A stretch of DNA of 56,223 bases from contig PMDZ01000008.1 of assembly GCA_003155695.1 (NCBI GenBank), positions 103,362 through 159,584 of the forward strand, given 5' to 3'. Within the stretch, counting starts at the first letter, position 1. Every line of letters starts with the position of its first letter. The notes beneath the pieces were generated by a model. That model had not been told where the DNA came from, searched no databases, and was given only the letters and a program-made list of their open reading frames with translations. The position numbers were made by a program, and so were the translations under genes. Of this stretch, positions 1-56,223 are shown piece by piece. Source of the stretch: Candidatus Nomurabacteria bacterium. Lineage in GTDB: Bacteria; Patescibacteriota; Minisyncoccia; Phycocordibacterales; UBA9973.

Positions 1-734
1 TCTATCATTTCTTTCCTATTAAGAAGGTCGCTTTCCTCATCCTTTATTTTATCTTGGGAAAGATTAATAACTCCAAGAAGAACTTGATCTATTGTCGGAC
101 AAACACTCCTTGGAGTGCCAAAATGTTGGACCGCCATCCAGATATTTTGGCCTTCAAAGTTGCCCTTGCCGACAGCCATGCCTATATCGGTATAGTTTTT
201 ATTCAAAATGTTAGCCCTGTGACCGGCACTTGCCATCCAGGCGTCCATAAGAGAGATATCATCTTTGAAGTTGCCCATGGCCAGATTCTCTCCGATTAGG
301 ATGTATTCGTACCCGACTTCGTCCGCAAGATTTCCCACCCCAACACCTTTGGATGAGATATGCTCAAAGTATTGATTATCGAACATGTCTTGCAATTTTT
401 TCTCGGCTGTTAAATCCAACAGTTGATTATCTTTCAATGCTTCTAAATTACCATTATCTTTTCTTTCTTTATTTGTCAATGAAATTAAACTATCTTTGGA
501 TAATTTTGTATTGTTTACATTTAAAATATTGCCAACAACTCGAAGGGCTCCCGGCATATCAATCTTGTTTGGTAATTGTGCTTCTTTCGTTCCTTCAAAT
601 TGAATTAGCGGTGTATCGCTCTTTTTTTCAATATGGGAATAAACCCGATCTATCATCGAAACAACATCATCCCTCGCAAGAAAGAGAGATAATGCCACAA
701 AAAAGAAAACAATGGTTTGATAGAAAAATTTCAT
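1..734 (-). CDS. CAP/SCP-family (YkwD-like) secreted protein, 3' end off the left edge
   Basis: Reverse-strand reading from ATG at 734 gives MKFFYQTIVFFFVALSLFLARDD...FDNQYFEHISSKGVGVGNLADEVGYEYILIGENLAMG...DAWMASAGHRANILNKNYTDIGMAV; CAP motifs GENLA and GHRANIL..IG. Absent from the ORF track because it is open at the edge. Confidence 0.85.
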   Translation of the reverse strand, partial: MKFFYQTIVFFFVALSLFLARDDVVSMIDRVYSHIEKKSDTPLIQFEGTKEAQLPNKIDMPGALRVVGNILNVNNTKLSKDSLISLTNKERKDNGNLEALKDNQLLDLTAEKKLQDMFDNQYFEHISSKGVGVGNLADEVGYEYILIGENLAMGNFKDDISLMDAWMASAGHRANILNKNYTDIGMAVGKGNFEGQNIWMAVQHFGTPRSVCPTIDQVLLGVINLSQDKIKDEESDLLNRKEMI

Positions 735-737
735 ATA

Positions 738-1136
738 TTATTTACACGTTGAAGATAAAGTGAATCCTGATTTTTCCGCATCGTCTTCTGTACTAAACCA
801 AACTGCATTCTCCGGTTTAATTCTTTTTGCTCCACTACAACCCGGACTGTAATACATTTTACCATTTTTTGACGCTACATACTTCTTCTCCCCCGACTGG
901 ACAGATGATGAAGCCGGAACATCACTATCATTTACGATTTGATTTTCCGATATATTTTCTTTCACTGCCGCAACTGTATTTATATCTTTATTATTTTTTA
1001 AATTATTATTGACAGATAAACGTCCCAGCCCGAAAGAACTAATCCCCACTCCAATTATTATACACAGATACAAAATAGCCACTTTGTCAATGCCGGTATT
1101 CTGCTTGATTTTATCGATTATATCGGGTATACTCAT
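738..1136 (-). CDS. Membrane-anchored protein with C-terminal Ada-like/sunset metal-binding domain
   Basis: One TM segment plus YVASKNGKMYYSPGCSGAKRIKPENAVWFSTEDDAEKSGFTLSSTCK. Confidence 0.65.
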   Translation of the reverse strand: MSIPDIIDKIKQNTGIDKVAILYLCIIIGVGISSFGLGRLSVNNNLKNNKDINTVAAVKENISENQIVNDSDVPASSSVQSGEKKYVASKNGKMYYSPGCSGAKRIKPENAVWFSTEDDAEKSGFTLSSTCK

Positions 1137-1187
1137 ACGTACTTGATTATAAATAATAAATTAGCTGTTGGCTAGTATAAATATCAT

Positions 1188-1460
1188 ATGGCACATAGGA
1201 AGGCCGGGGGTTCGGCCAAAAACTTAACAGATTCAAATCCAAAGTATCTCGGTACGAAACTTTACGCTGGGGAAAAAGCCTTGGCTGGTTCAATAATAGT
1301 TCGCCAACGCGGGACAAAAATTCTTCCGGGAACAAACGTCGGACTCGGGAAAGATCATACCCTCTTTGCCCTCACCGAAGGAACCGTCAAATACGGGACA
1401 AAAAGAAAAGTAAACTTCAATCGAACATCTTCAGTTAAAAAAATTGTCCATGTCGTCTAA
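1188..1460 (+). CDS. rpmA: 50S ribosomal protein L27
   Basis: [62 protein letters not shown]. Confidence 0.97.
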
Positions 1461-1500
1461 AATAAAATCCTCCTCACATTCATGAGGGGGATTTTATTTT
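1459..1500. terminator. Bidirectional terminator between rpmA and rplI
   Basis: aaaataaaatcctcctca-cattca-tgagggggattttatttt hairpin between convergent genes. Confidence 0.8.
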
Positions 1501-1937
1501 AAAGCTTCTATCATTATTTGACACTCCCCTTCCTTATCTCCTCTTTTTATGGAAATAATATGGAGACCTAAATTTTTAATGTGGTCCATTGTTAGATTTT
1601 TTTCATCTATTTCTATTCCTGTGGTTTCTTTTATCGCCTTGGCGACATCATGCGGCCCTACAGCTTTGAACAAATGACCCTTGTCGTTAGCTTTGGCTTT
1701 TATAGTAATAACTTTGTTACCAACAGAGGAAATTAAATTCGTGAAAGAATTCATTTCTTCTTCTTTTTTCTTTTGTATTTGTTTCTTTCTATCTTCCAAT
1801 TTCGCAAGCTCGGCCGAAGTTGCAAGGACTGCCAGCCCTTTTGACAAAAAAACGTTTTCTGCATAACCATCTTTAAAATCCTTCACATCGTATTTGTTAC
1901 CAATCTTCGGTATGTCCGCCAACAGAATTATTTTCAT
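1494..1937 (-). CDS. rplI: 50S ribosomal protein L9
   Basis: MKIILLADIPKIGNKYDVKDFKDGYAENVFLSKGLAVLAT; L9 N-terminal domain. Confidence 0.95.
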   Translation of the reverse strand: MKIILLADIPKIGNKYDVKDFKDGYAENVFLSKGLAVLATSAELAKLEDRKKQIQKKKEEEMNSFTNLISSVGNKVITIKAKANDKGHLFKAVGPHDVAKAIKETTGIEIDEKNLTMDHIKNLGLHIISIKRGDKEGECQIMIEALK

Positions 1938-1974
1938 GTGGCGTATTTTATCACATTCAGTCGAAATTCGGAAA

Positions 1975-2142
1975 TCAGATTGTCGAAGCCGAAAGTGCCG
2001 GTAACTCGGTATCTAAGATAGAGACGTTAGATACTCTGGCTGGGTCAAGAGACGCATTATTAACACTCTTTCTGTTCAGTGTCACAGAATAAACAGTTGC
2101 GCTTAAGACGACCAGGACCAATATGAGTAATGTTGTTTTCAT
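1975..2142 (-). CDS. Small membrane/secreted peptide, 55 aa
   Basis: MKTTLLILVLVVLSATVYSVTLNRKSVNNASLDPARVSNVSILDTELPALSASTI; below the ORF-track length cutoff. Confidence 0.5.
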   Translation of the reverse strand: MKTTLLILVLVVLSATVYSVTLNRKSVNNASLDPARVSNVSILDTELPALSASTI

Positions 2143-2185
2143 ACTTGTTATTAACTACTTAAATTTATAAAGAGGGCGAGCTCAT

Positions 2186-2380
2186 TTACATATCCTTTAC
2201 CATGGATGTCATCTTGGTCTTCATTTGTTCTTCCGACATTTTTTTCGACATTTCGGCAACTACTTCGGGGTGAGCTTTCGTGGCGTGATCATTTAACTTA
2301 CTAATTACTTCTTCAGCCGTCTCTCCTTTCGCTACGAAACCACAATCCACACCCATGTCTTTGCAAGATATTGTTTTCAT
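2186..2380 (-). CDS. DUF1059-like small protein
   Basis: MKTISCKDMGVDCGFVAKGETAEEVISKLNDHATKAHPE. Confidence 0.75.
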   Translation of the reverse strand: MKTISCKDMGVDCGFVAKGETAEEVISKLNDHATKAHPEVVAEMSKKMSEEQMKTKMTSMVKDM

Positions 2381-2554
2381 AAAATTTTTTTATTCTTTTA
2401 AAAATTGATAATTATTTATAATGTATACTCTTTTGACCTTAAAAGTATATCGACTAATGATACGGACATGAGTTAAATTTATTATTAAACTTAGGTATAG
2501 ACTAATTTGGATTAAGGTATTATGATAATGGAAGGGTAAGAGCATAATTTTTTT

Positions 2555-4492
2555 ATGGAAAACACAAATTTTTGGCATAATGTCAATAAAATCCTTCCTA
2601 TAAGTTTGGGAGATTTTTTTGCGGGAATAATTTTCCTGTTTGGTTTATATTTAACAAGCTTTGTAAGTTATGATGTTTTCCATACATTGGTTGAACTTTT
2701 TAGTGTTATTATCGCTTTTGGGATTTTTATAGTCATCTGGAATGCCAGAAGTTTCCTAGATAATCATTTTTTGCTTTTTTTGGGTATTGCCTATGTTTTC
2801 ATTTCCTTAATTGATATTGCTCACACTTTTGCCTATCAAGGCGTAGGAATTTTAACTTTTTTTGATCCTACATCTAATCTCGCCACCCAGCTTTGGATAG
2901 CAGCCAGATATATTCAAGCATTATCTTTGCTTATAGCGCCAATATTTCTAACCAGAAAAATAAATATAAGATTGGTTAGCGGAATCTTTAGCTTGGTCGT
3001 TATTTCGGTTTTTGTTTCTATTTTTTACCTTAAGATTTTCCCGACTGCATATATAGATGGTGTTGGGTTGACTTTATTCAAAAAAATTAGTGAATATATA
3101 ATTTCGTTAATTTTAATCGGCTCGGCAGTTTTCCTTTTTAAAAAAAGAAGAACACTAAACGTAAAAGTTTTTTATCTGATTTTTGCCTCAATTATTTTTA
3201 CTATCGCTTCTGAACTTTCTTTTACTACATACCTCGGAGTGTTCGATTTCTCAAATATGCTTGGACATTTGTTTAAAATAGTATCCTTTCTCCTTATCTA
3301 TAAAACAATCGTAGAATTTGGGGTTAGAAATCCCCTCTCCTACATCTTCAGAAGTTTGGAGCAAAACGCTGAAACTTTAAGAGCTTCGGAACTTAAATTT
3401 CGATCTTTGAGTGAAAAGTTGGAAAAAACAGTTACTGATTTGAAAATAGTCCAATTGTCAATGGATAACGCTTTTGCCCATATTATAATTACCGATAAAA
3501 ATGGACGGATATTATATGCCAATAAATCAGCTGAGAAAATAACCGGTTTCAGTAAGGAAGAAATGATGAATAATACACCTTCTTTATGGGGCAAACAGAT
3601 GCCACAATCATTTTACAAAAATTTATGGAAAACAATAAAAGACGAGAAGAAAAATTTTGCCGGAGAAATTTTAAATAAGAGGAAAAATGGCGATTTGTAT
3701 ACCGCTGAAATTAGAGTCGCACCGGTTCTGGACGATAATAATGAAGTTAAGTTTTTCGTCGCTCTGGAGCGTGATATCACCGAACAAAAAGAGATTGATA
3801 GAGCAAAGACCGAATTTATTTCCCTGGCCGCTCACCAACTGCGCACTCCCCTTTCAACGATTTCCATAACGACCGAAATGCTACTGAAAGATATTGTTGG
3901 CGATACTTCAAAAGAAAATAAGAAATACCTAAAAAATATTTTCACTCAAGTGAAAGGTATGACCGAGATGATAGAAGTGTTTCTGAATGTTTCCCGTATT
4001 GAGATGGGCAAATTCCCGGTAAAAACCGAACCACTGAAATTATACGATGTAATCGAAAATGTCGTAAAAGGATTAGCAACTCAAATTAATAATAAAAAAA
4101 TAAATCTGAAAAAAAATTATAAAAAAACTCTCCCAATTTTGGATTTGGATAAGAATGTCATGAAAATTATCATGGAAAACCTTCTTTCTAATGCAATTAA
4201 ATACTCCGAAAAAGAGGGTAAAATTATACTTGGAGTGGAAGAAAAAGGTGATAATATCATTATAGAAGTTAAAGACAACGGTATCGGTATCCCGGAAAAA
4301 GAACAATACAGAATATTTACAAAATTATTCAGAGCCCAAAATACTTCCCAAATTAAAAGTGAGGGTTCAGGACTGGGACTTTACCTTGTCAAAAATTTGG
4401 CCGAGCAGAGTGGTTATAGTTTTTCATTCATATCAAAAGAAAATGAAGGTGCGGCCTTCACGATTTCTATTCCAAAGACAACTGTAAAATAA
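2555..4492 (+). CDS. Membrane histidine kinase: MASE3-like N-terminus, PAS, HisKA, HATPase
   Basis: Multi-TM N-terminus, PAS (ITDKNGRILYANKSAEKITGFSKEEM), H-box AAHQLRTPLS, ATPase motifs DNGIGIPEKE and GSGLGLYL. Confidence 0.9.
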   Translation: MENTNFWHNVNKILPISLGDFFAGIIFLFGLYLTSFVSYDVFHTLVELFSVIIAFGIFIVIWNARSFLDNHFLLFLGIAYVFISLIDIAHTFAYQGVGILTFFDPTSNLATQLWIAARYIQALSLLIAPIFLTRKINIRLVSGIFSLVVISVFVSIFYLKIFPTAYIDGVGLTLFKKISEYIISLILIGSAVFLFKKRRTLNVKVFYLIFASIIFTIASELSFTTYLGVFDFSNMLGHLFKIVSFLLIYKTIVEFGVRNPLSYIFRSLEQNAETLRASELKFRSLSEKLEKTVTDLKIVQLSMDNAFAHIIITDKNGRILYANKSAEKITGFSKEEMMNNTPSLWGKQMPQSFYKNLWKTIKDEKKNFAGEILNKRKNGDLYTAEIRVAPVLDDNNEVKFFVALERDITEQKEIDRAKTEFISLAAHQLRTPLSTISITTEMLLKDIVGDTSKENKKYLKNIFTQVKGMTEMIEVFLNVSRIEMGKFPVKTEPLKLYDVIENVVKGLATQINNKKINLKKNYKKTLPILDLDKNVMKIIMENLLSNAIKYSEKEGKIILGVEEKGDNIIIEVKDNGIGIPEKEQYRIFTKLFRAQNTSQIKSEGSGLGLYLVKNLAEQSGYSFSFISKENEGAAFTISIPKTTVK

Positions 4493-4563
4493 AAAGATAC
4501 TTTTAATTTAGAATTAATTTTAAATTTAACTTTAGCAATTAATATGCAAGGGGTGGATTATTT

Positions 4564-5040
4564 TTGGCTTTTAATTTTAAATTAAATATATTCATAAAAA
4601 TGACAACAATAACAACAGTCATCATCATATTAGTATTTTTGATTGTATTTTTATTTATTATTCAGAAAAATGAACCAGCTGTCAGTTCTCAAACGTTTCA
4701 GATCTATTTCAATAGGAAATTGGGTAATTATCTGGTTGATAGAAGAAGTCGAGCTTTGTATTACTACGGAGAGGATAGAATAGGAACTTCAAAGTCACAA
4801 CCGAAAAGTCATTGCGGCGAGGGCTGTCTGGGTGTCTGGCAAGTCTTTTATGAAGATAAAATAAACGTCTCACCACCTTTAAGGAAAGAAGATTTTTCAA
4901 ATTTAGAGAGACATCAGGATCAACAAAATCAAACTGTCTATAAAGGCCACCCACTTTATTACTACATAAACGACCTTAACGAAGGAGACGCAAAAGGCGA
5001 AGGCATGAATAACACGTGGTTCGTCTTAAAAATCGATTAG
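4564..5040 (+). CDS. COG4315-like secreted repeat protein
   Basis: N-terminal TM; YLVDRRSRALYYYGED...GVWQVFYE and GHPLYYYINDLNEGDAKGEGMNNTWFVL. Confidence 0.65.
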   Translation: MAFNFKLNIFIKMTTITTVIIILVFLIVFLFIIQKNEPAVSSQTFQIYFNRKLGNYLVDRRSRALYYYGEDRIGTSKSQPKSHCGEGCLGVWQVFYEDKINVSPPLRKEDFSNLERHQDQQNQTVYKGHPLYYYINDLNEGDAKGEGMNNTWFVLKID

Positions 5041-5711
5041 ACTTTCAGCTTATAACCAACCCCACGAATTGTTTGGATGAGTTTCTTGTTTTTACCACCC
5101 TCAATTTTGTTGCGTAATCTATTTATATATACATCAATAATGTTCGAGAAAGAATCATAATCAAAATCCCAAATGTTATCCGACAGGTCAACTCTCTGGA
5201 TTACTTGGTTCGGGCGACGCATTAAATATTCCAAAAGTCTGAATTCTTTCAGAGTCAGTTGAATTTCTTTATTCTTTATAAAAACTTTTTTTGTGCTTGG
5301 ACTCAAAGTTAAATCTCCGGCTTTTAACTCAACCGGTAGAGCCACTTTCGGCCTTCTTGTTAAAGCTCTAATTCTGGCAAACAATTCGGAAAGGACAAAC
5401 GGCTTTTGCATATAATCATCGGCTCCGACATCAAGCAGTGATACTTTACTTTCGGAATCGCCTTTGGCGGTAAGAATTAAAATAGGAGTAGAGATTCCCT
5501 TCTGCCTGATATTCTGGCAAACTTCCTTTCCGGACCTTTTCGGAAGCATTAAATCAAGAATAACTAAATCGTAATCTTTATGATTATATTCAATGCGAGT
5601 TTGACCCGATTCGCCGTCCGTTAGATAATCAACGGCGTAGCCTTCACTTTCAAGGCTTTTTTTCATTAATTTGGCTAAATTTTCTTCATCCTCAATAATT
5701 AAGATTTTCAT
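5037..5711 (-). CDS. OmpR/PhoB-family response regulator
   Basis: Receiver (MKILIIEDEENLAKL, DLVILDLMLP, ILTAKG) plus winged helix (TIRGVGYKL). Confidence 0.93.
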   Translation of the reverse strand: MKILIIEDEENLAKLMKKSLESEGYAVDYLTDGESGQTRIEYNHKDYDLVILDLMLPKRSGKEVCQNIRQKGISTPILILTAKGDSESKVSLLDVGADDYMQKPFVLSELFARIRALTRRPKVALPVELKAGDLTLSPSTKKVFIKNKEIQLTLKEFRLLEYLMRRPNQVIQRVDLSDNIWDFDYDSFSNIIDVYINRLRNKIEGGKNKKLIQTIRGVGYKLKV

Positions 5712-5746
5712 ACATAAATGATATCAAACCTAAAATAAAATTCAAG

Positions 5747-6970
5747 TTATTTTTTAAGTAATATTTCAACTGCTTTATCCATTTGCGGGTCTTTTTTTGC
5801 ATCATAATCTTTTTGAATTAAAGGAACTTCCACATCGGGCTTAATTCCTTCCAATGAAATGGAAACTCCTTTGGGAGTGAACCAATTTGCAACCGTAACT
5901 TTAAGTGATGTATCATCCGTAATTTTTATCAGTTCCTGAACGGAACCCTTACCAAAAGTTTTCTCTCCCACCAAAGTAGCAATGCCGTAATCATGAAGCG
6001 CTCCGGCCAAAATCTCGGAAGCCGAAGCCGACCCACCGTCGACCAAGACGACAAAAGAAAGTTTATCATTGAATAATCTTGGACCGTGACTTCGGTAAAC
6101 TTTTGGAGTACTTCCGTTTTGAGAATCTTCGCTTAGGATTACTTTACCCTCGTCTATAAACCACGAACCAATATTTACGGCCGAATCCAAATATCCGCCA
6201 GGGTTACCACGCAAATCAAGTATTAACTTATTTGATTTGGAATCAATAAATTTAATAAGTGCATCTCTGAACAAACTATCAGAATTTTCCGAGAAACTAT
6301 AGAATTTAATGACAAAAATTCCATCCGCTCGTAGCTCTGTATCAATAGTTGGAATTTGTATTTTTTCTCTTGGGATTACGAACTCGCGGGTCTTATTTTC
6401 TCCCGGGCGAAGAATTACCAACTTAACCGTGGTCCCTTCCGGCCCGCGGATTAATTCCAGAGCTTTATCCACAGTCATATCGTTCGTACTGACATCATTA
6501 ATTTTTATAATTTTGTCCCCAGCTTTTATTCCGGATTTGAAAGCTGGAGTATCTTTGAGCGGAGAAATAATTGTCAAAATCTGTTCTTTCATTCCAATCT
6601 CCGCTCCTATCCCTTCGAAAGACCCTGATATTTCCTCACTGAAAGATTTATTCTCTTTTGGCGGGAAAAATACAGTATAAGGGTCTCCGAGCGAGGTAGC
6701 CAAGCCCGATATTGCTCCCCAGACACGATCTTGGTCTCCCACATTTTTTGCGTAAATTGATTTTTCACTTAAAGTATTCCAAACTTTCCAGAAAGTACTG
6801 AAGTCGGCAGTTGTATCGACTTGGGGAGTTTTATTTATTAGAGACGTTACTTTATCTATTTCCGGTCGATGAGTATATCCAATATAAATACCGAGACCCA
6901 AGACTCCACAAATAGCGACTAGGGAAATTATTATATAACTTATTCTTCTTAAAATTCTCTTCTTGTTCAT
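5747..6970 (-). CDS. S41 family C-terminal processing peptidase (CtpA-like)
   Basis: PDZ domain; DLRGNPGGYLDSAVNIGSWF; VDGGSASASEILAGALHDYG..VGEKTFGKGSVQ. Confidence 0.93.
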   Translation of the reverse strand: MNKKRILRRISYIIISLVAICGVLGLGIYIGYTHRPEIDKVTSLINKTPQVDTTADFSTFWKVWNTLSEKSIYAKNVGDQDRVWGAISGLATSLGDPYTVFFPPKENKSFSEEISGSFEGIGAEIGMKEQILTIISPLKDTPAFKSGIKAGDKIIKINDVSTNDMTVDKALELIRGPEGTTVKLVILRPGENKTREFVIPREKIQIPTIDTELRADGIFVIKFYSFSENSDSLFRDALIKFIDSKSNKLILDLRGNPGGYLDSAVNIGSWFIDEGKVILSEDSQNGSTPKVYRSHGPRLFNDKLSFVVLVDGGSASASEILAGALHDYGIATLVGEKTFGKGSVQELIKITDDTSLKVTVANWFTPKGVSISLEGIKPDVEVPLIQKDYDAKKDPQMDKAVEILLKK

Positions 6971-6990
6971 AAATCCTTATTATTGCAAAA

Positions 6991-8244
6991 TTAATTGATT
7001 GTATCAAGCTTTAGCGCCGAAGGGGTATATTTATTGGCTGGGTCCCAGAGCATCCACGAATTTAAACCATTATCATAAACCGCTTTCATTTCGGTTTGAA
7101 TCATTTCTTTGGTATAAGTTGCTCCAAGGTTAAAATCCTGCAACCAAGGACGAATCTTCGATATATCTTGATTTATGGCTTTACTTTTAACCACAGCGCT
7201 TATAAGAGCCCGATTTATGACTTGATAAGGATACAGCGCTGGGTTCTTGTAGCCGGCATAACCGTTTGGATAATGAGAAGGATAAACCATCGGACAAATA
7301 AAATCAAAATATGGTATGACTTTCTCCCAAACTTGACCGATACCCATATCGTCGGTCGCCTCGGTCGTTAAACCAAAAACATCGGCTGAAATTGGAATGT
7401 TATCAGTCTTTTTAATTCCAGTGGAAATATATTTGAAAAATGCTTCCAGGTTATCGGCTCTGGTTTTACCGCTTCCCAAATTATAATTTATATCTTTTAT
7501 GTCACCATCGGAAGGATAGCGGATATAGTCAAAATTAATTTCATCGAAGCCGTCTTTGTATGAATCTAAGGCGATGGACAAAATATACTCATGCACCTTT
7601 ACATTTGTCGGGTCTAGAAACGATAATCCTTTTTTATCTTTCCAGATTGTTCCGTCGCTTTTTTTCTTTATCGCCCACTCGGGTTTTAATTTCGTCAGAT
7701 ACGGGTCTTGAAATACAGATATTCGTCCAATGATATAGATATTTTTGGAGTGGAGTAGAGAAGTAAGCTCTCTGATATTCTTGATACGGTTTTCTGGACT
7801 GCCAATTTCTTTTATCAGTGGGTCGTCAATGGCAAAACTTATGCGTCCGGTCGAGTCCTTGATATCTATTACAACGGCATTGAGTTCAGTATCGTCCACC
7901 ATTTTAATTAGAGGATTGCGATATTTATCCGAGCCGGCCACCCAAGCCGACATATAAAGCGCGCGAACTTGTTCCGGGGTTTGTATATGAGTTACAGGAA
8001 TTAGAGTTGGGGGATCAACGGCAACACTTTTTGGTTCTACTTTATTTACTACGACTTTTGGTAAAATAGTATTGTCTTTGGATAAATCCTGATTAATATT
8101 GTATTTCACAACATTGCTTTTAACCATGGATGAAAATACCGGCAGAGCATAATAAACAACCACCCCGCATCCTACAAATGCGAGGCAAACAAGAATTAAC
8201 TTCGCTTTACTATTTTTAACTGACATACTATTCCACTTTTCCAA
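6991..8244 (-). CDS. Putative glycoside hydrolase (DUF4015-type TIM barrel)
   Basis: VRALYMSAWVAGS..VIDIKDSTGRISF..GFDEINFDYIRYPSDG..SADVFGLTTEATDDMGIGQ. Confidence 0.8.
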   Translation of the reverse strand: MEKWNSMSVKNSKAKLILVCLAFVGCGVVVYYALPVFSSMVKSNVVKYNINQDLSKDNTILPKVVVNKVEPKSVAVDPPTLIPVTHIQTPEQVRALYMSAWVAGSDKYRNPLIKMVDDTELNAVVIDIKDSTGRISFAIDDPLIKEIGSPENRIKNIRELTSLLHSKNIYIIGRISVFQDPYLTKLKPEWAIKKKSDGTIWKDKKGLSFLDPTNVKVHEYILSIALDSYKDGFDEINFDYIRYPSDGDIKDINYNLGSGKTRADNLEAFFKYISTGIKKTDNIPISADVFGLTTEATDDMGIGQVWEKVIPYFDFICPMVYPSHYPNGYAGYKNPALYPYQVINRALISAVVKSKAINQDISKIRPWLQDFNLGATYTKEMIQTEMKAVYDNGLNSWMLWDPANKYTPSALKLDTIN

Positions 8245-8461
8245 TATTATCTACAAATGTTTTACTCTGATTGGTATCGTCGGCTTTGCGAGCTTTGTAA
8301 TCCAAGTAGAATAAATATGCGAGATACATTAAAGCGAGGCCTGTAACAACGAATAATATTTTGCGCCAAGTGTTAGGAAAACCCAAGAAAGGCAATACGA
8401 CTACCCATAAACCTATAATAAGTAACGTTTTTTCTTTTCTCATATAGCCATTATACCGCAT
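8228..8461 (-). CDS. Small membrane protein
   Basis: Two hydrophobic segments; overlaps the downstream gene by 17 nt. Confidence 0.6.
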   Translation of the reverse strand: MRYNGYMRKEKTLLIIGLWVVVLPFLGFPNTWRKILFVVTGLALMYLAYLFYLDYKARKADDTNQSKTFVDNIGKVE

Positions 8462-8464
8462 TTA

Positions 8465-9151
8465 TCAGGGCTCGACAATAACCACAAATTCACCCCTTTG
8501 CTTGTCAGGATTCTTTGTAAAATATTCCAAAATTTCCTCCGGCGTCCCTTCGACAAATTCTTCAAACTGCTTGGTAATTTCCCTTCCAATGACAATTTTA
8601 AATTTTGGAGCATACTCAATCAGCGATGCCAGTGTCTTTAAAATCCTGTGTGTCGATTCATAAAAAACCATAACTCTTTCACTATTTGCAATTTCTTTGA
8701 ATAAAGTTAATCTGCCTTTCTTATGTGGCAGGAATCCTAGGAAAACAAATCCGGCGGAAGATATTCCGCTTGCTGATAGTGCCGATATTAATGCACTTGG
8801 TCCGGGAATGGGAAAAATTTTCGCTTCAGCCCCAAATTCTTTCCGAACATTTGCCACGAGTAAAACTCCCGGGTCCGAAATACACGGGGTCCCGGCATCA
8901 GAAACCAAAGCCAAATTCTTGCCACCTCGCAACAAATTAATAACAACCGCTTCTTTATTTTCAGAACTGTGGGCATGATAACTCATAGTTTTTGTTTTAA
9001 TATTGTATTTATTCAGCAAATTTTGCGTTGTTCGGGTATCTTCGCATAAAATATAATCCACTTCTTTCAGAGTTCGAAGAGCTCTTAGAGTAATATCCTC
9101 CATGTTCCCTATCGGTGTGGCGACGATGTATAGAGTTCCTAATTCGTTCAT
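8465..9151 (-). CDS. rsmI: 16S rRNA (cytidine-2'-O)-methyltransferase
   Basis: GTLYIVATPIGNMEDITLRALRTLKEVDYILCEDTRTTQNLL; ALVSDAGTPCISDPG. Confidence 0.95.
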   Translation of the reverse strand: MNELGTLYIVATPIGNMEDITLRALRTLKEVDYILCEDTRTTQNLLNKYNIKTKTMSYHAHSSENKEAVVINLLRGGKNLALVSDAGTPCISDPGVLLVANVRKEFGAEAKIFPIPGPSALISALSASGISSAGFVFLGFLPHKKGRLTLFKEIANSERVMVFYESTHRILKTLASLIEYAPKFKIVIGREITKQFEEFVEGTPEEILEYFTKNPDKQRGEFVVIVEP

Positions 9152-9168
9152 GGTTTAGATTATAACAT

Positions 9169-9205
9169 AAAAAAAGACCCGTCTAAGCATAAGCGAAGAC
9201 AGGTC
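9169..9205 (-). terminator. Intrinsic terminator of the 57-aa small ORF
   Basis: Reverse strand GACCTGTCT-tcgcttatgctt-AGACGGGTC followed by a T tract. Confidence 0.75.
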
Positions 9206-9222
9206 AACTTTCAATTAGTTTT

Positions 9223-9396
9223 TTAAAATTTTTTGTACATGGCAACAATTATTCCAATGCAAACAAATATAATTGCTATAGCTGTTCCAGCTGGAATTGT
9301 CCCCCCAACTGTTCCTTTTATAGAACATGCTACAAAAATTGCAACAATTACTAAAAGAAACGCGAATGTACCTTTGATTACTTTAATTGCTTTCAT
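9223..9396 (-). CDS. 57-aa small membrane protein
   Basis: MKAIKVIKGTFAFLLVIVAIFVACSIKGTVGGTIPAGTAIAIIFVCIGIIVAMYKKF; has its own promoter and terminator; not in the ORF track. Confidence 0.6.
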   Translation of the reverse strand: MKAIKVIKGTFAFLLVIVAIFVACSIKGTVGGTIPAGTAIAIIFVCIGIIVAMYKKF

Positions 9397-9406
9397 TTCA
9401 AATAGT

Positions 9407-9459
9407 TTTTTGGGTTATCTGGAAAGACTACAATATAATCTCCTCAGATAACCCAAAAA
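9407..9459 (-). promoter_or_regulatory. Long hairpin in the 5' leader of the 57-aa ORF
   Basis: 14-bp perfect arms TTTTTGGGTTATCT/AGATAACCCAAAAA with a 25-nt loop. Confidence 0.6.
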
Positions 9460-9481
9460 CCATTTCAACGTTCTCAAATAT

Positions 9482-9510
9482 AGTATATCACTTTTAGGAG
9501 TTATTGTCAA
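9482..9510 (-). promoter_or_regulatory. Sigma70-type promoter for the small-ORF transcript
   Basis: Reverse strand TTGACA-17 nt-TATACT. Confidence 0.8.
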
Positions 9511-9565
9511 TAGTATATATCCCCTTGTATTTAAGCTATTTTCTTGTAAAAAAGTTAAATTTTTC

Positions 9566-10528
9566 CTATTTTAAAATAAAATTAAAAAGATACCCAGTAA
9601 ACATAATCCCGACCCCAACAATTCCGGCAAAGATAAGAATAAGTTTTGTTTTCATAACTTTCTTCAATATCATAAATTCCGGAAGAGATAAAGCTGTGAC
9701 GGACATCATAAATGCAAGTGTCGTGCCCATAGACACTCCCTTTTCAGTTAAAGCAGACACAAGAGGTATGACACCAGCAGCGTTTGAGTAAAGGGGTATT
9801 CCAACAAGAACAGCCAGAGGCACTGCATACCATTTGCCACTTCCGGCATATTGAGCCAGAAAATCCGCCGGCAAATACCCATGAATCCATGCTCCTATTC
9901 CAATACCAATTAAAACATAAAGCCATACTTTTTTAAGAATATCTTTCGTATAATCAAATGCATAATTAACTCTATCTTTCATAGTCATGCTGGGTAAATC
10001 AATATTTCCATTTATAGAATTTTCATAAACAAATGATTCCACAAGATTCTCGACTTTTAACTTCCCTATTATTATTCCGGACAGAATCGCAATAACTAAA
10101 CCACTTGTTATGTATATGAGGGCTATCTTCCAGCCAAACAAACCGAGGAGTAATACAAGAGCAACCTCGTTTATCATTGGTGAAGCTATAAGGAAAGAAA
10201 AAGTTGTTCCGAGTGGTACTCCGGCTTGAACGAAACCCAAGAACAAAGGGATTGCCGAACATGAACAAAATGGAGTGATAATACCCAAAAGTGAGGCCAG
10301 AACATTTCCCACATATTTATTCTTACGTGATAAAATTGCCCTTATCTTTTCCGGCAATAAATATGACCTGATTATTGAGACAACAAAGATGATTACAAAT
10401 AAAAGAATAAAGATTTTTATTGTATCAAAGATGAAAAAGTTCACAGCTGAAGCAAGCAGTGTTTTGGGAACAATCCCCAAAATCGTATAAGTTAAAAAAT
10501 CAGCCAATAGTTGTATCGGGTAAAACAT
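9566..10528 (-). CDS. COG0701/DUF318-type permease (ArsP/SO_0444-like)
   Basis: Polytopic; ITPFCSCSAIPLFLGFVQAGVPLG and SMGTTLAFMMSVTALSLPEF. Confidence 0.85.
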   Translation of the reverse strand: MFYPIQLLADFLTYTILGIVPKTLLASAVNFFIFDTIKIFILLFVIIFVVSIIRSYLLPEKIRAILSRKNKYVGNVLASLLGIITPFCSCSAIPLFLGFVQAGVPLGTTFSFLIASPMINEVALVLLLGLFGWKIALIYITSGLVIAILSGIIIGKLKVENLVESFVYENSINGNIDLPSMTMKDRVNYAFDYTKDILKKVWLYVLIGIGIGAWIHGYLPADFLAQYAGSGKWYAVPLAVLVGIPLYSNAAGVIPLVSALTEKGVSMGTTLAFMMSVTALSLPEFMILKKVMKTKLILIFAGIVGVGIMFTGYLFNFILK

Positions 10529-10529
10529 A

Positions 10530-10769
10530 TTAAATATTTTTTGAGATAATATCTTTTAATCTTTTTTTATCCGGAAGCATACTTACCAATACCGGCTTAT
10601 CATTAATAGCAAGTACAGGGCTTTGCATGATTCCCATAGCAACAATTTTATTGATATCGTTGCTATATATAACTTCATCATTAATACCCAGTTCGGAGGA
10701 TACTTCTTTCGTCAATTCAAATAATGCTTTGCATTTTTTACACCCGGAACCAATAACTTCTATTTTCAT
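10530..10769 (-). CDS. Thioredoxin-like redox-active disulfide protein
   Basis: MKIEVIGSGCKKCKALFELTKEV (CxxC); start taken at the internal Met of the tracked ORF. Confidence 0.85.
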   Translation of the reverse strand: MKIEVIGSGCKKCKALFELTKEVSSELGINDEVIYSNDINKIVAMGIMQSPVLAINDKPVLVSMLPDKKRLKDIISKNI

Positions 10770-10773
10770 AATA

Positions 10774-11007
10774 TTATAATAAATTATTAATACTGCCTGC
10801 ATCAGTAATCTTTTTAAACCCGATTTTTTCCATCATGCCTTTTGCCATCATGGATCTATTACCGGATTCACAATATAAAGTTATCTCTTCATCTTTTTTA
10901 ACACTAGGAAAGACACCTTGCATCATATCCATGATGTCATGATTAATTGCTCCATCTATATGGCCATTCTCGTATTCTTCTTTTGTTCTGACGTCTACTA
11001 ATATCAT
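10774..11007 (-). CDS. Rhodanese-like domain protein
   Basis: MILVDVRTKEEYENGHIDGAINH..LYCESGNRSMMAKGMMEKIGF; start taken at MILVD, giving a 4-nt overlap with arsR. Confidence 0.88.
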   Translation of the reverse strand: MILVDVRTKEEYENGHIDGAINHDIMDMMQGVFPSVKKDEEITLYCESGNRSMMAKGMMEKIGFKKITDAGSINNLL

Positions 11008-11276
11008 ATTATTTTTTGAGTTAATGCCGATTGATAATGCCAAATTGCTTCCTCATTGCGAGAATAGATTATTTTAGTTCCTTCGCGTCTACTCTTTAAT
11101 AAACCTAAATCCTTTAATACTTTCAAATGATGAGAGCTCAGGTTTTGAGGTAATTTAAGCTTAGGGTGTATCTCACAGGCACATTTTTCACCCTTTTTGA
11201 GAAACTGCAATATCTCCAACCTGTTTAATTCAGAGATGGCAATCAAGTATTTTTTTATATCTACTGATTTAATCAT
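11004..11276 (-). CDS. ArsR-family repressor
   Basis: ELNRLEILQFLKKGEKCACEIHPKLKLPQNLSSHHLKVLKDLGLLKSRREG. Confidence 0.92.
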   Translation of the reverse strand: MIKSVDIKKYLIAISELNRLEILQFLKKGEKCACEIHPKLKLPQNLSSHHLKVLKDLGLLKSRREGTKIIYSRNEEAIWHYQSALTQKII

Positions 11277-11285
11277 AATAAAATG

Positions 11286-11309
11286 CTATATCAATATGTA
11301 TTGATATAG
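11286..11309. promoter_or_regulatory. ArsR operator
   Basis: Perfect inverted repeat CTATATCAATA-TG-TATTGATATAG just upstream of arsR and overlapping its predicted -10. Confidence 0.85.
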
Positions 11310-11349
11310 TACCATTACTATAAATAAAATACAATGTCTGCTTAAGCAG

Positions 11350-11421
11350 TGACCCTACAGAGAATCGGACTCTGATTTTATCCTTGAGAAGGATACGTCC
11401 TAACCGTTAGACGATAAGGCC
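11350..11421 (-). tRNA. tRNA-Glu(CTC)
   Basis: GGCCTTATCGTCTAACGGTTAGGACGTATCCTTCTCAAGGATAAAATCAGAGTCCGATTCTCTGTAGGGTCA; cloverleaf traced by hand. Confidence 0.93.
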
Positions 11422-11468
11422 AAAATATTATCTACTCTGTGATATTACTACTTTTTTTTATATTAATC

Positions 11469-11616
11469 AAAAAAAGAAAACCCCAACTAATTGAGATCAA
11501 TTAATTGGGGGGATGGTATATCGTGGATATTTGGTAGGTAGCTTGTCGGCAAGGTTTTGGTTGTATACAACCATTCCCGCAAATAGCGACCTACAAATTG
11601 CTAACGAATCTATTTA
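11469..11616 (-). ncRNA. Candidate rod-like structured ncRNA (6S-like architecture possible)
   Basis: Reverse-strand promoter TTGACT-17-TACAAT (11622-11650), no ORF, interrupted complementary helices, terminator CCCCAATTAATTG..CAATTAGTTGGGG plus T tract. Confidence 0.5.
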
Positions 11617-11700
11617 CCTTAATTGTATACAACCCTATCGGGTAAGTCAACCAAATACCATTGACGAGCAAGGTCAATATGTGTTGTAGAAACAAAAATT

Positions 11701-12147
11701 TTATTGCACGATATAACCATTCGCATCAACCAGAACCGCTGTATCGTCTCTTAAATTTCTATCTTCATTATTACTATCGTCCCCTAACATTGCCTCAATG
11801 AAGTAAAGTTTCTCTCCCGGCTTTACATTGTAAGTTTGTGTTTGATATTCCGGATTTTGAGAATTTAATGTAATCTGCATTGAACCGTCAGCTTGTGTAT
11901 TTTTCGTCACATTAAACCCGTTCAAAGCAGTTTGGGTGGCTACATCATAAGTCGGAGTTGAGATAAGAAAAGCATTCTGCGATAGCGGAGAACTTGAAAA
12001 CAGCACAGGGGCATTGCTATTCTGGCTTGTAGGAATCACAGAATTATTACCTAAATTATTTTGTTTCTTTGCCCCGGAGACAATTAACAACACTATTATA
12101 ATTAGGATAATGATTACGATAACAATTATTGTAGAATTTTTTTTCAT
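11701..12147 (-). CDS. Single-TM exported hypothetical protein
   Basis: N-terminal TM anchor then a polar domain ending DDTAVLVDANGYIVQ. Confidence 0.7.
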   Translation of the reverse strand: MKKNSTIIVIVIIILIIIVLLIVSGAKKQNNLGNNSVIPTSQNSNAPVLFSSSPLSQNAFLISTPTYDVATQTALNGFNVTKNTQADGSMQITLNSQNPEYQTQTYNVKPGEKLYFIEAMLGDDSNNEDRNLRDDTAVLVDANGYIVQ

Positions 12148-12298
12148 ATATGTGGTCTTATCTATTCGTTAAATTTATCGACCTCGATATGCTCACCATT
12201 CTATATTCTGAAGATGAATATAATATTAAAATATTTTATACTAATTTGACTGGCATATCTCAGAATGGTAATATGAGCATATTCTTATAAATAATAAT

Positions 12299-13324
12299 AT
12301 GGATAAAAACAAAAATAAAAAAAGAATAACTATGAAAAAAAGTAGGTTCGGAGAATTCGGACTGATTATTGCCAACTCCCACACATCATTGGGATTGGAA
12401 GTAGCAAAAAAACTTGGAGTTACTTCGCTTGAAATTGAATCAAAACCTTTTCCAAATAATGAATTGGATGTCAGAAGATTAAGTGATATAAGCGGCAAGG
12501 ATATTTGTATCTTTAGCTCACTACACTCTCGCTATGATACCATTAAAGAATTGCGACTGATTTGCAATTCAGTCAAAGGGAGCGCAGCTAGAGTGTTTGG
12601 AGTATTTCCGTTTGTCAGAGATGGAAAATCCGATCATGTGAAGCGCTTTGGGGAAACCGTAGCATACAAAGACGTTGCGATGGAAATCTCAAGTTCCGGA
12701 TTGGAAGTAATTGCCATTTTCGATCAACATTCCAGCCAGCATCCAAGTTTCTATGACACGACACATTACCGGCTTCGTACTGTGCATCATGTTTACCTGA
12801 TGAGAATCCTCATTGAGTATGCAATAAAGCACAGCGGTGAGTTTGATAGTGTCTTGGCTCTTGATGATGGAGGATTCAAAAGGAACAAGAAGATTGCCGA
12901 GTTGCTTAACAAAGATGTTTCTTTCATTATTAAAGAAAGAGACGCTAGTACTAGAAAAATTAATATTGAAAAGTCAAAAATTATCGGAAATATCAAAGGA
13001 CAAAAAGTTGTTGCTTTTGATGACATGCTCCAAAATGGTGGAACCTTGGAGGCCGGTGCAAAGATAGCTAAATATAATGGTGCGAAGGAAATTAGCTTCT
13101 TCCTTGTTCACAACGATTTTTCGGATGAAACATTTAACCGTATAAATCCTTTGCTTGAAAACGGAACAATCGATAAGATATATATTCTTGAAACCATTCC
13201 ACTTCAAAATAAAGAGAAGTGGCACAAGAACCTAATCATAATCAGTCCGGCAGACTTTATCGCCGAAGTTATCAAACGCATTCATGAAGAAGGCCACATG
13301 CGTAATTTGTTTATCGAATTATAA
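12299..13324 (+). CDS. Divergent ribose-phosphate pyrophosphokinase-like protein
   Basis: FPNNELDVRR, FVRDGKSDH, and PRPP-loop-like VVAFDDMLQNGGTL. Confidence 0.85.
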   Translation: MDKNKNKKRITMKKSRFGEFGLIIANSHTSLGLEVAKKLGVTSLEIESKPFPNNELDVRRLSDISGKDICIFSSLHSRYDTIKELRLICNSVKGSAARVFGVFPFVRDGKSDHVKRFGETVAYKDVAMEISSSGLEVIAIFDQHSSQHPSFYDTTHYRLRTVHHVYLMRILIEYAIKHSGEFDSVLALDDGGFKRNKKIAELLNKDVSFIIKERDASTRKINIEKSKIIGNIKGQKVVAFDDMLQNGGTLEAGAKIAKYNGAKEISFFLVHNDFSDETFNRINPLLENGTIDKIYILETIPLQNKEKWHKNLIIISPADFIAEVIKRIHEEGHMRNLFIEL

Positions 13325-13353
13325 AGATGTTTATCGGCACCTCTATAAAAAGC

Positions 13354-13382
13354 TTGACAAATAAGTCATTATTGTTTATAAT
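13354..13382 (+). promoter_or_regulatory. Perfect-consensus sigma70 promoter
   Basis: TTGACA-17 nt-TATAAT. Confidence 0.9.
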
Positions 13383-13413
13383 GAGAAAAATTTAAAACTA
13401 AACATTAACGACT

Positions 13414-13830
13414 ATGACAGCTACAAATTATGAGAGAAAGCATCTCGCAATTTTTAAATTTCTTACTTCGGAAACTATTCCTGAGGTAGTTATTACAATC
13501 CCAGAGACAAAATATTGTCTTTTTCACACCGATAAGGGGATAGCTTATTTATACAACGTGCAAATTAAAAGTGACAAAAAAATATTAATTGTTCACTTTT
13601 GGCCGAATTATACGATATTACTGCATATCGTAAGCAAGGAATCATTGCACTGCATGAGCTATATTCTTCTCAAGGAAAAATTCTTGAATGATTCAGACTC
13701 AATAGCTTCAAAATCTGAATACGATTACACTCTTTCAAATCAAAGGGAATTCGAACTTTGGTTTCATGGCGAATTTCAAAATTGGCTGCCAAAGCCATGG
13801 AAAATGGTGGCAAGAATTGTCACAGTTTAA
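13414..13830 (+). CDS. Hypothetical protein, 138 aa
   Basis: ORF with strong promoter upstream and terminator downstream; no family recognised. Confidence 0.7.
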   Translation: MTATNYERKHLAIFKFLTSETIPEVVITIPETKYCLFHTDKGIAYLYNVQIKSDKKILIVHFWPNYTILLHIVSKESLHCMSYILLKEKFLNDSDSIASKSEYDYTLSNQREFELWFHGEFQNWLPKPWKMVARIVTV

Positions 13831-13854
13831 TTAAAAGTACATTACACTTAACTT

Positions 13855-13896
13855 AAAAAAAGCCCGGTCTGCATCATTATGCGCCGGGTTTTATTA
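13855..13896. terminator. Terminator between convergent genes
   Basis: aaaaaagcccgg...ccgggttttatt. Confidence 0.75.
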
Positions 13897-13908
13897 TTTA
13901 TAAACACT

Positions 13909-15210
13909 TTATCTATTTTGCCACTCTTTATCCTGACGGCAGAGAAGCTTGTTTTTGAGCTCTTTGTGCTCCATGATGGCCTCCACAGCCCTTTCCAGAC
14001 GTATTCCCTGGGAACCCTTGATTAAGATTATATCCCCTTTTTCTACCATCCCTTCCAAGAATTTTGCCGTCGTTTTTGATGAATCAAAACTGTAAATATT
14101 TTTTTGCTGGAAACCTTTTTCAACTGCCCCTTCGGCGATAAATTTGGCTCTCGGCCCGACGACGACCAAAATATTTGCCACGCCAACTATTTTCTCTCCG
14201 ACAAGGTGATGCTCTTCTTCCGTATATTTTCCAAGTTCGAGCATATCTCCAAGAACAGCAATTTTTCTCTTCCCTTCCACATCTTTCAATACTTGAATTG
14301 CTGCATTCATAGCAATAGGCGATGAATTATATGTATCATCTATAATGACAGAATTGTTTATACCTTCAATAAAGGAAAGCCTCCCCGGCGGAGTGACATA
14401 ATCGCTCACCGCTTTTATTGATTCCAATAAATCACAACCAAGCTCGTGTGCGCAGGCAACAGCAGCAAGTGCTTGGCCGATATTATGCATCCCTAAAATG
14501 TTCGGCAACATCACCGGGAAAGTATTCCCTTCATATTCAAGTTTGAAATTAATTCCATCGGGGACTTTTATTCCATTGTGAGTTTTGTATAAGTAAGTAG
14601 GATACAAGGCATGATAGGTTGAGTTTTCATGAAATCCAAAAGATATGGTTTTGTGATTGAATTTCTGGTGAAGTGAGTAAACTTTTTCGTCGTCATGATT
14701 CAGTATTAGTATCCCATCTTTTCGGAGGGCGTGAACAAGAGCGGTTTTTTCTTCGATAATTTTTTCAACCGAGCCGAAGAATTCCACATGGACAGGCCTG
14801 TCTGGGAAAGAGGTAATAATTACGACATCGGGTTTAAGCCAAGGAAGAATATTATTCTTTATATCTCCCGGTTTACCGACTCCGACTTCAAGAATCAGAT
14901 ATTCCGGATATGGCCTTTTCCATAGGATTAAAGAAAATCCGTGTAATATATTCTCAAACCAGACGAAAGGATCATTCCAACCATTTGGTGAACCCAAGAT
15001 TGTCAGCGGTAAGCCTATTTCACTGTTAAAACTTTTTTCGCTTTTGCGGACGGTTTTAAATTTTGACAGCACGGTGAAAATTGCATCTTTTGTTGAAGTT
15101 TTGCCGACAGACCCGGTAATTGCAATAATCTTCGGGTGATATCTGGCAAGAATCAGCTTTGATTGCCAGGTTATTATTAGAACTATAATTTTTTTAAAAG
15201 CATTTTTCAT
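13909..15210 (-). CDS. murF: UDP-N-acetylmuramoyl-tripeptide--D-alanyl-D-alanine ligase
   Basis: AITGSVGKTSTKDAIFTVL; IDDTYNSSPIAMNAAIQVLKDVEGKRKIAVLGDMLELG. Confidence 0.93.
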   Translation of the reverse strand: MKNAFKKIIVLIITWQSKLILARYHPKIIAITGSVGKTSTKDAIFTVLSKFKTVRKSEKSFNSEIGLPLTILGSPNGWNDPFVWFENILHGFSLILWKRPYPEYLILEVGVGKPGDIKNNILPWLKPDVVIITSFPDRPVHVEFFGSVEKIIEEKTALVHALRKDGILILNHDDEKVYSLHQKFNHKTISFGFHENSTYHALYPTYLYKTHNGIKVPDGINFKLEYEGNTFPVMLPNILGMHNIGQALAAVACAHELGCDLLESIKAVSDYVTPPGRLSFIEGINNSVIIDDTYNSSPIAMNAAIQVLKDVEGKRKIAVLGDMLELGKYTEEEHHLVGEKIVGVANILVVVGPRAKFIAEGAVEKGFQQKNIYSFDSSKTTAKFLEGMVEKGDIILIKGSQGIRLERAVEAIMEHKELKNKLLCRQDKEWQNR

Positions 15211-15219
15211 TTCTATATT

Positions 15220-16929
15220 TTATCTATCGGGTGGAACATTATAATAATTTATAATGAATTTGGTTAAATCCATAAATGGTGGAATTAATGTCTGTGATGC
15301 ATATTTAACTCCTTTTGGGTCTTTTAGAAAAAGAAACATCAAAAACTTCGGGTTATATGCCGGAAAGTAACCGAAGAAAGAATGCATATTACGGTCTGTA
15401 TAATATCCTTTTCCGTCTTCTCGAGCCACTTGTGCAGTTCCGGTTTTCGTGGCAATACTAATGTTGCTGATTTTATGTATGCCACCGTCATAAGACTCAA
15501 ACACATGGATTAGCATTTGGGTAACTGTATCTGTTGTCTCTTTTTTCAAGATATTTTCTTCTGTGATTGGGTAATCAATTGTCTTCGATAGACCATTATC
15601 ATATTTTATTTCTTTGACTAAATGCGGAGTGACTAATTTCCCTCCATTAGCAATAATTGAAAGTGACCTAGCTGCTTCGAGCGGTGTAAGAGCAATACCT
15701 TGGCCGAAAGATGCGTTGGCATATTCGATATTTCGTGGGCTATCAAGATTCTTTATCAGACCGGAAGTTTCATTGGGAAGATCAATCCCCGTCTTCTCTC
15801 CGATGCCATACGATTTCATGTATGAACGGAATTTATCGTGACCGAGTTTATTTTCGACGAAGACCATTCCGGTATTGAGAGATTGGTCGAGAACTTCCTG
15901 CATTGTTGCAACTCCACGCCCCTTTTTGTCGAAATTATATATTGTCTTTTTGTCCACAACCACAAATCCATTATTATCGGTATATGTAGTTTCCGGGGTC
16001 ACTACACCCGCATTTATCGCACCAGCCATAACCAAAGGTTTTATGACAGACCCGAATTCATAAACATTTTCAATAAGAGGATTACGGTAAACACCAACAT
16101 CGGATACACTTCCAAAATTATTCAAATCAAAATCCGGCAACCCGGCCATGGCATATATCTCACCAGTTTGTGGATTCATAATTATTCCACCGGCTTGATC
16201 ACCTTTCCATTTGTCCATCGTGGCAGATAATTCCTGCTCTAAAGTATATTGAACAACTGGTTCTATTGTCGTTATAATATCTCCCTGACTAGTATCGGAA
16301 ATTGTATTTTTTATGTTTGAAAAAACTTCGGCGAAAAAATTCACATAAGCTTCATCTTTAGGTTTGGAAAGAGTTTCATTGTAGTATCGCTCCAGTCCAT
16401 ATTGCCCCTCCAAAGAATCTCCTTTATAAGCCAAGAAACCAAGAACATGCGAAGCAAGACTTCCTCCGGGATAGAATCGCCAATTATCTTTAAAAATAGA
16501 AAGACCTTTTATATTAAAGTTTTCTATTTCGTTCACTTGCTCCTTCGTCAACTTCGTAGCGATTTCTTCATAAGGATCATCAGTCTTATCAATTTTTGCC
16601 AAAAAAGTTCCCTTGTCCATTTTCATAAATGGAGCAAGTTTTGTATAAGCATTTTCAGGATCTGCAATATCCTTCGGAACCATTGCAACTTTAAAACCGG
16701 AAGTTACAGTCCCGGCCGTCACAAGTGACCCGTCATTTTTTGAGAAAAAAATCGAGCCACGATTGAATATATCACTTGCCGGTGTTATATATTGTTTATC
16801 TGCACGGTCCGTGTATAAATTTGAATGAATAATTTGAACAAAAAAAAGTCTACCCAAAATGATGACAGCTACGAGAAAAACACAAACTATTATGAATCTT
16901 ATTCGAAAGTGGAACGATGATAATTTCAT
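15220..16929 (-). CDS. ftsI: Penicillin-binding protein 2/FtsI-type transpeptidase
   Basis: YEFGSVIKPL (SxxK), TGTAQV KTG box, dimerisation domain; dcw context. Confidence 0.9.
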   Translation of the reverse strand: MKLSSFHFRIRFIIVCVFLVAVIILGRLFFVQIIHSNLYTDRADKQYITPASDIFNRGSIFFSKNDGSLVTAGTVTSGFKVAMVPKDIADPENAYTKLAPFMKMDKGTFLAKIDKTDDPYEEIATKLTKEQVNEIENFNIKGLSIFKDNWRFYPGGSLASHVLGFLAYKGDSLEGQYGLERYYNETLSKPKDEAYVNFFAEVFSNIKNTISDTSQGDIITTIEPVVQYTLEQELSATMDKWKGDQAGGIIMNPQTGEIYAMAGLPDFDLNNFGSVSDVGVYRNPLIENVYEFGSVIKPLVMAGAINAGVVTPETTYTDNNGFVVVDKKTIYNFDKKGRGVATMQEVLDQSLNTGMVFVENKLGHDKFRSYMKSYGIGEKTGIDLPNETSGLIKNLDSPRNIEYANASFGQGIALTPLEAARSLSIIANGGKLVTPHLVKEIKYDNGLSKTIDYPITEENILKKETTDTVTQMLIHVFESYDGGIHKISNISIATKTGTAQVAREDGKGYYTDRNMHSFFGYFPAYNPKFLMFLFLKDPKGVKYASQTLIPPFMDLTKFIINYYNVPPDR

Positions 16930-17252
16930 TAGCGAATAGCGACATGGTTAACATCACGTGAAGCAAAAATATTCTGCGAAACATCCACAAAACCTTTGGA
17001 AAGTGCATAATTTTTATCTGTTTTGTTTACATTATTCAAATAAGTTATTTCAAGCTGGTTTACTTTCGCAGTAAGTGTCTTTTCCGTAGTTTCCAGAGAC
17101 TTGCGAGCAATTATATTAAAAGTAATGGAACCTATTAAATACATATACAATGCGCATAATACCGCCGAACAGATAATCAAAACACGGAATATAACCTTCT
17201 GTGTATTCATATTTTCTCTTATATCAATTGTTATTTCTTTTGCTCTGGTCAT
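16929..17252 (-). CDS. FtsL-like bitopic protein
   Basis: One TM plus coiled coil, between rsmH and ftsI. Confidence 0.65.
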   Translation of the reverse strand: MTRAKEITIDIRENMNTQKVIFRVLIICSAVLCALYMYLIGSITFNIIARKSLETTEKTLTAKVNQLEITYLNNVNKTDKNYALSKGFVDVSQNIFASRDVNHVAIR

Positions 17253-18145
17253 ATATTTTTTTCTATTATTCTTAATTTGGAACTTCTTGAACGTGGGTTT
17301 GACTTTACTTCATCAACGCTAGGTATTATTGGCTTTTTTGTGATAATGTTTCCGAAACCTTTAAGTTTTAAATTTATGAATGCTTTCTTCACTATCCTGT
17401 CCTCTAAACTGTGAAATGATATTATGACCATTCGCCCACCAACTTTTAATCGATTGAAACCTTTCTCTATAACTTGCTCGAGATTTGAAAGCTCGCTGTT
17501 GGTCGCTATTCGCAGTGCCTGGAAAGTTCGAGTTGCCGAGTGAATTCGGAGTCCTCTATAGTTCTTCCCTACCGCTTCCTCAACAATCTTCACTAAATCA
17601 AATGTCGTTTTTATCTTTTTCTCCAATCTTCCCTCGACTATTGCTTTTGCAATTTTCCTTGAATATTTTTCTTCTCCGAAACCGTAAATGATGTCCGCCA
17701 ATGTTTCTTCACTCCAAGTATTCACAATAAGTGAGGCAGTCAGGTCATCCTTGCTTGGATTTTTCTTCATCGTCATTAGAAGTGGCTCATCTTTTTGAAA
17801 TGAGAATCCCCTACCAGCTTCTTCCAATTGAAAAGAACTAATTCCAAGGTCAAGCAAAATCTTATCTACACTTACAATTCCCAACTCATCTAATACTTTA
17901 TCCATATCTTGAAATCCAACCGTTTTAAAAATCACATCTGACTCCATTTTTCCAATTAATTTTTTTGCTCGAACAATTGCATCTTCATCCAAATCAAGAC
18001 AGATTATTCTGACACTAGGGCCAAAACGTTTAATGATTTCAAACGTATGTCCCCCACCACCAAGCGTTCCGTCTACAATCGTGTCTCCTTTTTTTATAGA
18101 AAGACCATTTATGGATTCATCTTTTAGAACCGGAATATGTGCCAT
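17249..18145 (-). CDS. rsmH: 16S rRNA (cytosine(1402)-N(4))-methyltransferase
   Basis: MAHIPVLKDESINGLSIKKGDTIVDGTLGGGGHTFEI; RIHSATRTFQALRIATNSEL. Confidence 0.96.
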   Translation of the reverse strand: MAHIPVLKDESINGLSIKKGDTIVDGTLGGGGHTFEIIKRFGPSVRIICLDLDEDAIVRAKKLIGKMESDVIFKTVGFQDMDKVLDELGIVSVDKILLDLGISSFQLEEAGRGFSFQKDEPLLMTMKKNPSKDDLTASLIVNTWSEETLADIIYGFGEEKYSRKIAKAIVEGRLEKKIKTTFDLVKIVEEAVGKNYRGLRIHSATRTFQALRIATNSELSNLEQVIEKGFNRLKVGGRMVIISFHSLEDRIVKKAFINLKLKGFGNIITKKPIIPSVDEVKSNPRSRSSKLRIIEKNI

Positions 18146-18146
18146 A

Positions 18147-18581
18147 TTAAAGAACTCCTATCTGCCCCAATTTATCCGCCAGGGCGTCTGCCTGTTTTTC
18201 AACAACTTGCTTGTAATCATTCCAAGCTTTCTCATTCCAGATTTCCGCGCGGTTCTGCACTCCAATAACCACTACTTTATTTGTGAGACCTGAACGAATT
18301 TTTAAATTTTCCGGGATTAATATTCGACCGTTGCTGTCAACATCGGCGATGACAGCTTGACCAAACATAAATCTCGAGAAACTTCTATTGTCGGAAGCAA
18401 GCATTGATGAATCGGATAATTTATCGGATACTTTTTGCCACTCCTTGGTGGTAAAAATTGAAAGACAATTATCTAATCCCGGAGCAACGACAACACTCTT
18501 GCCCATCTCCTTTCGGAATTTTACGGGTAATGACATTCTGTTTTTATCATCCAATGTGTGTGTATATTCTCCGATTAACAT
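18147..18581 (-). CDS. mraZ: Transcriptional regulator MraZ
   Basis: MLIGEYTHTLDDKNRMSLPVKFRKEMG; DSNGRILIPENL. Confidence 0.95.
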   Translation of the reverse strand: MLIGEYTHTLDDKNRMSLPVKFRKEMGKSVVVAPGLDNCLSIFTTKEWQKVSDKLSDSSMLASDNRSFSRFMFGQAVIADVDSNGRILIPENLKIRSGLTNKVVVIGVQNRAEIWNEKAWNDYKQVVEKQADALADKLGQIGVL

Positions 18582-18622
18582 AAAATTTTGTGAGGTAAAA
18601 TTAATTATTTGGAAATGTTTTA

Positions 18623-18690
18623 GCCCACTTCATCCCACTTGGTTTTATTATAAACCACTTCATCCCACAATACAAACACCTTTTCCCACT
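18623..18690 (-). promoter_or_regulatory. MraZ-box array and dcw promoter
   Basis: Reverse strand has two GTGGGATGAAGTGG pairs plus another GTGGGA, near 10-bp phasing, around a TATAAT -10. Confidence 0.85.
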
Positions 18691-18713
18691 CTAACTGTGG
18701 ATAACTATCGAAG

Positions 18714-18742
18714 AAAAAACCCATATTTTACAATGGGTTGTT
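18714..18742 (-). terminator. Intrinsic terminator downstream of lysS
   Basis: Reverse strand AACCCAT-tgtaaaat-ATGGGTTTTTT. Confidence 0.75.
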
Positions 18743-18757
18743 AGTATTCTTTATTTT

Positions 18758-20245
18758 TTATTCTCTTGGATGCATTATTGGGAAGAAGATTACGTCGCGC
18801 AGATTTTTTTGTTCGGTTAGAATCGCTACTAGTCTATCGATGCCCATACCAAAACCAGTCATTGGTGGCATACCATGTTCCATGGCTGTCAGGAACTCTT
18901 CGTCTATTTGCATGGCTTCTTCGTCGCCACCTTCTTTTGCATTTGATTGGGCGACCAAAAGTTCTCGTTGTTTTACTGGATTCACAAGCTCGGCATATTG
19001 GTTGGTAATTTCCGAACCGGCAATGACAAGCTGAGCAACCGAAGCCGTGCCATCATCATTCTGTTGAGCCAGCGGTTTCAAGTCTCCCGGGAAATCCGTA
19101 ACAAAAGTCGGATTGATAATTTTGAGACGCGAAGATTTCTTATAGATATGGTCAAGCAAATTACCTCGCCCAACTTTCTCGGCTTCCTCTTTTTTCATCC
19201 CCAATTTAACTGCTTCTTTGCGCGCCTCTTCCAGTGTAATAGTGGCAATATCAATTCCAGCATTTTCCTTCATCAAATCAGTAAATCGAACCCGCGACCA
19301 TTTGCCTTCGAAATTTACTTCGACACTATTGCCATCTTTATCGTAAACGGTGAAAATATTTTTCCCAATAACATTTGCCGCAATTGATTTTATCAATTCT
19401 TCCGTCCACTCTATATTTGTCTCTAATGTCTGATAAGCGGCATACCATTCAATCATAGTGAACTCTTGAGCGTGGGTCGGGTCGGAACCTTCATTACGGA
19501 AACATTTACCGATTTCATAAACCCTTTCGTATCCGCCAACCATTAACTTTTTGTGGTCCAATTCCAAAGCGATGCGGAGAACCATATCCATATCATAATC
19601 GTTGTGATGAGTCTCGAAAACTTTCGCCATTGCTCCACCTGCTTGATTCTGTAGAATCGGCGTTTCAATTTCAAGGAAATCTTTTTTATTGAAAAATTCC
19701 CGAATATCACTGATGATTTTTGACCTTGTGATAAAGCGGTTATAAACTTCCTTATCCAAGAGAATATCGAGGTAACGTTTGCGGTATGTCTCTTCCACAT
19801 CTTGCAGACCGTGCCATTTGTCGGGAAGTGGCAAGAGAGCTTTGGTTGTCATACACCAATCTTTTATTAAAATGCTTTGCTCTCCTCTTTGAGTAGTGAA
19901 AAGCGAACCAGTGACGGAAATAAAGTCACCATTGTCCACTGTCGAGACAAATAAATTAAATAATTCTTCTTTCAGCTCATCTTTTTTCAAAACTGCCTGG
20001 AATCGCTCTGTCCCGGCTTGTAGTACAACAAAAAGAATCGCTCCTTGTCCGCGAACAATCATCACTCGGCCAACAGTGGAAATATAGTTCTTCTCCGAAT
20101 CTTTTTCCAACTCGGCAAATTTATTTTTAATTTCGGGAATCGTATAGTCGCAAGAAATAGACGGAGGATACGGATTCATCCCCGCTTCTTTTAGCAATTT
20201 TATCTTCTTGATTCGCGCATCGCGCAATTCTTCTATTGAGGCCAT
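18758..20245 (-). CDS. lysS: Lysyl-tRNA synthetase class II
   Basis: RYLDILLDKEVYNRFITRSKII; MPPMTGFGMGIDRLVAILT; start set at MASIEELRDARIKK, 6 nt downstream of a TACAAT box. Confidence 0.95.
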   Translation of the reverse strand: MASIEELRDARIKKIKLLKEAGMNPYPPSISCDYTIPEIKNKFAELEKDSEKNYISTVGRVMIVRGQGAILFVVLQAGTERFQAVLKKDELKEELFNLFVSTVDNGDFISVTGSLFTTQRGEQSILIKDWCMTTKALLPLPDKWHGLQDVEETYRKRYLDILLDKEVYNRFITRSKIISDIREFFNKKDFLEIETPILQNQAGGAMAKVFETHHNDYDMDMVLRIALELDHKKLMVGGYERVYEIGKCFRNEGSDPTHAQEFTMIEWYAAYQTLETNIEWTEELIKSIAANVIGKNIFTVYDKDGNSVEVNFEGKWSRVRFTDLMKENAGIDIATITLEEARKEAVKLGMKKEEAEKVGRGNLLDHIYKKSSRLKIINPTFVTDFPGDLKPLAQQNDDGTASVAQLVIAGSEITNQYAELVNPVKQRELLVAQSNAKEGGDEEAMQIDEEFLTAMEHGMPPMTGFGMGIDRLVAILTEQKNLRDVIFFPIMHPRE

Positions 20246-20249
20246 AACC

Positions 20250-20714
20250 CTATTGTATATCAACTAGGGTGTATTTGACCAGTCCCTTGGGGGTTTTAAT
20301 GGAGACAGCGTCCCCTTTTGACTTGCCGAATAGGGCTTCGCCAAGCGGAGACTTGTTTGAAATTTTATTATTTACCATATCGGCTTCTTCGGCGCCAACA
20401 ATGCTATAAGTTACGGTGTCATTTGCATTTTCTTTTTTTACCTTGACGGTCGTTCCAATCTCAACACAGACGCTGGAATGTTTCTTGACAACCACGGCAG
20501 ATTTCAACATGTGGTCTATTTGCATTATACGGTCCTCGGTTTTACCTTGGTCTTCGCGTGCCTGATGATATTCGGCATTCTCGGAAAGATCACCCAAAGC
20601 TCGAGCAGCTTCCAAAGCTTCAAGAATTTCGCGGCGTTTTGTCACTTTCAAATAATTTAGCTCATCTTCCAAAGCTTTCTTTTTCTCTTCGGTTATATAA
20701 TTTATTTCTTCCAT
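20250..20714 (-). CDS. greA: Transcription elongation factor GreA
   Basis: ITEEKKKALEDELNYLKVTKRREILEALEAARALGDLSENAEYHQAREDQ. Confidence 0.95.
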   Translation of the reverse strand: MEEINYITEEKKKALEDELNYLKVTKRREILEALEAARALGDLSENAEYHQAREDQGKTEDRIMQIDHMLKSAVVVKKHSSVCVEIGTTVKVKKENANDTVTYSIVGAEEADMVNNKISNKSPLGEALFGKSKGDAVSIKTPKGLVKYTLVDIQ

Positions 20715-20777
20715 GACTGTTTATACTACCTTTTTTTCATTAAAAAGTCAAAGGAAATCTGTAATGAAAGACTGTAA

Positions 20778-22472
20778 CTACTGCAAATATTCTGGTGTAT
20801 AGACGCTCATATAATCAATGACATCACTCATGACACGAGTGGCGTTGCCGGAGGCAGCCTTGGGACCACGCTCCATGACAAGAGCAAAAGCATATTTAGG
20901 ATTTTCGTACGGGAAAAAACCGATAATCCAGGAGTTTGTATTCGTGTTTCCCAAACCAACCTGAGCCGTTCCGGACTTGGCGGCAACTTCGACTGATGGA
21001 AGATTAAGTGCGGTCGCTGTCCCTCCGGTCACGGCCATCCGCATCCCTTCGTGGATAACATTCATATCATTTGTATCTACAGGAACAACTTCTGGCGTCT
21101 CGAAATTTTTATCGGCAAGGGTAATGTGCGGAGTATAAATTGTTCCATTATTTGCAATACCCGCCACGGCTTTGACCATTTGAATGGGGGTCACTTGTAA
21201 ACCGTACTGACCAATGGCCGTATTATAAGTGTCACCGATTCTCCATGGTTCTCCTTTAAAAGTTATTGCTTTCCATTCCGGGGTTGGAATTGTACCGTCT
21301 TTTTCGCCACCAATATTGATACCCGTTTTTTCTCCGACACCAAACATTCTCAAATATTTATCAATATTCAAAATCCCCAAACCTTTTTGGTCCTGATATC
21401 CTCCTCCAACTTCATAAAAATAAACATCGGAAGATACAGCAATCGCTTTTCTCATATCCACATAACCAAATGTTCCGTGGTCAATAAATACGGATTTTTT
21501 ATTGGGATAATATGGATTGGGTATTGAGATTGAACCATTTGAAAATATTACTTGAAGTGGTGTTATGACACTCTCAGCCAAAGCCCCATATCCAAGAAAT
21601 GGTTTTACGATTGACCCCGGACTGTAAAGTCCCGAAACCGCACGGTTGAGAAATACTTTGCTTTTATCGGAAAAATATCCATTGATAGTTTTACTATCGT
21701 CACCTTCCGACAATACATTATCGTTATATTCGGGAAAACTTGTCATAGCGAGCAGTTCCCCAGTTTTTATATTCATAATCGCCCCAGCTCCGCCTTGAAA
21801 TCCCACATTCTTTGCCATATCGGATATTGATTCATACATCTTTTTTTGGATTCTGGCATCAATAGAAAGGTTGACGTCGGTTCCGGCTTTCGGTAGTGAT
21901 ATCATATTCTCAGATTGAATAACTCCTTTCACGTCGGTCTCGGTAATACGTTCGCCGTTAATTCCTGTCAATGTATCATTAAAGTAACTTTCAACACCAT
22001 CCTTGCCGATAAAATTATCTTGCCAATAATATCCCGAAGAATCTTTTGCCGGAGCACTCGTATAACCAAGAAGCAGTCCAAACCCGGGAGTCGCATAGTA
22101 AGACCGAATAGGTGACGATAATTTGTCAACGTCCTCATTGCCCCAGGTGTTCCAGGAAAGTAGAACTTTATTGCGGTCATAGATTAATCCCCTATCGGCA
22201 AAAATTGGCCGCTTCATTAAAGTATTATTCTCACTTTTTTGGAAATATGCATTTCCTTTAATTATTTGAAGATTAACAACTTGCCAAATTAATATAAACG
22301 AAAACCCAAGGAAAAATAAGCCAACTAAAAAAATTGTGCGTTTGGGAATTGCTTTCTCTAACCTGCCTTCAAATTGTTGAGTATTGAAGTTCGGTAAATT
22401 TTTGGAATCAAGAAAAATTTCATCCGGGTCGATATTTTTTTTTATTTTTTTGTGATTGATGCGAAATCTCAT
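20778..22472 (-). CDS. mrdA: Penicillin-binding protein 2 (elongasome)
   Basis: ADRGLIYDRNKVLL; YSPGSIVKPFLGY; KSGTAQVG. Confidence 0.9.
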   Translation of the reverse strand: MRFRINHKKIKKNIDPDEIFLDSKNLPNFNTQQFEGRLEKAIPKRTIFLVGLFFLGFSFILIWQVVNLQIIKGNAYFQKSENNTLMKRPIFADRGLIYDRNKVLLSWNTWGNEDVDKLSSPIRSYYATPGFGLLLGYTSAPAKDSSGYYWQDNFIGKDGVESYFNDTLTGINGERITETDVKGVIQSENMISLPKAGTDVNLSIDARIQKKMYESISDMAKNVGFQGGAGAIMNIKTGELLAMTSFPEYNDNVLSEGDDSKTINGYFSDKSKVFLNRAVSGLYSPGSIVKPFLGYGALAESVITPLQVIFSNGSISIPNPYYPNKKSVFIDHGTFGYVDMRKAIAVSSDVYFYEVGGGYQDQKGLGILNIDKYLRMFGVGEKTGINIGGEKDGTIPTPEWKAITFKGEPWRIGDTYNTAIGQYGLQVTPIQMVKAVAGIANNGTIYTPHITLADKNFETPEVVPVDTNDMNVIHEGMRMAVTGGTATALNLPSVEVAAKSGTAQVGLGNTNTNSWIIGFFPYENPKYAFALVMERGPKAASGNATRVMSDVIDYMSVYTPEYLQ

Positions 22473-22474
22473 TT

Positions 22475-22741
22475 TTATTTTTTATATAAAATAATATTGC
22501 TACGAATAAATTGGATAATGACGTATAAGATGATAATGGCTAAAGAAAAAAATATTGGAGAAGAAATCAATCTCTCTCCGGGAATAGCAAACAGCGAATA
22601 AATAATTACGTCTGTGATGATAAATTCGTAAAAATCCTTGAAAACAAAAATACCGACAAAAGCAAGCGAGATACTGACCCACCAGGGAAAAACAAACACC
22701 GAAATGAATAATACGATATCAAAAATAATCCTCTTTGCCAT
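22475..22741 (-). CDS. Small polytopic membrane protein (MreD-like by position)
   Basis: 88 aa, three hydrophobic segments, 2 nt from mrdA. Confidence 0.55.
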   Translation of the reverse strand: MAKRIIFDIVLFISVFVFPWWVSISLAFVGIFVFKDFYEFIITDVIIYSLFAIPGERLISSPIFFSLAIIILYVIIQFIRSNIILYKK

Positions 22742-22781
22742 GATAGGATTATACTTTATAAAGTCTTTATTGACAAATAAA

Positions 22782-23612
22782 TTATCTGTTTCGTATCATG
22801 CGATAGATGAAACGGATAATTAAAAAGACAATAAGTATTACAAGGCCGTAAAAGATTATTTTACTTCCTAAAACAAAAGCAAAAAGTGAGAACAGAAAGA
22901 GCTTGATGTAAGCAATCGGTTTTTCGGTCGCGCTTGAAAGACTAACATTTTCTTTTGGTGTTTCGGTTACTTTTTCCTTTTCGCTATTAATTTGGTCAAT
23001 TTTATTTTGTGTATCATTTTTAATAGCTGTCACCTGCGTAAAAGTTTTATCGCGAAAATCATCGACAACGCTAAAACCATTCGTGACTGAAGTGCTGACA
23101 TTTTTCGGAACGATACTGTTTATCTCGGAACTTGTTTTATCTATTTGAGTCTGTAATTCTTTATCGGGTGAGACAGTCTCGCCAGCTTGATTTTTTGCCA
23201 CAACTGAAACAAATTGCCTATCCTCGGAAGTTGTAGTTCTATTCAAAACAATTTTTTCTTTCACTCCGGAAACAGTGGCAAGCGATGAGATAATTTTTGC
23301 CGAGATAACATGATCCCCGGCCGTAATTTTCCACGGGACAAAAACATCTTTCAATTCGGATGCCAGCAAAATTACATCCCGACTTCCCAAGATGACATTC
23401 TTGTCGTAAAATTCCACTTTGGCAGAAATAGAATCTTTTTCTCCATTCCAAATTGCAGTATGAATATTTATCGTATCACCATCCACAAGTGCAGCTTTGG
23501 AATACCAAATTTGCCCGGGAATAAATCCGGAATTAACCAAAGTCTCGGCATAGACAGGAAATGCCAAAATAACGGACAATATAATCAAAAAAAATAAAAA
23601 ATATTTTTTCAT
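22782..23612 (-). CDS. Exported hypothetical protein with C-terminal TM
   Basis: Signal peptide, beta-rich middle, C-terminal TM. Confidence 0.7.
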   Translation of the reverse strand: MKKYFLFFLIILSVILAFPVYAETLVNSGFIPGQIWYSKAALVDGDTINIHTAIWNGEKDSISAKVEFYDKNVILGSRDVILLASELKDVFVPWKITAGDHVISAKIISSLATVSGVKEKIVLNRTTTSEDRQFVSVVAKNQAGETVSPDKELQTQIDKTSSEINSIVPKNVSTSVTNGFSVVDDFRDKTFTQVTAIKNDTQNKIDQINSEKEKVTETPKENVSLSSATEKPIAYIKLFLFSLFAFVLGSKIIFYGLVILIVFLIIRFIYRMIRNR

Positions 23613-23614
23613 TA

Positions 23615-24340
23615 TTACTTTAACGTAAACGAGGCTTTAACCGTGATCATTATATTTTTCTCTATTTGTGAAGTATCGTAAGAACCATAATCAGAAACAT
23701 CCAGAGAGTTTGCGGACATCACTTGGACTACACCAGATGATGCACTTTTTAGTTGGCCAACCGATTTACCACTTGATTGTGCAAGTTGCGCTGCGCGAGC
23801 TTTAGCATCTTTTATTGCATCGGCTAACATTGCTACACGCTCTTCAGGTAGTTTTGTGTATGTATATTCAAGTGACTGGGTTGAAAAAATAACACCTTTT
23901 TCGATAATTGGATTAATGTTTTTGGCGATTTCGGTAATTCCATTCACATCGGAAGAATTTACTTCAATAGTTTGCCGAAGAGTATATGTTTTTGCCGAGT
24001 TATTATCATAATTTTGATCCATAGAAACAGCAGAAATAATTATTTGGTCACTCGGAATATTTTTGTCTTTTAGAAAAGATTGAACAACAGAAATATCATT
24101 TGTCATATTAGAGTATCCGATTTTTAGCGCATCAAGCGTCACTATACGACTAATAGAACCAACCCATCGCACATGGTCGGACGTTACAGCTTTTGAAGTT
24201 GAACCTGTGACAGTTAATGTATTATCAAAAGATTTGACTTGATAAAAAACGTAAGCACCTACGAGCGTACTAATAATAATTGCTAATCCTAATATAAATT
24301 TTGTATTAAGCCACAAAAGAGCTTTGTTATTGTTTTCCAT
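23615..24340 (-). CDS. SIMPL (DUF541) domain protein
   Basis: LTVTGSTSKAVTSDHVRWVGSIS..AIKDAKARAAQLAQSSGKSVGQLKSASS. Confidence 0.85.
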   Translation of the reverse strand: MENNNKALLWLNTKFILGLAIIISTLVGAYVFYQVKSFDNTLTVTGSTSKAVTSDHVRWVGSISRIVTLDALKIGYSNMTNDISVVQSFLKDKNIPSDQIIISAVSMDQNYDNNSAKTYTLRQTIEVNSSDVNGITEIAKNINPIIEKGVIFSTQSLEYTYTKLPEERVAMLADAIKDAKARAAQLAQSSGKSVGQLKSASSGVVQVMSANSLDVSDYGSYDTSQIEKNIMITVKASFTLK

Positions 24341-24347
24341 TTATCTA

Positions 24348-25724
24348 TTATACCATATTTTTTAATAAGAAGTCTCCAACTTTTGAAGCTTCACCGGCGC
24401 CCATTGTCACTATGACATTTCTATTGTTCATATTTAGAAGTTTATCTTTTAGAAATAATTCTGCACTTTGAAAATCTTTAAAAGCTTTGGCGTTTCCGGT
24501 ATACTTGTTTATTTCTCTTGCCAAAATTTCCGAAGAAATACTTCCGTCGTTAACTTCTCGGGCATAATAAATAGGCAAAAGAAGAACTTCATCCGTATCG
24601 CTGAAACTTTGAGCAAAATCATTCAATAATAATTTCGTTCGAGAAAATAAATGAGGTTGGAATATTACAGTCAGCATCCAGCCGTTTTCTTTCGGATACA
24701 ATTCTCGGAAGCCTTCCAGCGTCGCTTTTATTTCCGTCGGATGGTGGGCATAATCGTCATACAAAAGCGACCCTTGTGATAAAGCACCCCTAAACTCAAA
24801 TCGTTTCCAAGTTCCGGGAAATTCTTCTAAATATTTTTCGGAGTAGGATTGTGAAATATTTAATATCGTTGCCACAGCCATTGCCGCAGCCGCGTCTTTT
24901 TTATTATGGATTCCAGGCATTTTTAATTTCAAATTTTCATCATAATAATCCTGCCAATTTATAATTTTGGCTTTTATATCTTTTATAACATCGGCGATAT
25001 TTTCATCCGTCGGATTACAAACAACGTATCCGTCTTCGGGCACTTTCATGGCCATTTCCCTGAAGGCACTCTTAATATCTTCTATATCTTTATAATAATC
25101 CAAATGGTCATTATCGATATTGGTAATAACTAAAATTTTCGGGTTAATATTCAAAAATGACCTTCTATACTCACAAGCTTCGACGACTAAGTATTTACTC
25201 TTTCCGGCAATAAAATTGGTCTTGTTTTTCAATAAACTTCCAATGATAACTGTCGGGTCTTTGTCTGTATCAATTAAAATTTGTGAAATCATCCCAGTTG
25301 TCGTCGTCTTACCATGAGTACCGGAAACAGCAATCGTATACTTGTCCTTGCTGATAATGCCGAGCATTTGCGGATACGACCGAACAGGAATTTCTGTTCC
25401 TTGCCCGTCTTCGTTTTTGTGAAGAACAGGGTGTTCTTTTATTTTTTTTGCCAGTTCCGGATCATAAGTGTCTATGGCAATCGTGTAAACTATCAAATCT
25501 GTATCTTTTGGAATGTTTTCATATGATTGACCAATTTTGATATCAATTCCTGGTTGCATTGGCAAATTAATTTTCCGCAGTTCATCTACAATTTCCCCTT
25601 CCTGCATATCCTGACCGGTCACAACTTTCCCCTCGTGGAACATCATCCTGGCAATCGCCGAAATCCCGATTCCGCCAATCCCGATAAAATGCACATTTTT
25701 AATTTTTGATAAATCCAGGTCCAT
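24348..25724 (-). CDS. murC: UDP-N-acetylmuramate--L-alanine ligase
   Basis: VHFIGIGGIGISAIARMM; AVSGTHGKTTTTGMIS; YDDYAHHPTEIKATLEGFRE. Confidence 0.93.
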   Translation of the reverse strand: MDLDLSKIKNVHFIGIGGIGISAIARMMFHEGKVVTGQDMQEGEIVDELRKINLPMQPGIDIKIGQSYENIPKDTDLIVYTIAIDTYDPELAKKIKEHPVLHKNEDGQGTEIPVRSYPQMLGIISKDKYTIAVSGTHGKTTTTGMISQILIDTDKDPTVIIGSLLKNKTNFIAGKSKYLVVEACEYRRSFLNINPKILVITNIDNDHLDYYKDIEDIKSAFREMAMKVPEDGYVVCNPTDENIADVIKDIKAKIINWQDYYDENLKLKMPGIHNKKDAAAAMAVATILNISQSYSEKYLEEFPGTWKRFEFRGALSQGSLLYDDYAHHPTEIKATLEGFRELYPKENGWMLTVIFQPHLFSRTKLLLNDFAQSFSDTDEVLLLPIYYAREVNDGSISSEILAREINKYTGNAKAFKDFQSAELFLKDKLLNMNNRNVIVTMGAGEASKVGDFLLKNMV

Positions 25725-25725
25725 A

Positions 25726-26337
25726 TTATTTTAAATCCTTAATCATTTTAACCAATTCCGGGAATTTTGGTACACGGAAATGACCATTTTTACTTTTATA
25801 AATAATGATTTTTGCATTCTTCAATTTATTTCGGTATTTTTCGGCGTGAGAAACAGGAACAACATCGTCATCTTTCGAAAATAACAGAACTAGATTTTTG
25901 GTACTGTTATTCAACCAAGAAAGGTCCGATTTGAGACTAAAACCTCCAACCAAATCTTCCCCTGTTAAAGTATTATCAAATGGAGAACAAATTAAATACA
26001 CAACTAATATTTTCTTGGGAAATTTATTTTCCGATAGATACTTTGCTAAAAATATTCCACCTAATGAACCTCCGATTAAAATAACGTTATTCCTTAAATA
26101 CGGAAAATGCCTTTCAAAATGAATCTTCCAATCCTTATACTTTGCATTTTCCGGCAATGGCATATTGGGTTTAATAATTTCAAAATTTCTGCCCATTGCT
26201 CTATCAAAATTGTCACCACTCCATCTTATTTTCTTTTCTATTGAAATTTCTCTTGTTTTCAGGTAGCGTAAGTAATCTTTTTGACTTTTAAAGGTCATTC
26301 CTCCATGAATCATGAATATTTGTGTTTTCTTTTTCAT
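25726..26337 (-). CDS. Alpha/beta hydrolase
   Basis: FMIHGGMTF; nucleophile elbow LIGGSLGGIFLAKYL; VLLFSKDDDVVPVSHAEKY. Confidence 0.8.
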   Translation of the reverse strand: MKKKTQIFMIHGGMTFKSQKDYLRYLKTREISIEKKIRWSGDNFDRAMGRNFEIIKPNMPLPENAKYKDWKIHFERHFPYLRNNVILIGGSLGGIFLAKYLSENKFPKKILVVYLICSPFDNTLTGEDLVGGFSLKSDLSWLNNSTKNLVLLFSKDDDVVPVSHAEKYRNKLKNAKIIIYKSKNGHFRVPKFPELVKMIKDLK

Positions 26338-26341
26338 AAAA

Positions 26342-26950
26342 TTATTTACTTAAATCAATACCAATATTTTCAATATATTCCACAAAAGAGTCACTGTCTG
26401 TGTATAAATAACCATTAATCCCGACATCTATCGCACCATCTACATTTTCCTTGCTATCATCGATAAATAACGATTCTTCTGGTTTCGAATTAATTTTATC
26501 AAGGGTGTGCATGTATATTTCTTTATTTGGTTTTACCATCCCAATAGATGCGGAAATAATTATTTCATCAAATAGGTTTTTAAATTCCGGGTAAGTACTA
26601 TATACTTTTCTTTCAAAAAAAGTCGAATTGGAATTAGACAAAAGAACAGTTTTGTAACCTTTACTTTTTAATTTTTTGATAATGTCTGCCAATTTTGTAT
26701 CAAGTGTTAAATAACTATCGATTTCATTGCGTAATTCTTCTTTTGAAAAATTTATGTCTTCGTATTTCATAATATATTCAAAAATATCGTTTTCCGATAA
26801 TTTCCCTAAATCAGACTGAATAAGCATCTTTTTAAAATTATCATCTACAAACCCCTTTTTTAATCTATGCTCTTTATACCACCCGTTTATTACCGGGTCG
26901 CAAATTACTCCAAAACAATCAAATATTATTGTGTTTATTTTTGGATGCAT
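26342..26950 (-). CDS. HAD-superfamily hydrolase
   Basis: IIFDCFGVICDP; VLLSNSNSTFF; SLFIDDSKENVDGA. Confidence 0.88.
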   Translation of the reverse strand: MHPKINTIIFDCFGVICDPVINGWYKEHRLKKGFVDDNFKKMLIQSDLGKLSENDIFEYIMKYEDINFSKEELRNEIDSYLTLDTKLADIIKKLKSKGYKTVLLSNSNSTFFERKVYSTYPEFKNLFDEIIISASIGMVKPNKEIYMHTLDKINSKPEESLFIDDSKENVDGAIDVGINGYLYTDSDSFVEYIENIGIDLSK

Positions 26951-26954
26951 ATAA

Positions 26955-28337
26955 TTATTTCAATCCTTTGATTATTTTCATAAGCAGGTCGTTTCTTTCG
27001 TATTCGTTATTGAAAACTCCAAACGAAGCAAAAGCCGGGGAGAAAAGAATTATATCACCGCGTTTTGCCAGAATAAGAGCGGTTTTTATTGATTCAGCGA
27101 CGTCTTTTGCTGTGTGTTTTGCAACTTTTATATTTGATTTCTCGAGAGTATCCGTTCCTGTTCCAGGGATTGTCACGACTGCTTTGCAATGTTTATTGAC
27201 AGCGTTCAGGAAACTTTCAAGTGGAAGGTTTTTGTCGGACCCACCACAAATCAAGATTATATTTTTCTTGTCACTTTTTAGCGCTTCAATTCCGGCAACT
27301 GTCGCCTCTGGGGTTGTAGCATTGTTATCATTGTAGATTTTTATTCCTTTGTATGTTCGCAAAAGTTGAAGGCGACCTTCCAGATTTTTAAAACTTTCAA
27401 TTTCTTTTTTTATTTTTGGAAGCGGGATACCCAATTGTTTTGCCACTTCAACCGCGCACACCATATTCTCCCGATGATGAATTCCCGGAACATTGAATTT
27501 CCAACTAGCTGTTTCTTTTGTATTTATAATAATAAACTTCCCTTTCACCCTAAACGCTTCAGTAGAAGCGTCGGGCGATCCAACTTTGTTAGATTTAGCC
27601 TTTCTCTTGATAAGTTCCTTCATCCCCGGGCGGATAATGAGAATATCGTCCTTGTTTTGATATTTAAAAATATTTGTTTTATCTTCAAAATATTTTTCCA
27701 TCGAATTTCTGTAATAATTCATATGATCCGGCATAAAAGTGGTAAATACCGAGATGTGAGGAGAAATTTTATTATCGCCAAAACCTTGCAACTGCCAGGA
27801 ATCAAGCTCGCAAACAAGGATATCACCTTCATTTACTTTCTTTAATAACGGCAAAGTCGCAATTCCCCGGAGATTTCCACCCACATATACATTTCTTTTT
27901 AGCAATTTTTCGTTGTCCTTTAAAATCTTATATATTAAGGTTGTCGTGATTGATTTTCCTCGTGTCCCAGTCACTCCGATAAGCATCACTCCAGGCGCCA
28001 TCTTGGCGAAAAGCGAAACATCCATTTCTATTGGGATGCAGTGAATTTTTGCTTCGGCTATAAATATCGAATCAAGTGGAACGCCAGCCGATTTAATAAT
28101 CATGTCTCTATTTTTGAAATCTTCCAGTCGGTGTTCGCCAAGAGTAAATTTTATGTTTGGAAATTTTTCCAAAGCCTTGAGTGAAGTTGCAAGTTGTTCT
28201 TTGGTTTTTAGGTCGGTCACTATCAAATCCGCTCCGCATTCCGCCAGGAATTTGGTGTAGCCCAATCCTCGCCCCAAAAGCCCTAGCCCCATGACCGTGA
28301 TTTTCTTCCCTTTAAATTGTTGTTTGTAGTTTTGCAT
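26955..28337 (-). CDS. murD: UDP-N-acetylmuramoyl-L-alanine--D-glutamate ligase
   Basis: ITVMGLGLLGRGLGYTKFLAECGADLIVTD; GVTGTRGKSITTTLI. Confidence 0.92.
   Translation of the reverse strand: MQNYKQQFKGKKITVMGLGLLGRGLGYTKFLAECGADLIVTDLKTKEQLATSLKALEKFPNIKFTLGEHRLEDFKNRDMIIKSAGVPLDSIFIAEAKIHCIPIEMDVSLFAKMAPGVMLIGVTGTRGKSITTTLIYKILKDNEKLLKRNVYVGGNLRGIATLPLLKKVNEGDILVCELDSWQLQGFGDNKISPHISVFTTFMPDHMNYYRNSMEKYFEDKTNIFKYQNKDDILIIRPGMKELIKRKAKSNKVGSPDASTEAFRVKGKFIIINTKETASWKFNVPGIHHRENMVCAVEVAKQLGIPLPKIKKEIESFKNLEGRLQLLRTYKGIKIYNDNNATTPEATVAGIEALKSDKKNIILICGGSDKNLPLESFLNAVNKHCKAVVTIPGTGTDTLEKSNIKVAKHTAKDVAESIKTALILAKRGDIILFSPAFASFGVFNNEYERNDLLMKIIKGLK
27545..27578. repeat. In-frame palindromic element in murD
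   Basis: TCaCCC-taa-ACGCTTC-agta-GAAGCGT-c-GGGcGA; encodes the SPDASTEAFRVKG segment. Confidence 0.55.
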
Positions 28338-29770
28338 TATTTTAAATATTTCTGTAATTCCTCCATATCGTCAAAATGATTTTTGACTCCGTTTATTTCT
28401 TGATAATTTTCGTGTCCTTTGCCGGCCAAAAGAATATAATCGCCCTTTTTTGCCGTCTTGCATGCTTTTTCAATTGCCACATGCCGGTCAATAATAATTT
28501 CCACTTTATCAATGGCTTCAAGAGGCAAGCCTTTTTGCAAATCACTTAAGATATCTTCCGGTTTTTCGGTCCGAGGATTATCGGAAGTAAGAATAAGAAT
28601 ATCGCTCATGTCATAACCGATTTTAGCCATTATCGGACGTTTACTCTTATCCCTGTCACCACCGCAACCAACAACCGTAATAACTTTTCCTTTTCCTTTC
28701 ATATCATTTATCGTCTTTAATACATTTTCCAAAGCATCGGGAGTATGGGCATAATCGACAATTCCCGTAATATTATTTTTGCTTTTTATGTATTGGAACC
28801 TGCCCGGAACCGATTCCAAATCTTTAATAATTTCTTTGACTCTTTCCCCGCCTACTCCCGACAAAGGAGGGCGGGCAGGTTTATCTTCTTCCAAAAGTAA
28901 CATTGCAACTGCATATACACCTAAGACATTATAAGCATTAAATTCCCCAATCAATTTTGTTTCCAAATGTTCATTAAAATCAGCTTTTTTCTTAAGACTT
29001 AAAGTATATTTATGAGCTTTGGTTGTACTCAACATATATTCTCCTCTTTCATCGTCTATATTTGTAACCGCAAAACCGGTAGCCGGCAACATATCGAAAA
29101 ATTCTTTTTTTGCATTACTGTAATTTTCTATAGTTTTGTGATAATCTAAATGGTCAAGTGTTAGATTCGTAAATATTCCGCCGACAAAAGAAAGTCCTTC
29201 AATTCTTTTCTCGGAGACAGCATGAGAGCTGACTTCCATAAAACAATACTCACAACCATTATCAACCATTTCGGCAAATAATTTATTCAGAGCAATGGAG
29301 TCCGGAGTAGTACGAACTGCTTCACGAGAATCATCATTTATTTTATTAACTACGGTTCCAATCATTCCTGCTTTATATCCTAAATTGCGAAAAAGTTGAT
29401 GGAGTAATGTTGCGGTTGTCGTCTTGCCGTTTGTTCCCGTTACTCCCACCAATTTTAATTTGCGAGATGGATTGCCATAGAAATTATCGGCGATAATTCC
29501 AACAGCACTATGAGTATCCTCAACTTTTACATAAGTCACACCGCTTTTGAATTCTTTCGGGTCTTTTTCAAAAACAATAGTCGTTGCTCCTTTTTTAATA
29601 ACTTCATCAATAAAATCGTGTCCGTTAACGATGCTTCCGACAAGAGCCACAAATACTGCGTGCAGTTCTATATCCTTGGAATTTAGCGATACGGAAGATA
29701 CTTTGGCCTCGAGGTTGCCGTGGCTTTCCAATACTTTTACGTCTTCCAATAGTTCGCTTAATATTTTCAT
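28337..29770 (-). CDS. murE: UDP-N-acetylmuramyl-tripeptide synthetase
   Basis: GVTGTNGKTTTATLLHQLF; GIVDYAHTPDALENVL; ILTSDNPRTEKPEDIL. Confidence 0.93.
   Translation of the reverse strand: MKILSELLEDVKVLESHGNLEAKVSSVSLNSKDIELHAVFVALVGSIVNGHDFIDEVIKKGATTIVFEKDPKEFKSGVTYVKVEDTHSAVGIIADNFYGNPSRKLKLVGVTGTNGKTTTATLLHQLFRNLGYKAGMIGTVVNKINDDSREAVRTTPDSIALNKLFAEMVDNGCEYCFMEVSSHAVSEKRIEGLSFVGGIFTNLTLDHLDYHKTIENYSNAKKEFFDMLPATGFAVTNIDDERGEYMLSTTKAHKYTLSLKKKADFNEHLETKLIGEFNAYNVLGVYAVAMLLLEEDKPARPPLSGVGGERVKEIIKDLESVPGRFQYIKSKNNITGIVDYAHTPDALENVLKTINDMKGKGKVITVVGCGGDRDKSKRPIMAKIGYDMSDILILTSDNPRTEKPEDILSDLQKGLPLEAIDKVEIIIDRHVAIEKACKTAKKGDYILLAGKGHENYQEINGVKNHFDDMEELQKYLK
28847..28875. repeat. In-frame GC-rich palindromic element in murE
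   Basis: CCCGCC-ta-CTCC-cgacaaa-GGAG-GGCGGG; encodes part of KPARPPLSGVGGERV. Confidence 0.6.
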
Positions 29771-29774
29771 ATAA

Positions 29775-30350
29775 TTATTCGTTTAACCACTTGTTATATT
29801 CTTCGATAACTTTTTGAGAAACTTCCACAAGAGGAATTTTTTCTGTATCTATAACCAAATCAAAATTGTTGTGTGCGGTATGGTCTTCTATCCCATATAA
29901 TTCTTTGTATCTTTTTCTTTCGCTCAATAGACGATTCTTTATACTTTCAATTACTTTTTCTTTTGAATCAAAAAGTGTTGCTTCGGTATACCTGTTCGGA
30001 TTTGTTCTTTTGTCTTCCAATATTCGCAGGCAAGCTATACTTGGGTCAAGCTCCAAAAAAACTTTAAATGAAGCTGGAATGAAATGAAAACCAAGTCTGG
30101 AATCCAACACAACGTTTTCCATTTTACCTATTTCCAAATTGTGATCATCCAGGGCTTTATCAATCGTATCATCCTTTTCGGCAATCAAGCTTAAATCAGT
30201 CAATGATATCCCTCTTTCGTTTGCAATCGAGCGCATAAAATCACCGGTTGAATAATGCTTGTAACTTAGAAGTTCTGCCACCAATTTGGCGGTTGATGAC
30301 TTGCCACTTCCGAGTTTACCGGCAATGGTGATAATGTGTTTTTTTACCAT
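29775..30350 (-). CDS. Cytidylate kinase-like P-loop kinase
   Basis: IITIAGKLGSGKSSTAKLVAELL; VVLDSRLGFHFIP. Confidence 0.8.
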   Translation of the reverse strand: MVKKHIITIAGKLGSGKSSTAKLVAELLSYKHYSTGDFMRSIANERGISLTDLSLIAEKDDTIDKALDDHNLEIGKMENVVLDSRLGFHFIPASFKVFLELDPSIACLRILEDKRTNPNRYTEATLFDSKEKVIESIKNRLLSERKRYKELYGIEDHTAHNNFDLVIDTEKIPLVEVSQKVIEEYNKWLNE

Positions 30351-30406
30351 ATCTTCAGGATATCACAAAAATAGTCAAATAAAAACCCTTATGGTATAGT
30401 AATTTT

Positions 30407-31573
30407 ATGAAAATACTGGCAATAGAAACATCCTGCGACGACACCGGAATATGCATATTGGAAGTCAAAAAATCGGGCAAAAGCGATATTTTCAAAATTT
30501 TGGCCAATAATACAAATTCCCAAGTAAAAATTCATAGAGAATATGGGGGTGTTTTTCCGGCGCTAGCCAAAAGAGAACATCAGAAAAATTTGCCAATCCT
30601 ATTTGAAAAAACACTCAAAGTAGCAAAAACGAAAATAGAAAAAATAGAATTAATAGCCGTGACCTCCGGACCAGGGCTTGAGCCAGCTCTTTGGACCGGA
30701 ATAGTTTTTGCGAAAGAACTTTCAGAAAAATATAATATCCCCGTTATTCCCGTGAACCACATGGAAGGACATATATTTTCAATTTTTCCGAAAAATAGTA
30801 AGACTTTTAAAATTAATTCTTCTGAAAAAATATTTCCGATGCTTTCACTTTTGGTTTCTGGAGGTCATACTGAACTAATACTGGTTAAAGATTGGCAGAA
30901 ATATAAAAAAATTGGGCAGACTAGAGACGATGCCTCAGGTGAAGCTTTCGATAAAGTTGCCAGAATGCTTGGATTGCCTTACCCCGGTGGACCGGAAATT
31001 TCAAAGCTAGCTAATATCGAGCGAGAAAATAGTGCTTTGGGGAGACTTGGGAGCGCGACGGCGCGAGCACGAGGAATTTTTCAGCAGAAAAATATCCGTG
31101 CTCCCCAAAGCACTATTTCAAGCGAGATAACTTTACCCCGCCCGATGATGTATTCGAAAGATTTTGATTTTTCTTTTTCTGGTCTAAAAACGGCAGTACT
31201 TTATCTTATAAGGGATTTAAAAGAAAAGAATCCAAATATTTTGGAAGAAAATAATACAAAACAAAAAATTGCCAGAGAATTCGAGGATGCAATAGTAGAA
31301 ACTCTTGTTTACAAAACCATAAAAGCCATAAAAGAATACAAAATAAAAACACTCATTGTTGGTGGTGGAGTTTCGGCAAATACTTATTTGCAAGAAGTGA
31401 TGAAAAAAGAAATAAAAAGTAATATGCTTAAAACTAAAGTTCACTTCCCTACAAAAAGCCTCACCGGTGACAATGCCATCATGATAGCCATTGCAGGATA
31501 TTTCCAATATAAAAATAAAAAAGTGAAAAAAAATCTCGACTCAATTAAAGCCAAAGGAAATTTATCTTTATAA
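30407..31573 (+). CDS. tsaD: tRNA N6-adenosine threonylcarbamoyltransferase with palindrome-encoded insertion
   Basis: MKILAIETSCDDTGICIL; HMEGHIFS; SGGHTELILV; FSFSGLKTAVLY. Confidence 0.96.
   Translation: MKILAIETSCDDTGICILEVKKSGKSDIFKILANNTNSQVKIHREYGGVFPALAKREHQKNLPILFEKTLKVAKTKIEKIELIAVTSGPGLEPALWTGIVFAKELSEKYNIPVIPVNHMEGHIFSIFPKNSKTFKINSSEKIFPMLSLLVSGGHTELILVKDWQKYKKIGQTRDDASGEAFDKVARMLGLPYPGGPEISKLANIERENSALGRLGSATARARGIFQQKNIRAPQSTISSEITLPRPMMYSKDFDFSFSGLKTAVLYLIRDLKEKNPNILEENNTKQKIAREFEDAIVETLVYKTIKAIKEYKIKTLIVGGGVSANTYLQEVMKKEIKSNMLKTKVHFPTKSLTGDNAIMIAIAGYFQYKNKKVKKNLDSIKAKGNLSL
31027..31118. repeat. 92-nt in-frame palindromic element in tsaD
   Basis: 18-bp perfect arms AAATAGTGCTTTGGGGAG/CTCCCCAAAGCACTATTT; interior carries a second imperfect hairpin GCACGaggAATTTTTC-agca-GAAAAATatcCGTGC. 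Confidence 0.88.
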
Positions 31574-31595
31574 TAAAATATGCTATATTTTATAT

Positions 31596-33803
31596 ATGAG
31601 AGACGACGAACCAGTTATTGATCCAAAACTATTAAAGCCCTACAACCCAAAAGATACCGAGGACCGTATTTATAAATTATGGGAAGATAGCGGTTTTTTT
31701 AATCCCGATGTTTGTATTGAAAAAGGAACAATTAAAGAAGACGCCGAGCCTTTTACCTTGATAATGCCCCCAACCAATGCCAACGGGTCTCTTCACGCTG
31801 GGCACGGGCTTGTCATGGCTATTGAGGACTTAATTGTTCGCTACAAAAGAATGCGCGGTTTCAAAACTCTTTGGCTCCCGGGCCTTGACCATGCCGGTTT
31901 TGAAACACAGGTTGTCTATGAAAGAAAATTGGAGAAGGAAGGACGGACTCGATTCGGTATGGATAAGAATGAACTTTACAAAGAAATTCTTGATTTTACA
32001 TTACATAATTCTAAAAATATTAATGGCCAAGTCAGAAAAATGGGGTCATCGTGTGATTGGTCGCGGGAAAAATTTACGCTCGACGATAATGTCGTAAAAA
32101 CCGTCTATCAAACATTCAAGAAACTTTATGACGATGAATTAGTTTATAGAGGAAATAGAATAGTATCTTGGTGCACCAAACATCAAACTTCTTTTTCCGA
32201 TTTGGAAATAAAAGATGAAGAAAGAGTTGAACCATATTATTATTTGAAATATGGACCATTTGTAATTTCTACTTCACGCCCCGAAACAAAATTTGGCGAT
32301 AAATATGTCGTCATGCATCCGAGTGATGAAAGATATAAAGAATATAAAGACGGACAGAAAATTGACCTTGAATGGATAAATGGGCCAATTACTGCAACTA
32401 TTATTAAAGATGAATCTATTGATATGGAATTCGGTACTGGTGTCATGACCATTACTCCTTGGCACGATAGCGTTGACTTCGAAATCGCTGAAAGGCGTGG
32501 ACTGGAAAAAGAACAGATAATCGACGAGAACGGAAAACTTTTACCGATTGCTGGAGAATTTACCGAAATGAATATTAAAAAGGCTCGCCCTTTGATAATT
32601 GAAAAATTACAAAGTAAGGGATTGGTGGAAAAAATAGATGAAAATTACAAACACGTGGTCAGGACTTGCTACAAATGCGGAACTATCCTTGAACCGCAAA
32701 TAAAAAATCAATGGTTTATTAAGATGAAGCCACTGGCTGAAAAGGCTTTAGAAATTATTCAAAACGACAAAATAAAATATATTCCCGAACATTATAAAAA
32801 AATCACAGTTCATTGGCTTCTTAATATTATGGATTGGAATATATCAAGACAAATTGTTTGGGGTATTCCAATTCCCGCGAAGATTTGTGTTAAATGTGGA
32901 AACGGAATGGTAGATTTGGAAAACAAAATTTCAAAATGTGAAAAATGTAAAGGTGAAGTAAAACAAGACCCGGATACTTTTGATACATGGTTTTCGTCTG
33001 GCCAATGGCCGTTTGCTACTCTTGGATATCCAGATAATAAAGATTTTAAGACTTACTATCCAACGGACGTTATGGAGACAGCTGGGGAAATCATCTTTTT
33101 TTGGGTATCAAGAATGATTATGCTTGGACTTTACGTTACAGGTAAAATACCATTCAAAACAGTATACTTGCATGGTTTAGTTTTAGACGCAAAAGGACAA
33201 AAAATGAGTAAGAGCAAGGGCAATGTTATTGACCCATTAATTTTAACCGATAAGTACGGAACTGATGCTTTTAGAATAGGGTTAATAATTGGTAACACTC
33301 CCGGGACATCGCTCTCCCTTTCCGAAGACAAAATCCGGGCCTATAAAAATTATGCTAACAAACTTTGGAATATTACACGGTTTGTTTTAAGTAATATAGA
33401 CGAAGTTGAGTATGAAGAAGATTTTGATAATTATTCCAAAAAGGATAAAGAATTATTAAAAGAACAAGATAAACTGATAGAAGAAATAACAAAAGAAATG
33501 GACGAATATAAATTCTATATTGTCGGGGAAAAAATATATCAATACACTTGGTCGCGCTTTGCCGATGTTATATTGGAAGAAAGTAAAAAAATATTTGCTT
33601 CCACATCGGAAAAGGAAATTATATCCAGAAAACAATTCTTGCTTCATACCCTAGATAAGATTTTAAAAATTCTCCATCCTTTTATGCCGTTTGTGACAGA
33701 AGAAATATGGCAAACGATGAAAAAAGGTTCTAGTTTATTAATGGTGGAAAAGTGGCCTGCCTCGACTGACGCGAGTCAAGGCGGGCCAATTCAAAATGAC
33801 TGA
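31596..33803 (+). CDS. valS: Valyl-tRNA synthetase
   Basis: PPTNANGSLHAGHGLVMAIEDLIVRYKRM; LDAKGQKMSKSKGNVIDPL. Confidence 0.95.
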   Translation: MRDDEPVIDPKLLKPYNPKDTEDRIYKLWEDSGFFNPDVCIEKGTIKEDAEPFTLIMPPTNANGSLHAGHGLVMAIEDLIVRYKRMRGFKTLWLPGLDHAGFETQVVYERKLEKEGRTRFGMDKNELYKEILDFTLHNSKNINGQVRKMGSSCDWSREKFTLDDNVVKTVYQTFKKLYDDELVYRGNRIVSWCTKHQTSFSDLEIKDEERVEPYYYLKYGPFVISTSRPETKFGDKYVVMHPSDERYKEYKDGQKIDLEWINGPITATIIKDESIDMEFGTGVMTITPWHDSVDFEIAERRGLEKEQIIDENGKLLPIAGEFTEMNIKKARPLIIEKLQSKGLVEKIDENYKHVVRTCYKCGTILEPQIKNQWFIKMKPLAEKALEIIQNDKIKYIPEHYKKITVHWLLNIMDWNISRQIVWGIPIPAKICVKCGNGMVDLENKISKCEKCKGEVKQDPDTFDTWFSSGQWPFATLGYPDNKDFKTYYPTDVMETAGEIIFFWVSRMIMLGLYVTGKIPFKTVYLHGLVLDAKGQKMSKSKGNVIDPLILTDKYGTDAFRIGLIIGNTPGTSLSLSEDKIRAYKNYANKLWNITRFVLSNIDEVEYEEDFDNYSKKDKELLKEQDKLIEEITKEMDEYKFYIVGEKIYQYTWSRFADVILEESKKIFASTSEKEIISRKQFLLHTLDKILKILHPFMPFVTEEIWQTMKKGSSLLMVEKWPASTDASQGGPIQND
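33753..33788. repeat. GC-rich palindromic element at the valS 3' end
   Basis: TGGCCTGCCTCGACT-gacgcg-AGTCAAGGCGGGCCA, 15-nt arms with two mismatches; encodes WPASTDASQGGP. Confidence 0.7.
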
Positions 33804-34500
33804 ATTACTAACCAACCCAAAAATATTATTATTCGCTATCTTAAGTGGCGCAGTCCCGGCGATTTTTTGGCTCTGGTTTTGGCTTAAAGAAGAAAATTCA
33901 GAAGACCCCGAACCAATAAGTCTCATTATTATGTCTTTTGTACTTGGAGGGTTGCTTGTCTTTTTCGCTGTTTGGCTTGAAAAATATTCACTTAACTTTA
34001 TTCAAGATAAAACAGTTCAAACCGTAGTCTGGGCAATTATTGAGGAACTTCTCAAGTTTTTGGGGATAGCGATTATTATTTTTGGAAATAGAAATGTCAA
34101 CAGGCCTATTGACTACCCGATGTATTTTATCGCCACAGCGTTGGGATTCGCAGCACTGGAAAACTTTCTCTACCTGCTAAATCCATTCAGTACAAGTGGA
34201 ACAATCGTCGGAATGCTTACCGGAAATTTGAGATTCCTTGGTTCTACACTCCTTCATGCCATGTCAAGCGCAATGATAGGTAGCGCCCTTGGATTATCTT
34301 TCTATCTGAAGCAATACCGGGCTATATACCTTTTGTGTGGAATAATATGTGCTATAATCTTGCATAGTGTCTTTAATTTTTTTATAATGGAAGGAAGTGG
34401 CGAGAATTTCCTTTCTGTTTTCGGATTTTTATGGGTCGTCACCATTATCAACATACTCATATTCGAGAAATTAAAACGTATGGGTAAACATCTAGCCTAA
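33796..34500 (+). CDS. PrsW-family intramembrane protease
   Basis: Polytopic; AIIEELLKFLGIAI, ALGFAALENFLYLL, LLHAMSSAMIG. Confidence 0.85.
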   Translation: MTELLTNPKILLFAILSGAVPAIFWLWFWLKEENSEDPEPISLIIMSFVLGGLLVFFAVWLEKYSLNFIQDKTVQTVVWAIIEELLKFLGIAIIIFGNRNVNRPIDYPMYFIATALGFAALENFLYLLNPFSTSGTIVGMLTGNLRFLGSTLLHAMSSAMIGSALGLSFYLKQYRAIYLLCGIICAIILHSVFNFFIMEGSGENFLSVFGFLWVVTIINILIFEKLKRMGKHLA

Positions 34501-34513
34501 TTAAATAAATAAT

Positions 34514-35026
34514 ATGTTAAAAAAGAAATCATTTTTAGAACGTCTTACCGGTAGTATTCGATTTGAAGATAATGACGAAAATGAGGAAGAATCCCCTTCC
34601 CCAGAATTAAACAGAAAAATGAATATTCCTGTTAAAAATAGTTCCAATGGAAAAGAATTAAATTTGTCTAAAGAGCAAAAGTGGGAAGAAGAAGTGGATG
34701 CGGAGCTGACCGTAGACGTTTATCAGACACCAACAGACATCATTGTCCAGACAATGGTTGCCGGAGTTCAGCCTGATAACCTTACCATTTCTATTACTCG
34801 CGATATGATTACAATCCGTGGCAAGCGTGAAGAGAATCAAGCTATCGACAAAGACAATTTCTTCGTTCAAGAACTATACTGGGGTTCATTTTCTAGGACT
34901 ATCTCCTTACCGGAAGAAGTTGACCCTGAGGAAGCCGAAGCAATAGAGAAACACGGATTACTGATTATAAAACTTCCTAAACTAGATAAAAATAGAGAGA
35001 CAAAATTAAAAATCAAATCAATATAA
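34514..35026 (+). CDS. Hsp20/alpha-crystallin small heat-shock protein
   Basis: ELTVDVYQTPTDIIVQTMVAGVQPDNLTISITRDMITIRGKRE; ELYWGSFSRTISLPEEVDPEEAEA. Confidence 0.93.
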   Translation: MLKKKSFLERLTGSIRFEDNDENEEESPSPELNRKMNIPVKNSSNGKELNLSKEQKWEEEVDAELTVDVYQTPTDIIVQTMVAGVQPDNLTISITRDMITIRGKREENQAIDKDNFFVQELYWGSFSRTISLPEEVDPEEAEAIEKHGLLIIKLPKLDKNRETKLKIKSI

Positions 35027-35075
35027 GCACAAAATTAAAAAACTCCATTACAATGGAGTTTTTTAATTTTGTGCT
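35026..35075. repeat. Perfect 24-bp inverted repeat / bidirectional terminator overlapping the tRNA-Phe 3' end
   Basis: AGCACAAAATTAAAAAACTCCATT-ac-AATGGAGTTTTTTAATTTTGTGCT. Confidence 0.85.
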
Positions 35076-35144
35076 CAGACCCAGACTTGAACTGGGGACA
35101 TCTCCCTCTTCAGGGGAGCGCTCTACCAACTGAGCTATCTGAGC
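35072..35144 (-). tRNA. tRNA-Phe(GAA)
   Basis: GCTCAGATAGCTCAGTTGGTAGAGCGCTCCCCTGAAGAGGGAGATGTCCCCAGTTCAAGTCTGGGTCTGAGCA. Confidence 0.96.
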
Positions 35145-35149
35145 ATTAT

Positions 35150-35446
35150 TTATTCTTTAAACGACTTCAATAAATCTTGCATATTTGCCTGCCCATCCTG
35201 AAGATTTTTTGTGATATCAACATTACTTATACCCGAAACTCTTCCAGTATATATGTTCAACAAATTACCCAAATATGGCTTAATAAAATAAAAAGCTCCA
35301 ACTGTAATCCCGATAATTAAAAACCAATAAAAAATACGCGTAATTTGTGACCAACGTTGTACACTTCGAATCTTGATAAGTAATTCATTATTTTCTTTGG
35401 ATAACTTTAAGTTTTCTTCCAATAAATGTTTTACCTCAGGATCCAT
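35150..35446 (-). CDS. Small membrane protein
   Basis: Coiled-coil N-terminus, one or two TM segments. Confidence 0.65.
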   Translation of the reverse strand: MDPEVKHLLEENLKLSKENNELLIKIRSVQRWSQITRIFYWFLIIGITVGAFYFIKPYLGNLLNIYTGRVSGISNVDITKNLQDGQANMQDLLKSFKE

Positions 35447-35483
35447 ATGAAAGAATATAGCATATTATCTCATAAAATAAAAG

Positions 35484-35555
35484 TGTCCCCGGCCAGAATT
35501 GAACTGACATCAGACCCTTAGGACGGGTCTGTTCTATCCGTTGAACTACGGGGAC
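35484..35555 (-). tRNA. tRNA-Arg(CCT)
   Basis: GTCCCCGTAGTTCAACGGATAGAACAGACCCGTCCTAAGGGTCTGATGTCAGTTCAATTCTGGCCGGGGACA. Confidence 0.95.
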
Positions 35556-35559
35556 AAAC

Positions 35560-35587
35560 ATAAAAGCACCACTCTCGGTGCTTTTAT
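35560..35587 (-). terminator. Terminator downstream of the glutaredoxin-like gene
   Basis: ATAAAAGCACC-actctc-GGTGCTTTTAT. Confidence 0.8.
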
Positions 35588-35611
35588 AATACGTCATTAT
35601 GGTGAAAAATA

Positions 35612-35851
35612 CTACTCTTTAATTCCCAAAAGTTCCATGATTTTTGGCTTGTTAAAACCAACGACTAATTTATCGTCAATGATTATAACCGGAACTCCCA
35701 TTTGACCGCTTTTTTCTATCATTTCTTTTCTTTTATCAAGATTTATCGAAACGTCAAAATCTTCATATGTAACACCCTTGGACGTAAAATAATCCTTTGC
35801 CATGTGGCAAAAATGACATGTTGGCGTGCTGTAAATTGTTGCTTTGTTCAT
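35612..35851 (-). CDS. Glutaredoxin/NrdH-like redoxin
   Basis: ATIYSTPTCHFCHMAKDYFTSKGV..GQMGVPVIIIDDKLVVGF. Confidence 0.9.
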   Translation of the reverse strand: MNKATIYSTPTCHFCHMAKDYFTSKGVTYEDFDVSINLDKRKEMIEKSGQMGVPVIIIDDKLVVGFNKPKIMELLGIKE

Positions 35852-36014
35852 AATATATTTCGATTAACTAATAATCCCTTACTTTTATATTATATCATAG
35901 TCGTCAAGTTTATCACTCTTGACAGAATTAATGAATACGGGAATCTCGCCCTACGGTCGCGGGTGCTTTTCCTCCTCGCCTCGCTCGTATGGAAAAACCT
36001 TTCGCTTCCCGCAC

Positions 36015-36036
36015 GCGAGCAAAGTAGTTTGCTCGC
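36015..36036. repeat. Hairpin in the GC-rich patch downstream of tRNA-Gly
   Basis: GCGAGCAAA-gtag-TTTGCTCGC. Confidence 0.7.
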
Positions 36037-36038
36037 TT

Positions 36039-36078
36039 ACCCGCACAAAAAAACATTAAAATGTTTTTTTGTGCGGGT
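36039..36078. repeat. Perfect 19-bp inverted repeat overlapping the tRNA-Gly 3' end
   Basis: ACCCGCACAAAAAAACATT-aa-AATGTTTTTTTGTGCGGGT. Confidence 0.88.
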
Positions 36079-36142
36079 AGCGGGAATCGAACCCGCGTCT
36101 CAACCTTGGGAAGGTCGCATGCTACCACTGTACCATACCTGC
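36072..36142 (-). tRNA. tRNA-Gly(CCC)
   Basis: GCAGGTATGGTACAGTGGTAGCATGCGACCTTCCCAAGGTTGAGACGCGGGTTCGATTCCCGCTACCCGCA; one A3-C70 mismatch in the acceptor stem. Confidence 0.92.
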
Positions 36143-36146
36143 ATTT

Positions 36147-36521
36147 TTACTTTTTAAATATTCCTTTAATCCAATTCCAAAAACCATGGCCGGTATTTTG
36201 TGTTGTTGAAGAATTATTATTTCCTTCATTAACTATTGTTACCATTTTTTCACCTTGTTTAACAACTGGATATTTTTCTCTAAGTACTTCTTCTTTACCT
36301 TCATCAGTATTTAATTTTGCTATTTCTTCTAAAAGAGAAGCTTCTTTCTTTTCTTGTATATCTTTTTGATCTAAAGCGAGATTCTTTTGCTGCCTGGTTT
36401 CTACATCTTTCTTGACCAAATCTATAATTTTATATCCAAAAAAAACCAAAAGGCAAAATAGAATTATAAGGGCAAGTGGTGAATGCCAGAATTTGTAGTT
36501 ACTTTTCTTGAATTTCATCAT
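36147..36521 (-). CDS. FtsB/DivIC-like septum formation initiator
   Basis: N-terminal TM, coiled coil, LREKYPVVKQGEKMVTIV. Confidence 0.75.
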   Translation of the reverse strand: MMKFKKSNYKFWHSPLALIILFCLLVFFGYKIIDLVKKDVETRQQKNLALDQKDIQEKKEASLLEEIAKLNTDEGKEEVLREKYPVVKQGEKMVTIVNEGNNNSSTTQNTGHGFWNWIKGIFKK

Positions 36522-36658
36522 AAATAATGCTAGTATTATAGCATGATTTTCAATTCAAAGAACAAGAAAAAGATGGAGAGGATTTTCGCAATACTTTCAA
36601 TCCTTGTCATCATAAGTATGGTTTTGCTCTATATGCCGGGCTTTCTCAGGAAATAGAA

Positions 36659-38530
36659 TTAGTTATTGGCACCTCTAATCATTTTCAAAAAGACATCATG
36701 CGAGATGTTTATTTTGGCGTTGGCCTGCATTCGCTTCTTTCCTCTTTTCTGCTTCTCAAGCAATTTCTTTTTACGGCTGACATCTCCCCCACCAACAACT
36801 TTACTTCCATGCATCAGGACATCCTTACGAAAGGCCGATACCGATTCCGATGAAATAATTCTCCCGAGAGCCCTGCCTTGAATTTTGAAAGCAAACTGTT
36901 GCCTTGGAATAATATCTTTTAACCTTTCAACTTGAGCCTTGGCTTCATCAGCCACTTTACGGCGCGATACAACTCGACAAAAAGCCGCCATTGGCTCATC
37001 GGCAACTATTATATCGAGTCGAACAACATCGGCCTCGCGGTACTCACCTATTTCATACGAAATAGAAGAATATCCCGATGTGATACTTTTCATATCATCG
37101 AAAAAGTTACGCATCAGCTCCCGTAGTGGCATCTCAAGGTCGATTGCCGACCGATTATCACCAAAATTATCTGTGCCTTTAACTTCGGCTTCGTGGTCGT
37201 AAAGAAATGGCATGAGAGAACTTATGTATGCGGACGGGGTGATAATTTTGACATTAACCCAAGGCTCAAAAACTTTGACAATATTCCCGTCATCAGGGAA
37301 AAGATGAGGTGAATATATGGTTTCCTCCTTGCCGTTTCGAAGTAATACTTTATAAGTAATAGACGGCATGGTCACAATCAATTGCAAATTAAATTCGCGA
37401 CTCAATCGCTCGGTAATAATTTCCAAATGGAGCATTCCCAAAAATCCGCATCGATAACCCCGACCAAGCGAACCGGAACTTTCTTCTTCGTATGAAAAAG
37501 ATGAGTCGGATAATCGCAAACGCCCCAGAGCCTGTTTCAAACTTGGAAAATCATCCTGGCTTTCCGGGTAAACGGAAGCCCAAACTACTGGTCGAGGATT
37601 CAGATATCCAGGGAGGGCACGCATCGGCTTCTTAAGAAAAGTAATCGTATCTCCAACTGAAGCGATTCCCGGCTTTTTAATGCCAGTGATAATGTAACCG
37701 ATTTCTCCACTTTGAAGTAATGCTCGCGGTTCCTCTTCCGGAGAAAATGTTCCGACTTCAAGCGAGATAAATTTTTCTTCCGAGACAGCAAATAAAAGTG
37801 ATTCACCTTTTTCAAATTCCCCATCAAATACTCGGACATAGACAATTACTCCTCGGTGATTGTCATATTTAAAATCAAAAACTAGAGCCCGCCCGCTATT
37901 TGATGAAAGTGTTAAATCTTTTTCAACATTCGGACATGGAATCTTTTTCACTATTTCCTCAAGCAATTCAACTACTCCTTCCCCGGTTTTCCCCGAGACG
38001 AGCATTATCGTATCTGGGTCGATATCAAGGAGTAACGCGACTTCCATTTTGGTTTCTTCAATTCGAGCTAGTGGTGAATCAATCTTTGACAAAACTGGTA
38101 TGATAACAAGCCCAGAATCGCGAGCCATTTGAAGCGTCGTCAGCGTTTGTGCTTGAACCCCTTGAGTCGCGTCAACGAGCAATATTGAGCCTTCTACAGC
38201 CTTTAAAGCTCGTGAGACTTCATATGAGAAGTCGATGTGACCAGGAGTGTCAATTAAATTTAGAATATATTTTTGGGGCTTTGAATTTTCATTATTAATT
38301 AGTAATTGGTCTTTAGTAATTATTGACTGATATTCCATTCTAACCGGTTGCATTTTGATGGTAATCCCCCGTTCCCTTTCCAGCTCCATCGAATCCAGAA
38401 CTTGTTCTTTCATTTTTCGTTTCTCGATTGTCCCGGTTATTTCCAACATTCGGTCAGCCAAAGTGCTCTTGCCGTGATCAATATGAGCAATAATCGAAAA
38501 ATTCCGAATCAATTTAATATGGTCATCCAT
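36659..38530 (-). CDS. lepA: Elongation factor 4
   Basis: IRNFSIIAHIDHGKSTLADRMLE; YRCGFLGMLHLEIITERLSREF; C-terminal MRANAKINISHDVFLKMIRG-like end. Confidence 0.96.
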   Translation of the reverse strand: MDDHIKLIRNFSIIAHIDHGKSTLADRMLEITGTIEKRKMKEQVLDSMELERERGITIKMQPVRMEYQSIITKDQLLINNENSKPQKYILNLIDTPGHIDFSYEVSRALKAVEGSILLVDATQGVQAQTLTTLQMARDSGLVIIPVLSKIDSPLARIEETKMEVALLLDIDPDTIMLVSGKTGEGVVELLEEIVKKIPCPNVEKDLTLSSNSGRALVFDFKYDNHRGVIVYVRVFDGEFEKGESLLFAVSEEKFISLEVGTFSPEEEPRALLQSGEIGYIITGIKKPGIASVGDTITFLKKPMRALPGYLNPRPVVWASVYPESQDDFPSLKQALGRLRLSDSSFSYEEESSGSLGRGYRCGFLGMLHLEIITERLSREFNLQLIVTMPSITYKVLLRNGKEETIYSPHLFPDDGNIVKVFEPWVNVKIITPSAYISSLMPFLYDHEAEVKGTDNFGDNRSAIDLEMPLRELMRNFFDDMKSITSGYSSISYEIGEYREADVVRLDIIVADEPMAAFCRVVSRRKVADEAKAQVERLKDIIPRQQFAFKIQGRALGRIISSESVSAFRKDVLMHGSKVVGGGDVSRKKKLLEKQKRGKKRMQANAKINISHDVFLKMIRGANN

Positions 38531-38586
38531 AGTATAAGTTTATACTAGCAAAAAAAGCCTTAAAATAAAAGCAGAATAAATATAGA

Positions 38587-40275
38587 TTATAGGTCAGACT
38601 GTTCCGGGGCGATGACACGCTTACGCCAGAATTTGTTGTGGAAGGCGTGAATAAGGGCGAATAATTCTTCGTTTTTAAAGATAATCAAAATTAAGATTCC
38701 GGAAGCAACGCCGATAATTCCGGAGAGAAATCCCTGGAAGAAAATCCCCTTCCCTGTATCGAGATCAAAGATAGTACTAAAGACTCCGAGGAAAATATAA
38801 GTGACTACTCCCATAGCAAGAGCGCTTATCAAACTTTCAATGAAACAATACATGAGATTAATTCGTTTGTCATGAAGAAAATCTTTTTTGAATAAAATCC
38901 AAATCAAAAAGAAATTGAGAAGCGAACCGAGAGCATAAGCAAACGGCAAAGCAAGCATTATTGTCCCGGGAACATCTTTAACTCGGAGAATTGTTTCCAA
39001 CTGGGAAAAGATATATGGGGAATGACGGAAAATATAAATTAGGATTTGAGCGAAAACAACAACCATAATCGAAGAAGAGACGTTGATAAATAAAGGTTTT
39101 TTTGTATTTCCCGCCGCATAGTAACCACGGACAAACAGAAGTACCAGTCCCTGGGAAACAAGTGATATCATAAAAAGAGCAACTGATGCAGCTGTTAGTC
39201 TGGTGTCAAACCAAGTGAAAGTACTTGAACCAAGAATAACACGAACGATTTGAGCTCGAAGAACAATAAGTAATGTTATGACAGGAAGAGACCAGAAGAT
39301 AATTTGCCGAGCCGCCAGAATTATTTGACTAATAAAATTATCCATATCTTTCAACGAATATGATTTGACTAACATCGGGAATGCCGCTACCGAATAAGAA
39401 ATGCCGATAATCCCGACAGGAACGGATTGCAAATTGTAGGCAAACGTAAATAAAGAGATGGAACCTTCCTTAAGATTTGATGCCATAGCCACCAGAAAAA
39501 TGAAAGCCAGGCTATTGCAAGAAAGGGTCAACGTTCTCGGAGCCGATAATTTTACAACACGAAGTATCTCATGCCAATTAATTTTCCAAGTAAATTTAGG
39601 AAATAAATTATGCCGGAAAACAGTTGGAACTTGTATAAAGAAATGCATCGTTGCCCCAAAAATAACACCAAGAGCCAAGCCAAAGATTCCAAATCTTGGG
39701 TAAAGAAATATAACACCGGTAAGAATCCCAAGATTATAGAATACCGGAGATAACGAGAAAACAAGAAAATTCCGAAACAGCTGAGTAATGGTCCCGATAA
39801 GATTCGATAGGCCGATTAAAATTGGCGAGAGTAACATTATCCGGGTTGTCGTAATCAATAAATGAATTTGCACAGCGTTAAACCCCGGAGCAATGAAGTG
39901 GACAATATACGGAATGAAAATCGCAATCAGAAGACTAATTGTGATCATGAAAATAATATAAGCACTGAAAACATTATTCATAAATGACTTACCCTTGTCG
40001 ATACTATTATCACCGCTATTTATCTTTTCCATTAAAAACGGCATAAGAACCGTGATTGAGGCCAGAGAGGCAATAGAAAGATACAAGAAATCCGGGATTC
40101 TAAAAGCTGCATAATAAACATCAAGCGTCGGGCCAACGCCAACGATATGGGCAAGTGTTCTATCGCGAACAAGTCCCAATAATTGGGACACAAACGCAAA
40201 GCCGCCAAGTAATAGGGCGGCTTCGTTTACTCCACGAAATTCTTTATTTAGGAATGTAATAATGCGGTTAACCAT
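38587..40275 (-). CDS. murJ: Lipid II flippase MurJ (MviN)
   Basis: Polytopic, DVYYAAFRIPDFLY..GLVRDRTLAHIVG, TITQLFRNF. Confidence 0.9.
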   Translation of the reverse strand: MVNRIITFLNKEFRGVNEAALLLGGFAFVSQLLGLVRDRTLAHIVGVGPTLDVYYAAFRIPDFLYLSIASLASITVLMPFLMEKINSGDNSIDKGKSFMNNVFSAYIIFMITISLLIAIFIPYIVHFIAPGFNAVQIHLLITTTRIMLLSPILIGLSNLIGTITQLFRNFLVFSLSPVFYNLGILTGVIFLYPRFGIFGLALGVIFGATMHFFIQVPTVFRHNLFPKFTWKINWHEILRVVKLSAPRTLTLSCNSLAFIFLVAMASNLKEGSISLFTFAYNLQSVPVGIIGISYSVAAFPMLVKSYSLKDMDNFISQIILAARQIIFWSLPVITLLIVLRAQIVRVILGSSTFTWFDTRLTAASVALFMISLVSQGLVLLFVRGYYAAGNTKKPLFINVSSSIMVVVFAQILIYIFRHSPYIFSQLETILRVKDVPGTIMLALPFAYALGSLLNFFLIWILFKKDFLHDKRINLMYCFIESLISALAMGVVTYIFLGVFSTIFDLDTGKGIFFQGFLSGIIGVASGILILIIFKNEELFALIHAFHNKFWRKRVIAPEQSDL

Positions 40276-40290
40276 TGCTAATTTAAAGAA

Positions 40291-42648
40291 TTATTTTTTT
40301 TCTGGTAATGGTGCTTTTGTATTACTTTTGTCTTGTGTTGTTGGTGTTAGTGTTGGTGCTGGTGTTGGTTGTGTAGGCGTATTAATCGAGCTTATTGCAT
40401 TTTTAACATCTTGATTATCGGGAAGAACTTTCGCAAGAATATTAAATTGAACAAGAGCATCGCTTGTTCGCCCAACTTTCTTATATGCTTGCCCAAGGAA
40501 GTAACGAGCATTCAAATAGCTATTGTCTATAATAACAGCCTTCTCAAAAGCCGAAATTGCTCCAGTGTAATCGCTATTATTATAGCGAAGTAATCCCAAT
40601 CTAAAGAAGACTGTCGAATCATTAGGGGCTAGAGTTGCCGCAAGTTCTGCCTGCTTGATAGCTGCGGGTAAATTTCCTTCATTTGTTTCTATTTGAGCCA
40701 AGAAGAATATGGCGTCAATATAATCTGATTTCAGATCAAGAGCTTGCTTAATATATTTTCTCGCTTCGTCATTTTTTTTATTCGTAAATTCAAGCGATGC
40801 TTTTGCCAAAAGTATGGATGGATTGTTTGGAGCAAGTGTTATGGCTTTATCATAGGCAGCACCTGCACTCTCATAACTATTTGCAACTGACAAAGGAACT
40901 AGAGCCGTATAAATATTGCCCAAATTCATATAATTCTGATATTGTTTTGGATTTTGACTGACCGCCAAACTGGCTGACTGTTGAGCAAGGTTTACAAGTT
41001 GCTGCAAATCAGTCTTTAAAGTATCCGCGGAGACGGTTGTATCGTTTATAAGGAGATTTATTCTGCTTAAATACACTTGTGACAAACTGCGATAATAAAC
41101 ATCATTTTTATTTAATGATATTGCCCTCAATAACATGTTTTCGGATTTAGCTAATGATTCCGTCGTGTTATTGCCCTTTAGTGCATTGGAGAAGTATACA
41201 ACTGAAGCAAATTTCTCTATGTAGATATAAGTTAAAGAAATTGACGAAACCATCAAAACCAGCAATATTAAGATGGAGAAGAAACTATTGCGTGGGTCGG
41301 AAAGAAAAGAAAAATCTTTAGCGGGAATTGCTTGTTTACTAACCAATATGCCGATCAACATACCACTCGAAACAAATGCCAGCATTAACATTATAATATT
41401 GGGATTATAGAATATAATGGTAATCCATGAATATATCGAGATCATTAAAGTAGTCATTATGAAATAATTCGAAAGTGTATCGCGGAAAGCTAGTCGAATC
41501 GACTGAATACTTCTTGTGACATATATGATCAAGAACAATAAGAACGAAATGAGACCAAGAAGTCCGGTGGTGACGGCAAAAGTTGTCAATAAACTGTATC
41601 CATTCGTAAAATCAACATTCCAGAAAACCGTTTGAGCTATATCTTTTGGTTGCCAAAGAGACCAATCGATGACAAAAGTATTCGGTCCGGTTCCGAAGAA
41701 TGGATCATGTTTTATCGACTTCCAGGCAATTTGAGAGGTTGTAATTATCGATGGACGAACTTCTTGATTGTTTAGACTTATATATTTTGAAACAAAACCA
41801 TTCACCAAATTTCCACCAACCAGAAACATTAGACAAATAAAAATAACAATCAGAGACGTAAAAGGAAACTTTTTCTTTTCATTTTCGCCTTGGATAATTT
41901 TAGCTCCGGAATGTTGAAGTGAAATACTGTAGACAAAGATGATTACCGAGAAGATTCCAACCAACAACCATACCAATGAAACATTTGCAATAATAAGGAA
42001 TAATATTCCAAGGATCAAAAGCGCATATTGAATTACCTTCCATTTTTTGTTTGTTTTTAATAATTCTATTGTTAAAATTGACAACAGCACAAAAACACCA
42101 AATAACAGGGCAAAATTATTCCAACTACCAACTAAGTTTCCAGATGATATCCCCTGTAAAAATCCAGGTAAAATACGGTCAAAACCGACAAAAATGTTTA
42201 GCAGTTCAAATATGGACAAAACCAATCCTCCGATAAATAAAACCCCGACAAAATACCATAAACGCTTTTCCGTTTGAAAATATATCGAGGATAAAAAGAA
42301 AATAATGAAAAGCACAAGCATCGAACCAAATGTTCCTACCTCAAAGCCTGTACCAAACAGAGATATATAAAGTGATGACGAGAAAAGTGAGGAAATCAGA
42401 AATACCACCGGTATAGCCAGAGCAAATAAAATTAATTTATCTTTGGGGATTATAAATTTACCATCACCAAGTCTTGAAATCAACCAAAAAAACAAAGAGA
42501 GCGTCACCCCGACGGATAGAAGGAATCCTTTACTTGCTTCAAGAGATACTGAGGAGTAAGGGATAAAAAAGAAAAGACTCAGAAACAAGGTTAATAAAAG
42601 AGTTATGAATGACAATTTGTTGAAAAATGCTACTTTTTTTGATTCCAT
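40291..42648 (-). CDS. O-antigen ligase-like membrane protein with C-terminal TPRs
   Basis: Many TM segments; DPFFGTGPNTFVIDWSLWQP; TPRs such as PNDSTVFFRLGLLRYNNSDYTGAISAFEKAVIID. Confidence 0.85.
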   Translation of the reverse strand: MESKKVAFFNKLSFITLLLTLFLSLFFFIPYSSVSLEASKGFLLSVGVTLSLFFWLISRLGDGKFIIPKDKLILFALAIPVVFLISSLFSSSLYISLFGTGFEVGTFGSMLVLFIIFFLSSIYFQTEKRLWYFVGVLFIGGLVLSIFELLNIFVGFDRILPGFLQGISSGNLVGSWNNFALLFGVFVLLSILTIELLKTNKKWKVIQYALLILGILFLIIANVSLVWLLVGIFSVIIFVYSISLQHSGAKIIQGENEKKKFPFTSLIVIFICLMFLVGGNLVNGFVSKYISLNNQEVRPSIITTSQIAWKSIKHDPFFGTGPNTFVIDWSLWQPKDIAQTVFWNVDFTNGYSLLTTFAVTTGLLGLISFLLFLIIYVTRSIQSIRLAFRDTLSNYFIMTTLMISIYSWITIIFYNPNIIMLMLAFVSSGMLIGILVSKQAIPAKDFSFLSDPRNSFFSILILLVLMVSSISLTYIYIEKFASVVYFSNALKGNNTTESLAKSENMLLRAISLNKNDVYYRSLSQVYLSRINLLINDTTVSADTLKTDLQQLVNLAQQSASLAVSQNPKQYQNYMNLGNIYTALVPLSVANSYESAGAAYDKAITLAPNNPSILLAKASLEFTNKKNDEARKYIKQALDLKSDYIDAIFFLAQIETNEGNLPAAIKQAELAATLAPNDSTVFFRLGLLRYNNSDYTGAISAFEKAVIIDNSYLNARYFLGQAYKKVGRTSDALVQFNILAKVLPDNQDVKNAISSINTPTQPTPAPTLTPTTQDKSNTKAPLPEKK

Positions 42649-42714
42649 GGTTTTTTATAATTTAGATAATTAATAATATAACCGTTTAATTATACACAAT
42701 ACTCATAAATAATG

Positions 42715-45639
42715 CTAGACGACTATGTTTACAATCCTTCCCGGAACATAGATGATTCTTTTTGTAGTTTTATTTTCTATCCAAGTGATTATGTTCTTAT
42801 TATTAAGGGCTATTTTCTTGACTTCATCTTCTTGCATATCTCTCGAAATCATAATTTCGGCACGGACTTTTCCGTTTACCTGTACGGCTATTTTTATTTC
42901 TTCTTCTATAATTTTCTTTTCATCCCACTTCGGCCAAGTACTTTTATTGATTGATTGTCTTTCTCCCAATAAATTCCATAATTCTTCAGTTATATGTGGA
43001 GCAAAAGGCGAAAGTATTTGTAGAAACATTTTGAAATCATTCTTGCTTATTTCGGATTTTTCCCCTCCGTCGTCAGGACTCTGGCGGGCAAGCATTTCGT
43101 TGACTAAAACCATCATGGCAGAAACCGCCGTATTGAAACTCATTGATTCAATGTCCTCGGAAACTTTTTTAATGGTCTTGTGTAGAAGAGTTTGAAACGA
43201 AGCAGAAACAGATAAATTCTTCGTCGTGTCGGAGCCCTTTAGGGTAAAGCGCGAAGAATTTATCTGTTTCTGTGTAGTGATTTTCATTCCTATCTTCCAA
43301 ACTTTTTCCAAAAATCTTCGAGAACCGATAATACTGTCAGTATTCCAAACAGCAGTTTGATCAAATGGACCCATAAACATTTCATAAAGTCGCAAAGTAT
43401 CGGCGCCATAAGTTTTCACAATATCGTCTGGATTAACAATATTACCAAAACGTTTAGACATTTTTCTTCCATCCTCACCAATAATTAAACCGACAGATTG
43501 TAACTTCTTGAATGGTTCAAGAGTTGAAACAACTCCAATATCATAAAGGAATTTGTGCCAAAAACGAGCATAGATCAAATGCCTTGTGGCATGTTCAGCT
43601 CCACCGACATAAAAATCGACTTGATTCCAATATTTTTCCTTTTTCTTATCAACTAAAGCTTTATCGTTTTTGGGATCCATATAACGCAAGTAATACCACG
43701 AACTTCCAGCCCATTGAGGCATTGTATTGGTTTCGCGTTTCATTATTTTTGCATTTTTGCCTTTACCAACTTTAACATTTACCCAACTCGGTATATTTGC
43801 CAACGGAGACTCCCCTGTACCAGTCGGTTCATAGGATTTTACTCTAGGTAAAATAACCGGTAAATCTTTTTCTTTAATGGGAACAATTTTGTCGCCATCA
43901 TGTAAGACAGGAATTGGTTCTCCCCAATAACGTTGCCTGGAAAACACCCAATCACGAAGCTTATATTTTGTAACCATCTTTCCTCCAACAAATTCTGTAA
44001 TTTTCTTTCGTGCTTCTTTAGAAGTCATCTCATTGAATTTACCAGAATTTATTAAAATTCCATCATCGGTAAAACAATCGTTATTTGTGTTTAATCGTGC
44101 AAGTACAATATCCAACTCAGAATGAGACATTCTATCTCGAGTAATATCTTTAAAATCAATCCAAGCAACTTCATGTTTTTCAGCTTCTTCTGGTGCCAAA
44201 GAATCATGTTCTTCATTTTCTAATTCAAAATACATGCAAGTGTTATGAGCTATACGATTTTCTCCCTTATGACCTGCATAAAATTCCGAATGGATCGGCC
44301 CTCCAAGTATGCGTACTAATTTTAAATTTTTATATCCGGTTTCCTCATAAATTTCTCGACGTGCTGCCGTTTCAGAATCCTCATTCCCTTCTATTCCTCC
44401 AATGACAAAAGTTGTCCACCTTGGTTTTTTAGTCTCAAGCACTAAATATTTTCCAGTTTTTGGATTCTTAATAACAGCAAGGATAATATTTCTGAAGACA
44501 GTTTCTTTCCCGGGTTGCGGTGGGTTTTTTTCATCAATTCTAATTGGAATCACAACATCCTTAATAGGCAAATTATATTTCTTAGCGAATTCAAAATCTC
44601 TTTCATCATGTGCCGGCACAGCCATAACCGCTCCGGTTCCATATGATGCAAGGACATAATCGGCAATCCAGACAGGAATTTCCTCATTATTTGCAGGATT
44701 TATAGCTTTTACTCCTTTTAACAAAACCCCAGTCTTTGTTTTTTCTTCGGCAGTTCTTTCAATATTTGTTTTTGTTTTAACTAATTTTATATATTTTTCT
44801 ACTTCTCCCCAATTCGAAATTTGTTTTTTTAATTTATTTATCAATTCATGTTCTGGAGCAAGGACTACATATGTTGCCCCAAAAATAGTATCAGCACGGG
44901 TTGTAAATACTTTAATTTTATCCTTTAAATTTTTAACCGGGAATTCTATTTCACTTCCTTCACTTTTCCCTATCCAGTTTTTTTGACTTTCTTTAATTGA
45001 TAGAGGCCAATCTAGTGAATCTAAGTCCTTAAGTAATCTCTCGGCATAATCTGTAATACGAAGAACCCATTGACGCATAGGCTTCTGTTCAACAACAGTG
45101 CCACAGCGTTCACATTTACCGTCTTCAACATCTTCATTGGCCAAACCGGTTTTGCAAGAAGGACACCAATTTATTGGTTCATACGATTCATAAGCTAAAC
45201 CTTTTTCTAAAAGTTTTAAAAATATCCACTGTGTCCATTTATAAAATTTTGGATCGGTTGTATTTACTTCTCTAGACCAATCATAATCAAATCCAAGTAT
45301 TTCTAATTGCTTCTTAAAACGAATAACATTTTTAGGGATCGAGACTGCAGGATTGGTTTTAGTCTTAAGAGCATAATTCTCAGCCGGGAGGCCAAAAGCA
45401 TCAAAACCCATAGGATGCATAACGTTTGCTCCTTGCATTCTTTTCATTCGAGATATGACATCAGTAGCAATATAACCTTTGGGATGCCCAACATGAAGAC
45501 CCTCACCAGAAAGATATGGAAACATATCAAGGACATAATATTTGGGCTTTTGGGAAGAATCTAGTGTTCTATATATCCTTTTCTTATCCCAATCTTTTTG
45601 CCATTTATTTTCAATTTTCTTGTGGTCGTACGTTTTCAT
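42715..45639 (-). CDS. leuS: Leucyl-tRNA synthetase with inserted Nudix domain
   Basis: MFPYLSGEGLHVGHPKGYIATDVISRMKRM; DGRKMSKRFGNIVNPDDIV; Nudix box GGIEGNEDSETAARREIYEETGY inside. Confidence 0.95.
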   Translation of the reverse strand: MKTYDHKKIENKWQKDWDKKRIYRTLDSSQKPKYYVLDMFPYLSGEGLHVGHPKGYIATDVISRMKRMQGANVMHPMGFDAFGLPAENYALKTKTNPAVSIPKNVIRFKKQLEILGFDYDWSREVNTTDPKFYKWTQWIFLKLLEKGLAYESYEPINWCPSCKTGLANEDVEDGKCERCGTVVEQKPMRQWVLRITDYAERLLKDLDSLDWPLSIKESQKNWIGKSEGSEIEFPVKNLKDKIKVFTTRADTIFGATYVVLAPEHELINKLKKQISNWGEVEKYIKLVKTKTNIERTAEEKTKTGVLLKGVKAINPANNEEIPVWIADYVLASYGTGAVMAVPAHDERDFEFAKKYNLPIKDVVIPIRIDEKNPPQPGKETVFRNIILAVIKNPKTGKYLVLETKKPRWTTFVIGGIEGNEDSETAARREIYEETGYKNLKLVRILGGPIHSEFYAGHKGENRIAHNTCMYFELENEEHDSLAPEEAEKHEVAWIDFKDITRDRMSHSELDIVLARLNTNNDCFTDDGILINSGKFNEMTSKEARKKITEFVGGKMVTKYKLRDWVFSRQRYWGEPIPVLHDGDKIVPIKEKDLPVILPRVKSYEPTGTGESPLANIPSWVNVKVGKGKNAKIMKRETNTMPQWAGSSWYYLRYMDPKNDKALVDKKKEKYWNQVDFYVGGAEHATRHLIYARFWHKFLYDIGVVSTLEPFKKLQSVGLIIGEDGRKMSKRFGNIVNPDDIVKTYGADTLRLYEMFMGPFDQTAVWNTDSIIGSRRFLEKVWKIGMKITTQKQINSSRFTLKGSDTTKNLSVSASFQTLLHKTIKKVSEDIESMSFNTAVSAMMVLVNEMLARQSPDDGGEKSEISKNDFKMFLQILSPFAPHITEELWNLLGERQSINKSTWPKWDEKKIIEEEIKIAVQVNGKVRAEIMISRDMQEDEVKKIALNNKNIITWIENKTTKRIIYVPGRIVNIVV
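43203..43272. repeat. 70-nt in-frame palindromic element in leuS
   Basis: 21-bp perfect arms CAGAAACAGATAAATTCTTCG/CGAAGAATTTATCTGTTTCTG with a 28-nt interior. Confidence 0.9.
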
Positions 45640-45644
45640 CTATT

Positions 45645-46685
45645 TTATTTAGTAACTGGTTTTGGATACGGTGGGTAAATATCTTTATCTATTGTTCTGG
45701 AGAAACATGTTCGTCCTACTTTATGGTCCCATGATTCGTTGGTTCCTCCGCCCGGATAAGGATATGCAACAGACGTGTTGGTTCTTGAAACATCAACCAT
45801 TGGGGCTATTATGCCACCACCATAATTGTATTCTTGCCAACCTTTTGGCATGTCAGCTCCGAAAGTAGCACATAACTGGAATGTAAGCTTGTCTCCTGGA
45901 ATGTATTCATAAGTTGTGCCCTTCTCGAATTCAGGGTCAACAGGCAAAGAATATCCGGACATTGGATTTTGTAAATCTTTCAATGTTGCCGGCAATTTTT
46001 CTTTTTGTTGCCAGTAATTTATAACTTGGTATTGGATACTTTGCAAATCCGTAACTCTTCTGTCATCCAGACGCCAAACGCGCTGCTTAGCCGGACTTCC
46101 CATTATGGAGAAACTATATACGATTGAAGCAAAAGCAATGACAATGCCCACCCCTGCAAATATCCATCCGAGTCTTAATTTTGTATTGAGCTTGTTCCTA
46201 AGAAGAAGAATATAATACATTCCGACTATCATGACAACGACAAGCGTAGTGACTACTTTATAGATAAATCTATTCGTTATTTCCCCCGAAACGAAATATC
46301 TAACCAGAGTGACAAGGTCGATGGCCACAACTATTGCCGAAATAAAAAGGATAATGTAAATAACCCACTTCCGAATCACCTCGTCAAAATGCCCCATTTC
46401 TCCTTTCATATACTTTCTCCAAAAATACGAAACTACCAAAAATATTGGGAAGAAGATGATGAGTGTAGCTAAGGCGATGCGAATACTCTCGAAATCATAC
46501 GTCGAGTAACCATACTGATAAGTAGAGTTGAGCGCATCCGGAAACTGCTTATCCAGAGTGCTAAATATAAGGTTTAAAAAAGAAACGACCGAAGTTATTA
46601 ACGTTATTAATGTGCCTAGACATAGGAAAAAGAATCCCACACTAAGCTTGGGCTTATTCCGCTCCAAAATTTGTTGTGTTTCCAT
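45645..46685 (-). CDS. DUF5671-like polytopic membrane protein
   Basis: Four or more TM segments then a C-terminal domain with VDPEFEKGTTYEYIPGDKLTFQLCATF; start at METQQILE preferred. Confidence 0.75.
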   Translation of the reverse strand: METQQILERNKPKLSVGFFFLCLGTLITLITSVVSFLNLIFSTLDKQFPDALNSTYQYGYSTYDFESIRIALATLIIFFPIFLVVSYFWRKYMKGEMGHFDEVIRKWVIYIILFISAIVVAIDLVTLVRYFVSGEITNRFIYKVVTTLVVVMIVGMYYILLLRNKLNTKLRLGWIFAGVGIVIAFASIVYSFSIMGSPAKQRVWRLDDRRVTDLQSIQYQVINYWQQKEKLPATLKDLQNPMSGYSLPVDPEFEKGTTYEYIPGDKLTFQLCATFGADMPKGWQEYNYGGGIIAPMVDVSRTNTSVAYPYPGGGTNESWDHKVGRTCFSRTIDKDIYPPYPKPVTK

Positions 46686-46719
46686 AATGGCTGTATTATA
46701 ACAATAAGTGAGGAGTACA

Positions 46720-46785
46720 AGCAAACGAGTATATATACTTGTTTGCTCGATATCCGAACGCCGTTGTTATATCGTACTCGATATA
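46720..46785. repeat. Two adjacent palindromes upstream of the DUF5671-like gene
   Basis: AGCAAACGAGTATATATACTTGTTTGCT (one mismatched pair) and TATATCG-tact-CGATATA. Confidence 0.6.
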
Positions 46786-46810
46786 GCAGAAAACGACCAT
46801 TACAAAAACC

Positions 46811-47386
46811 CTATTTTATCTCCTTTGCTCCTTGTCTTAGAACAATCCAATTATTATCCTCCAACCTAACTAACGTTGAAGGTTCGACATTCTTTTTCCC
46901 ATCATTAATATATAGTGATATTTTGTCGCCGAAATAATTTTGAACTTCTTTTATGGTTTCTGCCGGTCTGCCACCTTCAGTGTTGGCACTTGGCGCGACA
47001 AGTGGACCGACTTTATTTATCAAATTGTACAGATTTTTATTCCGAGGACTAATCATTCGAAAAGCAATCGACTTCACACCTCGATGAAGATAGCGCCATT
47101 TGTTTGAAAGGCACGGAAGAATGACACTGACTTTCCCCGGCCAAAATTTTTGTAAGAATTTTTCTTGCCATTTTTCTACCTTAATATCAAATATGTCTAA
47201 ATCCTTATATGAAGTTATAAGAACAATAAACGGCTTATTCCTGTCTCTGGCTTTAATTTTGTAAATCTTCGCCACCTCCTTTTTCGATTCCGCCTTCCCG
47301 ACGATTCCATATAAAGTGTCGGTCGGTAGTACTACTACTCCATCATTTTCAATAATCTCTTTTGCTTTTTGCCAATCTTTTTTCAT
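46811..47386 (-). CDS. Sua5/YciO/YrdC (TsaC-like) threonylcarbamoyl-AMP synthase
   Basis: GVVVLPTDTLYGIVGKAESKKEVAKIYKIKARDRNKPFIVLI; APSANTEGGRPAETIKEV. Confidence 0.92.
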   Translation of the reverse strand: MKKDWQKAKEIIENDGVVVLPTDTLYGIVGKAESKKEVAKIYKIKARDRNKPFIVLITSYKDLDIFDIKVEKWQEKFLQKFWPGKVSVILPCLSNKWRYLHRGVKSIAFRMISPRNKNLYNLINKVGPLVAPSANTEGGRPAETIKEVQNYFGDKISLYINDGKKNVEPSTLVRLEDNNWIVLRQGAKEIK

Positions 47387-48394
47387 TTATATTTTAAATT
47401 CTATCACATCTCCGTCTTTAACTATGTAGTCTTTCCCTTCTGTTCTGACTTTGCCTCGCTCGCGAGCTTTGACATAACCGCCGGCATCAAGCAAATCACG
47501 CCAGTTTACAACTTCGGCTCGGATAAATTTATCCCTGAAATCTGTGTGGATAGCCATCCCGGCCACCGGTGCCGTACTACCGATTTTAATCGTCCAGGCG
47601 CGACTTTCGTCCGTGCCAGTCGTAAAATATGTCTCAAGCCCCAGAAGCTCATAGCTTTTTGTAATTAATTCGTCAAAACCTTTATCAAATACCGGGTCAA
47701 CTTTTACGGAAATTTCAGGCCTGCCTGCCGATGAGGTAGGCAATTTTATTTCCACATTTTCACTGGCCTCGGAAGTGTTCAGAACATAAAGCATCGGTTT
47801 TAGTGTCAGCAAATTCAGTGACTTTATTTTAAATTTTTCTTCGTCATTCAGATTGACTTCAGTTGCCATTTTCCCTTCCTCAAAAATTTTAATCAATTTT
47901 TTTAATATAACTTCTTCGGCCACTGCTTCTTTCTCCTGTTTTTTCAGTTCTTTCGAGAGACTCGATATTCTTTTGGTAACAATTTCAAAATCAGCCAAAA
48001 CAAGCTCGAGATTTATCACTCCAATATCATCAATTGGATTGATTTTATTCTCGACGTGGATAATAGAATTATCGACAAATGTCCGGACGACGTGGGCAAT
48101 CGCATCCACTTCGCGAATGTTTGTCAAAAATTTATTCCCCAATCCTTCCCCTTTCGAGGCGCCTTTGACAAGTCCGGCAATATCGACGAATTCAATGACA
48201 GCCGGAATTGTTTTCTCCGATTTGGAAAGTTCAGAAAGTTTATAAAGTCGGTCGTCAGGAACAGGTACAATGCCGACCGATGGGTCGATAGTGCAGAAAG
48301 GATAGTTCTCCGCCGGAACGCTCTTTTTCGTCAACGCATTAAAGAGCGTCGATTTTCCGACGTTTGGCAGACCAACAATTCCTAAAGATAACAT
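47387..48394 (-). CDS. ychF: Redox-regulated ATPase YchF
   Basis: LSLGIVGLPNVGKSTLFNALTKK; FVDIAGLVKGASKGEGLGNKFL; C-terminal YVKARERGKVRTEGKDYIVKDGDVIEFKI. Confidence 0.96.
   Translation of the reverse strand: MLSLGIVGLPNVGKSTLFNALTKKSVPAENYPFCTIDPSVGIVPVPDDRLYKLSELSKSEKTIPAVIEFVDIAGLVKGASKGEGLGNKFLTNIREVDAIAHVVRTFVDNSIIHVENKINPIDDIGVINLELVLADFEIVTKRISSLSKELKKQEKEAVAEEVILKKLIKIFEEGKMATEVNLNDEEKFKIKSLNLLTLKPMLYVLNTSEASENVEIKLPTSSAGRPEISVKVDPVFDKGFDELITKSYELLGLETYFTTGTDESRAWTIKIGSTAPVAGMAIHTDFRDKFIRAEVVNWRDLLDAGGYVKARERGKVRTEGKDYIVKDGDVIEFKI
47719..47741. repeat. Short GC-rich palindromic element in ychF
   Basis: GCCTGCCT-gccgatg-AGGTAGGC, 8-nt arms with one mismatch; encodes the PTSSAGRP segment. 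Confidence 0.5.
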
Positions 48395-48448
48395 TTACCA
48401 AATGTATCATAAACAAGGTTATTTTGAAAGATTATTAATATACTAACA

Positions 48449-48784
48449 TTATAATTTTAATGTAATAATTTTCTTATTTACCGCACCCATAAATAATCTA
48501 TACGCACTTCTTTTTTCTTTAGGATAGACATAAGGTATAGCTAAAATATACTTGCATTTCGTACACACAAGATTTGGAACTTTTTTAATAGAAAGTTTCT
48601 GTAATTCCACAATATTCTCAGGTGATACAATCCTATCTAAATACATACGCTTTAATTCACCTGGTCCATCCTTTTGATAGATAAGAGTCTTTTTGTCGCA
48701 ATGATGACATGAAATCTCTAAAAAGCTTGAGTGCCCTCCACGTACTTCTCTGTATATGTCTTTTTTAAAATCTAATTTTTTCAT
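48449..48784 (-). CDS. Small protein with two Cys pairs (zinc-ribbon-like)
   Basis: CHHCDKKTLIYQKDGPGELKRMYLDRI..CTKCKYILAIPYVYPKEKR. Confidence 0.7.
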   Translation of the reverse strand: MKKLDFKKDIYREVRGGHSSFLEISCHHCDKKTLIYQKDGPGELKRMYLDRIVSPENIVELQKLSIKKVPNLVCTKCKYILAIPYVYPKEKRSAYRLFMGAVNKKIITLKL

Positions 48785-48798
48785 ATAAAAATAATGTC

Positions 48799-49284
48799 TT
48801 AGTTTAAGAAACCAATGGAATTTAAAAAATCATCAGGTCTCTTTGTATGTTTGACACTAAGATTAGAACAAACATCTGGTATTTTTTATAATAAATCATT
48901 ATTTGTTTTATAAGTTTCCCTTGAAAAAACGGCTTTTTTATTATTTAAAGAAAAAGCTATTATATATGTATCAACTGTGGATTTATGAGTTGCTTGATCT
49001 ATCATTGGATATTGATTATTTATCTCAATTGCTTTGTCTCTATCATCATCAGTTATGTTCGTAACTAAACCTGCACTTTTCATTTTTTTACACCAATCTA
49101 CTAGTGGCTTAGGATGAGTAATCTCCTTAATAACAACGTCTAATAAAATCCATTTCTTTTCTTGCAATGCTATTTCTAAGTTATTCCAAAAAATTTTATT
49201 CAAACTAATTGGAACCCAAGTATGAAAACCAATAAGGGTGTTAGCATCTATAACATATTCTGCTGTTATAGGGTTACTAATCAT
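48799..49284 (-). pseudogene. DUF4411/PIN-like toxin interrupted by an in-frame TAA at 48886-48888
   Basis: ORF ends ..VFSRETYKTNNDLL* and the same frame continues KIPDVCSNLSVKHTKRPDDFLNSIGFLN*, matching the expected C-terminus of the family. Confidence 0.75.
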
Positions 49285-50407
49285 ATTTTTCTACAGAAAA
49301 TCTGAGTAATTTTGAAGCTTCAATATAGTTTATTTTGTTTTCCAAATAAGAATTTGAGACCACCTTATTAAACAAATCACCATTAGAGTCCTTCATATTA
49401 TTATTAAAGTCCCCACCAGAACTTTTTTTGTTCTTTCCATTTATGATATTTTGATTGGTTTCTCTTTTTATTTCATCCTCTAAATTCTTTTCGTCTTCTT
49501 TTTTAATTTTTCCTAAATCTTTTAACCGATAAAATACAAATATCCTACTTAGTTTATATGTTTCAGCTAAAGAACTAATATCATTTTTTGTATAATATTT
49601 TTTATTAAATTCAGTTTCTGGTAAAAGAAATTCAGCAGAAACTCTATTACAAAAAGTCTCTTCTTTATCTATTTTACTATTTGATTTTCTAAAATCTAAA
49701 CTATTAGATATCCCTTCACTTTTTCTGAAGAGGTGTGCTAATTCGTGTATAAATGAAAAAATCTGAGCTGATAGTGCATCTTTTCTATTTAAAATAATAA
49801 AAGGGGCATAGTCGTTTGAAATAAAAATACCTCTCATATCATCAACTTCTATTTTATGATAAGAAATAGTTTTACCAACAAATACACCATTTTCTTCAAT
49901 TTTATTTATTAAATATTTAAGAACCTTTCGTCTTGAGTCTTGTCCAGAGATACTTTTTATTTTCTGGAAATCTATATTCAATGTCTTCTTGATAAATTCA
50001 GCCAACCTTTTTGGATCAGAAATATCTTTACCGCTACCTTGCAGTATATTTTTATTAATCCCTTCTGATTTAAATTTATTTTCTAACCATTCTTGTCTTT
50101 TAATAGTAATATTAATAAGTTTTTTGACATCACTATTATCTTCTTTATCAATTCCAACTCTATAATCTGGCAACTTTTTATATACCTCTATTTTATTAGT
50201 AGAAAAAAATACCAATTCTGGAATATTATATATTTTAGATAACTTATCTATTTTAGACCAAGTTGGAAGAGATTTTCCACTTTCCCAATCAAGAACGATA
50301 TTCTTATCAGATGAGGATATTTTTTTAGAAACATCTAAAGTACTTAGCCCAATATTTTCACGAGCTATCTTAAGATTATCCTTATTTATAGATTTAACAT
50401 ACCCCAT
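49277..50407 (-). CDS. XRE HTH plus ImmA/IrrE metallopeptidase protein (antitoxin-like partner)
   Basis: HTH NLKIARENIGLSTLDVSKKISSSDKNIVLDWESGKSLPTWSKIDKLSKIY; HExxH in FSFIHELAHLFRKSEG; overlaps the toxin gene by 8 nt. Confidence 0.9.
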   Translation of the reverse strand: MGYVKSINKDNLKIARENIGLSTLDVSKKISSSDKNIVLDWESGKSLPTWSKIDKLSKIYNIPELVFFSTNKIEVYKKLPDYRVGIDKEDNSDVKKLINITIKRQEWLENKFKSEGINKNILQGSGKDISDPKRLAEFIKKTLNIDFQKIKSISGQDSRRKVLKYLINKIEENGVFVGKTISYHKIEVDDMRGIFISNDYAPFIILNRKDALSAQIFSFIHELAHLFRKSEGISNSLDFRKSNSKIDKEETFCNRVSAEFLLPETEFNKKYYTKNDISSLAETYKLSRIFVFYRLKDLGKIKKEDEKNLEDEIKRETNQNIINGKNKKSSGGDFNNNMKDSNGDLFNKVVSNSYLENKINYIEASKLLRFSVEKYD

Positions 50408-50592
50408 ATTGTTTATATTATACCAAATATTAAATTAAACAACACACTATTTTAATGAGGGTATTTTTATAATAAAGGAGAAAGGAATAAAGTGTTGCTT
50501 TGTGCTCATGCCATTCCGATTGATAACATAGAATTAATATAGCAAATTATAACTATTATTAAAAGACACAATGAAAAAATCTGAAAAATAGA

Positions 50593-51372
50593 TTAAAAAG
50601 ATGACAGCCATTTAAGAAAAAAATTTACTTCTTTTTGGCTATTTAAATACCATTTTGCCGAACTCTTAACTTTTTTACCTACACGGATAGTAATTCCATT
50701 TTTCTTTAGAGATAAAAAGGCATCTTCATCTGTTTGTCCATCTCCAATGTAAATCGGTGTAAATTTTTTATGAAATTTATTTTTTAGTTTTTTTAAAACT
50801 AAAAGGCTCGCTGTTCCTTTGTTTACTTTCATCAAAGGAAATAATTCAAATGTTTTTTTATCCAAACGTGCTTCGAGAAGACCTTCGTGATTAATTTCCT
50901 TCTGAATTTTTTTGAAAATACATTCAAGAGGACGAATCTGGTTTTTTTTAATCAGTCGATATCCTAAAGCTAGAGAATATTTTTTATCTTCAAATATTAT
51001 CTCCGGGTATATTTTACATATTTTTATTAATTCTTTCTTTGCTTTTAATAAAGCATTTTTTGTATCAATAGATAGAGGCACAACTTCATATTTTTTATTT
51101 AAACTATGCTCTAACCCATGATTTCCAATATAAAGGATATTTTTTATATTCACTTTCTTTTTTATGTCACTTAATTTTCTACCCGTAATAATGACGACGG
51201 GGATTTGTGGTGCAATTTTTCCAAGGTTATCTTTGGTGGTCTTAGGCAAAAATGCTTGATTGGGATTTTTTGCTAAGGGAGAAAGTGTTAAATCAAAATC
51301 GAGCAATAATGCAAGATTATGTTTTTTGAGCCTGTTTTTAATATTTGGAAGGTCTTTAAATACATATTTCAT
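50593..51372 (-). CDS. otsB: Trehalose-6-phosphate phosphatase
   Basis: ALLLDFDLTLSPLAKNP; VVIITGRKLSDIKKKV; YIGDGQTDEDAFLSLKKNGITIRVG. Confidence 0.92.
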   Translation of the reverse strand: MKYVFKDLPNIKNRLKKHNLALLLDFDLTLSPLAKNPNQAFLPKTTKDNLGKIAPQIPVVIITGRKLSDIKKKVNIKNILYIGNHGLEHSLNKKYEVVPLSIDTKNALLKAKKELIKICKIYPEIIFEDKKYSLALGYRLIKKNQIRPLECIFKKIQKEINHEGLLEARLDKKTFELFPLMKVNKGTASLLVLKKLKNKFHKKFTPIYIGDGQTDEDAFLSLKKNGITIRVGKKVKSSAKWYLNSQKEVNFFLKWLSSF

Positions 51373-51375
51373 ATT

Positions 51376-53616
51376 CTAACTTAGATTTGTTACTGCTCTG
51401 ATAAATTCTGCGGACCAACGATAGACATTGTAATTTTTAACAGCCTCTCTCATTTTTTTCATTCTTTTCTGTTTTTCCGGTAATGTCATATTTAGTGCAG
51501 TATTTATTGCCTCAGATGTTTCTTCGGCACTATATGGATTTACAATTATGGCGCCCTTAAGATCTCGAACAGCTCCGGTAAATTTGCTCAATATCAAAAC
51601 TCCATTTTCATCGTCTCGTGCTGCGACATATTCTTTTGCTACCAGATTCATACCGTCATGTAAAGAGGTTACCATACAAACGTCAGCAACCTTAAAAAGA
51701 GGACCTAGCTCTTCATGTGAATGGTGTTTCCTTACAAGAACAATAGGTTCCCATGTTTTTGTTTTAAATTTATCATTTATGCGTTCGGCTTCTTTTATTA
51801 CTTCTTCACTAAACTGTTTATATTTTGGGACACTTTCACGGCTTGGTGACGCTATTTGTAAAAATGTAAAGTTCTCTTTGTAAGTTGGGTACGTATCAAG
51901 AAAAAATTCTATGGCTTTGAATCTTTCAAGTAATCCTTTTGTGTAGTCCATTCGATCAACACCAAAACCAACATATTTGGTATGTATATCCAATTTCTCT
52001 AAAAATTTTTTTCCGGTATTTGCATCATACAAGATATCATTATCACTACCGGTAAAAGCGATACTAATAGGAAATGATTTGATATAACTGGTGTGATTTC
52101 GATATGTTACCGCAAATTGCTCAAGGTCGCATAATGATTCCATTTCCTTGCCGACGGTATTTATAAAATTATTACAAAATTGTTGAATGTGGAAACCAAT
52201 GATATCGGCCCCGAGCATTCCTTGTAATATTTCATTCCGCCAAGGACAGACACCGAATGCTTCCGGACTTGGCCATGGTATATGCCAAAATATGCCTATT
52301 TGAGCATCAGGTCTTTTTATTTTTATTATATGGGGTAAAAGTGCTAAATGAAAATCTTGGATTAAAATAAGTGGATTCGGAACATCTTTTATTTCCTCCA
52401 ATACATTTTTTGCAAATATTTCATTTACTTTTTTGTATTCATGCCAGTCTTCTTTTCTGAAAAGAGGACGAGTATGGACCATATGGCAAAGTGGCCATAT
52501 GGCCTCATTTGAAAATCCTTTATAAAAACCGTCTACTTCTTTTTCGGAAAGCCAAATTCTTTTTAAAGTATATTTGGGTTCTTGGATAGGAACTTTAATT
52601 TTATTGTCTTTATCTACAGTCTGCTTATCTGCATCTCCGCTTCCCCAAGCAATCCAAGTACCACCACAAGCCTCTACCACTGGCTCGATAGCGGTAATCA
52701 TTCCGCTCGCCGGCACTTTATAATCTATCTTCCCTTTTAAATTATAGTGTTCATAAGGTTCACGATTTGAAACAACAAAAATAGGTCTGTCTTTAAGGTG
52801 TGCCTTGGTAAATTCAGACAAACGTTCTGCTGTCCATGGAGTATCAAGTTTTTCCAAACGCATCCGCGCTTCTTCTTTGGCTGATAAGCGTGCCTGCGAG
52901 AGACTTTTAGTAATGTAAGTGATTTCTTTAGCAAGAGGAGTAAAGAAAGAATACTTGCCGTCGGTCTTAAAAGCTTCATTAACTCCTCCCATACGGACCT
53001 TTTTGGCAGATTCAACCAAGCGCAAGACTTGACGGAAAACAAAAAATCTTAAGATTATAAAAATAGTAATGGAAAATATTATTATCTGAATAAGTAATCG
53101 CAATAGATTTCCTTTCCAGATTTGATTGATGTCGGTATTTATATATCCCGCATTCTGCACAACCATCAGCGCTCCGACGATACTTTCTTCGTTGTGCAAC
53201 GGGTCAACATGCACATAGCGTGTCTCTCCGTCGGCATCCAAAAAATTATCATTAAATTTATTGCTATCCATCGCTTCGGAAACTATTCCCCCGTTTCCAA
53301 TAATTGCTTTAGGAAGTCCCATAGAGCTTGCAATAAGCACTCCTTGGGTATCATATAGGGCAATACCAACTATGCGTTCACGATTGGCGAATTTATCCAC
53401 AATTTTTTGAAGTGAAGTTTTAAGTGAAGCTTGCGAGGAATTGGCATAGTATGGCTCAACTGATTCTTTCAAACTGTCCGAGAGTAATGAAGCTCGTTGT
53501 TCCAGATTAGTCGTCAATGTTGCTCTCTCCTGATTTACTTGCTTAAAACTAAAACCAAGCGCAACCAAACTTACAGCCAAGACAACAGTACCGATAATAG
53601 TTAATATATACCGCAT
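51376..53616 (-). CDS. otsA: Membrane-anchored trehalose-6-phosphate synthase with N-terminal sensor-like module
   Basis: C-terminal GT20 motifs (FWHIPWPSPEAFGVCPWRNEIL, GVDRMDYTKGLLERFKAIEFF, SLHDGMNLVAKEYVAAR); N-terminus has two TM segments flanking an extracytoplasmic domain. Confidence 0.93.
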   Translation of the reverse strand: MRYILTIIGTVVLAVSLVALGFSFKQVNQERATLTTNLEQRASLLSDSLKESVEPYYANSSQASLKTSLQKIVDKFANRERIVGIALYDTQGVLIASSMGLPKAIIGNGGIVSEAMDSNKFNDNFLDADGETRYVHVDPLHNEESIVGALMVVQNAGYINTDINQIWKGNLLRLLIQIIIFSITIFIILRFFVFRQVLRLVESAKKVRMGGVNEAFKTDGKYSFFTPLAKEITYITKSLSQARLSAKEEARMRLEKLDTPWTAERLSEFTKAHLKDRPIFVVSNREPYEHYNLKGKIDYKVPASGMITAIEPVVEACGGTWIAWGSGDADKQTVDKDNKIKVPIQEPKYTLKRIWLSEKEVDGFYKGFSNEAIWPLCHMVHTRPLFRKEDWHEYKKVNEIFAKNVLEEIKDVPNPLILIQDFHLALLPHIIKIKRPDAQIGIFWHIPWPSPEAFGVCPWRNEILQGMLGADIIGFHIQQFCNNFINTVGKEMESLCDLEQFAVTYRNHTSYIKSFPISIAFTGSDNDILYDANTGKKFLEKLDIHTKYVGFGVDRMDYTKGLLERFKAIEFFLDTYPTYKENFTFLQIASPSRESVPKYKQFSEEVIKEAERINDKFKTKTWEPIVLVRKHHSHEELGPLFKVADVCMVTSLHDGMNLVAKEYVAARDDENGVLILSKFTGAVRDLKGAIIVNPYSAEETSEAINTALNMTLPEKQKRMKKMREAVKNYNVYRWSAEFIRAVTNLS

Positions 53617-53687
53617 AATTGTTCATTATATCACATAAATTAAACTTGTATAGTGGAGGAGGAATTTTAATAGAAAATCTGCAACCG

Positions 53688-54074
53688 TCATTTATTTCGA
53701 AATTTCTTGTTTTCAAGCGCTCGGATAGCGGCTTCGCCAAAACCAAAATGGTGTCCGACTTCATGCCAGACGACTTCATAAACCAGTTCTTTTATTTTCT
53801 CCGGGTCACCCCCGCACATATCCTCTATCGGTTTTTGAAAAATAGTAATTCTATCCGGCAAGACACTGGAATACCCTTCCCCTCTATGTGTCCGGGGAAT
53901 ACCTTCATAGAGACCGAGGAGAATTTGCCCAAGTTTTATATTTCTTTCCCCGTATCTCCTCGTTCGCACGTCGTCCTCAACCAGAAAAGCCACATTGCTG
54001 ATTTTATTTTTTGTTTTGTCGGACAATCGGAGAATTGCATCTTCTACTATTTGTTCAAAATCTTCTGTTCTCAT
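53688..54074 (-). CDS. Zincin-like metallopeptidase family protein
   Basis: VWHEVGHHFGFGEAAIRALENKKF; ITIFQKPIEDMCGGDPEKIKELVYEVV. Confidence 0.88.
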   Translation of the reverse strand: MRTEDFEQIVEDAILRLSDKTKNKISNVAFLVEDDVRTRRYGERNIKLGQILLGLYEGIPRTHRGEGYSSVLPDRITIFQKPIEDMCGGDPEKIKELVYEVVWHEVGHHFGFGEAAIRALENKKFRNK

Positions 54075-54113
54075 AATTATTAGGTGTGAGAACATTCTAT
54101 CATATTATTAAAA

Positions 54114-55160
54114 TTATTGAGCTGCAGGTTCCGCTCCCGCCGCATCTGTAACCGGAGCGATTTCACTACTTACCGGTTCTTCCGTAACAGTTTCAACTGG
54201 AGCGACTTCACTACTTACCGGTTCTTCCGTAACCGCTTCAACTGGAGCCACTTGAGGTGTTTCTATTTCAACACCACTCCCTTCTGTTGGGGAAGTAGTG
54301 GAATCCTCCGGAGGAACAAGTACACTTTCCACGATTGCTGGTTCCGGTATTACTTCAGCAGGAGGACTGGAAATATCCGGAGTAGAAGTATCTTCTAATA
54401 TAGGAGCAACTTTCGTAATTGGTTCTTCGCCCCAATTTTTCAATTCAAACGGATATCTCTTTTCGTCGGTATAGGTATGAATTAATTCCTCTGCTACATC
54501 CGCAAGTCCGGCACTAAAAATAACTTCGCCCTTGCATATCGCATTCGGTTCAAGCTCGGTATTATCAACCGGCAAAGAGACCAGGAACTGCCATTCGCCC
54601 ATTTCGGATATTTGAGTTGATGTAAATAATGTAAAGAGACCATCATAGTAGTTATAATCTCCGAGACTGGCTGTAATATTAAGTTTATCGCAACCAACCG
54701 GATTGCCGGGGTCCAAAAGACCGGAAACGGTATATGTCGCCGGCAAACTACCATCACTTTCTTCTACATTAACGCTGAACTGTTTATTACTTATATTTTC
54801 TACAGTATCGCTATTTAATACATTTACGGATTGAGCACTGGCTAATAATAGATTATTTTCAGATGTATCTTTCAGAGAATTAGCAAAACCCAAAATACCT
54901 GCCTGTAATTTATTCCCTATTGATGTCTCAATATCGCTAAAATACGAAACCGTACCGCCCACAGATGAGAGACCGGCAAATAACGCAAATATCAAAACTG
55001 CCACCCCAATCATTTTGAGACCGGAATATATATTCTTTCTCGGAGGAGAAATTTCTTTTGCGACTGGAATATCTTCGGGTAAAACCGGAAAACGAATCAG
55101 GTTGTCAACCGATTTTCTTCTACCGAATATTTTATTGTTGATTTGGTTGGTCTGTTGCAT
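54114..55160 (-). CDS. TasA/CalY (camelysin)-like SipW-type surface protein with low-complexity tail
   Basis: VAVLIFALFAGLSSVGGTVSYFSDIETSIGNKLQAGIL; Pro/Glu/Val/Thr-rich repetitive C-terminus. Confidence 0.75.
   Translation of the reverse strand: MQQTNQINNKIFGRRKSVDNLIRFPVLPEDIPVAKEISPPRKNIYSGLKMIGVAVLIFALFAGLSSVGGTVSYFSDIETSIGNKLQAGILGFANSLKDTSENNLLLASAQSVNVLNSDTVENISNKQFSVNVEESDGSLPATYTVSGLLDPGNPVGCDKLNITASLGDYNYYDGLFTLFTSTQISEMGEWQFLVSLPVDNTELEPNAICKGEVIFSAGLADVAEELIHTYTDEKRYPFELKNWGEEPITKVAPILEDTSTPDISSPPAEVIPEPAIVESVLVPPEDSTTSPTEGSGVEIETPQVAPVEAVTEEPVSSEVAPVETVTEEPVSSEIAPVTDAAGAEPAAQ
54154..54250. repeat. 45-nt tandem repeat (15-aa unit), about two copies
   Basis: ggagcga(t/c)ttcactacttaccggttcttccgtaac... 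restarts at 54154, 54199 and 54244; peptide APVE(A/T)VTEEPVSSE(V/I). Confidence 0.85.
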
Positions 55161-55677
55161 TTAGAAGTTTTTTACGCTTAATTAATGCGACCTCATGAAA
55201 TATTTTTATTATCTCATCGATAATAATGAGACCTGCCGGAACTCCGACTAGGAGTACGAAACCTATCGGCTTCTTGGCAAAATCCAATATGTATCCGAGA
55301 TACGGCACCGAGAAGACAACTTTGCCTTCAACATCCGATAAGCGTGTGGCTGTCGGGTCTGGAGCATCATTGGCATCTCCTTTTGTCACAAATGTCTGAA
55401 GCGATCCCACTCCCTCGATAGAAACAATGCGGTGCGTCGTTGGAATCTGTGTCTTTGTATCTTTCCCGAAGGTGATGACATCCCCGACTTTATAAGAAGC
55501 GGAAGGAGCAATGATTACGAGACCACCTGTTCTGATCGCCGGTTCCATCGAACCGGATTTCACTATTTTCGCTTTTACATTACCCGATATCGGAATGGTT
55601 GTTGCAAGCAGAAGCAAAGCAATCATTACAATACAGGCAATGAAAAGATAATATACCGTGTTAAAGATTACTTTCAT
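55132..55677 (-). CDS. SipW-type signal peptidase I
   Basis: KIVKSGSMEPAIRTGGLVIIAPSASYKVGDVITF..PTTHRIVSIEG; Ser/His rather than Ser/Lys arrangement. Confidence 0.85.
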   Translation of the reverse strand: MKVIFNTVYYLFIACIVMIALLLLATTIPISGNVKAKIVKSGSMEPAIRTGGLVIIAPSASYKVGDVITFGKDTKTQIPTTHRIVSIEGVGSLQTFVTKGDANDAPDPTATRLSDVEGKVVFSVPYLGYILDFAKKPIGFVLLVGVPAGLIIIDEIIKIFHEVALIKRKKLLNATDQPNQQ

Positions 55678-55680
55678 TTT

Positions 55681-56223
55681 TTAATTTTTGTGATTTGTAA
55701 TAGTGCAAGTAATCGCTTCACCCTCATTCAAGGTTGCTGTTCCTCCAAGACTTGACGGACAACCTGTTCCAGTCATTGAAACAAATGTATATCCGGTTAA
55801 TCCATCTTCACTAATTGTGTGCGGTGTATTTGAAGTAACTGGTACTGAAGTATTATTTAACACTAGCCCTCCATCTACTTTCAAACCAAACACATTTGGC
55901 GAAGCAAGAGTACCTGTACCTGTTACATTTTTAATAAGCGTGATGCTTGCAGGTATTTCTGTATTTGTAATAGTACAATTTTTGTTATCGTTTGCTACTA
56001 GTGTTACTTGCCCAACCGCATTGCAATCTCCGCTGAAAGTTGCCCTATATCCCGATACTCCTGTCTCACTAACAAAGTATGTTGCCAGTGGAAGAGTATT
56101 CGTCACTCCAGATACAACACCCGTTGAAACAAAACCATCAAATACTGATAGCGCAAATGTCGAAACTGCATGATTACCTCCATTGTTATTTACAACAATT
56201 TTAGTAACTGTTAATTTTGCTGT
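55681..56223 (-). CDS. Repetitive surface protein with prealbumin-like/DUF11-type repeats, N-terminus off the right edge
   Basis: Reading frame is open to the edge: AKLTVTKIVVNNNGGNHAVSTFALSVFDG...CTITNTEIPASITLIKNVTG...CTITNHKN; two repeats each ending CTITN. Confidence 0.8.
   Translation of the reverse strand, partial: TAKLTVTKIVVNNNGGNHAVSTFALSVFDGFVSTGVVSGVTNTLPLATYFVSETGVSGYRATFSGDCNAVGQVTLVANDNKNCTITNTEIPASITLIKNVTGTGTLASPNVFGLKVDGGLVLNNTSVPVTSNTPHTISEDGLTGYTFVSMTGTGCPSSLGGTATLNEGEAITCTITNHKN

Follow-up and report, generated by a model that had tools for sequence, protein, structure and literature searches.

The window, a 56,223-nucleotide stretch of DNA, carries a sensor-type trehalose-6-phosphate (T6P) synthase gene, in which a membrane-sensor N-terminus is fused to a GT20 domain. 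The gene is a single open reading frame of 746 codons at positions 51376–53616 on the minus strand (the strand of every feature of the window described below), with an ATG at 53616. Its first 255 codons are the segment in which the original prediction had placed a transmembrane sensor module; the peptides quoted there are found in the 746-residue frame, and the proposed fusion is confirmed as one continuous gene. The extra part preceding the GT20 domain comprises approximately 278 residues, with two transmembrane (TM) segments and a Cache-like domain. We consider it probable, with some reserve, that the product is a membrane-bound receptor-type T6P synthase, in which a cue at the Cache domain passes through a helical linker to set the GT20 activity.

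In the proposed mechanism, the Cache domain outside the cell would bind or sense a cue. The synthase may act as a dimer, by analogy with Cache receptors, and a change in the cue would shift TM2 and the conserved linker helices. This shift would regulate the cytoplasmic GT20 domain, whether by switching it on or off. The GT20 domain would transfer glucose to glucose-6-phosphate from a nucleotide-sugar donor, and OtsB would strip the phosphate to yield trehalose. From the anatomy of the protein and its conservation, we soundly infer a probable direct extracellular control of trehalose synthesis, as had been proposed. We favor the receptor reading because every close fused homolog has two TM segments flanking a Cache-like domain, and because similarity to WalK, an invariant active site, a constrained sensor, a conserved linker and a single fused clade coincide. 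The presence of otsB after most fused genes and of trehalose or osmotic neighbors in relatives points the same way. The reading is weakened by Cache scores below the Pfam cut-offs, a Cache domain with no assigned ligand motif, an unconfirmed HAMP domain, low model confidence in the linker, one homolog (L082) with an apparently reduced sensor, and the lack of a clear galU. The receptor reading lends itself readily to testing, since an enzyme activity as output can be measured.

The host is a bacterium from the candidate phyla radiation; its genome assembly spans 773 kb and is 95.7% complete, and its nearest named relatives are Candidatus Nomurabacteria/Paceibacterota. Full-length homologs from independent genomes, together with a codon-level test, ruled out a chance read-through or an assembly join.

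Transmembrane segments and the Cache-like domain

Hydropathy analysis revealed exactly two TM segments in the window protein, TM1 at residues 4–22 (53551–53607) and TM2 at residues 171–189 (53050–53106), which fall within helices 2–57 and 157–208 of the full-length AlphaFold2 model (mean pLDDT 78.9). Two TM segments lie at corresponding positions in 18 of the 18 close homologs and also in the divergent homolog L016, and this hydropathy-based prediction supports the two-TM receptor topology that had been proposed. The extracytoplasmic region of about 140 residues between them is occupied by a Cache-like domain, both in the window protein and in its close homologs. We assign residues 26–165 (53122–53541) as a putative WalK-like single Cache domain on the basis of profile matches, PDB matches and the predicted fold. 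The NCBIfam WalK profile NF033092 aligns collinearly over residues 5–254 (E 5e-13), and WalK extracellular domains from the PDB match the N-terminal region at 3e-4 to 4e-3, with a single sequence and equally with a 37-sequence profile. The window protein matches Pfam Cache_WalK at E 1.5e-4, which is under the curated gathering cut-off, and the best sCache_3_2 match among the homologs has an E of 4.9e-6.

In the full-length model, most of residues 61–165 have a pLDDT of approximately 72–85, with a dip at 141–150. The long first helix is followed by five strands within residues 82–155 (82–88, 94–97, 122–128, 131–139 and 149–155) and by the second long helix. This predicted helix–strand order is that expected for a single Cache domain. 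A separate N-terminal model built from 8 sequences has WalK as its best Foldseek match, followed by roadblock proteins, and, with a pLDDT of 50, contributes weak support. Since none of the matches passes a Pfam gathering cut-off, the Cache call depends on the agreement of several weak matches with one another and with the predicted fold, and on these grounds the cache-like features noted in the original prediction are supported. The double Cache search suggested at that stage gave dCache_1 at E 0.11, below the cut-off, and the region corresponds to a single Cache domain. A double Cache domain was rejected, as about 140 residues and one five-strand module lie between the TM segments, versus two PAS-like modules of about 240 residues.

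A conserved helical linker and constraint on the sensor

TM2 is followed by a helical linker at residues 190–262 (52831–53049), delineated from the AlphaFold2 model and the homolog alignment. This stretch of approximately 70 residues is the densest run of conserved positions in the N-terminal part. Glu231, Ala242, Arg243, Glu249, Ala250, Trp261 and Thr262 are invariant in 25 group-A homologs, and Arg208, Pro227 and Arg253 are nearly so. Such a density of invariant residues would be expected of an element that converts a signal, not of a mere spacer. The position of the linker and its two-helix layout resemble HAMP. The Pfam HAMP profile PF00672 matched 1 of the 25 homologous linkers (E 0.075) and not that of the window, and a search of the host genome yielded no HAMP at E up to 10. 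Because the matches are so few and so weak, we refer to this element as a conserved helical linker and not as HAMP; of the HAMP/coiled-coil-like linker originally predicted, the helical part stands and the HAMP part is unconfirmed. Model confidence is low here, with most of residues 204–256 below 50.

The sensor and the enzyme are under similarly strong purifying selection, with clearly no relaxation in the sensor. In comparisons of the window gene with its Nomurabacteria relatives at unsaturated synonymous sites, dN/dS was approximately 0.03–0.08 for the Cache region, 0.03–0.10 for the linker and approximately 0.04–0.09 for the enzyme; the N-terminal codons gave approximately 0.02–0.15. The ratios are rough, since many pairs approach saturation at synonymous sites.

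These values bear on the main rival to the receptor-type synthase, namely a tethered enzyme whose N-terminal region does no more than hold it at the membrane, perhaps close to a mechanosensitive channel or transporter, with the Cache domain being structural or binding a partner but not acutely controlling catalysis. The acidobacterial homolog L082 (a 639-residue frame) would suit such a tether, since it has apparently lost most of the extracytoplasmic domain and retains two hydrophobic segments with little in between. The strong divergence of the N-terminal sequence between subgroups (13–33% identity for the window protein versus the Acidobacteriota and group B members) and the MscS-type genes that adjoin the gene or its unfused relatives also agree with tethering. 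Against tethering stand the strong purifying selection on the extracytoplasmic domain of about 140 residues and the high conservation of the linker, neither of which a simple anchor needs. We regard it as unlikely, though as an explanation to be taken seriously beside the receptor-type synthase.

The GT20 domain

The GT20 domain spans residues 279–743 (51388–52782). Pfam Glyco_transf_20 matches with 417.9 bits versus a cut-off of 32.5 (E 6.6e-125), covering positions 4–471 of the 473-position profile, and the domain starts at residue 279–280. Foldseek comparison with GT20 structures, namely E. coli OtsA (1gz5/1uqt), C. albicans Tps1 (5hut) and M. thermoresistibile 5jij, gave E values of about 1e-38 to 1e-34. 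The protein was aligned with the E. coli OtsA reference sequence from MG1655 at residues that we take, from OtsA structures, to be catalytic and substrate residues. Arg9, Gly22, Tyr76, Trp85, Asp130 and His154 of OtsA are kept as Arg285, Gly305, Tyr365, Trp374, Asp421 and His445 of the window protein, while Arg262, Lys267, Arg300, Asp361 and Glu369 correspond to Arg555, Lys560, Arg593, Asp654 and Glu662. The same residues are kept in nearly all fused homologs. Judged by this alignment, the active-site residues of the GT20 domain are intact.

The TIGR02400 (OtsA) score of 442.5 bits lies under the equivalog cut-off of 564.85, and we therefore limit the assignment to a GT20 synthase whose product is most likely T6P. 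The score for TIGR02398 (GgpS), 322 bits, is likewise under its curated cut-off, and with both cut-offs missed the product could in principle be another phosphorylated glycoside of this kind, for instance glucosylglycerol phosphate. This is very improbable, given the preference for the OtsA model (442 versus 322 bits), the retention of the positions aligned to the glucose-6-phosphate contacts of E. coli OtsA, and a partner phosphatase that passes the T6P phosphatase cut-off. Certain TPS proteins of plants and fungi act in regulation, and by that precedent the GT20 domain might bind sugar phosphates and signal instead of synthesizing T6P; we give this hardly any credence, as every aligned catalytic and substrate residue is intact, a dedicated otsB adjoins, and the host genome has no other GT20 gene to make T6P. 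The same genome gave no GalU match above the cut-off, the best scoring 29.7 bits (locus L121).

Start codon and promoter

All 18 close Patescibacteria homologs keep the start position, 17 of them with ATG. Translation from within the frame, near Met252, would yield a soluble OtsA and leave the upstream frame outside the product, and the original prediction had named this as the finding that would count against it. A purine-rich stretch precedes Met252, and unfused sisters start near residue 261. In contrast, Met252 is replaced by Leu in several fused homologs, the N-terminal start is kept as described above, and the N-terminal part shows low dN/dS and two conserved TM segments; an internal start is therefore exceedingly improbable.

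A promoter-like site with the arrangement TATACA-16-TATAAT lies at 53625–53652, and its extended -10 element, TGTGATATAAT, ends 8 nt upstream of the ATG. No clear Shine-Dalgarno sequence precedes the ATG in the fused genes of the window (53617–53652), L036, L037, L039 and L014, and in several of these a -10 element resembling TGTG-TAxxAT lies a few bases upstream of the start codon. This arrangement suggests a transcript that is leaderless or has a very short leader.

Gene neighborhood

The gene for T6P phosphatase, otsB (50593–51372, 259 residues), begins 3 bp past the stop codon of the synthase and scores 111.6 bits with TIGR00685 against a cut-off of 68.05, bearing out its predicted position immediately downstream. 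In most fused loci, otsB directly follows the synthase. Other neighbors in relatives include a TreT gene near the synthase in L005, with similar N-termini in L007 and L009, and MGH1-like glycoside hydrolase genes in L012 and L040. In L097 the neighbors are a trehalase-like gene and, at 1–729, a gene for an MscS channel, and genes for MscS-type mechanosensitive channels adjoin unfused sisters (L041:3004–4824 and L046:2955–4295). The channel in L041 is fused to DUF5752. These neighbors support a trehalose and osmotic role for the family. The two-gene osmostress or desiccation unit of the original prediction holds in its layout and is consistent with the neighbors in relatives, and the genes flanking it in the window are uninformative: a zincin-like peptidase gene on one side and, beyond otsB, an IrrE-like/DUF4411 pair, neither of which informs the trehalose role. 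The pair adjoining otsB (48886–50407) consists of overlapping IrrE-like (Peptidase_M78) and DUF4411 genes in a toxin–antitoxin-like layout. Elsewhere in the window (42715–45639), a leucyl-tRNA synthetase gene has a NUDIX domain inserted at residues 386–505, past the editing domain according to Pfam.

Relation to known systems

The protein shares the whole GT20 fold, the active-site residues and the otsB partner with OtsA/TPS1-type synthases, whose solved structures contain the synthase alone, whereas the window protein has the additional N-terminal region with its TM segments and Cache-like domain. Its predicted order of TM1, single Cache domain, TM2 and cytoplasmic helical linker is that of the sensor histidine kinase WalK (YycG), but the output is a glycosyltransferase in place of a histidine kinase, and the HAMP domain is unconfirmed. 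Cache receptors with diguanylate cyclase, adenylate cyclase or PP2C phosphatase outputs combine receptor and enzyme in one protein (PMC4822843), as is proposed for the window protein. Their enzymatic outputs serve signaling, in contrast to the metabolic, osmolyte-making output predicted here. The N-terminal parts of 20 of 37 homologs show weak similarity to PF10144 (SMP_2/YtjB), a family of Cache-fold membrane proteins without a signaling output (PMC4822843). SMP_2/YtjB proteins stand alone without GT20, whereas the fused homologs carry it.

A survey of Cache domains found them exclusively in proteins with output signaling domains, SMP_2 apart, the outputs being kinases, chemoreceptors, cyclic-di-GMP enzymes, cyclases, phosphatases, transcription factors and ion channels (PMC4822843). 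A metabolic enzyme as a Cache output would extend beyond this range, and since the survey models were built from proteins with signaling outputs, they may have overlooked a GT20 fusion. In the open-access literature searched, no paper was found that links a T6P synthase to a Cache or HAMP domain, and domain databases may already list the Cache–GT20 architecture.

Cache domains have been called the largest extracellular sensor family in prokaryotes. If the receptor reading is true, the conserved Cache-to-GT20 fusion would be a receptor architecture that drives metabolism directly, in which an outside signal may directly switch the output of a stress-protective sugar, and it would offer a two-gene system for studying the response of tiny-genome cells to drying or osmotic shock. 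We see an even chance that the fused proteins form a one-component transmembrane receptor family, spread between Acidobacteriota and Patescibacteria, in which a Cache cue directly gates an osmolyte-making glycosyltransferase without a kinase, second messenger or transcription.

Distribution and phylogeny of the fusion

The distribution of the fused gene is patchy. Of the 380 Patescibacteria genomes sampled, 13 carry the architecture: 12 have full-length copies, including that of the window, and one has the divergent L016. Five Nomurabacteria/Paceibacterota contigs carry homologs with 77–79% identity, and the Gottesmanbacteria and Kaiserbacteria contigs carry homologs with 54–55%. None of 60 sampled relatives from the genus, family and order has a GT20 match over the cut-off, and a plasmid search with the N-terminal region gave no match. 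From the phylum to which the Aminicenantes locus L043 belongs, which we take to be Acidobacteriota, 247 genomes were sampled; the fusion is present in at least 21 of them, and two further copies are truncated (L082) or frameshifted (L091). Genomes of this sample, such as G786, G881 and G752, also contain much longer GT20 frames, of 900–1350 residues, with presumed additional domains. Among 251 Chloroflexota genomes (the phylum of the Dehalococcoidia locus L041), no match spanned both sensor and enzyme; the nearest relatives there are the unfused sisters that start near residue 261, and the remaining matches are other GT20s. The Bacillota sample comprised 6 genomes.

In the maximum-likelihood tree of GT20 domains, all 42 fused sequences, from Acidobacteriota and Patescibacteria, form one clade (97/93), whose close sisters have no sensor. 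The 19 close Patescibacteria sequences form one group (100/100) beside the acidobacterial fused forms, and L016 falls inside a second fused group. The simplest reading is a single origin of the fusion followed by at least two transfers between Acidobacteriota and Patescibacteria, probably from Acidobacteriota.
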